From: Prochlorococcus sp. AG-311-J23
GTDB lineage: Bacteria; Cyanobacteriota; Cyanobacteriia; PCC-6307; Cyanobiaceae
Length of the DNA: 46,612 bases
Direction: 5' to 3'
Assembly (NCBI GenBank): GCA_003284375.1
Contig: QBVL01000007.1
Location: forward strand, 1 to 46,612
Numbering within the stretch: the stretch's first letter is position 1; the number at the start of each line of letters is the position of its first letter. The notes under the pieces are model-generated. The model did no database searches, was not told where the DNA came from, and saw only the letters and a list, made by a program, of their open reading frames with translations. The translations under genes and the position numbers were made by a program. Below, in pieces: positions 1 through 46,612 of the stretch.

Positions 1-546
1 AGATTCATTAATTGGCCGATAATTATAAATGGACTGACAATTTCTAGGATATTGATTGGATTGCCAATAATTATTTCACTGACTAATGGTAACAATGAAG
101 TTTTTATTTTTCTAATGCTAATAGGTGGTTTTACTGATTATCTTGACGGTTTTTTTGCACGTAAATATGATCATACATCTGCTTTTGGCGCGAAGTTAGA
201 TCCTCTGGCAGATAAAATCCTTATTATGGGTCCATTGATTTGGTTGGTTCATCAGAATCTTGTACCGTTATGGGCTGTCTGGTTAATAATATCGAGAGAA
301 CTCTTAATAACTAGTTGGCGATCTGATAAAACATCAGGTGCTCCAGCCTCAATTCAGGGTAAATATAAAACCACATTTCAGTTATTAAGTATAATTCTAT
401 TATTATGGCCAAAAAATTGGGGTACAATTCATACCATTTATTTTATTAATAACATAGGCTATATCTCATTCTGGATAGCATTATTTCTTACTTTAAGTTC
501 TGCTATTAAATATATATTTAATCAAAAAGTAACTCATCAGAACTAA
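1..546 (+). CDS. pgsA: CDP-diacylglycerol-glycerol-3-phosphate 3-phosphatidyltransferase, 5' end missing
   Basis: This is the C-terminal part of phosphatidylglycerophosphate synthase. The enzyme transfers a phosphatidyl group from CDP-diacylglycerol to glycerol-3-phosphate in the membrane, the committed step to phosphatidylglycerol, which is needed for thylakoids and photosystems. Frame 1 is open to the left edge, and the visible N-terminal residues include the family-like NGLTISRILIGLP, so the start lies just outside the window. The CDP-alcohol phosphotransferase signature DG-x2-AR-x8-G-x3-D-x3-D is present as DGFFAR followed by GAKLDPLADK. Several hydrophobic helices follow. Its last 29 bases overlap the convergent SDR-like gene. 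The family assignment is secure; PgsA rather than another CDP-alcohol transferase is inferred from the short, bacterial-type protein. Confidence 0.9.
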   Translation, partial: RFINWPIIINGLTISRILIGLPIIISLTNGNNEVFIFLMLIGGFTDYLDGFFARKYDHTSAFGAKLDPLADKILIMGPLIWLVHQNLVPLWAVWLIISRELLITSWRSDKTSGAPASIQGKYKTTFQLLSIILLLWPKNWGTIHTIYFINNIGYISFWIALFLTLSSAIKYIFNQKVTHQN

Positions 547-1441
547 AATCAACTTCTGCGTAATTAGCTAAAAGATAATCATTTTTATAGCTATCGATTA
601 AACCATTTAGCAAATCGAATTTGGGCTCCCAAGATAAATCTTTTTCTAGTTTAGAAGTGTCCGTAAAGAAATTAGTTAACCTTAAAGGGAAAAGTTTTCT
701 TGCTTTAGGATCAAGTTTTGAAGGATCGAAAGAACGCAAATTAAAATCAGTGATTTTATTTCCAGTAGCTAAAATTGCCGTTTCAATTAAACCTTTAAAA
801 GTTACCGCTTTGCTTCCTGAACAATTATAAATTTGATTAATCGCTTTATCTGTTTCAAGAGATCTCGCAATAGCCTCTGCCAAATCAGAGACATGTCCTA
901 ATTGTGTAATGGCTTGACCATCAAGAGGAACAGGAATAGCTCGACCATAAGTTATACGATCAAAAAACCATTTTTCAATAGGGTTGTAGTTGCCTGGGCC
1001 ATAAATATATGTCGGACGAAAACTCGTAAAAGGAATACCTTCAGCCTTGAGCCAAGACTCTGTTTTTGCTTTACCTATATGACGGCTTTCAAGATCTATC
1101 GGACTATCTTCACAAACAGGAAATAATTGTGTGTTGTCATATACACCTGCAGAACTTATGTAGATAAATCTGTAATTAGGAAGACCTGAAAACTTAAGAA
1201 GTCTTTTCGTATCCTCCAACTTGCGCCCAGAGCTATCAATAATCAGATCAAAAGAATGATCAGATAGTTTTTTTAGATCCTCGTCATTTGACCTGTCTCC
1301 CTTAAGGTGAGTTATATTTTTTGGTACTGGTAAATTTCCACGTGTAAAAACAAATATCTCATGTCCTTTTGAAAGCAAGTTTGAGACAAGAGCTTTCCCT
1401 ACAAACCTTGTTCCGCCGTAAAAAAGAACTTTCAAGATCAT
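518..1441 (-). CDS. NAD-dependent epimerase/dehydratase-like protein (CSP41-type SDR)
   Basis: This 307-residue protein has an extended-SDR Rossmann fold. The nucleotide loop is GGTRFVG at residues 9-15, and a YISSAGVY strand lies around residues 94-101. The usual YxxxK catalytic pair is not intact: at the expected place the sequence is R120-H-I-G-K124, with no tyrosine. That fits the CSP41 branch of cyanobacteria and chloroplasts, which is associated with RNA binding and endonuclease activity rather than sugar epimerisation. The ATG at 1441 is preceded by an 84-base divergent region shared with hisA. The 3' end overlaps pgsA by 29 bases on the opposite strand. The SDR fold is certain; the CSP41-like role is inferred. 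Confidence 0.8.
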   Translation of the reverse strand: MILKVLFYGGTRFVGKALVSNLLSKGHEIFVFTRGNLPVPKNITHLKGDRSNDEDLKKLSDHSFDLIIDSSGRKLEDTKRLLKFSGLPNYRFIYISSAGVYDNTQLFPVCEDSPIDLESRHIGKAKTESWLKAEGIPFTSFRPTYIYGPGNYNPIEKWFFDRITYGRAIPVPLDGQAITQLGHVSDLAEAIARSLETDKAINQIYNCSGSKAVTFKGLIETAILATGNKITDFNLRSFDPSKLDPKARKLFPLRLTNFFTDTSKLEKDLSWEPKFDLLNGLIDSYKNDYLLANYAEVDFSSDELLFD

Positions 1442-1528
1442 TTGTTAAAAAAATTATATTAAAGCCTATAGATAATCTCCCAGAGCTACATAAATGATGT
1501 TAGATGAATAGTAATAATTTTTTTCGTG

Positions 1529-2299
1529 ATGGAAATCATACCTGCAATAGATCTACTGAATGGTAAATGTGTTCGCCTAAACCAGGGAAATTATAATGAA
1601 GTTACTAAGTTCAATAGTGATCCTGTAAAACAAGCTCAGATTTGGGAAAACAAGGGAGCAGAACGACTACATCTTGTAGATCTTGATGGTGCTAGGACTG
1701 GTGATCCAATAAATGATCTAACAATAAAAGAGATAAAAAAATCTATCAAAATACCCATTCAACTTGGCGGTGGAATTAGGAGCATTGATCGTGCAAAAGA
1801 ATTATTCGGCATTGGAATAGACAGAATTATTTTAGGGACAATTGCGATAGAGAATCCCCAGTTAGTTAAAGACCTATCTAATAAATATCCAAAAAGAGTT
1901 GCAGTAGGAATTGATGCCAAAGAGGGAATGGTAGCCACAAGAGGTTGGTTAAAACATAGCAAAATTCGCTCTCTAGACTTAGCAAAACAACTTAACGATC
2001 TTGAATTAGCGGCAATTATATCAACTGACATTTCAACCGATGGCACTCTAAAAGGACCTAATGTACAAGCTTTGAGAGAGATTGCTGAGATAAGTATTAA
2101 TCCAGTAATTGCCTCAGGGGGGATAGGTTCAATAGCTGATTTAATTTCTCTAGCATATTTAGAGGATCAAGGAATTGAAGGAATAATCGTAGGTAGAGCA
2201 CTATATGATGGGTCGATAGATTTAAAGGAAGCTATATTAACTCTAAAAAATCTTCTAATTCAAGATCCATTCAATGATAAAGATAAATTTGTTGTCTAA
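1529..2299 (+). CDS. hisA: Phosphoribosylformimino-5-aminoimidazole carboxamide ribotide isomerase (HisA)
   Basis: HisA catalyses the Amadori-type isomerisation of ProFAR to PRFAR, the fourth step of histidine synthesis, in the cytoplasm. The protein is a TIM barrel of normal length (256 residues). It starts MEIIPAIDLLNGKCVRL, with catalytic Asp8. The second catalytic region is STDISTDGTLKGPN, and the phosphate-binding loops are LGGGIRS and ASGGIGS. A GTG codon at 1526 lies directly before the ATG at 1529; the ATG is chosen because family members begin MEIIPAID. The gene opens the long plus-strand series and faces the divergent SDR-like gene. No other his gene is present in the window. Confidence 0.95.
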   Translation: MEIIPAIDLLNGKCVRLNQGNYNEVTKFNSDPVKQAQIWENKGAERLHLVDLDGARTGDPINDLTIKEIKKSIKIPIQLGGGIRSIDRAKELFGIGIDRIILGTIAIENPQLVKDLSNKYPKRVAVGIDAKEGMVATRGWLKHSKIRSLDLAKQLNDLELAAIISTDISTDGTLKGPNVQALREIAEISINPVIASGGIGSIADLISLAYLEDQGIEGIIVGRALYDGSIDLKEAILTLKNLLIQDPFNDKDKFVV

Positions 2300-2396
2300 C
2301 ATTTAAAAAAATGTTCGATCGTTTGGATTTATGTGATAGGGCTGGAAGTATTTTTAAATCAAGTTATCTTAGAGAAGATAGGTTCTAAAATTAAAA

Positions 2397-4022
2397 TTGA
2401 TAGAAGAAAGAGCAAAAAAAATTTTAATGATAGCTCCTTCATTGTTAGGCGAGTCTTTAGCATTACAGCTAACATCTCAAGATAATAATTTAGAAATAAT
2501 CCTAGACAAAAAAGATATAAATGGGTTACCTAAACTTATTCTATTTTGCCTTGAAGAAGTAGAACTCTCGAATTCAATCAAACTAGAAATTCATAAGTTA
2601 AAAGAAAGATGGGATCAATCTCCTATCCTAATAGTAATACCAAAAAGCATTAAATTATCTTCTGACGATTTGATGACTTTTGGCAGTGAAGGAGTTATTC
2701 AAGATCCTACTGTTGAAGTTTTAAGAGATACAATCAATATTTTGCTTGGGGGCGGCAGAGTATTTAAAGTTAATAATGAAACAAATTACAACGCCGACTC
2801 AATTCATAATTCATATGGACTAGGGCATTGGTTATTAACTAGTGGTTTATCACAAATAAATAAAGATCTATACACGATAGATCACCTGATAGGTAAGAAA
2901 TCAATAAATACATTTTATCTTTTCATATTAGTAGGTAGAAGAAGAGAATTATTAATAGCAAAGAGATTAATCACCTGGTTATGGGGGCCGCTAGAGGTAT
3001 TAATAGAGTCTCCAATAAAAAGTTATAATAATAAAAATCTAATTAACAAATATAATACTGATATAACAATAAAAAATACCTCAGCTAATGAAATATGGAA
3101 TGTAATTTATAAGCGGGTAAAGGACCGACTTCAAGATGACCTGACAAATTCTACTGACGAACTGGCAGCTCTTTTTTCATTAAATAAAAGCAAACGAAGT
3201 AATCTTTTGAGAACTCTTCTTCAAGAATTTTCAAATATTATCATCAAACTTGATTCTAAAAATAATCCCGAAAATGGATTAGAAGAGATTTTACAATCAA
3301 TTACTCCTGAGTTACGTGCTAATACATTGCGCAATTTCATAGATTCATATGATCGTCTAAAAAAGAATGGTGTTGACGTTTTTATTTCAGACTTTCTAGT
3401 ACATAATGCAGAGCTTGGGATACTTGATGATGAACTACCTTCAATAGCTTTAATAATAGATCCAATATTAAATAATAAGCCGATTCTCCTTGATGGAGAA
3501 TATTTATCAATAGAAGACCCTCGATCAATTATTCAATTAGAAACATTTATTCTAAATTGGATATTTAGGACAGCTGAAATAGTTAGTGAAGAGATTATAT
3601 CTTCATGTTCTGAATGGCCAGAATTACGTAAATACTTTCTAAATAAAGAATTAGTTTCAACAAGAGAACTTGAACGCAAAAGAAATCATATCAATACAAA
3701 AAATCAACTTCAAAATCTATTCAAAAAGCCAGTTAGATTATATGAAAGCAAAAGATTATATTTTACAGTCAAAAATAATAAAATTGAAAAGATTATCAGT
3801 CTAGAGCCTAGAGATGACGAATTAAAGAAACTTGACTGGGCCCAAAAACAAATAGCATTTACAATAGAGTTAAGAGATGCCTTGGCTCCACAAGTACAGG
3901 CAATAATTCAATATTTAGGTGATTTAATAGTTCTAATCCTCACAAAAGTTGTTGGAAGATCTATAGGATTAATTGGTAGAGGTATCGCTCAAGGCATGGG
4001 AAGAAACTTATCCAAAGAATAA
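2397..4022 (+). CDS. DUF3685 family protein with N-terminal degenerate receiver-like domain
   Basis: This is a conserved cyanobacterial protein of 541 residues and unknown function. The first 120 or so residues look like a response-regulator receiver fold: KKILMIAPSLLGESLALQL at the N-terminus and LIVIPKSIKLSSDDLMTFG further on. The phosphoacceptor aspartate pocket is not recognisable. The remainder matches what I know of DUF3685: a long, mostly helical, charged region, then a C-terminal hydrophobic, Gly-rich tail (LIVLILTKVVGRSIGLIGRG) that could contact a membrane. The frame opens with TTG at 2397. An ATG at 2427 (residue 11) would cut off the first strand, so TTG is preferred with moderate confidence. 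It follows hisA by about 100 bases. Confidence 0.75.
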   Translation: MIEERAKKILMIAPSLLGESLALQLTSQDNNLEIILDKKDINGLPKLILFCLEEVELSNSIKLEIHKLKERWDQSPILIVIPKSIKLSSDDLMTFGSEGVIQDPTVEVLRDTINILLGGGRVFKVNNETNYNADSIHNSYGLGHWLLTSGLSQINKDLYTIDHLIGKKSINTFYLFILVGRRRELLIAKRLITWLWGPLEVLIESPIKSYNNKNLINKYNTDITIKNTSANEIWNVIYKRVKDRLQDDLTNSTDELAALFSLNKSKRSNLLRTLLQEFSNIIIKLDSKNNPENGLEEILQSITPELRANTLRNFIDSYDRLKKNGVDVFISDFLVHNAELGILDDELPSIALIIDPILNNKPILLDGEYLSIEDPRSIIQLETFILNWIFRTAEIVSEEIISSCSEWPELRKYFLNKELVSTRELERKRNHINTKNQLQNLFKKPVRLYESKRLYFTVKNNKIEKIISLEPRDDELKKLDWAQKQIAFTIELRDALAPQVQAIIQYLGDLIVLILTKVVGRSIGLIGRGIAQGMGRNLSKE

Positions 4023-4095
4023 TTTATTTATTAATAAATATAGCTATATTTGCTTTAAGACTTTAGAATTTTAAAAATAGTACTTTACATTTATT

Positions 4096-4647
4096 TTGTT
4101 AAGAATATTCTCCTCACTGCTTATACTTTTTTTTCTATTTGTTAATCCAGTATATTCTGCTAGGGATACTGATAGTTACGATGGAAATATATACCCAATC
4201 TATGCTGGTAACGGATCATTAGTTCCACCGCAAAGCACATTATTAGAGTCATTAAAAAACGAAAGAACAAGTGTTTTAGTTTTCTATCTAGACGATAGTT
4301 CTACTAGTAAACTGTTTGCCCCTGTAGTTTCAGGTATTAAGTTATTGTGGAGCTCATCTATTGATTTAATTCCTCTATCAATTGATGAATTAGACAATGA
4401 TGACAAGAAAACTGTAACGGACCCGGGCTATTATTGGCATGGGAACATACCTCAGACAGTGATTCTTGACGGGAAAGGTAATGTTCTCCTAGACGAAGAA
4501 GGTCAGGTATCTTTCGATAAAATTAATGATGCAATAACGAAAGGAACAGGTCTAAAGAAACCTGATTTTGATCTGACAATAAAAAGCTTTAACGAATACA
4601 ATAGTGAGCCTTCTAAAGATGGTTATACTAGACCTAGAGGCAGCTAA
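4096..4647 (+). CDS. Exported thioredoxin-like protein, probable PSI accumulation factor family
   Basis: This 183-residue protein has a clear signal peptide: a hydrophobic stretch at about residues 4-17, then PVYSARD with a likely cleavage after YS or SA. The mature part resembles a thioredoxin fold, with SVLVFYLDDSSTSK at the active-site position and a cis-Pro-like NIPQTVILDGKGNV. There is no cysteine anywhere, so it cannot act as a thiol oxidoreductase. It resembles the cyanobacterial thylakoid proteins annotated as photosystem I accumulation factors; that assignment is from memory of the family and only moderately sure. The frame contains no ATG at all. TTG at 4096 is the first plausible start and sits just before the signal peptide. 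Confidence 0.65.
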   Translation: MLRIFSSLLILFFLFVNPVYSARDTDSYDGNIYPIYAGNGSLVPPQSTLLESLKNERTSVLVFYLDDSSTSKLFAPVVSGIKLLWSSSIDLIPLSIDELDNDDKKTVTDPGYYWHGNIPQTVILDGKGNVLLDEEGQVSFDKINDAITKGTGLKKPDFDLTIKSFNEYNSEPSKDGYTRPRGS

Positions 4648-4705
4648 AAAATGTAATAAAAGTACTATAAATCTTTCGTTAAATTTATCAAATATTCTCA
4701 CTAAA

Positions 4706-5857
4706 ATGATATTAAACTCTCTTCTTCTCATAATAATCACATTTTGTTTAATTGAAATAAGTCATCATTTTAGACAAGTCTCTCCATTAGTTCTGAAACC
4801 CAAAGAATTTAAAAAAATCTTATTAGATTCTAAGCACAAATATATTACTCTGGTTGAAATTAAAAACTTACAGAAAAGAATGGAAGTTATGATTCCTTCT
4901 TTTAATGTTAATCCTCAGCTAATTGGTATATCTAAAGAGGAAATAATAAAGATTAAGACAAACATCAAAGCACTTCACCCAGATGCAGGAGAAGAAGAAC
5001 AAAAAAATTCCTATTGGACTGCATATATTTTAAAAGGAAAAAAATCTACATTTGTCGAAATTGAAATTGAATATGAAATTAAAAGTGCAGCCATAGGTAA
5101 GATTAAATGTTTGTGGCTGGATATAGAATGGGGAAATTACGGACCATTCGGTTCGTTTAAAAGATTTGATAGTTTTGTACTACCTAATTTTTTAGATATA
5201 TCCAAATTAAACTCTAATAGTACTAATTTAGTGGTACCAATAAAAACTCATATTCTTGGTAGTTTAGATGATCCTATTGGAATATTAAAATCCTACATGC
5301 CACAAAATTACTTGCCTACAGATATTCTTACAATTGGAGAGTCTCCCTTAGCAATAATGCAAGGAAGATATATAGATTATAGAAACGTAAATGCAAATCT
5401 AATTTCAAAGTTAATTTGCAAAGGATTTCACCCGACTAGTAGTTTAGCTACTGCTTCAGGAATGCAAACCCTAATAAATATTTCTGGTCCAACCCGAGTA
5501 ATAACTTCATGGTTAATTGGAGGAATATTAAAATTCTTTGGTATTAAAGGTATGTTTTACCGTTTAGCAGGTGAACAAGCAAGATTGATTGATGACATTA
5601 CTGGTACAACGCCACCATATGACAAAAGTATAGTTTTAGGACCTAAAGATACTAAAAGTTTTTGTATTAATGCTGCAAAAAGGCTGAACGTTAATGTAGC
5701 TGTTGTAGATGTAAATGATTTAGGAAGAGTTAAAATCCTATCAACAAGTAATGTTACTAAAGCTGAAATAATTAAAAGAGCTTTAACATCAAATCCAGCA
5801 GGTAATGCTAACCAACAAACACCACTAGTACTCATCAGATCGGATAAACTAACTTAG
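4706..5857 (+). CDS. CofE-like protein (F420-0:gamma-glutamyl ligase family), membrane anchored
   Basis: This 383-residue protein resembles the cyanobacterial branch of the coenzyme F420-0:L-glutamate ligase family. Family-like stretches include DILTIGESPLAIMQGR, a middle GEQARLIDDITGTTPP and the near-C-terminal TPLVLIRSDK. The ATG at 4706 is chosen because it begins immediately before a hydrophobic helix (ILNSLLLIIITFCLIEI) that looks like an N-terminal anchor; the frame is open further upstream but overlaps the preceding gene. Substrate and role are unknown, since the other F420 genes are not in the window and F420 use in picocyanobacteria is not established. It sits between the thioredoxin-like gene and a GNAT-like gene. 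Confidence 0.7.
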   Translation: MILNSLLLIIITFCLIEISHHFRQVSPLVLKPKEFKKILLDSKHKYITLVEIKNLQKRMEVMIPSFNVNPQLIGISKEEIIKIKTNIKALHPDAGEEEQKNSYWTAYILKGKKSTFVEIEIEYEIKSAAIGKIKCLWLDIEWGNYGPFGSFKRFDSFVLPNFLDISKLNSNSTNLVVPIKTHILGSLDDPIGILKSYMPQNYLPTDILTIGESPLAIMQGRYIDYRNVNANLISKLICKGFHPTSSLATASGMQTLINISGPTRVITSWLIGGILKFFGIKGMFYRLAGEQARLIDDITGTTPPYDKSIVLGPKDTKSFCINAAKRLNVNVAVVDVNDLGRVKILSTSNVTKAEIIKRALTSNPAGNANQQTPLVLIRSDKLT

Positions 5858-5895
5858 TAGTCGCATGAAAGTTAAAAATATAATAAAATAATTAG

Positions 5896-7364
<1,469 letters not shown>

Positions 7365-7427
7365 ATTTTGAATATGATGTGAAAACATAATCAAATAAAT
7401 CAGACACAGACTAATAAAAACTCAACT

Positions 7428-7964
7428 ATGTCAACCACAAATAAAAACGACGAAGTACCTACACTTTTAGTTAAAGATTCTCAAGGTTCAGATCTCCTGT
7501 GTTTTCTTGAACAAGTAGTACCGCTAGAAGGTAATGAATATGCCCTGTTAACTCCGGTAGACACTCCTGTATCTCTATTTCAACTAATTGACGATCAAGA
7601 TCCTAAGCTAATAGAAACAATTGAAAAGAATGAGCCAATACTTGAAGTAGCTGATGTTGTCCTTCAAGAACATGATCTTAGACTTGTTCGCTCAGCTATC
7701 ACACTTACAGTCTCAGGCGAATTAGATGAGCCTGAACCAGAAGAAATTGAAGAAGAAGACATTGATGATGAGTCAGAAACCTACGAACTACTTGTTAATT
7801 TTAGAGTTGAAAATAATGAGTACGGTCTATACATTCCTCTTGATCCTTTCTTTATAGTCGGAAAGCTAGAGGATGGTGAAGTAAAGCTTGTTGAAGGAGA
7901 AGAGTTTGACAAGATACAATCAGGAATTGAAGCTGAACTTGAGGAAAGGGGATTATCAGAATAA
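7428..7964 (+). CDS. DUF3727 family protein
   Basis: This 178-residue acidic cyanobacterial protein is of the DUF3727 type, related to DUF1292. It appears to hold two similar halves, each of the type x-LLVKDSQGSDLLCFLEQ / YELLVNFRVENNEYGLYIP, separated by a strongly acidic linker around residues 102-118 (EPEPEEIEEEDIDDESE). No catalytic motif is visible and function is unknown. It is placed between ruvX and the YqeG-type phosphatase, an order I remember as conserved in related genomes. Its stop codon TAA at 7962-7964 shares three bases with the ATA proposed as the next start. A GAGGAAAGGGG purine run near its 3' end could serve as the ribosome binding site of the next gene. Confidence 0.8.
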   Translation: MSTTNKNDEVPTLLVKDSQGSDLLCFLEQVVPLEGNEYALLTPVDTPVSLFQLIDDQDPKLIETIEKNEPILEVADVVLQEHDLRLVRSAITLTVSGELDEPEPEEIEEEDIDDESETYELLVNFRVENNEYGLYIPLDPFFIVGKLEDGEVKLVEGEEFDKIQSGIEAELEERGLSE

Positions 7965-8473
7965 ACATTAAAGAATTACTTATTCCAAATTGGAAGGTAA
8001 ACGAAAAAATTTCTAAGATCTCGATAAATGATTTATCGTCGAAAAATGTCAAAGCACTAATACTTGATGTAGATGGAACATTAATTACGGGGAAAAAGCC
8101 TGTGATTTCAAGGGATATAAAAAATTGGATTGATAATTCAAAAAAATACTTTTACATTTACTTATTCAGTAATAATCCATCTAAAAAGAGAATAAAGTTA
8201 ATTGCTGATGAATTAGATTTAGAGTTTACATACTCTGGTAGCAAACCAAGTAAAAAAAAATTAAAGAAGATAATAGATAAAATTCCTTATTCATCAAATG
8301 AAGTAGCAATAATTGGAGATAGAATTTTTACAGATATTCTTGTAGGCAATAGATTAGGAATGTATACAATATTGGTAGATTCGGTAGATACTTATGGAGA
8401 AAGAATTAAAAATAATAATTTTCAATCCATAGAAAGATACTTAGCAAGAATTATAACTGGAGGCTTTTCATGA
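7961..8473 (+). CDS. YqeG family HAD IIIA-type phosphatase with non-canonical start
   Basis: HAD-superfamily phosphatase of the YqeG/GEP4 type, whose eukaryotic members dephosphorylate phosphatidylglycerophosphate. Numbered from ATA 7961, motif I is LILDVDGTL with Asp36 and Asp38. Motif II is LFSNN, motif III includes KPSKKK, and motif IV is [20 protein letters not shown], very close to other YqeG proteins. About 170 residues is normal for the family. The only standard start codon, GTG 8102, lies after motif I and would give a dead enzyme. The open frame upstream (from 7943) has only ATT 7952, ATC 7955, ATA 7961 and ATT 7967. Homology to MLKKFFLP-type N-termini favours 7961 or 7967. ATA overlaps the previous stop as ATAA and has AAGGGG 9-14 bases upstream. 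Confidence 0.75.
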
Positions 8474-9552
8474 CAACCTGGGTAATTAAGATTGGTACAA
8501 GCCTTTTAAGAGGAAGCCATCAATATACAACTTTTGATATCATCAATAATTATTGTTCATACATATCAAAAGCTCAAAGAAATGGCGATAAAGTTATATT
8601 GGTATCTAGTGGTGCAGTAGGCCTTGGATGTCACCAAATGAGATTTAAGAGAAGACCTAAGGAAATAATTTCTCTTCAAGCTTCTGCCGCAATAGGCCAA
8701 CTTCATTTAATGGCTTTATACGAAAAGGCTATGAGCAGTTTTGGATATAAAGTTGCACAGATATTATTAACTAGGTCAGAATTAGGCTCAAGACATAGTT
8801 ATAAATCTGCTTCGCAAACATTAAAAAGATTGATCGAATGGGATGTTATACCAATAGTAAATGAAAATGATATAACCTCAGATGAAGAATTAAAATATGG
8901 TGATAATGATACTTTATCTGCTTTAGTGGCAACAGCTATATCTGCTGATCAACTAATATTGTTAACAGATATAGACCATCTATACTCCTCTGATCCCAAA
9001 ATCAACAATAATGCTAAGCCAATCAAAGATATTAATAATTCAAAAGAATTAACTAAATTAGAATTAGCAAATGTGCAAACTTCTTGGGGAACAGGAGGTA
9101 TAAAAACAAAATTAACTGCTGCAAAGATCGCAACTGAAAGCGGAATAAAAGTTCAATTAGCAGATGGAAGAGATCCTGAAAGATTAGGTGATTTACTTGA
9201 TGGAAAAAGAATAGGAACTATTTTCCATCCTCATCCAAACCCCATCGGGAATAGAAAAAGTTGGTTGGCACATGCAATTAAACCAGTAGGAGAAATAGAG
9301 TTAGATGATGGTGCAAGTGAAGCTATCAAAAACAAAGGTGCTTCACTATTGTTAGTTGGTGTGAAAAAAGTTAGAGGAGAATTTATTGCTAATCAACCTG
9401 TAAAAGTTATTAACAATGAGGGAGAGGAAATTGCTAAAGGGATTTCCTCAATGAGCAGTGATGCTATAAAGATAGGAATCAATTCAAGATCAGTCACAAC
9501 AGGTTCTCCCTTAGTTATTCACCGTGATGTTCTGGTTCTAACAAGTGAATAA
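8470..9552 (+). CDS. proB: Glutamate 5-kinase with C-terminal PUA domain
   Basis: ProB phosphorylates L-glutamate to gamma-glutamyl phosphate, the first and feedback-controlled step of proline synthesis. The amino-acid kinase domain (about residues 1-260) shows [52 protein letters not shown] and [19 protein letters not shown] domain follows at about 275-355 ([14 protein letters not shown] to GSPLVIH). Length (360) is typical of full two-domain ProB. The start ATG overlaps the phosphatase stop as ATGA and has GGAGG six bases upstream at 8459-8463, so coupled translation with the YqeG-like gene is likely. proA is not in the window. Confidence 0.95.
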
Positions 9553-9590
9553 CTCAGACAACATAGTAATTTTCACTTTCCAATCAAATC

Positions 9591-10643
9591 ATGCAATTCA
9601 ATGAAATTGTCGAAAGACTAAAGCAAGGTCAATCTGGTGTAGTTGACTTTAAGTCAACAAGCAATCCAGTTATTTTAACTGCAGCTTCTTTGGAAAAAGC
9701 AAAGAAAAATGACATAAGTTTTCTAGACAATAATAGTCCATTAAATCTTAGGAATATCATCAAAACCTCAAAAGCATCCGCTCTATTATTGCCAGCGAAT
9801 GACAATTCTATTGTTGAAATGGCAAAGAAGATATCGGTTGATTGGATACTACTTAAAGAGCCCAAAATCGCATTTGCAGAAACACTAGAGTTTCTTTATC
9901 CTTCTGTGATAGAAAAAGAAGGTATACATAAAAGTGCTGTCATCGGGGAGAATGTGAAAATTGCTCTTGGCGTTTCAATCGGAGCTAATGTTTACATTGG
10001 AGATAATACAGAAATCGGAGCTGGGACAACTGTTCATGCAGGAGCTGCTATCTATAAAAATGTAAGAATTGGTGCCAGAAATTTAATTCACGCAAATAGT
10101 GTTATTCATTCTGGATCAACACTTGGAGACGAATGTGTAATTAATGCGAATGCCGTCATTGGTGGTGAAGGTTTTGGATTCGTGCCCACATCAAGTGGAT
10201 GGAAGAAAATGCCTCAAGTTGGGATAGTTATTTTAAAAAACAAAGTAGAAGTAGGCAGTGGGTCTACCATTGATAGGCCTTCAGTAGGAGAGACAATAAT
10301 TGGTGAAGATACAAAAATTGATAACCTAGTTCAAATTGGTCATGGAGTTACTACCGGCAAAGGGTGCGCTATAGCTGCTCAAGTTGGTATCGCTGGAGGC
10401 GCTCAGATTGGAAACGCAGTTATTCTTGCTGGACAAGTGGGCGTAAGCAATAAAATCCAAGTTGGAGATGGAGTCATAGCCAGTTCAAAGACAGGGATAG
10501 TAACAAATATTGAGGCTGGAACTGTTGTTAGCGGCTTTCCTGCTATTCCAAATAAACTATGGTTGAGGTGCTCTGCTAATTTCAAAAAACTACCTGAGAT
10601 AGCAAAAGCTATCCGTCAATTAGATCGCAGAAAACCCAGGTAA
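9591..10643 (+). CDS. lpxD: UDP-3-O-(3-hydroxyacyl)glucosamine N-acyltransferase
   Basis: LpxD adds the second acyl chain, from acyl-ACP, to UDP-acylglucosamine in lipid A synthesis in the cytoplasm. The first 105 or so residues form the uridine-binding domain. Residues about 110-320 are a left-handed beta-helix made of hexapeptide repeats ([IVL]-G-x4), for example [18 protein letters not shown]. The catalytic His is expected at residue 251 in [10 protein letters not shown] short helical C-terminus ([13 protein letters not shown]) ends the protein. Length (350) is normal. It shows that this organism keeps a lipid A pathway, consistent with lptB and lptF further right. leuB follows after 27 bases. 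Confidence 0.94.
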
Positions 10644-10670
10644 GTTTTTCCCCTTGATTAATAAGTACAC

Positions 10671-11750
10671 ATGAAGTCTTACAAAATAACATTATTACCA
10701 GGTGATGGAATTGGTCCAGAGATAACAAACGTCACAAATAAAATCCTTGAACTCGTCTCAAGGAAATTTGGATTTGAACTCAAATTTAAAGAAATGCCTT
10801 TTGGTGGATCAGCCATAGATTCCGATGGTATCCCTTTCCCAGATAGAACTTTTCAAGAATGTAAGAACTCTGATGCTGTTTTGCTAGCGGCCATAGGAGA
10901 CCCAAAATATGACGAATTACCTAGAGAGAAAAGGCCTGAGACAGGCTTACTGAATCTCAGATCTTCTTTAAATCTTTTCGCAAATATAAGACCGGTAAAA
11001 ATAATCCCATCGTTAACCAAAGCAAGTAGCTTGAAAGAAGAGTTTGTTAAAGAAGTTGATTTAGTAGTAGTGAGAGAACTAACTAGCGGTATTTACTTTG
11101 GAGAACCAAAAGGAAGAATAAAAACTGAAAGCGGAGAAAGGGCATTCAACACGATGACATACACTTCCGAGGAAGTTAATCGAATAGCAGAAATTGCTTT
11201 TAATTTGGCAAAACAAAGGAATCAAAAAGTATGCTCAGTTGATAAAGCTAATGTTTTAGATGTAAGTCAATTATGGAGAGAGGAAACAACATTAGTCTCT
11301 AACAATTATAAAGACATAGAACTAACTCATCAATATGTAGATAATGCCGCAATGCAACTTGTTAGAAATCCAAGCCAATTTGATGTGATTCTTACAAGTA
11401 ATTTGTTTGGAGATATTCTTAGCGACATTGCAGCCATGCTTACAGGATCAATTGGAATGCTTCCTTCTGCTTCATTAACCGTTGATGGTCCCGGTGTCTT
11501 TGAACCTGTTCATGGTTCGGCTCCTGACATAGCTGGAAAAGATATTGCTAATCCAATAGCAATGCTTTTATCTGCGGCAATGATGCTAAAAATTGCCTTT
11601 AATGAAACAAAAGCTGGAAATTGTATAGAAAACGCAATTAACGAAATTCTTAATGACGGTTATAGAACTACGGACTTAATGAGCACTGAGACAACTAAAC
11701 AGGTTGGTTGCTCTCAAATGGGAGAACTATTGGCAGCTAAATTAAAATAA
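10671..11750 (+). CDS. leuB: 3-isopropylmalate dehydrogenase
   Basis: LeuB oxidises and decarboxylates 3-isopropylmalate with NAD+, the third dedicated step of leucine synthesis. The family signatures are clear: LLPGDGIGPEIT at the N-terminus, the substrate loop RPETGLLNLRSSLNLFANIRP, the catalytic Tyr region in TSGIYFGEPKGR, VDKANVLDVSQLWRE, and the long cofactor and metal motif beginning TSNLFGDILSDIAAMLTGS. HGSAPDIAGKDIANP is the NAD-specific loop. The 359-residue length is standard. The gene lies 27 bases after lpxD and 87 bases before prk, so cotranscription is possible but not shown. Leucine-pathway partners are absent; ilvD of the shared branched-chain pathway is at 21007. Confidence 0.96.
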   Translation: MKSYKITLLPGDGIGPEITNVTNKILELVSRKFGFELKFKEMPFGGSAIDSDGIPFPDRTFQECKNSDAVLLAAIGDPKYDELPREKRPETGLLNLRSSLNLFANIRPVKIIPSLTKASSLKEEFVKEVDLVVVRELTSGIYFGEPKGRIKTESGERAFNTMTYTSEEVNRIAEIAFNLAKQRNQKVCSVDKANVLDVSQLWREETTLVSNNYKDIELTHQYVDNAAMQLVRNPSQFDVILTSNLFGDILSDIAAMLTGSIGMLPSASLTVDGPGVFEPVHGSAPDIAGKDIANPIAMLLSAAMMLKIAFNETKAGNCIENAINEILNDGYRTTDLMSTETTKQVGCSQMGELLAAKLK

Positions 11751-11837
11751 TTAGTTCACAAAGTAAAAAACTCTTTTAATAGTTTCCCTTTCAGGGTCAG
11801 TCGACCTGTAAAAATGAAAGTCAATACATAAGCGTCG

Positions 11838-12740
11838 ATGTCAAAGCTTCACCCAGTAGTAGCTGTAACTGGTTCATCCGGAGCAGGAACAAGCACTGTT
11901 AAAAGAGCATTTGAGCATATATTTGCTCGTGAAAAGATTGTTCCTGCAGTTGTTGAAGGAGATAGTTATCACCGTTTTGAAAGAATGCCTATGAAAAAGG
12001 CAATGTCTGATGCACTTTCAAGAGGTGAAAACTTTTCCCATTTTGGCCCAGAGGCAAATTTATTCGACAAATTAGAAGATCTATTTAGTCAATATGGAAA
12101 AACTGGCGGAGGACAGAAAAGATACTATTTACATAGCTCAGAAGAAGCCGAAGAGCACAACACTCGTTTAGGAACAAGATTAGATCCAGGTCAATTCACT
12201 CCCTGGGAAGATATACCAACAGGAACAGACCTTTTATTTTATGAAGGGCTTCACGGTGGAGTAGTAGGAAAAGATTATGATGTAGCATCATTTGCTGATT
12301 TACTTGTTGGTGTAGTACCAATTACCAATCTCGAATGGATACAAAAAATACAGCGAGATAACGCAGAGAGAGGATACTCAGCCGAAACGATCGTTGATAC
12401 AATTCTGAGAAGAATGCCTGATTACATTAATCACATATGTCCTCAATTTAGCCTTACAGATATTAACTTCCAGAGAGTACCGACAATTGATACGTCAAAC
12501 CCATTTATCTGCAGAAACATTCCAACACCTGATGAAAGCTTTGTAATTATTCATTTTAGAAAAGGTTCAAAAGAAAAATGGGGAATTGACTTCCAGTATT
12601 TATTAGGAATGATTCACGATTCATTCATGTCAAGTCCGACAAGTATTGTTGTTAACGGAGGGAAAATGGGTTTCGCTATGGAGCTTATTCTTACACCTAT
12701 TATCCATAAAATGATTGAAGAGAAAAAAGCAGCAGGATAA
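11838..12740 (+). CDS. prk: Phosphoribulokinase, class I (proteobacterial) type
   Basis: PRK phosphorylates ribulose 5-phosphate to ribulose 1,5-bisphosphate, the substrate-regenerating step of the Calvin cycle. The P-loop is GSSGAGTS at residues 12-19, and EGDSYHRF, LLFYEGLHGG (Walker B region) and the NLEWIQKIQRDNAERGY helix match PRK well. The protein is 300 residues long and very similar in pattern to the octameric enzymes of purple bacteria, not the roughly 330-residue plant/cyanobacterial class II. It has only two cysteines, C201 and C225, so the N-terminal thioredoxin-regulated pair of class II is missing. No second prk is in the window. The enzyme name is certain; the class is judged by eye. 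Confidence 0.93.
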   Translation: MSKLHPVVAVTGSSGAGTSTVKRAFEHIFAREKIVPAVVEGDSYHRFERMPMKKAMSDALSRGENFSHFGPEANLFDKLEDLFSQYGKTGGGQKRYYLHSSEEAEEHNTRLGTRLDPGQFTPWEDIPTGTDLLFYEGLHGGVVGKDYDVASFADLLVGVVPITNLEWIQKIQRDNAERGYSAETIVDTILRRMPDYINHICPQFSLTDINFQRVPTIDTSNPFICRNIPTPDESFVIIHFRKGSKEKWGIDFQYLLGMIHDSFMSSPTSIVVNGGKMGFAMELILTPIIHKMIEEKKAAG

Positions 12741-12803
12741 TTAATTCAATCAAAAAAAATTAAGCTGATAATAAATAGTATTAATAGATAAATTAAATTA
12801 ATA

Positions 12804-13283
12804 ATGTTTACCAGTATATGCTTTACTTTTATTCTTTTATATATTTTATATTCTATATCGATAGAAGATATAAAAACGATGCTCATAAGTGAGAATAAGT
12901 TAATATCATTTGGTATTTCAGGCCTTCTTTATTTATTATTCATAGGCTTATCCAACGGAAAAATAAATACCATAGATTTATTAGTAAATAATTTCTTCTC
13001 AATGCTTATTGTCTTTATTTTAATGTTTTCAATTAGTTACATAAGTTACAAGATTTTCGGAGTAAAATCATTAGGAATAGGTGATATAAAACTCTCATCA
13101 TTTAGTGCTATATGGCTTGGAATTGAATTTAGTTTTTTATCTTTATGTATTTCATTTTTACTATCAGCAATTTACAGTTTATATGGGAAACTTACTAAAA
13201 GATTGATACCGTTACAACAGTACCCATTTGCACCATTCCTATCAATCGGGATATTTTTTTCTTGGATAATAGATAAGATCTAA
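12804..13283 (+). CDS. Prepilin peptidase-like protein (A24 aspartic protease, catalytic domain only)
   Basis: This is a 159-residue polytopic membrane protein with five or six hydrophobic helices. The two aspartates of type IV prepilin/preflagellin peptidases are present: D22 in SISIEDIKTMLIS and D94 in the GxGD motif GIGDIKL. The C-terminal YPFAPFLSIGIFFSWI resembles the end of PilD-like enzymes. The N-terminal methylation and zinc domain of full-length PilD is missing, leaving only the A24 domain, as in archaeal-like or TadV/CpaA-type peptidases. It is inserted between prk and accD and has no pilin gene near it. It suggests that pilin-like or competence pseudopilin substrates exist elsewhere in the genome. 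Confidence 0.78.
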   Translation: MFTSICFTFILLYILYSISIEDIKTMLISENKLISFGISGLLYLLFIGLSNGKINTIDLLVNNFFSMLIVFILMFSISYISYKIFGVKSLGIGDIKLSSFSAIWLGIEFSFLSLCISFLLSAIYSLYGKLTKRLIPLQQYPFAPFLSIGIFFSWIIDKI

Positions 13284-13343
13284 ACTTTATAATCCCTTTA
13301 GAGGGACTCAAGGTATTAAATTAAATTCAATCACAAAATAGCT

Positions 13344-14228
13344 GTGTCATTATTCGACTGGTTTGCTGATAGAAGGAAAGGCCAATTTGTTGGCAAAGTC
13401 ACTCAGGAATCTGAAGAAAGTGATGGGCTATGGGAAAAATGTCCAGAATGTGGTCAAGTCGTTTACAGAAAAGATTTAGTAGATAATTGCAGTGTCTGTA
13501 GCAACTGTAATCACCACAATCGAATAGAGAGCAAAGAAAGAATAAGAATAATTACTGATCCAAATACATTTAAATCAATCAACAATCATTTAACTCCTGT
13601 TGACCCTTTAGGTTTTAAAGATAGACGAGCTTACGCAGATAGGTTGAGAGAAAGTCAAGCAAGTACTGGACTTAAAGATGGAGTACTAACAGGGACATGC
13701 GAAGTAGATTCTATTCCAATGGCACTAGCCGTGATGGATTTCAGATTTATGGGTGGCTCAATGGGATCTGTTGTGGGAGAGAAAATTACTCGGCTTATCG
13801 AACACTCAACCAAAGAAAAATTACCATTACTAATTGTTTGTGCATCGGGTGGCGCTCGAATGCAAGAAGGAATGTTGAGCCTGATGCAAATGGCAAAGAT
13901 ATCAGGAGCATTAGAGCGTCATAGAGATGCTCAATTGCTCTATATGCCTTTACTTACTCATCCCACCACTGGGGGAGTTACTGCTAGTTTTGCGATGCTT
14001 GGTGATTTAATAATCGCAGAGCCCAAAGCACTTATTGGATTTGCGGGGAGAAGAGTAATTGAACAAACTCTGAGAGAAAAACTACCTGACAATTTCCAAA
14101 CAGCAGAATATCTCCAAGATCATGGTTTCGTAGATACCATCGTACCTAGAACGCAACTTAAAGAAACTTTAGCAAAAATACTTAGATTACATAAGACACA
14201 AGAAGTGAAGCTAAAAACCAATGCTTAA
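13344..14228 (+). CDS. accD: Acetyl-CoA carboxylase carboxyltransferase subunit beta
   Basis: AccD is the zinc-binding half of the carboxyltransferase that moves CO2 from biotin to acetyl-CoA, giving malonyl-CoA for fatty acid synthesis. The N-terminal zinc ribbon has C33, C36, C52 and C55. The crotonase-fold body includes [34 protein letters not shown], and [10 protein letters not shown] near the C-terminus. Length (294) is normal. The start is GTG at 13344; the product then begins [14 protein letters not shown] as in other cyanobacteria. The last eight bases overlap the next gene. The partner accA is not in the window. Confidence 0.96.
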
Positions 14229-14625
14229 AACAAATCAAATTATAAAAAATAAATTTGATTATTTCTTAAAAATTTTAGTATTAATATTAATAATCTCATT
14301 CAACAGGACAACTATTGTTTATGGAGCTAATAATAATTGGATTGAAGTTAGTAAAACCCCTGCAGGCATTCAGTATTTAGACGTAGATAGCTTAATTATT
14401 AAAGGTAAAGGAATAATAGAAATAACAACAAAGTATTTAAAGATTGATCCTGCAAGTTCAAAAGAAATTGAGGAGAATATTTATTTAATGAAAATTAATT
14501 GTTTAACTAATAAGTTTAAAGATATTTCAGTTAATAGTAAAAATAATTTGAACGCAAAATGGGAAGCTTCAAATGGAGATAAGCTATTAGATGATGTGAT
14601 ATTAAATAGCTGTAAAAATGTTTAA
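14221..14625 (+). CDS. Small exported protein, surface-adhesin E-like
   Basis: This 134-residue protein has an N-terminal hydrophobic segment (about residues 14-27) ending at VYGANNN, which looks like a signal peptide. The mature part has the pattern [19 protein letters not shown], then a K/E-rich strand region, and two cysteines (in KINCLTNK and LNSCKN) that could form a disulfide. This pattern recalls short exported proteins annotated as surface-adhesin E-like in many Gram-negative genomes; the match is by eye and tentative. It overlaps accD by eight bases and is therefore probably cotranscribed. Base composition is very A-rich, as in other small periplasmic proteins here. Function is unknown. 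Confidence 0.6.
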
Positions 14626-14646
14626 ATTCATTAATTACTTAAAAAG

Positions 14647-15747
14647 ATGATTAATAATAATCCACCTCTTCGCATTGCAATTGCAGGATTAGGTTTCGGA
14701 GAAAACGTTCATATTCCAGCATCATTGTCTAATAAGAATATTGAGCTTGTAGGGTTGTGGCATCCTAGGCCAGAAAGGTTAAAAGAAGCCTGCCATAAGT
14801 ACCAGCTTCGTGCTTACGAGGATTGGAAAGATTTAGTAAATGATTCTGAAATAGAGGGGGTAATAATAGCCACTCCACCAGCGCCCAGATATGGACTTGC
14901 ACTAGAGGCAATTAAAGCAGGAAAACATCTTCTACTTGAAAAGCCAACTTGCTTAAATTCTGATGAGGTTATTGAGCTTCAAAGAAACGCTATCAAAAGA
15001 AATTTAAAAATAGCTGTTGATTACGAATATCGAGCGGTTCCGCTATTCATGCAAGCAAAGCGAATAATTACAGAGAACAAACTAGATGAACCATATTTTG
15101 TAAAGCTTGATTGGCTAATGAGTAGCAGGGCTAATCCAGATAGGCCCTGGAATTGGTATTCAGATGAAGATTCTGGTGGAGGGGTATTGGGCGCCTTGGG
15201 GACCCATGCTTTTGACATGATTCATTGGCTAATTGGTCCTACATACTCTTTAAGCGCAATAAATTCAACTTCAATTAAAGAAAGATTTTGTCCACTATCA
15301 AAAACCTTTAAAAAAGTGACAAGTGAAGATGTAAGTATTTCACAATTACAAATAAAAAGCATTAACAACAATTTAATTCCAGCCCAAGTAAATCTATCTG
15401 CAGTAACAAAACAAAGCAGGGGGTTTAGCCTAGAAATCTATGGAGGCAATGGAACTCTTGTTCTTAGCAGCGATAACCAGAAAGATTATGTTCACGGATT
15501 TGGGCTGTGGTACTCAAGCAAAGGGGACGTTCTTAAAAATATCCAACCTGACTCTGACCTTTCTTTTTCAAAAATATGGACAGATGGTCGAATAGCTCCC
15601 GTAGCAAGAATCCAAAACTGGTGGGCTCAAAGCATTATAGATGGAAGTCCAGTAATACCAGGCTTAGTTGAGGGATTAGCCAGCCAAATAGTTTGCGATA
15701 AAATAAAGGAATCAAACTCAATAGGTATGAAGATAGAAATCAATTGA
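14647..15747 (+). CDS. Gfo/Idh/MocA family oxidoreductase
   Basis: This 366-residue NAD(P)-dependent dehydrogenase-like protein has an N-terminal Rossmann domain RIAIAGLGFGENVHIPA, the IIATPPAPRYGLA segment, and the family signature lysine in LLLEKPTCLN around residues 98-107. The C-terminal beta-sheet domain starts near residue 130 and includes GGGVLGALGTHAFDMIHWL, the usual place of the catalytic His. Members act on sugars, inositols, biliverdin or amino-sugar derivatives; nothing here indicates which. It follows the small exported protein by 21 bases and precedes the aldolase, separated by a 140-base leader. Confidence 0.85.
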   Translation: MINNNPPLRIAIAGLGFGENVHIPASLSNKNIELVGLWHPRPERLKEACHKYQLRAYEDWKDLVNDSEIEGVIIATPPAPRYGLALEAIKAGKHLLLEKPTCLNSDEVIELQRNAIKRNLKIAVDYEYRAVPLFMQAKRIITENKLDEPYFVKLDWLMSSRANPDRPWNWYSDEDSGGGVLGALGTHAFDMIHWLIGPTYSLSAINSTSIKERFCPLSKTFKKVTSEDVSISQLQIKSINNNLIPAQVNLSAVTKQSRGFSLEIYGGNGTLVLSSDNQKDYVHGFGLWYSSKGDVLKNIQPDSDLSFSKIWTDGRIAPVARIQNWWAQSIIDGSPVIPGLVEGLASQIVCDKIKESNSIGMKIEIN

Positions 15748-15757
15748 AGAGATTCAA

Positions 15758-15828
15758 TACACCTCAAGTAAAAAATATTTTTTAGACTAATACTTGTAAA
15801 AAAAAAATAAAAAACTTTTTCAGGTGTA
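15758..15828 (+). promoter_or_regulatory. Nested inverted repeats in the fda upstream region
   Basis: TACACCT (15758-15764) pairs with AGGTGTA (15822-15828), and the adjoining CAAGTA (15765-15770) pairs with TACTTG (15791-15796). The sequence between the arms is A/T tracts. It lies 60-130 bases before the aldolase ATG and could be a leader structure or simple AT-rich DNA; no terminator T-tract or known riboswitch is recognised. Confidence 0.3.
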
Positions 15829-15887
15829 ATAAGCAACAAAAGGGGCCTGCAATATGGAATAATCTTAATGAAATTTTTGTTGCATAA

Positions 15888-16955
15888 ATGGCACTCTCGT
15901 ACTACGCAGAAGAACTAAAGAAGACCGCAAGTGCAATAGCCCAACCAGGCAAAGGAATTCTTGCTGTTGATGAGTCAACGAAAACAGTAGGTAAAAGGCT
16001 GGCTTCAATTGGTGTTGAGAACTCTGAAGACAATAGAAAAGCTTATAGAGGTATGCTTTTCACAACAGAAGGTCTTGGAAACTTCATAAGCGGAGCAATT
16101 CTTTTTGAAGAAACTCTTTTCCAAAACCATCCTGACGGTGAGCCAATGGTTAAGAAGCTTGAAAAGTTAGGCATTATTCCAGGAATCAAGGTTGATAAAG
16201 GTCTGAGACCATTAGCTGGTGGCCATGATGTTGAAACCTTCTGCTCAGGATTAGATGGACTTGTTGAAAGAGCTGCTGATTACTATGAGCAAGGTGCAAG
16301 ATTCGCAAAATGGAGAGCAGTACTGCAAATAACAGATGATGGTTGTCCTTCAAAACTTTCCATAAGGGAAAATGCTTGGGGTTTAGCTAGATACGCTAGA
16401 TCAGTACAAGAATCTGGTTTAGTTCCAATTATTGAACCAGAAATCCTAATGGATGGTTCACATTCAATTGAAAAGACTGCAGCAGTCCAAGAAGAAGTAA
16501 TCAAAGAAGTTTATCTAGCTTGCCAGGTAAACGGAGTACTTCTAGAAGGAACACTTCTAAAGCCATCAATGACAGTACAAGGTGCTGACAGCTCAACAAA
16601 AGCTGATCCACAGCAAGTTGCTGAGATGACAATCCGTACAATGGAACGCTGCGTACCCGCAAGCGTCCCAGGTATTACTTTCCTTTCAGGTGGGTTGAGC
16701 GAGGAAGCAGCATCAGTTTATTTAAATCTGATGAATAAGATCGACAGAAAGGCCAAGTGGAATGTCTCATTCTCATATGGTCGTGCATTGCAACATTCAT
16801 GTCTAAAAGCATGGAAAGGCACCAATACTGCTGATGGACAAAAATCACTTATTGCAAGGGCTCAAGCAAACTCGGAGGCTTCAAAAGGATTGTATGTTGC
16901 TGGTTCTCAGCCTTCTTCTGATGAACAGTTATTTGTAGCTGGATATAAGTACTAA
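15888..16955 (+). CDS. fda: Class I fructose-bisphosphate aldolase
   Basis: Schiff-base aldolase that joins dihydroxyacetone phosphate with glyceraldehyde 3-phosphate (or erythrose 4-phosphate in the Calvin cycle). The protein (355 residues) is of the eukaryote-like class I type. GKGILAVDES contains Asp28, IKVDKGL contains Lys104, ARFAKWRAVLQI contains Lys141, VPIIEPEILMDGSH carries the acid pair, and GTLLKPSMTVQG holds the Schiff-base Lys225. Codon use is more GC-rich and regular than that of its neighbours, consistent with high expression. The gene is set off by its own 140-base leader and by a strong terminator. Cyanobacteria may also carry class II aldolase; none is in the window. Confidence 0.96.
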   Translation: MALSYYAEELKKTASAIAQPGKGILAVDESTKTVGKRLASIGVENSEDNRKAYRGMLFTTEGLGNFISGAILFEETLFQNHPDGEPMVKKLEKLGIIPGIKVDKGLRPLAGGHDVETFCSGLDGLVERAADYYEQGARFAKWRAVLQITDDGCPSKLSIRENAWGLARYARSVQESGLVPIIEPEILMDGSHSIEKTAAVQEEVIKEVYLACQVNGVLLEGTLLKPSMTVQGADSSTKADPQQVAEMTIRTMERCVPASVPGITFLSGGLSEEAASVYLNLMNKIDRKAKWNVSFSYGRALQHSCLKAWKGTNTADGQKSLIARAQANSEASKGLYVAGSQPSSDEQLFVAGYKY

Positions 16956-16968
16956 ACCAACTCAGCCC

Positions 16969-17007
16969 AAAAAAGCTGCTATCTCTCTTTTTGATAGCAG
17001 CTTTTTT
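16969..17007. terminator. Bidirectional rho-independent terminator between fda and purQ
   Basis: A perfect 15-bp stem (16969-16983 with 16993-17007) has a nine-base loop TCTCTTTTT. The stem core is GCTGCTATC/GATAGCAGC, flanked by six A before and six T after, so it works on either strand. It lies 14 bases after the aldolase stop and 20 bases from the purQ stop, exactly between two convergent genes. Confidence 0.93.
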
Positions 17008-17026
17008 AATGCTTAGATTTATAAAT

Positions 17027-17680
17027 TCAAGAAAGGAGAGTACTAAGAATTGATTTACCATCAATATTTCCTAAAGCGTCATCACAAGCTCTCTCAGGAT
17101 GTGGCATCATCCCCAAAACATTTCCTTTTTTATTTGTGATCCCAGCAATATCATGAATTGATCCATTTGGATTATCTGCGTACCTAAGAGCAACTGAATC
17201 ATCATCCTGCAATTTTTTTAAGACGTCAGGACTGCATTGGTATCTACCCTCTCCATGTGCAATAGGTAGTGAAATAGAATCATGTTTTTTATAGTTTTTC
17301 ATCCAAGACGATTTTGTACTTTCAATAGATAAATTTGCTCTATCACAAATAAAATGAAGGTTCTTATTTCTTGTCAAAGCTCCTTGCAAGAGTCCTAGTT
17401 CAGTAAGTATTTGGAACCCATTGCAAATACCTAGAACTTTTCCACCTTTATCAACAAAAGAGATTAAAGAATTTAAAACAGGCGCAAATCTTGCAATGGC
17501 TCCACAACGTAAATAATCTCCATAACTAAACCCCCCAGGGATGACAATCGCGTCAAGACCATCTAAATCAGTAGTTTCATGCCAAAGAAAACTTGTGGGA
17601 ACCCCAAGGCATCCTTCAGTAGCCCACCTAACATCCCTGTCGCAATTTGATCCAGGGAAAACAATAATTCCAATATTCAT
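17027..17680 (-). CDS. purQ: Phosphoribosylformylglycinamidine synthase, glutaminase subunit
   Basis: PurQ supplies ammonia from glutamine to PurL for FGAM synthesis in purine biosynthesis. It is a 217-residue class I glutamine amidotransferase beginning [16 protein letters not shown]. The nucleophile elbow is [15 protein letters not shown] with Cys86, followed by AHGEGRY and the His-x-Glu pair in [11 protein letters not shown]. The frame is open upstream to 17764, but the ATG at 17680 is the family start and leaves purS intact. It is separated from the purS stop by four bases, so the two are one operon. PurL is expected elsewhere; together they form the small-PurL, PurQ, PurS complex. Confidence 0.96.
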
Positions 17681-17684
17681 TTTT

Positions 17685-17957
17685 TTAATTCTTAAGTGCT
17701 TTCTGTTCGTCCTTAAATTCCAAAGTCCAATCCTCAATGACGGGGTTTGCGAGTAATCGGTCACTCATCAATTCAATCTTTGTACGAGCATCCTCCTTGT
17801 CTGCTGCTTCAATCTCAAGTTCAATAGATTTGCCAATTCTTAGCTGAGTAACTCCATCTATTCCTAATCTCTTTGTGGCTGACCTAGTAGCTTCTCCAGC
17901 TGGATCCAAAACAGAAGGTCTTAAATGAACAAAAACTCTTGCTTTAAATAAAGACAC
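17685..17957 (-). CDS. purS: Phosphoribosylformylglycinamidine synthase subunit PurS
   Basis: PurS is the small structural subunit that bridges PurL and PurQ in Gram-positive, archaeal and cyanobacterial FGAM synthases. The 90-residue protein shows the family pattern [40 protein letters not shown] and CT-like [14 protein letters not shown]. The start is GTG (17957), giving [10 protein letters not shown]. The stop is four bases before the purQ start. The gene order purS-purQ and the presence of PurS show that the genome uses the three-subunit enzyme rather than the long single-chain PurL. Confidence 0.94.
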
Positions 17958-18045
17958 TTTTAAAAATCAATGGAATTTTTACTTTCCTTGGTTAACCCAA
18001 GTTAATAAGCTTGCAAAATCATTCTAGATAATATTTGATAAATTT

Positions 18046-18231
18046 CTAATTGATATTTTCTTTCTGAACAGCAACATATCCTTTTCCTAGGCATGGAAGA
18101 CAGGTGTGATAACAATTTGCACTTGTTTTCATGTAACCGTTACCTCCACATTTATCACAAGTGATTTTTATCAGAGTACTAGCAATACTTTGAACTTTAT
18201 CTTTTTGGGTAGTAGAAGATGCTTTGCTCAC
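18046..18231 (-). CDS. Small DnaJ-like zinc-finger protein
   Basis: This 61-residue protein consists of a short Ser/Thr-rich N-terminus and one zinc-binding module: CDKCGGNGY (C25, C28) and CLPCLGKGY (C44, C47), that is two CxxCxGxG-type knuckles as in the DnaJ cysteine-rich domain, with a further C40. Such tiny proteins are common in cyanobacteria and plastids and may act as thiol-disulfide or assembly chaperones; the exact role is unknown. The start is a GTG. A longer open frame on the opposite strand (18106-18444) shows no motif and is judged a shadow. The gene lies between cobW and purS, and upstream DNA can fold (18263-18328). Confidence 0.68.
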   Translation of the reverse strand: MSKASSTTQKDKVQSIASTLIKITCDKCGGNGYMKTSANCYHTCLPCLGKGYVAVQKENIN

Positions 18232-18262
18232 GACGAAGATGTCCGCTTGGAAGCTATTAATT

Positions 18263-18328
18263 TCGGTTGTAAGGAGAATTATCTCCTAACTCACACAGAA
18301 TCGCGGGAAAAACAAAAAAAACAACCGA
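18263..18328 (-). promoter_or_regulatory. Possible structured leader upstream of the zinc-finger gene
   Basis: TCGGTTGT (18263-18270) is the exact complement of ACAACCGA (18321-18328). Immediately inside is a perfect short hairpin, AGGAGA-ATTA-TCTCCT (18272-18287). The block sits in the 122-base gap between the cobW stop and the zinc-finger start. It could be a leader RNA fold, an operator or a cobW 3' structure; no known riboswitch class is recognised. Confidence 0.35.
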
Positions 18329-18353
18329 TTTTTAACATAAGTATGGGAAGTTA

Positions 18354-19427
18354 CTATTTAGAAGTGCTTAAGCATAAAGAATTTTCAACAGCTTCTTTAA
18401 CTCCCTCCCTCAAACTCAAAAAAACAATATCAATACCTGACTGACGAGGTTGCCAAGCGTTTTCATTAGCAGCCTCAAACCATGAATTAAATCGTGGGCC
18501 AACCATTTGGATCTGAAGGGGCAAGGCTTTGCCTTTAATCCAGCATCTACCTTTTATTCGAAGAATTTGATATTTCGGGACAAGGCTCACAAGCATCTCT
18601 CTCAAAACATCCTGATCAATTGGAGTTTCCACTCTTAAATGCTCACTAATTACATCAACATGGTCATGGTCATGGTCATGGTCATGGTCATGGTCATGGT
18701 CATGGTCATTTTGATCTAGACGATAAATATTATTTTCTTCTTTACAAAGACCAAGTATGACTGATGGTTCAATTATTCCATTAGAAATGGGCAGAAGATT
18801 AGCATTGGAATTTCCTCGTTTTTTCACCTCTTCCTTAACCAATGAAAAATCTTTTGCTGTAAGCAAATCAGACCTACTAACTAGAACAAGATCAGCAGAG
18901 ATCAATTGATCTCTAAAAAGCTCATCTATTGGAGTTATGTGATCAATATTGTTGTCATTTGTCATCTGTTCCTTAATACTCTTTAAATCACCCACTGGGC
19001 TTCCATTTGAGAGAGCATATCCATCAACTAAAGTGACGACTCCATTAATGAAAACCTTACTTCTTATTGCAGGCCAATTAAGAGCTTGAAGTAAAGGCTT
19101 TGGCAAAGCAAGGCCACTGGTTTCAATAATGATTCCATCAAGCTGATTTGATCTAAGAAGCAAAGCTTCCATTGCAGGAAGGAAGTCCTCTTGAACAGTG
19201 CAACATAAGCAGCCATTATTTAACTCAACTATTCTTTCATCTACTTCATCATCAGAGCAAAGCCCACAATTTTTAAGAAGGTCTCCATCTAAACCTACTG
19301 TTCCAAATTCATTAACAACTACAGCTAGACGTTGATTCCCTTCACTTAAAAGATGTCTCAATAGTGTTGTCTTACCAGAACCTAAGAATCCAGTAACTAC
19401 AGTTACGGGTAAACGACCTTCGCTCAT
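18354..19427 (-). CDS. CobW/COG0523 family GTPase with His-Asp metal-binding tract
   Basis: This 357-residue G3E-family GTPase is of the kind that delivers zinc or cobalt to target proteins. Walker A is GFLGSGKT (residues 13-20). The metal site CxCC is GCLCC (72-76), and the switch region VVVNEFGTVGLDGDLL and ETSGLALPKPLLQAL are typical. Between the G domain and the C-terminal CobW_C domain (about 265-340) is a run of eight His-Asp pairs encoded by eight perfect hexamers, a probable metal reservoir. A further Cys pair (NCGLCSDD) lies early. CobW in cobalamin synthesis or a zinc metallochaperone are both possible; no cob gene is adjacent. Confidence 0.88.
   Translation of the reverse strand: MSEGRLPVTVVTGFLGSGKTTLLRHLLSEGNQRLAVVVNEFGTVGLDGDLLKNCGLCSDDEVDERIVELNNGCLCCTVQEDFLPAMEALLLRSNQLDGIIIETSGLALPKPLLQALNWPAIRSKVFINGVVTLVDGYALSNGSPVGDLKSIKEQMTNDNNIDHITPIDELFRDQLISADLVLVSRSDLLTAKDFSLVKEEVKKRGNSNANLLPISNGIIEPSVILGLCKEENNIYRLDQNDHDHDHDHDHDHDHDHVDVISEHLRVETPIDQDVLREMLVSLVPKYQILRIKGRCWIKGKALPLQIQMVGPRFNSWFEAANENAWQPRQSGIDIVFLSLREGVKEAVENSLCLSTSK
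18661..18708. repeat. Hexanucleotide tandem repeat (TGGTCA)8 inside cobW-like gene
   Basis: Eight perfect copies of TGGTCA in a row (48 bases). On the coding strand they read as alternating Asp and His codons. Whole-codon unit length means that gain or loss of copies keeps the frame and only changes the number of His-Asp pairs. Confidence 0.95.
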
Positions 19428-19447
19428 CCTTATTTTTGCTTATTAAC

Positions 19448-19960
19448 TCAGCAACCAAGACTATAGCGGGTATCCTCATCAGTCTTTGAATTTGTTCCAG
19501 AAGCCATATCACATAGTTCTTTTTGTTGTATTCGACTTATTACCGCATCTGTAAAATCAGCTCCTTCAATTAGAGCATCTGTGAAGTTACTTTCCATCAA
19601 TAATGCACCATTGAAGTCGACATCCCTTAAATCAGCTCCTTCAAAATCACTTGCATATGCCAATGCATCATTTAGCTGAGCACCATGCAAATCTGCTCCA
19701 TTCAATTTACTGTTATTAAAAACTGCTCCTGTAAGGTTTGATTCACTAAAATCTATTCCCTTCAGATCTAATTTTACGAAATCATTTCCACTTAAATCCT
19801 GGCTAGACATATCTTGGGAAATATTGAGTTCTTCTAGATTGCGAATCTCAGCAGGGGTCCTAGCGAAAACACTTTGAGCGGGGAATAGCAAGACAAAGAG
19901 AAGTAATACAGCAAAAACAATTGCTTTAAAATCAGAGATGAAAGAAGTTTTTTTGATCAT
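19448..19960 (-). CDS. Exported pentapeptide-repeat protein
   Basis: This 170-residue protein has an N-terminal signal peptide: a hydrophobic core at about residues 13-27, then AQSVFARTPAE with an AxA-like cleavage site. The mature part contains around 14 pentapeptide units of the A(D/N)LXX type, for example LDLKG IDFSE SNLTG AVFNN SKLNG ADLHG, which form a right-handed quadrilateral beta-helix. A C-terminal segment has two cysteines (LCDMAS and YSLGC end) that may be disulfide-bonded. It resembles lumenal pentapeptide proteins of cyanobacteria and plastids (TL15/TL17 type), whose role is not settled. It is 20 bases upstream of cobW and divergent from the UPRT-like gene. Confidence 0.82.
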   Translation of the reverse strand: MIKKTSFISDFKAIVFAVLLLFVLLFPAQSVFARTPAEIRNLEELNISQDMSSQDLSGNDFVKLDLKGIDFSESNLTGAVFNNSKLNGADLHGAQLNDALAYASDFEGADLRDVDFNGALLMESNFTDALIEGADFTDAVISRIQQKELCDMASGTNSKTDEDTRYSLGC

Positions 19961-20031
19961 TGGAGTTTAAAAGGACTTTTAACAGGTAATTTAATTATTC
20001 ACGTTATGGCAAATAAGGCCAAGAATGAATT

Positions 20032-20649
20032 ATGTCAATGAGCTTAAGAGTAATAGTTCCTCCACACCCACTCATATCACATTGGTTAACTATTTTAAGG
20101 AACCCTACTACCCCAGAAATCCTTTATGCAACGGGCCTAGAGCAGCTTGGCACATGGCTCACATATGAAGCGCTGAGAGATTGGATCCCAAGTAAAAAAG
20201 AACAGATCACTACTTCAACAGGAATAACTGAATGCTCAGTTATTGATCCAAATATTCCTATTTTGGCAATTCCATATTTGCCTGCAGGGCTTGAGCTTTA
20301 TAGAGGTGCTAGAGATTTAATTCCTAATTCAAATTTGTGTATCGGCGGCCTGCCAACAGAAATTGAGGAAAATGCGGGAATTATTTTTTACATAGATCAA
20401 ATAACAACTGCTAAAAATCTTTTAAAAGATTTAAATCATCTTAAAGATAGAAAAATTAATTCTAGAAGGATAAGAGTGATTACAGCATTAGCGGCTAATC
20501 AAGGACTTAAAGAAATCGGCGAAAACATTCAAGATTTGAATATTTATTGTGCTTGTATAGATCCTGAATTAATATCAGAAAGTGAACTATCACCTGGGAT
20601 CGGTGATCCATCATTACGTATCAAAACCAGAGTCACCTCTTCGGTCTAG
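20032..20649 (+). CDS. Uracil phosphoribosyltransferase-like protein, degenerate PRPP loop
   Basis: This 205-residue protein has the overall plan of UPRT: HPLISHWLTILRNPTTP at the N-terminus, a hood-like LEQLGTWLTYEALRDW, the IPILAIPYLPAGLELYRG segment, and the C-terminal uracil-site motif SPGIGDPSLR at residues 187-196 in place of PGLGDAGDR. The hallmark PRPP-binding loop (DPMLATGGS in active UPRTs) is replaced by FYIDQITTAK at about 119-128, with none of the Thr-Gly-Gly residues. It may have lost uracil salvage activity or act as a regulator or binding protein. Start codons at 20032 and 20038 are both possible. It is divergent from the pentapeptide gene by 71 bases. Confidence 0.7.
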   Translation: MSMSLRVIVPPHPLISHWLTILRNPTTPEILYATGLEQLGTWLTYEALRDWIPSKKEQITTSTGITECSVIDPNIPILAIPYLPAGLELYRGARDLIPNSNLCIGGLPTEIEENAGIIFYIDQITTAKNLLKDLNHLKDRKINSRRIRVITALAANQGLKEIGENIQDLNIYCACIDPELISESELSPGIGDPSLRIKTRVTSSV

Positions 20650-20673
20650 CATTTTAAGAAGTTATTCAAAGTT

Positions 20674-20973
20674 ATGAGCCAATACCGAGATTCAAATTCA
20701 GGGAGTTTGGCATCATTAATTAGTGGTGCCGTACTTGGAGCTGCAGGTTTAGCTTGGTGGCTGCTTTCTGAAGCCGAGAAAAGACAAGAGACCAGAAAGC
20801 AAAAAGCAATGCTTTATGCACCAAGAATTCAAGATGGCTCTGAGGCAACTGAATTGGCATCGGATTCGCTAGGGAATCAAAGCAATGAGCATCTCGAGCA
20901 ACGGGTTGAACAGCTTAATTCGGCAATAGCAGATGTTCGGAAACAATTAGAAGACCTAGGATCTTCTAATTAA
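20674..20973 (+). CDS. Small membrane-anchored coiled-coil protein
   Basis: This 99-residue conserved-type hypothetical protein has a single N-terminal membrane segment rich in small residues (LASLISGAVLGAAGLAWWLL, about residues 12-31). A charged basic stretch (EAEKRQETRKQK) and a soluble tail follow; the tail's last 30 residues have heptad-like spacing (LEQRVEQLNSAIADVRKQLEDL), suggesting a short coiled coil. No enzyme motif is seen. Positive-inside charge distribution suggests the tail faces the cytoplasm or stroma side. It sits 24 bases after the UPRT-like gene and 33 bases before ilvD on the same strand. Function unknown. Confidence 0.75.
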   Translation: MSQYRDSNSGSLASLISGAVLGAAGLAWWLLSEAEKRQETRKQKAMLYAPRIQDGSEATELASDSLGNQSNEHLEQRVEQLNSAIADVRKQLEDLGSSN

Positions 20974-21006
20974 TTCTAATTTTTTAAACAATTAAATAGA
21001 AATCAA

Positions 21007-22677
21007 ATGCTTAGATCAAATGCAATAACTCAGGGTATTCAACGATCACCAAACAGAGCAATGCTTAGAGCTGTTGGGTTTGATGATAATGATTTTAATA
21101 AGCCAATAATTGGAATCGCTAATGGGCACAGCACTATAACCCCATGCAATATGGGATTAATGGATTTGGCTAATAGAGCAGAATCAGCGTTAAAAGAGGC
21201 TGGCGCAATGCCTCAAACTTTCGGGACCATAACTGTTAGTGACGGCATTTCTATGGGAACAGAAGGGATGAAATACTCATTAGTCTCAAGGGAAGTTATT
21301 GCAGATTCAATCGAGACAGCTTGCAATGCTCAAAGTATGGATGGTGTTTTAGCTATTGGTGGATGCGACAAAAATATGCCTGGAGCAATGTTATCAATGG
21401 CAAGAATGAACATACCTTCGATTTTTGTTTATGGAGGAACAATTAAACCTGGGAAATTAGACGGTTGCGACTTGACCGTGGTGAGTTCATTTGAGGCTGT
21501 CGGTCAATTAGCAAGCGGGAAAATCGACAAAGAACGTCTCATAGCGGTAGAAAAAAATGCTATTCCTGGTCCAGGTAGTTGCGGAGGAATGTTTACTGCT
21601 AACACCATGTCTGCAGCAATCGAAACGATGGGTTTTAGTTTGCCATTTAGTTCAACAATGGCTGCAGTAGATGATGAAAAAGCAGAAAGCGCTGCTGAAA
21701 GTGCTCAGGTCCTTGTCAATGCAGTAAAAAACAACATCAGACCATTAGATTTACTCACAAAAGAAGCCTTTGAGAATGCAATCAGTGTCATTATGGCTGT
21801 TGGAGGCTCAACAAATTCTGTCCTTCACCTACTTGCCATAGCTAGGACTGCAGGGGTTGATTTAACAATTGATGATTTTGAACGTATAAGGCAAAATGTT
21901 CCTGTAATTTGCGACCTCAAACCAAGCGGTAAATATGTAACAGTCGACCTACATCAAGCTGGTGGCATTCCTCAAGTAATGAAATTACTCCTCGATGCAG
22001 GAATGCTCCATGGAGAATGCAAAACCATTGAAGGAAAAACAATTAAAGAAGTTCTTAGAGATATCCCCTCAAAACCCAAAGAAAATCAAGACGTCATCAG
22101 ACAAATATCAAACCCTATTTATAAAAAAGGACATCTAGCTATTCTCAAAGGAAATTTAGCAAGTGAAGGAAGTGTCGCAAAAATTAGTGGTGTGAAGACT
22201 CCTGTTTTAACTGGACCTGCAAGGGTCTTTGAGAGTGAAGAAGAATGCTTAACTGCCATTCTTGACAATAAAGTCAAAGCTGGAGATGTAGTAGTCGTTA
22301 GATATGAGGGTCCTGTAGGAGGACCAGGGATGAGGGAGATGCTCTCTCCAACTTCTGCGATTGTGGGGCAAGGATTAGGAGAGAAAGTTGCACTAATAAC
22401 TGACGGTCGATTTAGTGGCGGATCATATGGATTAGTAGTTGGACACGTTGCTCCAGAAGCAGCCGTCGGAGGAACAATTGGATTAGTAGAGGAAGGAGAC
22501 AGTATTACCGTGGACGCTGATAAATTGTTAATTCAATTAAATGTCGAAGACCAAGAACTAGCTAGAAGGAGAGAGAAATGGGAAAAGCCAAAGCCTCGAT
22601 ATAAGACAGGCATTCTTGGGAAGTATTCCAGATTAGTAAGTTCCTCAAGCCAAGGAGCTACAACTGATCAAATATAG
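21007..22677 (+). CDS. ilvD: Dihydroxy-acid dehydratase
   Basis: IlvD dehydrates 2,3-dihydroxy acids to 2-oxo acids, the third common step in valine, isoleucine and leucine synthesis, using an iron-sulfur cluster. At 556 residues it has normal length. Cluster-ligand regions are [20 protein letters not shown] and [14 protein letters not shown]; the last two are family signatures. The C-terminal swivelling domain contains [17 protein letters not shown] and [10 protein letters not shown]. Its stop codon is one base from the stop of the convergent gene at 22679, with no room for a separate terminator. leuB, which uses the downstream product branch, is at 10671. Confidence 0.96.
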
Positions 22678-22678
22678 A

Positions 22679-23074
22679 TCAGGACAATGAAGCCTTAAAA
22701 ATGGTCCTAAGTCTTCTTGCAAGGGCCTCAAAATCATTTCCATATGAAGGCTTTTCGCATTGAACACCAGAGGAGCTATCCATCCAAACAGCATGCTTCC
22801 CTTGCCATAATATTGGATTATTAATTAAAGATTTCCAAGAAATAGTCATATTTACCTCATTTCCACTTTTATATACTTCAAGTTCAATATCCATAGATTC
22901 TTCTCTTTCGCCGTCAATATTTCTACATTGAATTTTAAAAATCAAGTCATCAGAATCATTATCATCAACTAATTGATTTTCTAAAAAGACAGAATGCACA
23001 TAGGGCTTCATACAAAGATCTGCAGCCTTGGCGACTTCAGCTATCAAGCTATCTTTTGACTCAGGAATATGCAC
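22679..23074 (-). CDS. Conserved-type hypothetical protein
   Basis: This 131-residue soluble protein is of unknown function. It has no signal peptide, membrane segment or recognisable motif. It contains an acidic middle part (LVDDNDSDDLIFKIQ) and a Trp-containing core (TISWKSLINNPILWQGKHAVWMD) and ends with a helical segment FEALARRLRTIFK. The start is GTG at 23074, inside the last codons of the CIA30 gene (14-base overlap), so translation is probably coupled. The opposite end touches the ilvD stop. Tight packing and intact frame support a real gene; it may work with the CIA30 protein. Confidence 0.6.
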   Translation of the reverse strand: MHIPESKDSLIAEVAKAADLCMKPYVHSVFLENQLVDDNDSDDLIFKIQCRNIDGEREESMDIELEVYKSGNEVNMTISWKSLINNPILWQGKHAVWMDSSSGVQCEKPSYGNDFEALARRLRTIFKASLS

Positions 23075-23636
23075 TTATTGACTTAATTAAGACTTTGATA
23101 GGGCCAGGGAAAAAACCTGAGTTCATTTTACCGGGTTGTCCAAATTTCGAATGAAGCAATTGAAATCTGTTTATACAAGTTGGATCAAATCTAAGCGGTA
23201 GTCGAACAGGCTTTGCTCGACGAGCAGGTTCCAATTTTTTGAAAGGTACTTTGATCCTGCTAACTCCATTTTTATTTGTAGGTATTGAGGCAACCCAGCG
23301 GATATCACCTTTTAAAAGATTTGATAATGACAAAGGTTTCTTTTCACAAGCGATCGCAAATTTTAACGTTCTCCCTTCTCCTTCAATATCAAGAATTAAT
23401 CCAGAATATTTCGATAGATTAAATGGCTTATTAAAAATCGGAGATCGGCAACTAACAAAGCCTCCACCTTCTTCAACTAGGGTACCCTCAAGAAATAAAC
23501 CTTTATCTGAAGAACGACAATTTGCACGACTTGACCCGCCCATAATTGTGTCATTAAGAGATTTCCAATCTGAAAATTCAGAACCCTGTATAAGAGGAGT
23601 TATTGAAATTTCAGCCGGGAGTGAATCAGGAATCAA
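23061..23636 (-). CDS. CIA30 family protein
   Basis: This 191-residue protein belongs to the complex I intermediate-associated protein 30 family, a galactose-binding-like beta-sandwich. Typical segments are DWKSLNDTIMGGSSRA near the N-terminus (the family's W-x-x-V-N-D-x-V-M-G-G-x-S pattern) and YSGLILDIEGEGRTLKFAI. In mitochondria CIA30 assists NADH dehydrogenase assembly; in cyanobacteria the role is not established, though NDH-1 assembly is one hypothesis. The frame opens with TTG at 23636 directly after an in-frame stop, and no ATG occurs before residue 31, so TTG is accepted. The end overlaps the next gene by 14 bases. Confidence 0.82.
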   Translation of the reverse strand: MIPDSLPAEISITPLIQGSEFSDWKSLNDTIMGGSSRANCRSSDKGLFLEGTLVEEGGGFVSCRSPIFNKPFNLSKYSGLILDIEGEGRTLKFAIACEKKPLSLSNLLKGDIRWVASIPTNKNGVSRIKVPFKKLEPARRAKPVRLPLRFDPTCINRFQLLHSKFGQPGKMNSGFFPGPIKVLIKSISAYS

Positions 23637-23671
23637 TTAAGAAGTACTTCTCTATTAATACAATAATCTAA

Positions 23672-24388
23672 CTAGAAAGATGGGTAAGCATCTTTATCAG
23701 TTAAGACAATAATTTCAGAATTTGGTGCAACTAATTTTGCAGGGGTTCGTTCCCATGATTCTGATGGATCAAGTAGACGTTTAAGAGCAGTTTGTTTAGC
23801 AGGTCCACTGATTAGGAAGACTACATTATCTGCAGCACTAAGCAATTTACCGGTAAAAGTAATTCTTTTATGACCTTTACCTTCTCCAGCCGTTATTAAG
23901 CTATCTTTTTCAAATAAGGCATCAGAGCCAGGGAAGAGTGAGGCTGTATGCCCGTCATCTCCCAATCCCAATAAAATCAAATCAAATCTTGGTGGGTCCC
24001 CATCCAAGTTGTTTTTCAAGATTTTTTCGTAATCGTTAGCGCTTTCGTTTGGAGATGATAAATCAACAGTTGAAACCGCAAAGAATGATGCTTTTAGAGA
24101 TGGGTAGCCCTCTCTAAACAATGAATTATTTAATAGAAAGCAATTACTATCTTCTGATTTATTGTCAACCCATCTTTCATCTCCGAGAAATAAATCAACT
24201 TTCATCCAATCAATATTTTTTTTACCCAACAAAGAATAAGCAGCCTTAGGAGTAGAACCACCACAAAGTGCAATTTTAACTCTGGGTTTTTTTTTCAAGG
24301 TTGACTCAATGATTTGAGTTATCAAATCATTGGCAGCAAGAGCAAGAGAGTTTTTATCTTCTGAAACTTGAATTTCATATTTAGTCAT
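23672..24388 (-). CDS. pgl: 6-phosphogluconolactonase
   Basis: Pgl hydrolyses 6-phosphogluconolactone to 6-phosphogluconate, the second step of the oxidative pentose phosphate pathway. At 238 residues it is a DevB-type protein, with ALCGGSTPKAAY, LFLGDERWVDNKSEDSN, LGLGDDGHTASLFPGS and the C-terminal LKRLLDPSESWERTPAKL region. The gnd stop is five bases upstream of its ATG, so gnd and pgl form an operon that carries two consecutive steps. zwf is not in the window. In cyanobacteria this pathway supplies NADPH at night and is opposed by the Calvin cycle. Confidence 0.95.
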   Translation of the reverse strand: MTKYEIQVSEDKNSLALAANDLITQIIESTLKKKPRVKIALCGGSTPKAAYSLLGKKNIDWMKVDLFLGDERWVDNKSEDSNCFLLNNSLFREGYPSLKASFFAVSTVDLSSPNESANDYEKILKNNLDGDPPRFDLILLGLGDDGHTASLFPGSDALFEKDSLITAGEGKGHKRITFTGKLLSAADNVVFLISGPAKQTALKRLLDPSESWERTPAKLVAPNSEIIVLTDKDAYPSF

Positions 24389-24393
24389 TGATA

Positions 24394-25812
24394 TCAGTCA
24401 ATCCATTCAGTATGAAATGATCCAGCCTTGTCTACACGCTCATATGTATGAGAGCCAAAACAATCTCTCATTGCTTGAACCAAGTTTTGGGGAAGTCTAG
24501 ATGTTCTGAAGCTATTTAGATAATCAAGAGTACTACTTAAACATGGAACTGGAATTCCAGCATTAGCAGCAGCAGAAACGACTTTTGTCAGGCCAGAGAG
24601 ACGATTATTTACCTGATCGGTGAACCATTGATCGATAACCAGATTGGTAAGATTCGGATCTTTCTTAAATGCATCTTGTATACGACTCAAAAGGGTAGAC
24701 CTTATTATGCAACCACCTTTCCATATTTGAGCGATAGAGGGCATATCAAGATCGTAATCATATTCTTCAGATGCGAGTCGTAAAATATCCATACCTTGGG
24801 CATAGCTAGCTATTGTAGCTAATACAACGGCATCCATAAGGAGAGGCATGCCATCAGAAGGCTTTCCAAAATCAACAAAGGAGGGTTTGTTCCCATTCAA
24901 TATTGTTTCTGCATAATTTCGTTGATCTTTCATTGAGCTCATAACCCTTCCGTTTAAAGAGGCATAAATAGTGGGAACAGAAGCTCCAAGCTCTAATGCA
25001 CTAACGACTGTCCATAATCCAGTACCTTTCTGACCCGCTTTATCCATTATCTTTTCAACCAGATCAGAACTATCATCGGGATCCTTAACACGTAAACAAG
25101 CCTCTGTGATTTCAACGAGATAGGAGGAAAGTTCTTCGGTTTTATTCCAATAGCCCATAACAGATGCCATCTCATCACCACTCATTCCACAAACTCTTTT
25201 CATCAAGTCATAGGCCTCAGCCAAAATTTGCTCGATACCATATTCAATTCCATTGTGAACGGTCTTAACAAAATGACCTGCCCCCCCTGGACCGATGTAA
25301 GTCACACAAGGTCCATCTTCAACCTGAGCAGCCATTTTGTTTAGCAAGCTCTCTATTGCGTCGTAAGAGGTCTTTGTGCCACCAGGCATCATACTAGGCC
25401 CTTCCAATGCACCCTTCGCCCCACCTGACACTCCCATCCCGATATATCCAAAACTCTTGCTCTCAAGTTCTTTTACTCTTCTTTCTGTATCCATAAATTG
25501 GGCATTTCCACCATCTATAAGCAAGTCACCCTCCTCGAGGAAAGGTGAAATTTGATTAATTACAGCATCAGTAGCAGCTCCAGCTTTAACCATCAATAAT
25601 ACTCTTCTTGGACGTTCCAGCTTTGATACAAATTCTTGTAGATCCTTCGCTCCTTGAATTAATTTATTTGCACCTCTACCTAACAAAAAGTCTTCTGTTT
25701 TTTGATAAGTACGGTTATAGACCACACTAGAAAAACCATTACGCTCTGCATTAAGCACAAGGTTCTCCCCCATCACTCCAAGACCGACTAATCCAAAATG
25801 TGCCTTGGTCAT
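24394..25812 (-). CDS. gnd: 6-phosphogluconate dehydrogenase (decarboxylating)
   Basis: Gnd converts 6-phosphogluconate to ribulose 5-phosphate, CO2 and NADPH. The 472-residue protein has the NADP loop GLGVMGENLVLN, MVKAGAATDAV, SGGAKGALEGPSMMPGG, the catalytic Lys/Asn block GAGHFVKTVHNGIEYG and DKAGQKGTGLWT. Length and C-terminal SFHTEWID are normal. It stands before pgl with a five-base gap. It is separated from glgC upstream by 158 bases, which hold its promoter; a 34-codon open frame on the opposite strand there (25851-25955) has no support. Confidence 0.97.
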   Translation of the reverse strand: MTKAHFGLVGLGVMGENLVLNAERNGFSSVVYNRTYQKTEDFLLGRGANKLIQGAKDLQEFVSKLERPRRVLLMVKAGAATDAVINQISPFLEEGDLLIDGGNAQFMDTERRVKELESKSFGYIGMGVSGGAKGALEGPSMMPGGTKTSYDAIESLLNKMAAQVEDGPCVTYIGPGGAGHFVKTVHNGIEYGIEQILAEAYDLMKRVCGMSGDEMASVMGYWNKTEELSSYLVEITEACLRVKDPDDSSDLVEKIMDKAGQKGTGLWTVVSALELGASVPTIYASLNGRVMSSMKDQRNYAETILNGNKPSFVDFGKPSDGMPLLMDAVVLATIASYAQGMDILRLASEEYDYDLDMPSIAQIWKGGCIIRSTLLSRIQDAFKKDPNLTNLVIDQWFTDQVNNRLSGLTKVVSAAANAGIPVPCLSSTLDYLNSFRTSRLPQNLVQAMRDCFGSHTYERVDKAGSFHTEWID

Positions 25813-25970
25813 TAAGTTAATAAATTTCTACTTGAGTTAGTGTGACGACTATGGATTCATTTCGCTGCATTAAAGAGCTCAATGTCAGGAATGAAGAATT
25901 CTTTGAAAAATATTTGATAATAAAATCCTTAAAACTAGGCTTATTGAATTGCTAAGACATTAAATAGAAA

Positions 25971-27266
25971 TCAAATAATAGTTCCATCTGGAATTGTGGC
26001 GTTTTTGACGATAACAACTATTCCATTACGAATATAAAAACCTTGATCTGCTCTATCAGCTTCTTCCACATTATCTTTATTGACTATCGTCACATTGTCG
26101 CCAATGCGAGCATTTTTATCGAGAATTGCTCTTTTAACAGTTGTTCCCTGTCCCACTCCTAAGGGAATACCACCACCATTTCTTAGCGCTATTCTCTCTT
26201 CATAAGATTCATAAAAATCAGATCCCATAACAAGGGTTTCATTGAGAACAACGTCACTTTCAATCCGACTCCTAACTCCCAACACACAATGATGAATGCT
26301 ACATGATTTAAGAATTGATCCCTCGGAAACTATTGAATCAGTTATTTGTGTATCTACAATTTTAGAAGGTGGTAAATATCTAGGCCTAGTATAAATAGGG
26401 AACTTTTCATCATAAAAACTAAACGGAGGGGTAGGTTGCTGAGTTAAAGCTAAATTTGATTCAAAGAATGCACCAATAGTCCCGATATCCTCCCAATAGT
26501 CATTAAAAACATAACTTTTAAGTTTGTCACCTCTACCTAAAGCCTCAGGAATAATTTCTTTTCCAAAATCTGTATAAGAAGGAAATTTATTTAATAGGTC
26601 AAAAAGCGTGGAACGACTAAAAACATATATTCCCATAGAGGCCAAATAAGGTTTTTCTTTTGCCTCATTAGCTTCCAATCCAAACCTTGATGTATCGACA
26701 GCCATCGCTTTCAATGAATCACCAGTTGGTTTTTCACGAAATTCTTTAATATTGCCTGATTCATCAGTACGCATTAAACCAAAAGCTTCCGCTTGCGCTG
26801 AATCAACTGGCAAAGCTGCAACCGTTAAATCAGCTCCTGTTTTTCTGTGCTGCTCAACAAACAAGCTGTAATCCATCCTGTAGAGCTGATCTCCAGAGAG
26901 AATCAAATACTCATCGACATCCCACTCTTGAAAAAGCCATTGATACTTTCTTACCGCATCAGCAGTACCCTCAAACCAAGATGGGGTTTCGGGTGTTTGC
27001 TGAGCCGCTAAAACCTCAACAAAGCCCTGGCCAAAAGGTCCACTCAGATTATAAGTCTGTGCAATATGCCTGTTAAGAGAAGCGCTGTTGAATTGCGTAA
27101 GAACATACATTTTACTGATGTCCGAATTTATGCAATTACTTATAGGAATGTCTATTAGTCGATATTTACCCGCTAATGGAACGGCGGGTTTTGCTCTCAT
27201 TTTTGTTAATGGATATAGGCGTGAACCTTTTCCACCGCCAAGAATGATGGCAAGTACTCTCTTCAT
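25971..27266 (-). CDS. glgC: Glucose-1-phosphate adenylyltransferase (ADP-glucose pyrophosphorylase)
   Basis: GlgC makes ADP-glucose from glucose 1-phosphate and ATP, the control point of glycogen synthesis and of osmolyte glucosylglycerol/glucosylglycerate supply. The 431-residue protein shows the nucleotide loop [62 protein letters not shown] and the C-terminal left-handed helix domain. It is plant/cyanobacterial in type and is expected to be activated by 3-phosphoglycerate. A perfect 8-bp inverted repeat lies 35-63 bases before its ATG. It follows hemA on the same strand with a 105-base gap. Confidence 0.97.
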
Positions 27267-27300
27267 GAAGGCACTATTAATCGGCTATTCGGAGCAAACC

Positions 27301-27329
27301 TACTGGATAGAGTGCTCATTAATCCAGTA
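27301..27329 (-). promoter_or_regulatory. Inverted repeat upstream of glgC
   Basis: TACTGGAT (27301-27308) and ATCCAGTA (27322-27329) are perfect complements with a 13-base spacer. They lie 35-63 bases before the glgC start, beyond the hemA stop at 27372. The lack of a T-tract after either arm argues against a terminator, so an operator or leader hairpin is more likely. Confidence 0.45.
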
Positions 27330-27371
27330 AAAAGTGATAAGTAGTAAGAATTTCAAAAGTAAATAACAATA

Positions 27372-28697
27372 TCAATTGTTTTTAGGCTTGTTTAAAGAAC
27401 TAGAAACATCAAGATTAAAAAGTTTTTCAATCACATCAAGAGAATCTCTACGATCATTCCTTGATTGAGGCGCTCTTAATTTTGTTACAGGAGTATGAAG
27501 TATTTTGTTAATGATTCCCTTGCTTAAAGCCTCAACAACTTTTCGTTCTCTAGCAGAGAAATCAGGTCCCATTCTACTTAATGCCTTCTGAAGCTCTTCT
27601 TTTCTGATTGACTCCAAACCAGATCTAAGGCAATTAATTGTAGGAACAGCAGCTAAGCTATCCCACCATTCTAGAAAAACACGACACTCTTCTTCTATCA
27701 ATCCTTCTGCTTCTAGGGCGAGCTTTTGTCTAGCCTCTTGATTTCTTGAAACAACTTCTTGGAGATCATCAACATCATGAGATTCAATTCCAGAAACTGA
27801 TTTTGCATCAGAAGAAATATTTCTCGGAACTCCTATATCAATAAGTCTAAGTAAAGGCTTTCTATCTATCTTTATCAATTTTTCGGCATCAATAATTGGC
27901 TCGTTAGCAGCTGTACTTGTAAATACAAGGGTACTGAGTGAGAGACAACTATCAAGCTCATCTATTAATTGACAATCAATTTGAATATCGGGAAAAGCTG
28001 CTGAAAGGTCCTCAGCCCTTTTTTTTGTTCTATTTAAAAGCGTAAGTGAACAACATCCTTTTGATTGAAGATGCTGAAGCAACAAACGACTCATTCGTCC
28101 AGCCCCAACAACAGCGACCTTTTCAGTTTCTAAAGTCATTAATTGATCTCTTCCGTGCGCTTGCCCAAGCTTCAATTGAGCTAGTTCTACAGCTGCAGAA
28201 CTTATAGAAACTGCTCCCGTTCCAAGCTTTGTCTCGTTTCTTACGCGCTTACCAGTACTAACAGCCTGAGTCAATAATCTATTCAATATAGGACCCAGAC
28301 TGTGATGGTCTTGGCCCAGACGTACCATTTTTTTTACTTGAGAAAGGATCTGTCCCTCTCCTAAAACCAAACTATCCAAACCAGCAGAAACCCTCATCAC
28401 ATGAGAAACTGCTTTCTCTTGGACATAACTGAATAAGTGCGGGGACAGAATCTCATCTTCAAGGCCCGAGAATTCAAGAAGAAAAGATTTAATTTCTTCT
28501 ATTCCCAACTGCGGGTCCTTAACTAAGCAGTAAATTTCAAGTCTGTTACACGTGCTCAATATGGAAACTTCTAATATTTGATCAATTTTCTTCAAATTAT
28601 TAAATGACTTTTCAACCAGTTCTTCTGGGATACTTAGCTTTTCACGCACTTCAACAGGGGCCGTGCGATGGCTAAGACCGACGACAGCAATATGCAT
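27372..28697 (-). CDS. hemA: Glutamyl-tRNA reductase
   Basis: HemA reduces glutamyl-tRNA to glutamate-1-semialdehyde, the first committed step of tetrapyrrole (chlorophyll, haem, bilin, siroheme) synthesis. The 441-residue protein begins MHIAVVGLSHRTAPVEVREKL. The thioester nucleophile is Cys50 in LSTCNRLEIY. GEGQILSQVK, the Rossmann segment VAVVGAGRMSRLLLQHL and the C-terminal dimerisation helices (residues 310-420) are present. It lies between glpX upstream (30-base gap) and glgC downstream, so hemA may be read from the glpX promoter. chlP and sir in the same window use the tetrapyrrole products directly or indirectly. Confidence 0.97.
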   Translation of the reverse strand: MHIAVVGLSHRTAPVEVREKLSIPEELVEKSFNNLKKIDQILEVSILSTCNRLEIYCLVKDPQLGIEEIKSFLLEFSGLEDEILSPHLFSYVQEKAVSHVMRVSAGLDSLVLGEGQILSQVKKMVRLGQDHHSLGPILNRLLTQAVSTGKRVRNETKLGTGAVSISSAAVELAQLKLGQAHGRDQLMTLETEKVAVVGAGRMSRLLLQHLQSKGCCSLTLLNRTKKRAEDLSAAFPDIQIDCQLIDELDSCLSLSTLVFTSTAANEPIIDAEKLIKIDRKPLLRLIDIGVPRNISSDAKSVSGIESHDVDDLQEVVSRNQEARQKLALEAEGLIEEECRVFLEWWDSLAAVPTINCLRSGLESIRKEELQKALSRMGPDFSARERKVVEALSKGIINKILHTPVTKLRAPQSRNDRRDSLDVIEKLFNLDVSSSLNKPKNN

Positions 28698-28727
28698 AAA
28701 TAGCCCCTTACTTCATTTACTTAACTA

Positions 28728-29732
28728 TCACTTCAAAGAGATGCTTTGAGCACCATCTTTGATGTGAACTGTATTGGTAAATCTTGCTGTTTGATCAAGC
28801 GTACTAATCACAAGACTGCTTGTTCTGGTGCAATCTTTTTCAAATTTAACTCCATCGAAAAGCAATCCATCTGTGATTCCACTACCAGCAAAAGCTACAT
28901 TTTCTCCTGAGGCAAGTTCATTCGCTTCATAGATTTTGTCAATATCAGTTATGCCCATTTCATTCAATCTTTTTATATTTCCCTCTTTTGTATAGTCTGC
29001 CCACTCTGATGTTTGAGCTATTGCAGGATCATAAACAAGTTGTCCCTGGAAATGTCCTCCAAGTGCTCTCATAGCTGCTGCTGAAATAACTCCCTCTGGA
29101 GCCGCTCCAATTCCCATTAAGCAATGAGTACCAGTCCCTTCAAAGCCACATGCAATTGCCGCCTGAACATCTCCATCTGAAATAGGCTGAATCCTGGCAC
29201 CAGTAGATCTAATTTCGGAAACTAAATTTTTGTGTCTAGCTCTATCCATAACAACAATTGTTAAATCACTAATTGCGATACCAAGACAGTCACTCAAGAT
29301 TTTTATATTTTCTGTGGGAGATTTTCTAATATCAACCTTGCCCTTAGCTGCTGGAGGAGCAGCTAATTTATTCATGTAAAAATCTGGAGCGTTAAACAAT
29401 CCGCCCCTATCTGAAGCTGCTAAAACAGCCATCGATCCACGCTGACTGTTAGCACATAAATTTGTCCCCTCACAAGGATCTACAGCGAAATCAACTCCAG
29501 GACCTGTTCCTGATCCAACTTCTTCTCCTATATAAAGCATTGGAGCTTCATCTCTTTCTCCTTCTCCAATAACGATTCTTCCTTGCATTTGAATCGTTCC
29601 CATTCTCTTTCGCATTGCCTCTACGGCTGCGGCATCAGCCTCATCTTTTTGACCCAAACCAGTCAATTGAGCCGAAGCAATTGCAGCTTGCTCAACTACT
29701 TCAAGAATTTCTTGAACGAGAGTACGATCCAC
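28728..29732 (-). CDS. glpX: Class II fructose-1,6-/sedoheptulose-1,7-bisphosphatase
   Basis: This bifunctional FBPase/SBPase, a Li-sensitive GlpX-type phosphatase, removes the 1-phosphate of FBP and SBP and is the main Calvin-cycle phosphatase of cyanobacteria. The 334-residue protein shows metal-site motifs [15 protein letters not shown] and [10 protein letters not shown], and [28 protein letters not shown] and [14 protein letters not shown]. The start is GTG at 29732, giving [15 protein letters not shown]. It is divergent from rpe across a 201-base regulatory region containing a 28-bp dyad. hemA follows after 30 bases. It is often named fbp/glpX in cyanobacterial genomes. Confidence 0.96.
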
Positions 29733-29871
29733 TTTTTTGCAGCTAGGTAAAGAAATTTACGCCTTAAGGCAGACAATATTGTAAGTAATTGAGGGCATTG
29801 AAGAATGCTCAGAAAAAAGTACTCACAAAAAACTTATTATCTGTTGATAAGCAATAATTACTGTATCAGTG

Positions 29872-29899
29872 CATGGTCACACTAGAACTTGTGACCATG
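29872..29899. promoter_or_regulatory. Perfect dyad between glpX and rpe
   Basis: CATGGTCACA (29872-29881) and TGTGACCATG (29890-29899) form a perfect 10-bp inverted repeat around the spacer CTAGAACT. It lies 35 bases before the rpe ATG and about 140 bases from the glpX start, in the largest gene-free stretch. There is no T-tract, so it is not a terminator. The form suits a dimeric regulator binding between two Calvin-cycle genes, or a leader hairpin of rpe. No canonical NtcA site (GTA-N8-TAC) was seen in the gap. Confidence 0.6.
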
Positions 29900-29933
29900 A
29901 ATTAATAGACTCTCTGCCACAAGACAAAAAACA

Positions 29934-30686
29934 ATGATCCAATCCATTTCGTCAGCAATTTTTTCTGAACACCGTCCAGTTCAAATAATCCCTTCAGTCT
30001 TGCCAGCAGACTGGGCAAATATGGGACAATGCGTAAAAGACCTAGAATTAGCGGGTGTAGATAGAATTCAATTTGATGTAATGGATGGGAACTTCGTTCC
30101 AAATCTCACGTTCGGCCCAGAAATGATTTCCGCATGCAGAAAGTATTGCAAGGTACCATTTGAGACACAGCTAATGGTTAGTCAATACAACTGCGAAACC
30201 ATGCTTGAGAGCTACGTAGAGGCGAGCAAGGGTGCAAATGGAGAGCCAGGAGTTGTAATTGCTCATGCTGAGGCGAATGTTCACCTTCATCGAATTCTTG
30301 GCAAGATTCGTCAACTAGGAGGGTCCCCTTCCGTAGCTCTCAACCCGCATACTCCAATGGAAATGGTTAAGGATGTGCTTGATATGGTTGATCACGTATT
30401 GGTAATGACTGTTAACCCTGGATTTGGTGGCCAAGCCTACATACCAACAATGCTCAACAAAATTACACAATTAAGGAAAACAATTTTAGAAAATGGATTT
30501 AATGTAGATATAGAAGTTGACGGAGGAGTAAAGGCTGATTGGTCACTATCGCAATGCTGTGCTGCAGGAGCAAACTGCTTCATTGCAGGAAGTGGTATGT
30601 TTGCTTATCCAACACTTAAAGAAGGTTGTGATGCACTAAGAAAAGTTGCCAACGACGCTCAGAATGGAATAATTGTTGAAAAATAA
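29934..30686 (+). CDS. rpe: Ribulose-phosphate 3-epimerase
   Basis: Rpe interconverts xylulose 5-phosphate and ribulose 5-phosphate, shared by the Calvin cycle and the pentose phosphate pathway. It is a TIM barrel of 250 residues, slightly longer than the bacterial 220-230 because of a cyanobacterial/plastid N-terminal addition (MIQSISSAIFSEHRPVQ) and an insertion near residue 95. Key motifs are PSVLPADWANMG, FDVMDGNFVPNLTFGPEM (metal and catalytic Asp), MTVNPGFGGQAYI and EVDGGVK. It is divergent from glpX and convergent with ccsA, whose stop is 19 bases away across an AT-rich hairpin. Confidence 0.97.
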   Translation: MIQSISSAIFSEHRPVQIIPSVLPADWANMGQCVKDLELAGVDRIQFDVMDGNFVPNLTFGPEMISACRKYCKVPFETQLMVSQYNCETMLESYVEASKGANGEPGVVIAHAEANVHLHRILGKIRQLGGSPSVALNPHTPMEMVKDVLDMVDHVLVMTVNPGFGGQAYIPTMLNKITQLRKTILENGFNVDIEVDGGVKADWSLSQCCAAGANCFIAGSGMFAYPTLKEGCDALRKVANDAQNGIIVEK

Positions 30687-30705
30687 TTAACTTAGTTGTT
30701 AATTA
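30684..30705 (-). terminator. AT-rich hairpin between convergent rpe and ccsA
   Basis: TAATTAAC and GTTAATTA form a perfect 8-bp stem with loop TTAGTT (30684-30705), overlapping the rpe stop and touching the ccsA stop. On the minus strand it is followed by TTTTT, which fits a weak terminator for ccsA; on the plus strand no T-tract follows. Confidence 0.4.
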
Positions 30706-31653
30706 CTATGTATCGAAGAACCAGCCATAACTGTGTAAGCCGACACCAAGAAGGTTAACTCCAATATAGCAAACAATAATAACAAAAAAGCCTGCAATAG
30801 CAACCATTGCAGGCTTTTTACCTTGCCATCCTCTTGTTAGCCTTGTATGCAAATAAGCTGCGTATACCAACCAACATATCAAAGCCCAAGTTTCTTTAGG
30901 GTCCCAACTCCACCAACTACCCCAAGCTTCATTAGCCCAAACAGCACCACTAATAAGACCAACTGTAAGCAACAAAAATCCAGCAGTTATTGATCTATAA
31001 CTTAAAGAATCAAGTTGCTCAGCATTTGTAAATTCAATTGGTTGGATTGAATTTAAATTCTCATTTCTACCATCAAGATATAGCTCAGAACTTTGCCTAA
31101 ACGAACCAGACCCAAAAGAGCTATTACGGATATTGAATTGCTTTTTTCCATCCACAATAAAAACACCAAAAGACAAAATTGAACCTATTAGTAATGCAGC
31201 GTAAGAGCACATAATTACACTCACATGCATGACTAACCAACTAGAGCGAAGTGCTGGTACTAAAGGGGCAGAAGATTGCAAATTCTCAGGTAAAACAAAG
31301 CTGGCAAAACCTATTGAAAGCAATGAAATAGGCGTCGCAACTGCAGAAACGATTGGCGAACGCCATGCCCTTTCGAGAAAAAGTTGAGTTAAAGTACAAC
31401 CCCAAGTCAAAAAACAAAGTGACTCATAAAGATTACTAATTGGAAAATGTCCCGATTGCCACCATCGAAGGATCAATTGACTAGTTAGGAAAAGATTGGA
31501 TATTGCAACTAAAAATCTGGCCTTGGAGGAATCACGGCTACCAGCAACTGACCAAAATGAAATCGGCAATGCTATTAACAAGAGAAGAAAAGCTGCGAAC
31601 CCAAGGGAAACAACAGGATCAAAAGAAAAATTATTTAACTGAAAATCAACCAT
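30706..31653 (-). CDS. ccsA: Cytochrome c biogenesis protein CcsA
   Basis: CcsA is the haem-handling membrane protein of the system II cytochrome c maturation pathway; with CcsB it attaches haem to cytochromes c6, c550 and f in the thylakoid lumen. The 315-residue protein has about eight hydrophobic segments. The WWD signature is [19 protein letters not shown]. Conserved histidines lie in [23 protein letters not shown] and the C-terminal VGLHSYGWF. It lies 37 bases after lptF on the same strand. Its partner CcsB is not in the window. Confidence 0.95.
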
Positions 31654-31690
31654 TAATAAAAGCTACTAGAGATTATTTAGAAAGACCAGA

Positions 31691-32878
31691 TCATTTGCTT
31701 GCCTGTTTTAACAAAAAACCTCCCCCTAACATAGACATAAAAACAGGAGACCAAGCAGCAAAGAAAGGATTTATTATTCCTTTGACTCCAAGAGAGCTAA
31801 AACTAAAACTCAAAATGTAATAGATAAGTATCAAAATAATACTTAATCCAAAACTTTGACTTCTACCTCCTCCTCTTTTTTGCATCACACCGAAACTACA
31901 ACCAATTAAAGCAAAAACTGAACATGCAATTGGTAAAGTAAATTTTTCTTGAATTCTTACTTTCATCCTTCTTGCTTCTTTAATGTTGCCACTACTTTGA
32001 TATAACTTCATAGCCGTATTCGCTTCTCCAAGATTCATATCATTTGCATCTTTTGGCAGTTGTGCAATATTCGTAAGCTCAGTACCTAATGGATATAAAA
32101 AACTCAAGAATTTTGTTCTTGCATTACTTCCATCAGGACTAAGTGTCAAAATATCTCCTTCAAAAAACTCCCAGTTGTTTTTTTCACTATTCCAAATACC
32201 TCTTTTAGCCTTAAGCATTTGAGTAAAACCTAATTTTGAAAAATCAATTACGGTGACATCTAACATCTGTCCATCAATAAATTTCCAGGCATAAAAGAGA
32301 TGAGTAACTCCGTTTTTTTTATAACTTGAATATGGATCTAAAATTTCTCCTTTCTTTGAGAATATAATATCTTCGCCCTGTTCATTTGCAAAAGATCTAC
32401 CTAAAGAATTAGCTAAGATAATTTCAGCATTTTTATTTGTACTTGGAACAATATTATTATTAAAGATGAAGGTCATATATGACATAACTATTGATAAAAC
32501 CAACCCTGGCAAAACAAGTCTATTAACTGATATGCCAATACTTTTTAATGCCTTAATTTCACTGTTATCATTAAGACTTCCATAAGCTAACAAAGTTGAA
32601 AGTAACATTGCCATAGGGAAAGAAATAACAATAAAACTTGGCAACTTTAGCAATAGAACCTGAATAGCTATAGAAAAAGGAAGACCAATCTCAACTATTT
32701 TTCTAATCAGATCAAAAATAACCCCTACTGAAAGAGAAACGACGGTAAAAGCCGCTATAGAAAAAAATAAAGGCGGCAATAATTCAAAAAGTATCCATCT
32801 ATCTAATAATGGAATTATTTTCCATTTACTATCTACTAATTTTTTAAATCTAGAGAATAATAATAGGTTATTAAACAT
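31691..32878 (-). CDS. LptF/LptG family permease (YjgP/YjgQ)
   Basis: This is a 395-residue inner-membrane subunit of the lipopolysaccharide export ABC transporter. An N-terminal transmembrane pair plus two further helices (LLLKLPSFIVISFPMAMLL and VNRLVLPGLVLSIVMSYM) is followed by a periplasmic beta-jellyroll (about residues 125-290). Three C-terminal helices (PIACSVFALIGCSFGVM, SFGLSIILILIYYILS, AAWSPVFMSMLGG) end the protein. This is the LptF/G plan; cyanobacteria generally have one such gene acting as a homodimer. It is six bases downstream of lptB, so the two form one operon. Whether LptF or LptG cannot be decided. Confidence 0.9.
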   Translation of the reverse strand: MFNNLLLFSRFKKLVDSKWKIIPLLDRWILFELLPPLFFSIAAFTVVSLSVGVIFDLIRKIVEIGLPFSIAIQVLLLKLPSFIVISFPMAMLLSTLLAYGSLNDNSEIKALKSIGISVNRLVLPGLVLSIVMSYMTFIFNNNIVPSTNKNAEIILANSLGRSFANEQGEDIIFSKKGEILDPYSSYKKNGVTHLFYAWKFIDGQMLDVTVIDFSKLGFTQMLKAKRGIWNSEKNNWEFFEGDILTLSPDGSNARTKFLSFLYPLGTELTNIAQLPKDANDMNLGEANTAMKLYQSSGNIKEARRMKVRIQEKFTLPIACSVFALIGCSFGVMQKRGGGRSQSFGLSIILILIYYILSFSFSSLGVKGIINPFFAAWSPVFMSMLGGGFLLKQASK

Positions 32879-32884
32879 AGCTAA

Positions 32885-33610
32885 TTAATCGAATGAATTC
32901 CCCAGATAGCTATCTTTTACAATTTGATTTTTTGTTAGTTGATCAGATGTCCCATCGGCAAGAATTTCGCCTTGATTAAGAATATAAGAACGTTCGGTTA
33001 TAGCTAAAGTTGCTCTAACATTGTGATCAGTAATTAATATGCCTATATTCTTATTTTTTAATTTCTTAATTAAATTCTGTAGATCATTAATAGCTATAGG
33101 ATCAACTCCTGCAAAAGGCTCGTCTAAGAGTAAAAATTTTGGACCTAAACGTCCCACAGCCAAGGCTCTAGCTACTTCACATCTGCGTCTTTCTCCACCT
33201 GAAAGTTGATGGCCAAAGCGATCAAGGAAAGAGACCAAATTAAATTCCTCAATCAATTCTTCACGTTTTTTCCTAAACAAAGAAATTGATAATTTGGCTT
33301 GAGAAAGAGCAATATCCAAATTCTCAATAACTGTAAGATTTCTAAAAACACTTGGTTCTTGAGGTAAATAACCTATACCTAATTGAACTCTTCTTGTCAT
33401 CGAAAATCTTTTTATACTATTTCCCTCCAAGTAGATATTGCCTTTGTTTGGCTTAATCAAGCCCATGATCAAATTAAAAGTACTAGTTTTACCCGCACCA
33501 TTTGGGCCCAAAAGACCAACCACTTCCCCAGGCTTAACATTTAAATCAACGTTTTTTACAATTGTTTTATTGGATAAGGTTAAATCCAAACTCTCAATAA
33601 GTAGAGTCAT
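32885..33610 (-). CDS. lptB: LPS export ABC transporter ATP-binding protein
   Basis: LptB is the ATPase that drives LPS extraction from the inner membrane. In the 241-residue protein, Walker A is GPNGAGKT (residues 35-42), the Q-loop region is IGYLPQEPSVFRNLTV (typical of LptB), the ABC signature is LSGGERRR, Walker B is FLLLDEPFAGVDP, and the H-loop is ILITDHNVR. It stands directly before the permease gene. The usual third neighbour, the periplasmic bridge protein LptA, is not seen here; instead a GT-C-like membrane protein gene is on the upstream side. lpxD at 9591 shows that lipid A is made. Confidence 0.95.
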   Translation of the reverse strand: MTLLIESLDLTLSNKTIVKNVDLNVKPGEVVGLLGPNGAGKTSTFNLIMGLIKPNKGNIYLEGNSIKRFSMTRRVQLGIGYLPQEPSVFRNLTVIENLDIALSQAKLSISLFRKKREELIEEFNLVSFLDRFGHQLSGGERRRCEVARALAVGRLGPKFLLLDEPFAGVDPIAINDLQNLIKKLKNKNIGILITDHNVRATLAITERSYILNQGEILADGTSDQLTKNQIVKDSYLGNSFD

Positions 33611-33685
33611 TTCAATAGAACATAACTGGTAGAAGCTTGTACAGAAAAACCATCTAGAAATAAATCATATCTAAACTATATAAGA

Positions 33686-35242
33686 TTAATCAACAATCCT
33701 CTCAACCCAATATATGTAAAACTTCTCTGAATCATGAAAAGAATTCTCAAATTTAGAATCAGCAATAACTCTAATTTTATCAACAAAAAGTGACTCGCCT
33801 GGCTCCAAATTCTTAATAGATGATCGATTACTTAAAAGTAGTAATAATTTCTTGACTTTAGGAAATCTGTCTAAATAAACCTGGACTTCATCGAGTGTTT
33901 TACTTCTATCTAATGTAACCCGATTAGCCCATTCAGCATAACTCCCAAATCCATTCAATTCAGGTACGTAAAATTCTCTATCGAGGTATCCAGACACTGT
34001 CGCCACCTCAACATCTCTAGTCGCAAATATTGGCGAGTCCTGCCATCCCTTAGTCTGTATATATTGAGCAGTTTCCTTTCCACTTGAATACGGTAACCTA
34101 AAGTCATTAATGACCATATGAATCCCAACCGCCATATGTATGCTCAAACAAATGTTAAGTAATCTAGGAAAATAAAATAAATTACCTTTAGTGAATAAGT
34201 TTTGATGATTAAAGGAACTAAGTTGTTGGTCTTGATTTGATAAGGCTAACCATGATGATGAGATTATCAATAGAAAGTAATATCCATAATGTCTTGATCC
34301 ATCTCCTAAAAATAAAAAATAGTTAAACAGAAATAAAAATATAATCCCACTTAGAAAATAAATTAATGCTGGCCGATAAGATTTAATGAATATGATTGTA
34401 CTTACAATTAAAATCAAAGTAATTAAAGCACATAGAATCAAATCAAAGAACCTACTTGAATTAGGAATAATAAGTATATATCCTCCAAAAACCTGACCTA
34501 TTACTCGAAGAAAGTGACGTATATCTATAAAAGAGGAAAGCAACTTAACTGAATCTCTTACTTGAAGAAGACTAAAAGCTCCAAAACACAATAATGTTGA
34601 AGAAATTGCGATGCTAGATGATAAATCAAGAATCCAACTTTTATTTCTTTTATAATTTTTTCTTTGATTAGGATTCAAAAACCAATCCAATACAAGAGTC
34701 ATTCCAATAGCAAATGACAATGACCAAGATAAAGCTTGTGTATTAGCCAAAAGGCCAATACATAAAGAAAATGGTATGTAAGATTTTTCTTTTAAATGAT
34801 AAATAGAACAAAAAATAAATATTATTAATTCTGCAATCACATAATGACGGCAGACAAAGAAATATTCCCAAAAAGGGAAATATCCAAATGTAAATAAAGC
34901 TTTAGTTATTAGATTAAAAGGACTAAATCTCCAAAAAATTACAATCGCAGAACTACCTAAGAACCAATGCATAAGCTGCATGCTTAGGGGTGTTCCAGTA
35001 ATATTTTTAGAAAAGTAAATTAATAATGACCATAGGACTGGATGTCCAGATGGAGCGTTATTTCTCCATAAATCTATTAAGTTATCACTTTGCCAAGCCA
35101 CTAGCCATCCTTGCATCTCATCTCTCCAAAGAGCATGATTAAATGCACCCAATAAACCTATAGTTATAAATAAAACAGGTAAAAATATCTCATAAAAACG
35201 CTGATCAGGCAATTGTATTTTATTGATTCTTCTAAATTCCAT
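33686..35242 (-). CDS. Polytopic membrane protein, GT-C glycosyltransferase-like
   Basis: This 518-residue protein has ten or more hydrophobic helices in its first 380 residues and a soluble C-terminal part of about 130 residues. The first extracytoplasmic loop contains ALWRDEMQGWLVA with D41-E42, the type of acidic motif used by GT-C transferases (PMT/ArnT-like) to bind lipid-linked sugar donors, followed by SGHPVLWSLLIYF and FVCRHYVIAE. The C-terminal domain (EVATVSGYLDREFYVPEL onwards) resembles no family I know. The gene is AT-richer than lptB, lies between DUF309 and lptB, and has about 160 empty bases upstream. A role in LPS or surface glycan decoration is inferred only. Confidence 0.65.
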   Translation of the reverse strand: MEFRRINKIQLPDQRFYEIFLPVLFITIGLLGAFNHALWRDEMQGWLVAWQSDNLIDLWRNNAPSGHPVLWSLLIYFSKNITGTPLSMQLMHWFLGSSAIVIFWRFSPFNLITKALFTFGYFPFWEYFFVCRHYVIAELIIFIFCSIYHLKEKSYIPFSLCIGLLANTQALSWSLSFAIGMTLVLDWFLNPNQRKNYKRNKSWILDLSSSIAISSTLLCFGAFSLLQVRDSVKLLSSFIDIRHFLRVIGQVFGGYILIIPNSSRFFDLILCALITLILIVSTIIFIKSYRPALIYFLSGIIFLFLFNYFLFLGDGSRHYGYYFLLIISSSWLALSNQDQQLSSFNHQNLFTKGNLFYFPRLLNICLSIHMAVGIHMVINDFRLPYSSGKETAQYIQTKGWQDSPIFATRDVEVATVSGYLDREFYVPELNGFGSYAEWANRVTLDRSKTLDEVQVYLDRFPKVKKLLLLLSNRSSIKNLEPGESLFVDKIRVIADSKFENSFHDSEKFYIYWVERIVD

Positions 35243-35403
35243 TGTGATTTATGCAGAATGTCGGTCTATATAATTTGAATTAATCAAAATTGTACTTTTA
35301 TTCTGTACTTAAAAATGAAGAAAATCAAAAAGATATAACAAGAAAAATAATATGAAATCATCTCTCTTTCAACAGGAAAGCTGTAAGAGGCTTAACAAAG
35401 TTT

Positions 35404-35787
35404 TTAAAGGAAGTTGAGAACGGGAATGCTGCAACCAGCCAAGTCGTCCTTACCAACTTGTAGCAATTCCAATCTCTTTGAAACGCATTTAGAAAGACCT
35501 TCAATATCTAATCCAAAATTAGATATTTGAAATTTTTTCAATCTACCTAATGCTTCCCCGTAAAGTATTGTCGCCCCATTTATATTGCTATTTTCTAAAT
35601 GAACTTGTGCAACAGCCACTTGCAGTATCCCCTGTAACAACTGCCTTTCAGGACCACCAGTCTCATGCCATATCTCCTCAAAAACATCATGGGATTTGTA
35701 CCACTGACAGGAATTAAATAATTTCATTCCTATTTCAAAACGATCATCACTTACAAATAAATCTTCTTCTTTATCCATAGGGTTCAT
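35404..35787 (-). CDS. DUF309 family protein
   Basis: This 127-residue helical protein contains the DUF309 core: GMKLFNSCQWYKSHDVFEEIWHETGGPERQLLQGILQVAVAQVHLENSN. The H-x2-(L/F)E-x2-W and GLIQ-like GILQ-AVA motifs are the family's hallmark. Function is unknown; the fold is an alpha-helical bundle. The start is ATG 35787, with a second ATG three codons later. The typA stop lies five bases upstream of this start, suggesting cotranscription with typA, an order I remember as conserved in picocyanobacteria. Confidence 0.9.
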   Translation of the reverse strand: MNPMDKEEDLFVSDDRFEIGMKLFNSCQWYKSHDVFEEIWHETGGPERQLLQGILQVAVAQVHLENSNINGATILYGEALGRLKKFQISNFGLDIEGLSKCVSKRLELLQVGKDDLAGCSIPVLNFL

Positions 35788-35792
35788 TGTCT

Positions 35793-37589
35793 TTACAAGT
35801 TTTTCTTTGCTTTAAGTTTTCTAAGCCTTATAGATTCAGGAGTAACTTCCAACATCTCTCCTGGTCCAATGTATTCAAGAGCTCTTTCTAATGTCATTTC
35901 AATTGGGGATTGCAATTGATCTAGCTCCTCTGCGCCAGCTGATCGCATGTTGGTAAGTTGTTTAGCCCTGCAGATATTTAATTCAAGATCTTGTGGGCGT
36001 TTATTCTCCCCAATAATCATTCCTTTATAAACCTTGGCGCCAGGTGTAATAAAAAATTGTCCACGGTCTTCTGCATTCTTTAAGGAATAGAACGTAGCTA
36101 CCCCCTCTTCAAATGAAATAAGTACTCCATTTCTCCTTTGCTCAAAATCTCCCACAGATGGTCTGTACTCAAAAAATGAATGACTCATAATCCCTTCACC
36201 TCTTGTAGCACGAATAAATTCACCCCTAAATCCAATCAAGCCTCTTGAGGGAATAACAAACTCAAGTTGAGTTCGATGATCAGTACCAGTTTCCATGTTT
36301 TGCATTTCACCTTTTCTTACCCCAAGACTCTCAATACAAGCACCAATAGAAGCTTCTGGGACGTCAAGGACTAGCGTTTCAACAGGTTCACATTTAATTT
36401 CATCTATCGTCCTGAAAATTACTTGTGGTTGAGAAACTTGAAATTCATACCCCTCTCTTCTCATTGTCTCTATAAGAATTCCCAGATGTAACTCTCCTCT
36501 TCCACTAACAGAAAAACGATCAGGAGAATCTGTATCTTCAACTCTTAAAGCAACATTCGTTAGAAGTTCTTTATTTAAACGATCCTTCAACTGCCGACTG
36601 GTTACGAACTTGCCCTCTTTCCCTGCAAAAGGAGAATCATTGACAACAAAAGTCATCTGCAAGGTTGGCTCATCTACCTTAATTAGAGGTAAAGGTTTCG
36701 GCTCATCAGGGCAGGCTACAGTTTCACCAATTGAAACCTCATCAAAACCAGCCAAGGCAACTATATCTCCAGCATTTGCTTCTTCAATTTCAATTCTTTT
36801 TAATCCCTTAAATCCTAGTAATTTATTAATCCTTCCTTTTTTTATACTCCCGTCCTCCTTTATCAAACATGTCCTTTGACCATTTTTAATTACACCATTA
36901 TGTACTCTTCCAATAATAATTGTTCCTAAGAAATCTGAGTAATCTAAGGTGGTAACTTGTAATTGTAAAGGCTTATTCACATCGCCAACTGGAGGAGGAA
37001 CTTGTCTAATAATTGCTTCAAATAAAGGTTTCATATTATCGTTTTCACTTTTTACTTCAGTCTTTGCAAATCCCCCTAATCCACTCCCAAATAGATAAGG
37101 AAAATCACATTGATCATCATCAGCCCCTAATTCCAAAAACAGATCTAAAACCTTGTCTACCGCGGTTTCTGGTTCTACCCTTGCACGATCAATTTTGTTC
37201 ACAAAAACAATAGGTCTTAAACCTTGCTCTAAAGCTTTTTTTAGAACGAATCGAGTTTGTGGCATTGGTCCCTCGTTGGCATCAACAACAAGAAGACAGC
37301 CATCTACCATTCCCAAAACCCTCTCTACTTCTCCTCCAAAATCAGCGTGTCCTGGTGTATCAACAATGTTTATCCGAGTATCGTTATAAGTAACAGCTGT
37401 GTTTTTCGAAAGAATTGTTATTCCTCTTTCACGTTCCAATTCATTCGAATCCATCGCACAAGTTGGGACTTCCTCGTTATCTCGAAAAGTGCCAGATTGA
37501 TTTAGAAGAGCATCAACCAAAGTTGTCTTACCGTGATCAACGTGAGCAATTATTGCGATATTCCTTATAGCTTGTATATCAAAACTCAT
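35793..37589 (-). CDS. typA: Ribosome-associated GTPase TypA/BipA
   Basis: TypA is an EF-G-like translational GTPase that assists ribosome assembly and stress or cold adaptation. The 598-residue protein has G1 [15 protein letters not shown], the G3 region [16 protein letters not shown]4 NKIDR, and the domain II/III and C-terminal domain with [10 protein letters not shown] and SHSFFEYRP, characteristic of BipA. Length is normal. The gene is first in a minus-strand set with DUF309; 133 AT-rich bases upstream hold its promoter and a 7-bp inverted repeat (GCATTTA/TAAATGC, 37651-37671) of doubtful meaning. Confidence 0.97.
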
Positions 37590-37722
37590 AATTTAAAAAA
37601 ATTAAAATTTTTTTGGTTAATAGAAACATAAAGAATATCTCACAATGACTGCATTTAGCTGTTTTAAATGCCAATCAAAATATCGAATATAAAATTTGAA
37701 GTAAAAAAAAATTAAGTCAAGA

Positions 37723-38433
37723 TTATTTGAATTTTATAATTTTATTCGCAGCGTCAAATTCCCTCAAAGCATTAACAGTTCCCTCAAATCTCCAATGCCA
37801 AGGCTCATAAGTTACTCCTTGCTTGTTGTTGGGTGGAAAAGAAAGCACAAAATGATATTTAGAGGCAAACCTCTTCATCCATTTAAAAGCTGGCGTTTGT
37901 TCAAATTCAACCTCAAAATTAGTATCTGGATAATTTCCATCACCAACATCGATTGCATATCCAGTGCTGTGTTCAGAATAACCAGGAGGAGCTGAGTCCC
38001 TTGAGCGCTCAACAGCAGTTTGGTTTCTAATAGATTTATTCTCATAAAAAATATCCCTTTGCAAATTTATTGATCTATAACCACTTAATAGTTGAAGAGA
38101 AACCCCTCTTTGGGCAGCAATGAATTGCATTTCCTTAAAATTTTCATAGATATCTTTATGCACGTAAATACCTGGAGAAAAAAGAATTAAATCTTTTTTG
38201 GAAGCCTCTGTATAAGCAAGATGGCCTAACAAGCTTTTATTTTGCTTTGTCTCAATGGAGTTAATCGAATCATCTAAGGATTTTCTCTTGCTTAAAAATG
38301 ATTTATCAGCCAAAAACGTAACCGATATAGCAAGCCCAAGAATTAGAAGTCCTACACGCAAAAAAGAATTGACAGTAGGGGGTTTGATGGATTTAATCCT
38401 TCTTGCCAGCGGGATGTCATCTTGATAATTCAT
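37723..38433 (-). CDS. D-alanyl-D-alanine carboxypeptidase, M15B (VanY-like)
   Basis: This is a zinc peptidase that trims the terminal D-Ala from peptidoglycan stem peptides. The 236-residue protein has one N-terminal membrane helix (FLRVGLLILGLAISVTFLA, about residues 24-42) and a periplasmic catalytic domain. The zinc motif is SEHSTGYAIDVGD with H155 and D162, and the second part EPWHWRFEG has E210 and H213. LLSGYRS-x-x-Q completes the VanY pattern. In this context the function is cell wall maturation, not antibiotic resistance. It is divergent from chlP. A second M15 peptidase of VanX type is at 44352. Confidence 0.92.
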   Translation of the reverse strand: MNYQDDIPLARRIKSIKPPTVNSFLRVGLLILGLAISVTFLADKSFLSKRKSLDDSINSIETKQNKSLLGHLAYTEASKKDLILFSPGIYVHKDIYENFKEMQFIAAQRGVSLQLLSGYRSINLQRDIFYENKSIRNQTAVERSRDSAPPGYSEHSTGYAIDVGDGNYPDTNFEVEFEQTPAFKWMKRFASKYHFVLSFPPNNKQGVTYEPWHWRFEGTVNALREFDAANKIIKFK

Positions 38434-38570
38434 ACGATCTGCTTATGGTCAAAACAATTGGAATTCGCAAAAATGATGTTTCGATAGTAACGAGTATCTT
38501 TAATCTTTATACTTTCTCTTAGATAACGATGTAAGTTTTAAATATAGAGAACTAAATTTTTCATCCAAAG

Positions 38571-39905
38571 ATGTTAAGAGTTGCTGTTATTGGCGGTGGT
38601 CCAAGTGGATCATGCGCCGCAGAGATTTTGGCTAAGGCAGGAATTAAAACTTGGATTTTCGAGAGAAAGCTTGATAACGCAAAACCATGTGGAGGAGCGA
38701 TACCGTTGTGTATGGTTTCTGAATTTGATCTTCCCGAATCAATTATTGATAGGAAAGTCAGGAACATGAAAATGATATCCCCCTCAAACAGAGAAGTAGA
38801 TATTATTTTGGATGATATTTATCCAGGAAGCGATAAAGAATATATAGGTATGTTGAGGCGTGAGGTGATGGATTCATTCATGAGAAATCGCGCCGCTGAA
38901 CTTGGCGCAACATTAGTAAATGGATTGGTATCAAAAATAGAAACTGGTACTAACAAACAAGGTCCCTATACACTTCATTACACCGAAATTCTTAAAGACA
39001 AATCCGAAGAGAAAGGTAAACAACTTGAAGTTGATTTAATTGTTGGAGCCGATGGTGCAACAAGCAGAGTTGCAAAAGCAATGGATGCGGGTGATTACAA
39101 CTATGCAGTAGCAATTCAAGAAAGGATAAAGCTTCCTAAAGAGGAAATGAAGTATTACGAAGACAGAGCCGAAATGTATGTAGGCACAGATGTATCACCA
39201 GATTTCTATGGTTGGGTCTTTCCAAAATATGACCATGTTGCAGCTGGAACAGGAACAATGAAACAAAATGGTGGTTTAATTAAAAGCCTCCAAATCGGTG
39301 TCAGAGAAAGAGCCAAGAAGAGACTCGTAAATGGAGAAGTAATCAAAGTAGAAGCTCATCCAATTCCTGAACATCCCAGGCCAAGGAGAGTTGTTGGTAG
39401 AATGGCTCTAGTCGGAGATGCTGCTGGTTATGTAACCAAAAGCTCAGGAGAAGGAATTTATTTTGCTGCCAAAAGTGGAAGGATGTGTGCCGAGCAAATT
39501 GTCGAATCAAGTCAAAATGGAAAAATAATACCTACGGAAAATGATCTAAAAAAATATTTAAAGAAATGGGATAAAAAGTATGGAATTACATATACAGTCT
39601 TAGATATTCTCCAAAGAATTTTTTACACCAGCGATGGAGCAAGAGAAGCTTTTGTAGAAATGTGTGGTGACATGGATGTTCAAAGACTTACATTTGATAG
39701 TTATCTCTACAAAACTGTAGTTGCAATGAAGCCGCTTCAACAATTGAAACTTACCCTACTAACAATTGGTTCTGTTTTAAGAGGGAAAGCACTGGCACCA
39801 AGCACATATAAGCCAGTACCAAGTGCAGTCAGAGATGATAAAGAAGTTAATAAAATGTTAGCGGTAAGTTCAATCAAAGGTGGTATTAAAGCCAGTAAAA
39901 AATAA
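38571..39905 (+). CDS. chlP: Geranylgeranyl diphosphate/chlorophyll reductase
   Basis: ChlP reduces geranylgeranyl groups to phytyl groups for chlorophyll and tocopherol, using NADPH and FAD, at the thylakoid. The 444-residue protein has the FAD loop VAVIGGGPSGSCAAEIL (G8, G10 and G13). CGGAIPLCMVSEF, MLRREVMDSFMRNRAAELGA, VGADGATSRVAKAM, GWVFPKYDHVAAGTGTM and the second FAD motif ALVGDAAGYVTKSSGEGI follow. Length and C-terminus are as in cyanobacterial ChlP. This gene is direct evidence for a phototroph. It is divergent from the VanY-like gene and convergent with glyS, 21 bases apart. Confidence 0.97.
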   Translation: MLRVAVIGGGPSGSCAAEILAKAGIKTWIFERKLDNAKPCGGAIPLCMVSEFDLPESIIDRKVRNMKMISPSNREVDIILDDIYPGSDKEYIGMLRREVMDSFMRNRAAELGATLVNGLVSKIETGTNKQGPYTLHYTEILKDKSEEKGKQLEVDLIVGADGATSRVAKAMDAGDYNYAVAIQERIKLPKEEMKYYEDRAEMYVGTDVSPDFYGWVFPKYDHVAAGTGTMKQNGGLIKSLQIGVRERAKKRLVNGEVIKVEAHPIPEHPRPRRVVGRMALVGDAAGYVTKSSGEGIYFAAKSGRMCAEQIVESSQNGKIIPTENDLKKYLKKWDKKYGITYTVLDILQRIFYTSDGAREAFVEMCGDMDVQRLTFDSYLYKTVVAMKPLQQLKLTLLTIGSVLRGKALAPSTYKPVPSAVRDDKEVNKMLAVSSIKGGIKASKK

Positions 39906-39918
39906 TACCAATATCAAT

Positions 39919-39958
39919 TTAAATAATTAACCAAGCTTACTGAAATCAGCAAGCTTGG
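39919..39958 (-). terminator. Hairpin at the 3' end of glyS
   Basis: CCAAGCTT (39931-39938) pairs with AAGCTTGG (39951-39958), and inside it CTGA pairs with TCAG around a tiny AA loop, with one A-C mismatch. Read on the minus strand the hairpin covers the last glyS codons and is followed by TTAATTATTT, a fair intrinsic terminator. It may also block read-through from chlP. Confidence 0.45.
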
Positions 39959-42089
39959 AAGATTGATTCCTAAGTATTGTCAATAGATTAAGTCTGTTAT
40001 TTCTTAGATTAATATCTTCCGTCATAACCATTACACTTCCTTCTCCATCAAAAAAGTTGGATAAAGTTTCGGTACTTGAGAGTAAACCATTAGCTAACAA
40101 CTTATATTTATCACGATCACAATTTACAGCTAGAGGTTTTAATTTCCCCAACACATTAAACATTTCTCTTTCACAATCCTTTTCAAATAGAGACTTATCA
40201 ACAAAATCTAAAGGATCAACAACATCTGTAGAGATAGAACTTTTAGCTGCCAACTTAGAGGCTCGAGTCACTACAGCTTGCAACAAATTAAGTGTATTAT
40301 TTTTTCTCATTTCCATCAATAATGAAGTTCGGAAATAAACGTCTGTTGGATCATCTAATAATCTTGATGTTGAAGTGGTATCTCCTGCGACTGCCTGAAT
40401 AATATCAAAGTCAACATCTTTTTCTTCTAATAAACTAATAATTCTTTGACGAAAAAATTCCTTTAGCTCGGACAAAAGATTACTTATTTCAAAAGAGAGA
40501 GAAGGGAAAAGTTGCTGCCAATAAATCAGAGAATCATTTAGTATTTTGTTGATATTTAATTGCCAATCCTTATTCCATAAAATCAATATTATTCCGTTAG
40601 CAGCCCTTCTCAAGGCATACGGATCAGATGAGCCAGAAGGCCTTTCGCCCTTCGCATAAATGCTAATAAGCAATTCAAAACGTTCCGCTAATGAAACCGC
40701 ATTACCAAGTTTATTTGAAGGAAGCGAGTCAGACGTTCCTTTAGGTTTATAATGTTCCAAAACACCGAGGCAAACATCTCTTGATTCTCCCTCGTAAAGT
40801 AAGTATTTAGATCCAATGATTCCTTGCAACTCTGGAAATTCGTCAACCATGTTACTAACTAAATCATGTTTAGAAAAATGTGCAACTTTTACAGATTTTT
40901 GAATATCTTCTTGATCAAATTCAAGTTTCGTTGTTAATAATTTAACAAGCCATTCTATTCGATTTACACGTTCATATAAAGAACCTAATCCTTCAGCAAA
41001 AGTTACATCTTTCAACTTATCAATACGTGAAGAACTACTCATTAATAAATCTGACTTTATAAAAAATGAGGCATCAGCAAACCTTGCCTTTAAGACTTTT
41101 TCATTTCCTTTAATAATTTTCTCTTTTGCGGAAGGTAATCCATTACTAATACACAAAAAAACAGGCATTAAAGTATTTCTAGCCTCAAGTGATAATGGAT
41201 CAAACTCATTATTCACCTTGTATAAGGGGATGTACCTTTGATGAACCTTCATCACAGTGCACAAAACTTCAGGGGGTAAATCAAGGAAAGTTTCATCAAA
41301 ACACCCAATCACAAGCAAAGGAGACTCAACTAAATCTGTCAGTTCATTCAAAAGGGGATCAGTCAGATCTGGCTTTACTTTTTTATCTATTTCATGATTA
41401 AGAACTAAATCATTGATACAGGAAAGGCGCCGATTCCTATCAACTGTGACTCCAACCTCCTGCAATTGATCAAAATAAGTTTTCGCATTATTTATTTCTA
41501 ATTTTGCTCCATGCAACCTATGAGGTCTTGAGATATTACCTATTTGTATTTCTGGATCACACCCTGAAATTTTAAAAGGTAGCACTTCTGAATCAAGCAA
41601 AGAAACAATCCAACGAATAGGTCTCGAAAAGCGAAAATCACCTTTACCCCATCTCATAAACCTCCTTCCTTGAATCCTGCTGATCCATCTAGGTAAATAG
41701 TCAGCCAATAAAGTAGTAACGGGCTTGCCTTTCTCAATTGATTTAGCGAAAACGAATGAACCCTTCGACGTTTCTCGAATCTCTAATTTATCAGGAGATA
41801 AATCATATCTTTTGGCAAAACCAATTGCTGCTTTTGTAGGTTTTCCATCATGAAAAGCTTGAGAAACAGAAGGACCTTTTCGTTCTGCAATATTGTCTTC
41901 AGAATATGGAGCAATCCCTTCAATCGTTAATGCAATTCTTCTGGGGGTAGTAGTTACTCTGATTTCACTAAATTTTATTTGAGAAGAATTCAAGTCATTA
42001 TTTACATTTAACTCAAGCTGGGAAATAACAGACTCAGCTATATCAGCTGGTAGTTCTTCAGTGCCGATTTCTAAAAGGTAGGTAGACAA
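39927..42089 (-). CDS. glyS: Glycine-tRNA ligase beta subunit
   Basis: This is the beta chain of the bacterial alpha2beta2 glycyl-tRNA synthetase, which binds tRNA and completes the catalytic tetramer with GlyQ. The 720-residue protein begins MSTYLLEIGTEELPADIAES, the family's N-terminal hallmark. It includes TPRRIALTIEGI, GKGDFRFSRPIRWIVSLLD, VMKVHQRYIPLY, the HD-like block AERFELLISIYAKGERPSGSSDPYALRR and a C-terminal DALR-type anticodon domain ending near the stop. The start is TTG at 42089. It is divergent from the sulfite reductase gene across 181 bases, and glyQ is not in the window. Confidence 0.96.
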   Translation of the reverse strand: MSTYLLEIGTEELPADIAESVISQLELNVNNDLNSSQIKFSEIRVTTTPRRIALTIEGIAPYSEDNIAERKGPSVSQAFHDGKPTKAAIGFAKRYDLSPDKLEIRETSKGSFVFAKSIEKGKPVTTLLADYLPRWISRIQGRRFMRWGKGDFRFSRPIRWIVSLLDSEVLPFKISGCDPEIQIGNISRPHRLHGAKLEINNAKTYFDQLQEVGVTVDRNRRLSCINDLVLNHEIDKKVKPDLTDPLLNELTDLVESPLLVIGCFDETFLDLPPEVLCTVMKVHQRYIPLYKVNNEFDPLSLEARNTLMPVFLCISNGLPSAKEKIIKGNEKVLKARFADASFFIKSDLLMSSSSRIDKLKDVTFAEGLGSLYERVNRIEWLVKLLTTKLEFDQEDIQKSVKVAHFSKHDLVSNMVDEFPELQGIIGSKYLLYEGESRDVCLGVLEHYKPKGTSDSLPSNKLGNAVSLAERFELLISIYAKGERPSGSSDPYALRRAANGIILILWNKDWQLNINKILNDSLIYWQQLFPSLSFEISNLLSELKEFFRQRIISLLEEKDVDFDIIQAVAGDTTSTSRLLDDPTDVYFRTSLLMEMRKNNTLNLLQAVVTRASKLAAKSSISTDVVDPLDFVDKSLFEKDCEREMFNVLGKLKPLAVNCDRDKYKLLANGLLSSTETLSNFFDGEGSVMVMTEDINLRNNRLNLLTILRNQSSKLADFSKLG

Positions 42090-42246
42090 AAAAATTTCCT
42101 TGCGTTCATAACAAGAGTAGATCTAAATATGAATTACTTCTACACTCTGTGTCCTAGAAAAAATTTAATCTTCAATGAATGAATCTTTAAATAGCTTGTA
42201 CCTTTATTTGAACAATTAAACACCAAACAACACGAGAAATGATACA

Positions 42247-42269
42247 GTGTAGGTACCGGTGTAGGTACC
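42247..42269 (+). repeat. 12-bp-period direct repeat immediately before the sir fusion start
   Basis: GTGTAGGTACC occurs twice (42247-42257 and 42259-42269) with one base between, and the second copy ends one base before the TTG start at 42271. Each copy contains the palindrome GGTACC. Placement directly over the translation start suits an operator for the protein's own N-terminal DNA-binding-like domain, or a leftover of a recombination site. Confidence 0.85.
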
Positions 42270-42270
42270 A

Positions 42271-44415
42271 TTGCCTAGAATCATAGAAATACCAGGAAGA
42301 TCGGGTTTTTACCTCAGGGTTGCTGTACCAAGAGGTAAATTAAGGGATGCTTTCGGAACATGTGATGTAGTAAAAAAAATAGGTAACACTAAAGAAGAAG
42401 CAGAAGAGAACATAAGCTCAGCAGAAATAGCCATACAACAAAAATTCGATGAAAAGCTCAGAGAAGAAGATGCAAGACAGATCAACAAATCCTTGCCCAA
42501 GGGAATAAGACTAGAGGCAATTAAAAATAGTAATTCAAAAGAAACTCCAAAAAACATAGAAAAAGACTTAAAAGATGCTGGATTTAGTAATGCAGCTATT
42601 GAAGCTCTGATGAATTTTGATGAAAATGAAAGTACCAATATTGAACATATAGAACAAACTGTTCCATCACCTTGCATAGCTAATAATTCACCTCGGGCAA
42701 AATTTGAACAATTTAAAGCCGATAGTAATTATTTAAATGAACCCCTACATAGTGAGTTGTTAAATGACAGCGATCACTTTACAAACGACGCAGTACAACT
42801 TTTAAAATTTCACGGTAGTTATCAACAAGACGATCGAGAGCATAGAAAAAGAGGGGGCACAGGAAAAGATTGGCAAATGATGCTTAGGCTAAGAAATCCA
42901 GCTGGTTATGTACCTGGTCCACTCTTTGTGGCGTTAGACGAGCTATCTGATCGACTAGGAAATCAAACGCTTAGAGTGACCACTCGCCAATGCTTCCAAA
43001 TGCATGGAATAAAAAAAGGAAATATTAAAGAAGTAATAGGAACAATAGTCAAATCGATGGGATCTACACTTGCAGCTTGTGGAGACGTCAACAGAAATGT
43101 AATGGCTCCTGCAGCCCCCTACGAAAAAGGTTCCTATCCTGCCGCGAGAAAATTAGCTGATGATATTGCCGATGTTTTGTCGCCCAAAAAAGCTGAAAAA
43201 ACATACATTGATTTATGGGTTGATGGTGAGATGAAATATGCTATCAAGCCCTCTTCTGAAGTTAAAAAGAATAGAAAGCTCCAACTAAAGCCTGGTGTTT
43301 TTAGTGGGGATAAGAAAGAACCTTTATATGGTGCAACCTACCTACCAAGAAAATTCAAATGTGCAACTACAGTCCCGGGAGATAACTCTGTAGACATTCT
43401 TACCCATGACATAGGCTTGGTGACGTTCACAAACAAAAAAGGAGTTCTAGAAGGATGTAATGTCTACGTAGGAGGAGGCATGGGTAGAACACACAACTTA
43501 GATACGACTTTTGCGAGGATAGCAGATCCAATTGGTTATGTAGAAGGGAAATATATCTTGGAACTTGTTCAATCTATACTCGCTCTTCAAAGAGATTATG
43601 GAGATAGAAAAACAAGAAGACATTCAAGACTAAAATACGTTTTGCATGACATGGGTGTGGATTGGTTTAAGAAACAGTTAACAACTAAGTATTTTACGGG
43701 ACAAATTGAAAACCTTAAGTACGAAGGGGATACAATACTTGAAGATTATTTAGGTTGGCATCAACAATCTGAGAAGCTATGGTTTGTTGGCTTACCTTTG
43801 TTATCAGGTAGACTTACAGGAAAGGTAAAGAAAGAGCTTAGAAATATAGTTGAAAAATATGCATTGGATGTGCGATTAACTCCCAACCAGGATCTTTTAT
43901 TGTGCAATATCGGTAATTATCAAAAAGCCAGTGTAAAAATGGCGCTGATTAATATAGGTTTTATAAATCCAGGGACTCCTGACCCATTGGCCAGACATGC
44001 CATGGCTTGTCCAGCTCTTCCATTATGTGGACTTGCAATGACTGAAGCAGAAAGATTTTTACCAGAGCTCTTAGAGCGAATAAACAATCAATTAAAAATC
44101 CTAGAAATCAACAAATCAATTCTTATCAGAGTAACAGGCTGTCCTAATGGATGTGCTCGCCCTTATATGGCCGAATTAGCTCTTGTTGGTAGTGGTTTAA
44201 ATCAATACCAACTTTGGCTTGGAGGTAGCACTAATTTAAAAAGGTTGGCGACTCCATATCTACAAAAAATGCCTATCGATGAATTAGAGCAGACATTAGA
44301 GCCTTTATTCCTTAGCTGGAAAGATACTGGAACCTCATCAAGTCTGGGGGATCATGTGACTAATCTTGGTTCTGAAAGTGTAATGTCTTTACTTACTTCA
44401 AGTGCAGCTCCATAG
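42271..44415 (+). CDS. sir: Ferredoxin-sulfite reductase with fused integrase-like N-terminal segment
   Basis: Residues about 142-714 are a normal siroheme/4Fe-4S sulfite reductase that reduces sulfite to sulfide for cysteine synthesis. Evidence: KFEQFKADSNYL, LLKFHGSYQQDDRE, TTRQCFQMHGI, CGDVNRN and the cluster ligands C580, C586, C624 and C628 (C-x5-C, C-x3-C). The first 140 residues are foreign to this family. Residues about 10-65 (SGFYLRVAVPRGKLRDAFG, then VKKIGNTKEEAEE) match the N-terminal DUF6538-like region of tyrosine recombinases, and 66-141 is a Lys/Glu/Asn-rich linker. TTG 42271 is the first start after a stop at 42262. ATG 42610 (residue 114) could begin a shorter, conventional enzyme. 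It converges on and overlaps the VanX-like gene by 64 bases. Confidence 0.9.
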   Translation: MPRIIEIPGRSGFYLRVAVPRGKLRDAFGTCDVVKKIGNTKEEAEENISSAEIAIQQKFDEKLREEDARQINKSLPKGIRLEAIKNSNSKETPKNIEKDLKDAGFSNAAIEALMNFDENESTNIEHIEQTVPSPCIANNSPRAKFEQFKADSNYLNEPLHSELLNDSDHFTNDAVQLLKFHGSYQQDDREHRKRGGTGKDWQMMLRLRNPAGYVPGPLFVALDELSDRLGNQTLRVTTRQCFQMHGIKKGNIKEVIGTIVKSMGSTLAACGDVNRNVMAPAAPYEKGSYPAARKLADDIADVLSPKKAEKTYIDLWVDGEMKYAIKPSSEVKKNRKLQLKPGVFSGDKKEPLYGATYLPRKFKCATTVPGDNSVDILTHDIGLVTFTNKKGVLEGCNVYVGGGMGRTHNLDTTFARIADPIGYVEGKYILELVQSILALQRDYGDRKTRRHSRLKYVLHDMGVDWFKKQLTTKYFTGQIENLKYEGDTILEDYLGWHQQSEKLWFVGLPLLSGRLTGKVKKELRNIVEKYALDVRLTPNQDLLLCNIGNYQKASVKMALINIGFINPGTPDPLARHAMACPALPLCGLAMTEAERFLPELLERINNQLKILEINKSILIRVTGCPNGCARPYMAELALVGSGLNQYQLWLGGSTNLKRLATPYLQKMPIDELEQTLEPLFLSWKDTGTSSSLGDHVTNLGSESVMSLLTSSAAP

Positions 44416-45107
44416 ATAGGATTACCTTGATTGCTTAACCAAGACCATAATTGATCTCCATAGCTAAAATGCCACCATTCGTTTGGGTGTTGAACAAATC
44501 CAGCCTGTTCCATAACTGAAACCAAAAGAGATCTTCTGTTATGAAAAACTTGATGTTTTGAACAAGGCATCCCTAAATTGTCATTCTTATAAAAGTCAGG
44601 ACTAGATTCAGCACCAATAAAATCTATTTCACTCCCAAGATCTAATGGATTTCCGTTCATATCAGCAAGAGTCAAATCTATTGCAGCACCAGTACTATGA
44701 GGAGGAGGTGTAAGGGGATTAGATGAAGGTTTTGCCCAGAAACGGCCAACCTCTTCAATTACATCATTAATGTCTCCATTTACAGAAAGATCATTAATAT
44801 CAATCCCTTTCGACTTACAAGTTTCTTGAATAGTGTAATTAATCATGAATTTTTGGACAGAGATCGGTCGCCAAGCATCAAACAAAGCTAACTGCAAATG
44901 GGAACTAATATCGGAAAGATATTGCTGCGCTCGTATCAATCTTTTTAAAACACTGAAGCGTAAAACCCATGGATCTAATCCAGTTGAATATGGAGCACCT
45001 AACGACATATAAGGATGAGGTGTTAGTCGAAATATAGATTCTGGAATAGAAACTAAAGGCTCATTACATTCATTAATTTTAATATTATTCCAAGGTCTCA
45101 ACTTCAT
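44352..45107 (-). CDS. D-alanyl-D-alanine dipeptidase, M15D (VanX/DdpX-like)
   Basis: This is a zinc dipeptidase that cleaves free D-Ala-D-Ala, allowing recovery of cell wall peptides. The 251-residue protein has ALFDAWRPISVQKF (substrate Arg region), zinc motif PHSTGAAIDLTL with H137 and D144, and ENWWH-type NEWWHFSYGDQLW with catalytic E210 and zinc ligand H213. There is no signal peptide, so it is cytoplasmic. The family is known from vancomycin operons, but here no vanHA or regulator is present and a housekeeping recycling role is more likely. Its 3' end overlaps the sir 3' end by 64 bases on the opposite strand. Confidence 0.9.
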   Translation of the reverse strand: MKLRPWNNIKINECNEPLVSIPESIFRLTPHPYMSLGAPYSTGLDPWVLRFSVLKRLIRAQQYLSDISSHLQLALFDAWRPISVQKFMINYTIQETCKSKGIDINDLSVNGDINDVIEEVGRFWAKPSSNPLTPPPHSTGAAIDLTLADMNGNPLDLGSEIDFIGAESSPDFYKNDNLGMPCSKHQVFHNRRSLLVSVMEQAGFVQHPNEWWHFSYGDQLWSWLSNQGNPIYGAALEVSKDITLSEPRLVT

Positions 45108-45169
45108 GATTTGTAGAATTTATTTGCATAAAATTTCATTCTTACAAAAATTCTTTCCTTAAGTCTACC

Positions 45170-45204
45170 TTTAAAAAATAATGAGTTCAATAGTATTAAC
45201 TCAT
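45170..45204 (-). terminator. Intrinsic terminator downstream of recG
   Basis: AACTCAT and ATGAGTT (45198-45204 with 45181-45187) form a perfect 7-bp stem with a 10-base loop. Read on the minus strand it follows the recG stop by seven bases and leads into TATTTTTTAAA. The stem is AT-rich, so the terminator is probably modest. Confidence 0.5.
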
Positions 45205-45211
45205 AAAAAAA

Positions 45212-46612
45212 TTAATTTAATTTATTACCAATTTTTAGTCTCTCCCACTGCTCTTTGATTAATAAACGAAGCCTTGAGTTGTTTGAAAGCAAAGGATCGG
45301 AATCTAAAATAATTCGAGCCTCATTCCTTGCAAGTTCAAGGACATCAGCATCATCAGCTAATGATGCTAAAGCAAAGTCAGGCAAGCCTGATTGTTTAGT
45401 ACCTAAAACTTGCCCAGGTCCACGAAAACGCAAATCAATTTCAGAAATTTCAAATCCGTCATTAGAGTTAACAAGAACATCCAATCTTTGCTTAGATAAT
45501 TTATTTTTATTTTGATGACTCAGGAGACAGTATGACTTGGAGGCTCCTCTTCCAACTCGTCCCCTTAGTTGATGTAATTGAGCCAAACCAAAACGATCAG
45601 AATCTTCTATCAACATGACACTAGCATTTGGTACATCAACACCTACTTCGATTACCGTGGTTGAAACCAATATATCGCTTTTTTTATTAATAAAATCCTT
45701 AATGACCTGCTGCTTTTCTATACTCTTCATTTTGCCATGAAGTAATTCAACATTAAATTCTGAAAAGATTTCAGTAGACAATTGATGATGCACGTCTACA
45801 GCTGAGCTAAGTTCTAATTTCTCAGACTCTTCAATCAAAGGTAAAACAACATAAATTTGACGTCCTTTCTTGATTTCAGACCTGATCAAGTCATATGCGT
45901 TCTTTTTATCTTTTGGTGATATGAGCTGAGTATTGATGGGAGTTCTACCAGGTGGAAGCTCATCTAATTGACTAACATCCAGATCACCATGCAAAGTAAG
46001 TGCCAAGGTTCTAGGAATAGGTGTAGCCGTCATTGTTAGCAAGTGAGGTTGCAAACCTTTGTTTAACAATTTATTCCTCTGCTTAACACCAAAGCGATGT
46101 TGCTCATCTACAACTACAAGGCCAAGTCGTTCAAAGACAACTGGGTCTTCAAATAAGGCATGAGTTCCCACAAGGATTTTTGTAGAGCCATTTGCTAAAT
46201 CAGTAAGAATTTGTTTACGACGAGACTTTGGCGTAGAACCAGTTAACAGATCAACATTTAACTCAAGTTGAGGAATCCATTTACTTAGTGTTTGAAAGTG
46301 TTGTGATGCGAGTACCTCAGTTGGCGCCATAAAAGCACCCTGCCATCCTGATTGAACTGCAGTGAGGAGTGCTGAAATAGCGATAACAGTTTTTCCACTA
46401 CCAACATCTCCTTGTAATAGTCGAGACATTGGTTCTGTTTTGACTATGTCTGACTCAATTTCCTTTAAAACCCTTCTTTGAGCATTAGTCAGAGAGAAAG
46501 GAAGAATACTCAAGAATTTTCCAACTAGGCTATTAATATTTGGCCCAATACTTAGTTGAGGAGAAATAGATTTCTTATGTAAATCACGTCTTAAAAGAAG
46601 ACTAAGCTGCAA
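45212..46612 (-). CDS. recG: ATP-dependent DNA helicase RecG, N-terminus missing
   Basis: RecG is a branch-migration helicase that reverses stalled forks and acts on Holliday junctions. The 466 visible residues contain the whole helicase part: Walker A GDVGSGKTVIAISALL, DEQH box VVVDEQHRFGVKQR, motif III TATPIPRTLAL, LPPGRTPINTQ and motif VI QLRGRVGRGASKSYCLL, then the RecG C-terminal domain with GPGQVLGTKQSG. The frame is open to the right edge, so the wedge/OB domain lies beyond the window; a full protein is about 690-850 residues. The stop is followed by an intrinsic terminator. Confidence 0.96.
   Translation of the reverse strand: MQLSLLLRRDLHKKSISPQLSIGPNINSLVGKFLSILPFSLTNAQRRVLKEIESDIVKTEPMSRLLQGDVGSGKTVIAISALLTAVQSGWQGAFMAPTEVLASQHFQTLSKWIPQLELNVDLLTGSTPKSRRKQILTDLANGSTKILVGTHALFEDPVVFERLGLVVVDEQHRFGVKQRNKLLNKGLQPHLLTMTATPIPRTLALTLHGDLDVSQLDELPPGRTPINTQLISPKDKKNAYDLIRSEIKKGRQIYVVLPLIEESEKLELSSAVDVHHQLSTEIFSEFNVELLHGKMKSIEKQQVIKDFINKKSDILVSTTVIEVGVDVPNASVMLIEDSDRFGLAQLHQLRGRVGRGASKSYCLLSHQNKNKLSKQRLDVLVNSNDGFEISEIDLRFRGPGQVLGTKQSGLPDFALASLADDADVLELARNEARIILDSDPLLSNNSRLRLLIKEQWERLKIGNKLN

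Follow-up and report, generated by a model that had tools for sequence, protein, structure and literature searches.

The KplE1 integrase gene intS is repressed by its own product, which binds near the -10 box; the same study also examined several further integrase genes of E. coli (PMC2951348). PutA-type trigger enzymes combine an enzyme with an added DNA-binding domain and control a single target (PMC8249747), and the plastid sulfite reductase SiR/DCP68 is a nucleoid protein that binds and compacts DNA (PMC4154389). Here, we describe a sulfite reductase gene (sir) of Prochlorococcus that appears to have taken over the promoter, operator-like repeats, and DNA-binding head of an integrase gene and whose product may control its own gene.

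The locus shares part of its design with each of these systems. According to the available text on intS, integrase arm-type sites sit on the promoter of the gene, adjacent to the -10 box, and the integrase reduces intS transcription (PMC2951348); there the regulator is the recombinase, whereas at sir the layout precedes a metabolic enzyme that lacks the catalytic recombinase part. PutA likewise has an added DNA-binding domain, regulates its own locus, and acts on a single target, features that are only proposed for Sir; the available parts of the source describe no integrase-derived domain for PutA or for the other four E. coli trigger enzymes that it names (PMC8249747), and at sir the putative operator appears to have come along with the domain. 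Sir and SiR/DCP68 are both ferredoxin-type sulfite reductases with DNA binding, which was demonstrated in the plastid and is predicted here; the plastid study, in its available parts, mentions no added integrase domain and deals with compaction and general repression rather than control of the enzyme's own promoter (PMC4154389). Our literature search found no account of a Sir-integrase fusion; most subscription journals lay outside its scope, so novelty is not proven.

The window, the whole 46,612-nt stretch of Prochlorococcus sp. AG-311-J23 DNA that was analyzed, contains a sir frame that runs without an internal stop from TTG 42271 to TAG 44413-44415 (714 codons), with an in-frame TAG 9 nt 5′ of the TTG (42262). 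Pfam NIR_SIR and NIR_SIR_ferr both match the 714-amino-acid protein, as expected of a ferredoxin-type assimilatory Sir. NCBIfam PRK13504 matches at 737.9 bits (cut-off, 457) and TIGR02042 at 718.1 bits, just below its cut-off of 731.5; Phage_integrase has zero matches in this protein in Pfam, which is thus not a whole tyrosine recombinase. Alignments to the NCBIfam Sir models set in at residues 135 to 146, and a motif similar to PCIAN (residues 134 to 138) stands just ahead of the Sir core in most of the unfused relatives shown. Because NCBIfam alignments open at residue 135 or 139 and PCIAN occupies 134 to 138, the extension ahead of native Sir comes to about 132 to 138 residues, and the native N terminus behind it is nearly complete. 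At its 3′ end, sir overlaps a convergent frame (44352-45107) by 64 nt (window 44352-44415); an overlap of matches at this end is also seen in some relatives, e.g., L100.

The initial annotation held that so long an open frame would hardly persist by chance, and this is borne out: when the bases of the 420-nt extension were shuffled 20,000 times, the frame never stayed open, and the extension is 75 to 95% identical within the genus, with a pN/pS of 0.06 for residues 2 to 63. Among 29 distinct genus sequences, the start codon is TTG in 27 and GTG in 2. The same annotation had allowed for translation mainly from ATG 42610 (codon 114), an idea that fits poorly with the absence of this ATG from 3 of the 29 sequences, where the codon is CTA. 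One extra T before the start in 5 of the 29 brings an upstream ATG (window 42239) in frame with sir, so the sir start is unproven. In the window, this ATG (42239-42241) is out of frame and overlaps the -10-like region. The features of the locus are listed in Table 1, in which the name glyS is our assumption, taken from the initial annotation rather than from a family search.

Table 1. Features of the sir locus (positions in the window)
Feature	Position	Strand	Evidence or remark
-10-like hexamer TACAGT, TG one base ahead	42243..42248	+	Last base doubles as the first of repeat 1; each position 97-100% conserved (29 distinct sequences of the genus)
Putative operator/arm-type-like repeat 1, TGTAGGTACC	42248..42257	+	Each position 97-100% conserved (29 distinct sequences of the genus)
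Putative operator/arm-type-like repeat 2, TGTAGGTACC	42260..42269	+	Offset of 12 bp from repeat 1; G042 has TGTTGGTACC in two copies
Start codon TTG	42271..42273	+	GTG in 2/29
Integrase-derived N-terminal (arm-binding-like) domain, residues 2-63	42274..42459	+	Homology; dN/dS 0.041; AF2 model
Integrase-derived linker and helical segment, residues 64-118	42460..42624	+	hhalign to residue 114; G042-L082 match over 120 aa; dN/dS 0.14 and 0.071
Loosely constrained junction, residues 119-133	42625..42669	+	dN/dS 0.254 for residues 119-145
Native ferredoxin-type Sir including stop; PCIAN at 42670-42684	42670..44415	+	Pfam NIR_SIR, NIR_SIR_ferr; NCBIfam
Presumed glyS, divergent neighbor; borders the spacer that would have received the module	39927..42089	-	Synteny in 10/10 loci

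An integrase-like N terminus joined to Sir, as the initial annotation had proposed, is well supported. By BLASTP, the window extension matches an integrase with a PF00589 domain (L082) at 48% identity over 62 amino acids (E = 1e-13), and the extension of the fused Sir in G042, a genome of another genus, matches the same integrase at 39% over 120 amino acids (E = 2e-19). Pairwise hhalign of 15 Sir extensions against seven integrase N termini gave 99.6% and an E-value of 6.9e-24 over residues 1 to 114. Frames of about 420 to 440 amino acids match residues 3 to 63; Pfam confirmation covered six of these (L080, L082, L083, L084, L087, and L092), and PF00589 exceeded its cut-off in all six. From these comparisons, homology of the Sir extension to the N termini of picocyanobacterial tyrosine recombinases is near certain.

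The DUF6538-type (PF20172) pattern noted at the outset is not backed by a direct Pfam match: this family has no match in the Sir extensions of the window (E ≤ 10), L076, or G042, and the link runs through the integrase relatives, below the Pfam cut-off. Five of the six scanned integrases match DUF6538 at 12 to 24 bits, all under the 27-bit cut-off (three of them with E-values of 2.6e-5, 0.0041, and 1e-4, at 17 to 24 bits), and L092 has no listed match. Matches below the cut-off in the integrase relatives thus stand against zero in the three scanned Sir extensions; the pattern GR-x-G-x-Y ... P-x-x-L ... K-x-G-x-T-x-x-x-A is shared with the DUF6538 regions of tyrosine recombinases. A DUF6538 search of the genome itself returned nothing, as did the same search of 14 control genomes. 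Pfam, PHROGs, and NCBIfam searches of the extension gave weak matches that we judged unrelated (best, DUF4473 at 0.0059 and SAM_DprA at 0.11), tblastn of the extension in phages gave just three matches (E = 5 to 9), and two integrases searched against viral contigs gave zero.

An AF2 model of residues 1 to 79 predicts three β strands followed by a long helix at medium confidence (pLDDT, 74.6); a longer construct places an additional short helix between strands, and the long helix spans residues 41 to 74 in the models. Solved arm-binding domains consist of a three-stranded sheet and a helix. Fold searches, including Foldseek, returned no significant match and one viral integrase at an E-value of 1.1. 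Sequence matches to solved structures, namely IcmE (E = 2.7e-9) and polycystin-2 (E = 0.035 and weaker), fall at about residues 61 to 121 and were judged compositional.

Matches to the 140-amino-acid extension occur in 43 of 300 family genomes, the strong ones being Sirs of the same genus and the Sir of G042, which is 49% identical to the window extension. Among 41 genomes of the genus, our own included, 30 hold the 5′ end of sir and all 30 are fused (29 whole and one, G261, split over two contigs); in a 31st (G309), sir is represented solely by a 3′ fragment where a contig ends, and the remaining 10 gave no match or a paralogue of about 30% identity, which we take to be nitrite reductase. Every genus genome that is at least 90% complete (17 of 17) has the sir match together with the repeat pair described below, and all 19 loci that carry a name are Prochlorococcus. 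In a profile search, 57 of 400 family genomes matched: the 30 genus Sirs, the G042 Sir, and 26 others with frames of 399 to 466 amino acids, which we read as integrases, or 64 to 295 amino acids, which we read as remains. A sample of 339 genomes from the phylum added no further fusion, its five matches all lying within the Cyanobiaceae. Among the matches listed, Sirs of lineages without the fusion have frames of mostly about 600 amino acids, with some longer ones (e.g., 722, 812, and 909); none of these longer unfused Sirs, in the same sample as the 300-genome search, matches the extension.

In a tree of Sir (41 rows, 34 of them different), all fused rows fall on one side of a single branch (support, 99/97). 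Both fused lineages have a one-residue insertion, PRG[K/R]LR, that is absent from 18 aligned integrases; its presence in both points to one origin of the fusion. The glyS/sir spacer, named earlier as the place of insertion, agrees with synteny: all 10 loci keep the five tested window genes in one order, and Sir homology sets in 164 to 177 nt from glyS at the 8 unfused loci, compared with 601 and 645 nt at the 2 fused loci.

Residues 2 to 63 are as constrained as Sir itself. Across 21 genomes (leaving out L008, which is cut by a contig end, and G042), median pairwise dN/dS was 0.041 for residues 2 to 63, 0.14 for 64 to 93, 0.071 for 94 to 118, 0.254 for 119 to 145, and 0.055 for Sir residues 146 to 480. 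Synonymous change is plentiful in residues 2 to 63 (pS, 0.37; pN/pS, 0.06), which indicates that the constraint acts at the protein level.

The initial annotation did not mention the regulatory DNA, a hexamer followed by tandem repeats. Directly 5′ of the sir start lies TGTAGGTACC-GG-TGTAGGTACC, abutted by TACAGT (window 42243-42269). At each position of AATGATACAG and of the two repeats, conservation across the 29 distinct genus sequences is 97 to 100%, and the 2-bp spacer between the repeats varies (GG in 20; GT, AG, and GC in 3 each). Columns farther upstream are conserved at 48 to 100%, and since some of these are highly conserved, conservation is not unique to the repeats. A sigma-70 scan before sir found no -35/-10 pair. 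At the G042 sir, TGTTGGTACC occurs twice, abutted by TAAACT at the same place, and both copies carry the identical A-to-T difference.

In the genus, the repeat pair TGTWGGTACCNNTGTWGGTACC has a single copy in 30 of 41 genomes, and these are exactly the ones with a sir 5′ end. With up to two mismatches, 34 of 400 family genomes match, comprising those 30, the G042 sir, an integrase of G156, and two other places; at this stringency, nothing points to a wider regulon. The two other places (G358 and G323, both with two mismatches) have no integrase or Sir within the surrounding 8 kb. Four viral contig stretches with the pair contain repeat-rich or unrelated frames and gave no integrase or Sir by tblastn. 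The sole other single TGTAGGTACC in the genome itself (L117, about position 1500; G000:C1:144112) lies within a long coding frame, and we judged it to be chance.

The same layout recurs at the related integrase genes. We scored 31 integrase regions (L155 left out) for promoter repeats with a period of 11 to 14 bp; 17 of them, and sir, reached a score of at least 9, each with its own word, and the other 14 scored below 9. Scores this high came up in 17 of 9,600 shuffled sequences and in 10 of 1,994 tiled windows. Of 18 integrases, 8 have a TANNNT hexamer whose last base coincides with the first base of repeat 1, against a background of 0.020 per position; for this count, repeat starts were placed by eye, and the integrases are partly related. 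Among 20 proteins, identity of the domain and similarity of the repeats are correlated (Spearman rho, 0.29; 0 of 5,000 Mantel permutations on Pearson r), and the relation is weaker among 12 nonredundant proteins (rho, 0.20; p = 0.052). L082, the integrase whose domain is nearest to that of Sir, has repeats among the most similar to those of sir.

In 11 of 15 elements, further tandem copies of the 8- to 13-bp promoter repeat, as a pair or an array, are found 2.6 to 21.7 kb downstream of the integrase gene; permuted repeats gave such distal pairs in 2 of 900 trials. The distal pair was not found in the other four, of which G145 and G389 were viewed over 6.5 and 20 kb only. Outside both arrays, three of four elements carry att-core-like direct repeats of 21, 23, and 41 bp, located 106 to 137 bp before the integrase gene and again past the distal array; in the remaining element (G101), no direct repeat exceeds 12 bp. 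Of 378 random 1.7-kb control pieces, 9 shared a word of exactly 21, 23, or 41, presumably because they fell on the att-core-like site itself; in all the others, no shared word exceeded 16. The recurring promoter repeat is seen, for example, at G086:C1:123166-123420 and 130251-130273 (L158-L161), with further loci at L162-L173 and L174-L192. The att-core-like repeats of G086 (L160) and G156 (L171/L172) share a common end, ATCGACCTG. ARAGORN found no tRNA gene in any of 36 loci, which include 32 integrase neighborhoods, and none beside the att-core-like repeats of G086 and G156; in four 80-kb regions it found three tRNA genes, all tens of kilobases from the integrase gene, giving no sign of a tRNA as the insertion target.

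Arrays at both ends, enclosed by att-core-like repeats, match the anatomy of an att core with arm-type sites. Given this anatomy, the integrase N-terminal domain is most simply an arm-binding domain, with the promoter repeats as its putative arm-type sites. Compared with the integrase elements, sir retains the promoter pair alone.

We propose that, in an ancestor of Prochlorococcus, the spacer between glyS and sir once contained the tyrosine-recombinase gene of an integrative element and that this gene would there have lost its catalytic part. A self-control cassette, consisting of the promoter, two tandem arm-type sites, the start codon, and an N-terminal arm-binding region of about 118 to 132 residues, would have been fused in frame to sir. 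The N-terminal domain of the 714-residue Sir would then bind both TGTAGGTACC repeats at its own promoter, most likely with one molecule per repeat, side by side, and abundant Sir would lower sir transcription, making it a single-target trigger enzyme. To this reading, in which a captured integrase self-control cassette leads Sir to bind and repress its own promoter, we assign a probability of about 0.62. For DNA binding near the promoter, the repeats give strong indirect support. Repression is the most likely sign of control because repeat 1 overlaps the -10-like hexamer. The promoter, sites, and reader would have arrived together and are still conserved as a set, for which autogenous control of sir is the simplest function. 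Ferredoxin-type Sir carries siroheme and a 4Fe-4S center. A tentative extension, which we hold at rather low confidence, is that the siroheme or iron-sulfur state or the substrate load gates DNA binding, so that sir transcription would read photosynthetic electron flow or sulfite directly.

The alternative that survives best, although we think it unlikely, gives the captured domain another role in the protein: it would stabilize, tether, or oligomerize Sir or bind DNA nonspecifically, and the repeats could be kept merely as promoter or 5′ leader DNA. Compaction of DNA by the plastid nucleoid enzyme SiR/DCP68 supports such a looser DNA role (PMC4154389, in its available parts), the modeled helix at residues 41 to 74 could mediate contacts, and some DNA upstream of the repeats is likewise conserved. 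Against this, the repeats are nearly invariant, yet the spacer between them varies, the two G042 copies changed by the same A-to-T difference, and the pair is found at sir in all 30 genomes that have its 5′ end, with no second occurrence in any of them.

A second alternative is positive or dual autoregulation, in which the Sir domain binds the repeats and activates transcription or only switches it with redox, sulfite, or siroheme loading. The same anatomy would fit, and a ferredoxin-driven enzyme with siroheme and a 4Fe-4S center could, from what is known of the family, sense its own state. An operator overlapping the -10 is in a place typical of repressors, and the sir repeats overlap the -10-like hexamer. 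With the integrase precedent also negative in the available account (PMC2951348), we consider activation or switching improbable.

It is also conceivable, at very long odds, that the fusion is passive, with only the promoter useful, the N-terminal domain a tolerated relic, and Sir working without it. The loosely constrained junction (dN/dS, 0.254) would suit a relic; the domain itself, at 0.041, is held about as tightly as Sir at 0.055, and the extension has been retained by two genera and by every genus genome that holds the sir 5′ end (30 of 30). An annotation artefact, with translation from ATG 42610 or later and a frame open by chance, could appeal to the ATG at codon 114 in 26 of 29 sequences and is exceedingly improbable in the face of 0 open frames in 20,000 shuffles, protein-level selection, CTA at codon 114 in the other 3, and a start codon that varies between TTG and GTG only.

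Prochlorococcus is an abundant phototroph with few regulators. If Sir represses its own promoter through the captured cassette, an enzyme would have become its own regulator in one step by acquiring, as a unit, the domain, promoter, and binding sites of a mobile element. The likely rule that the promoter repeat recurs at the far end of an element may be of use in delimiting integrative elements of picocyanobacteria, and for sulfur assimilation in Prochlorococcus the sir locus would offer a regulatory circuit that can be tested.
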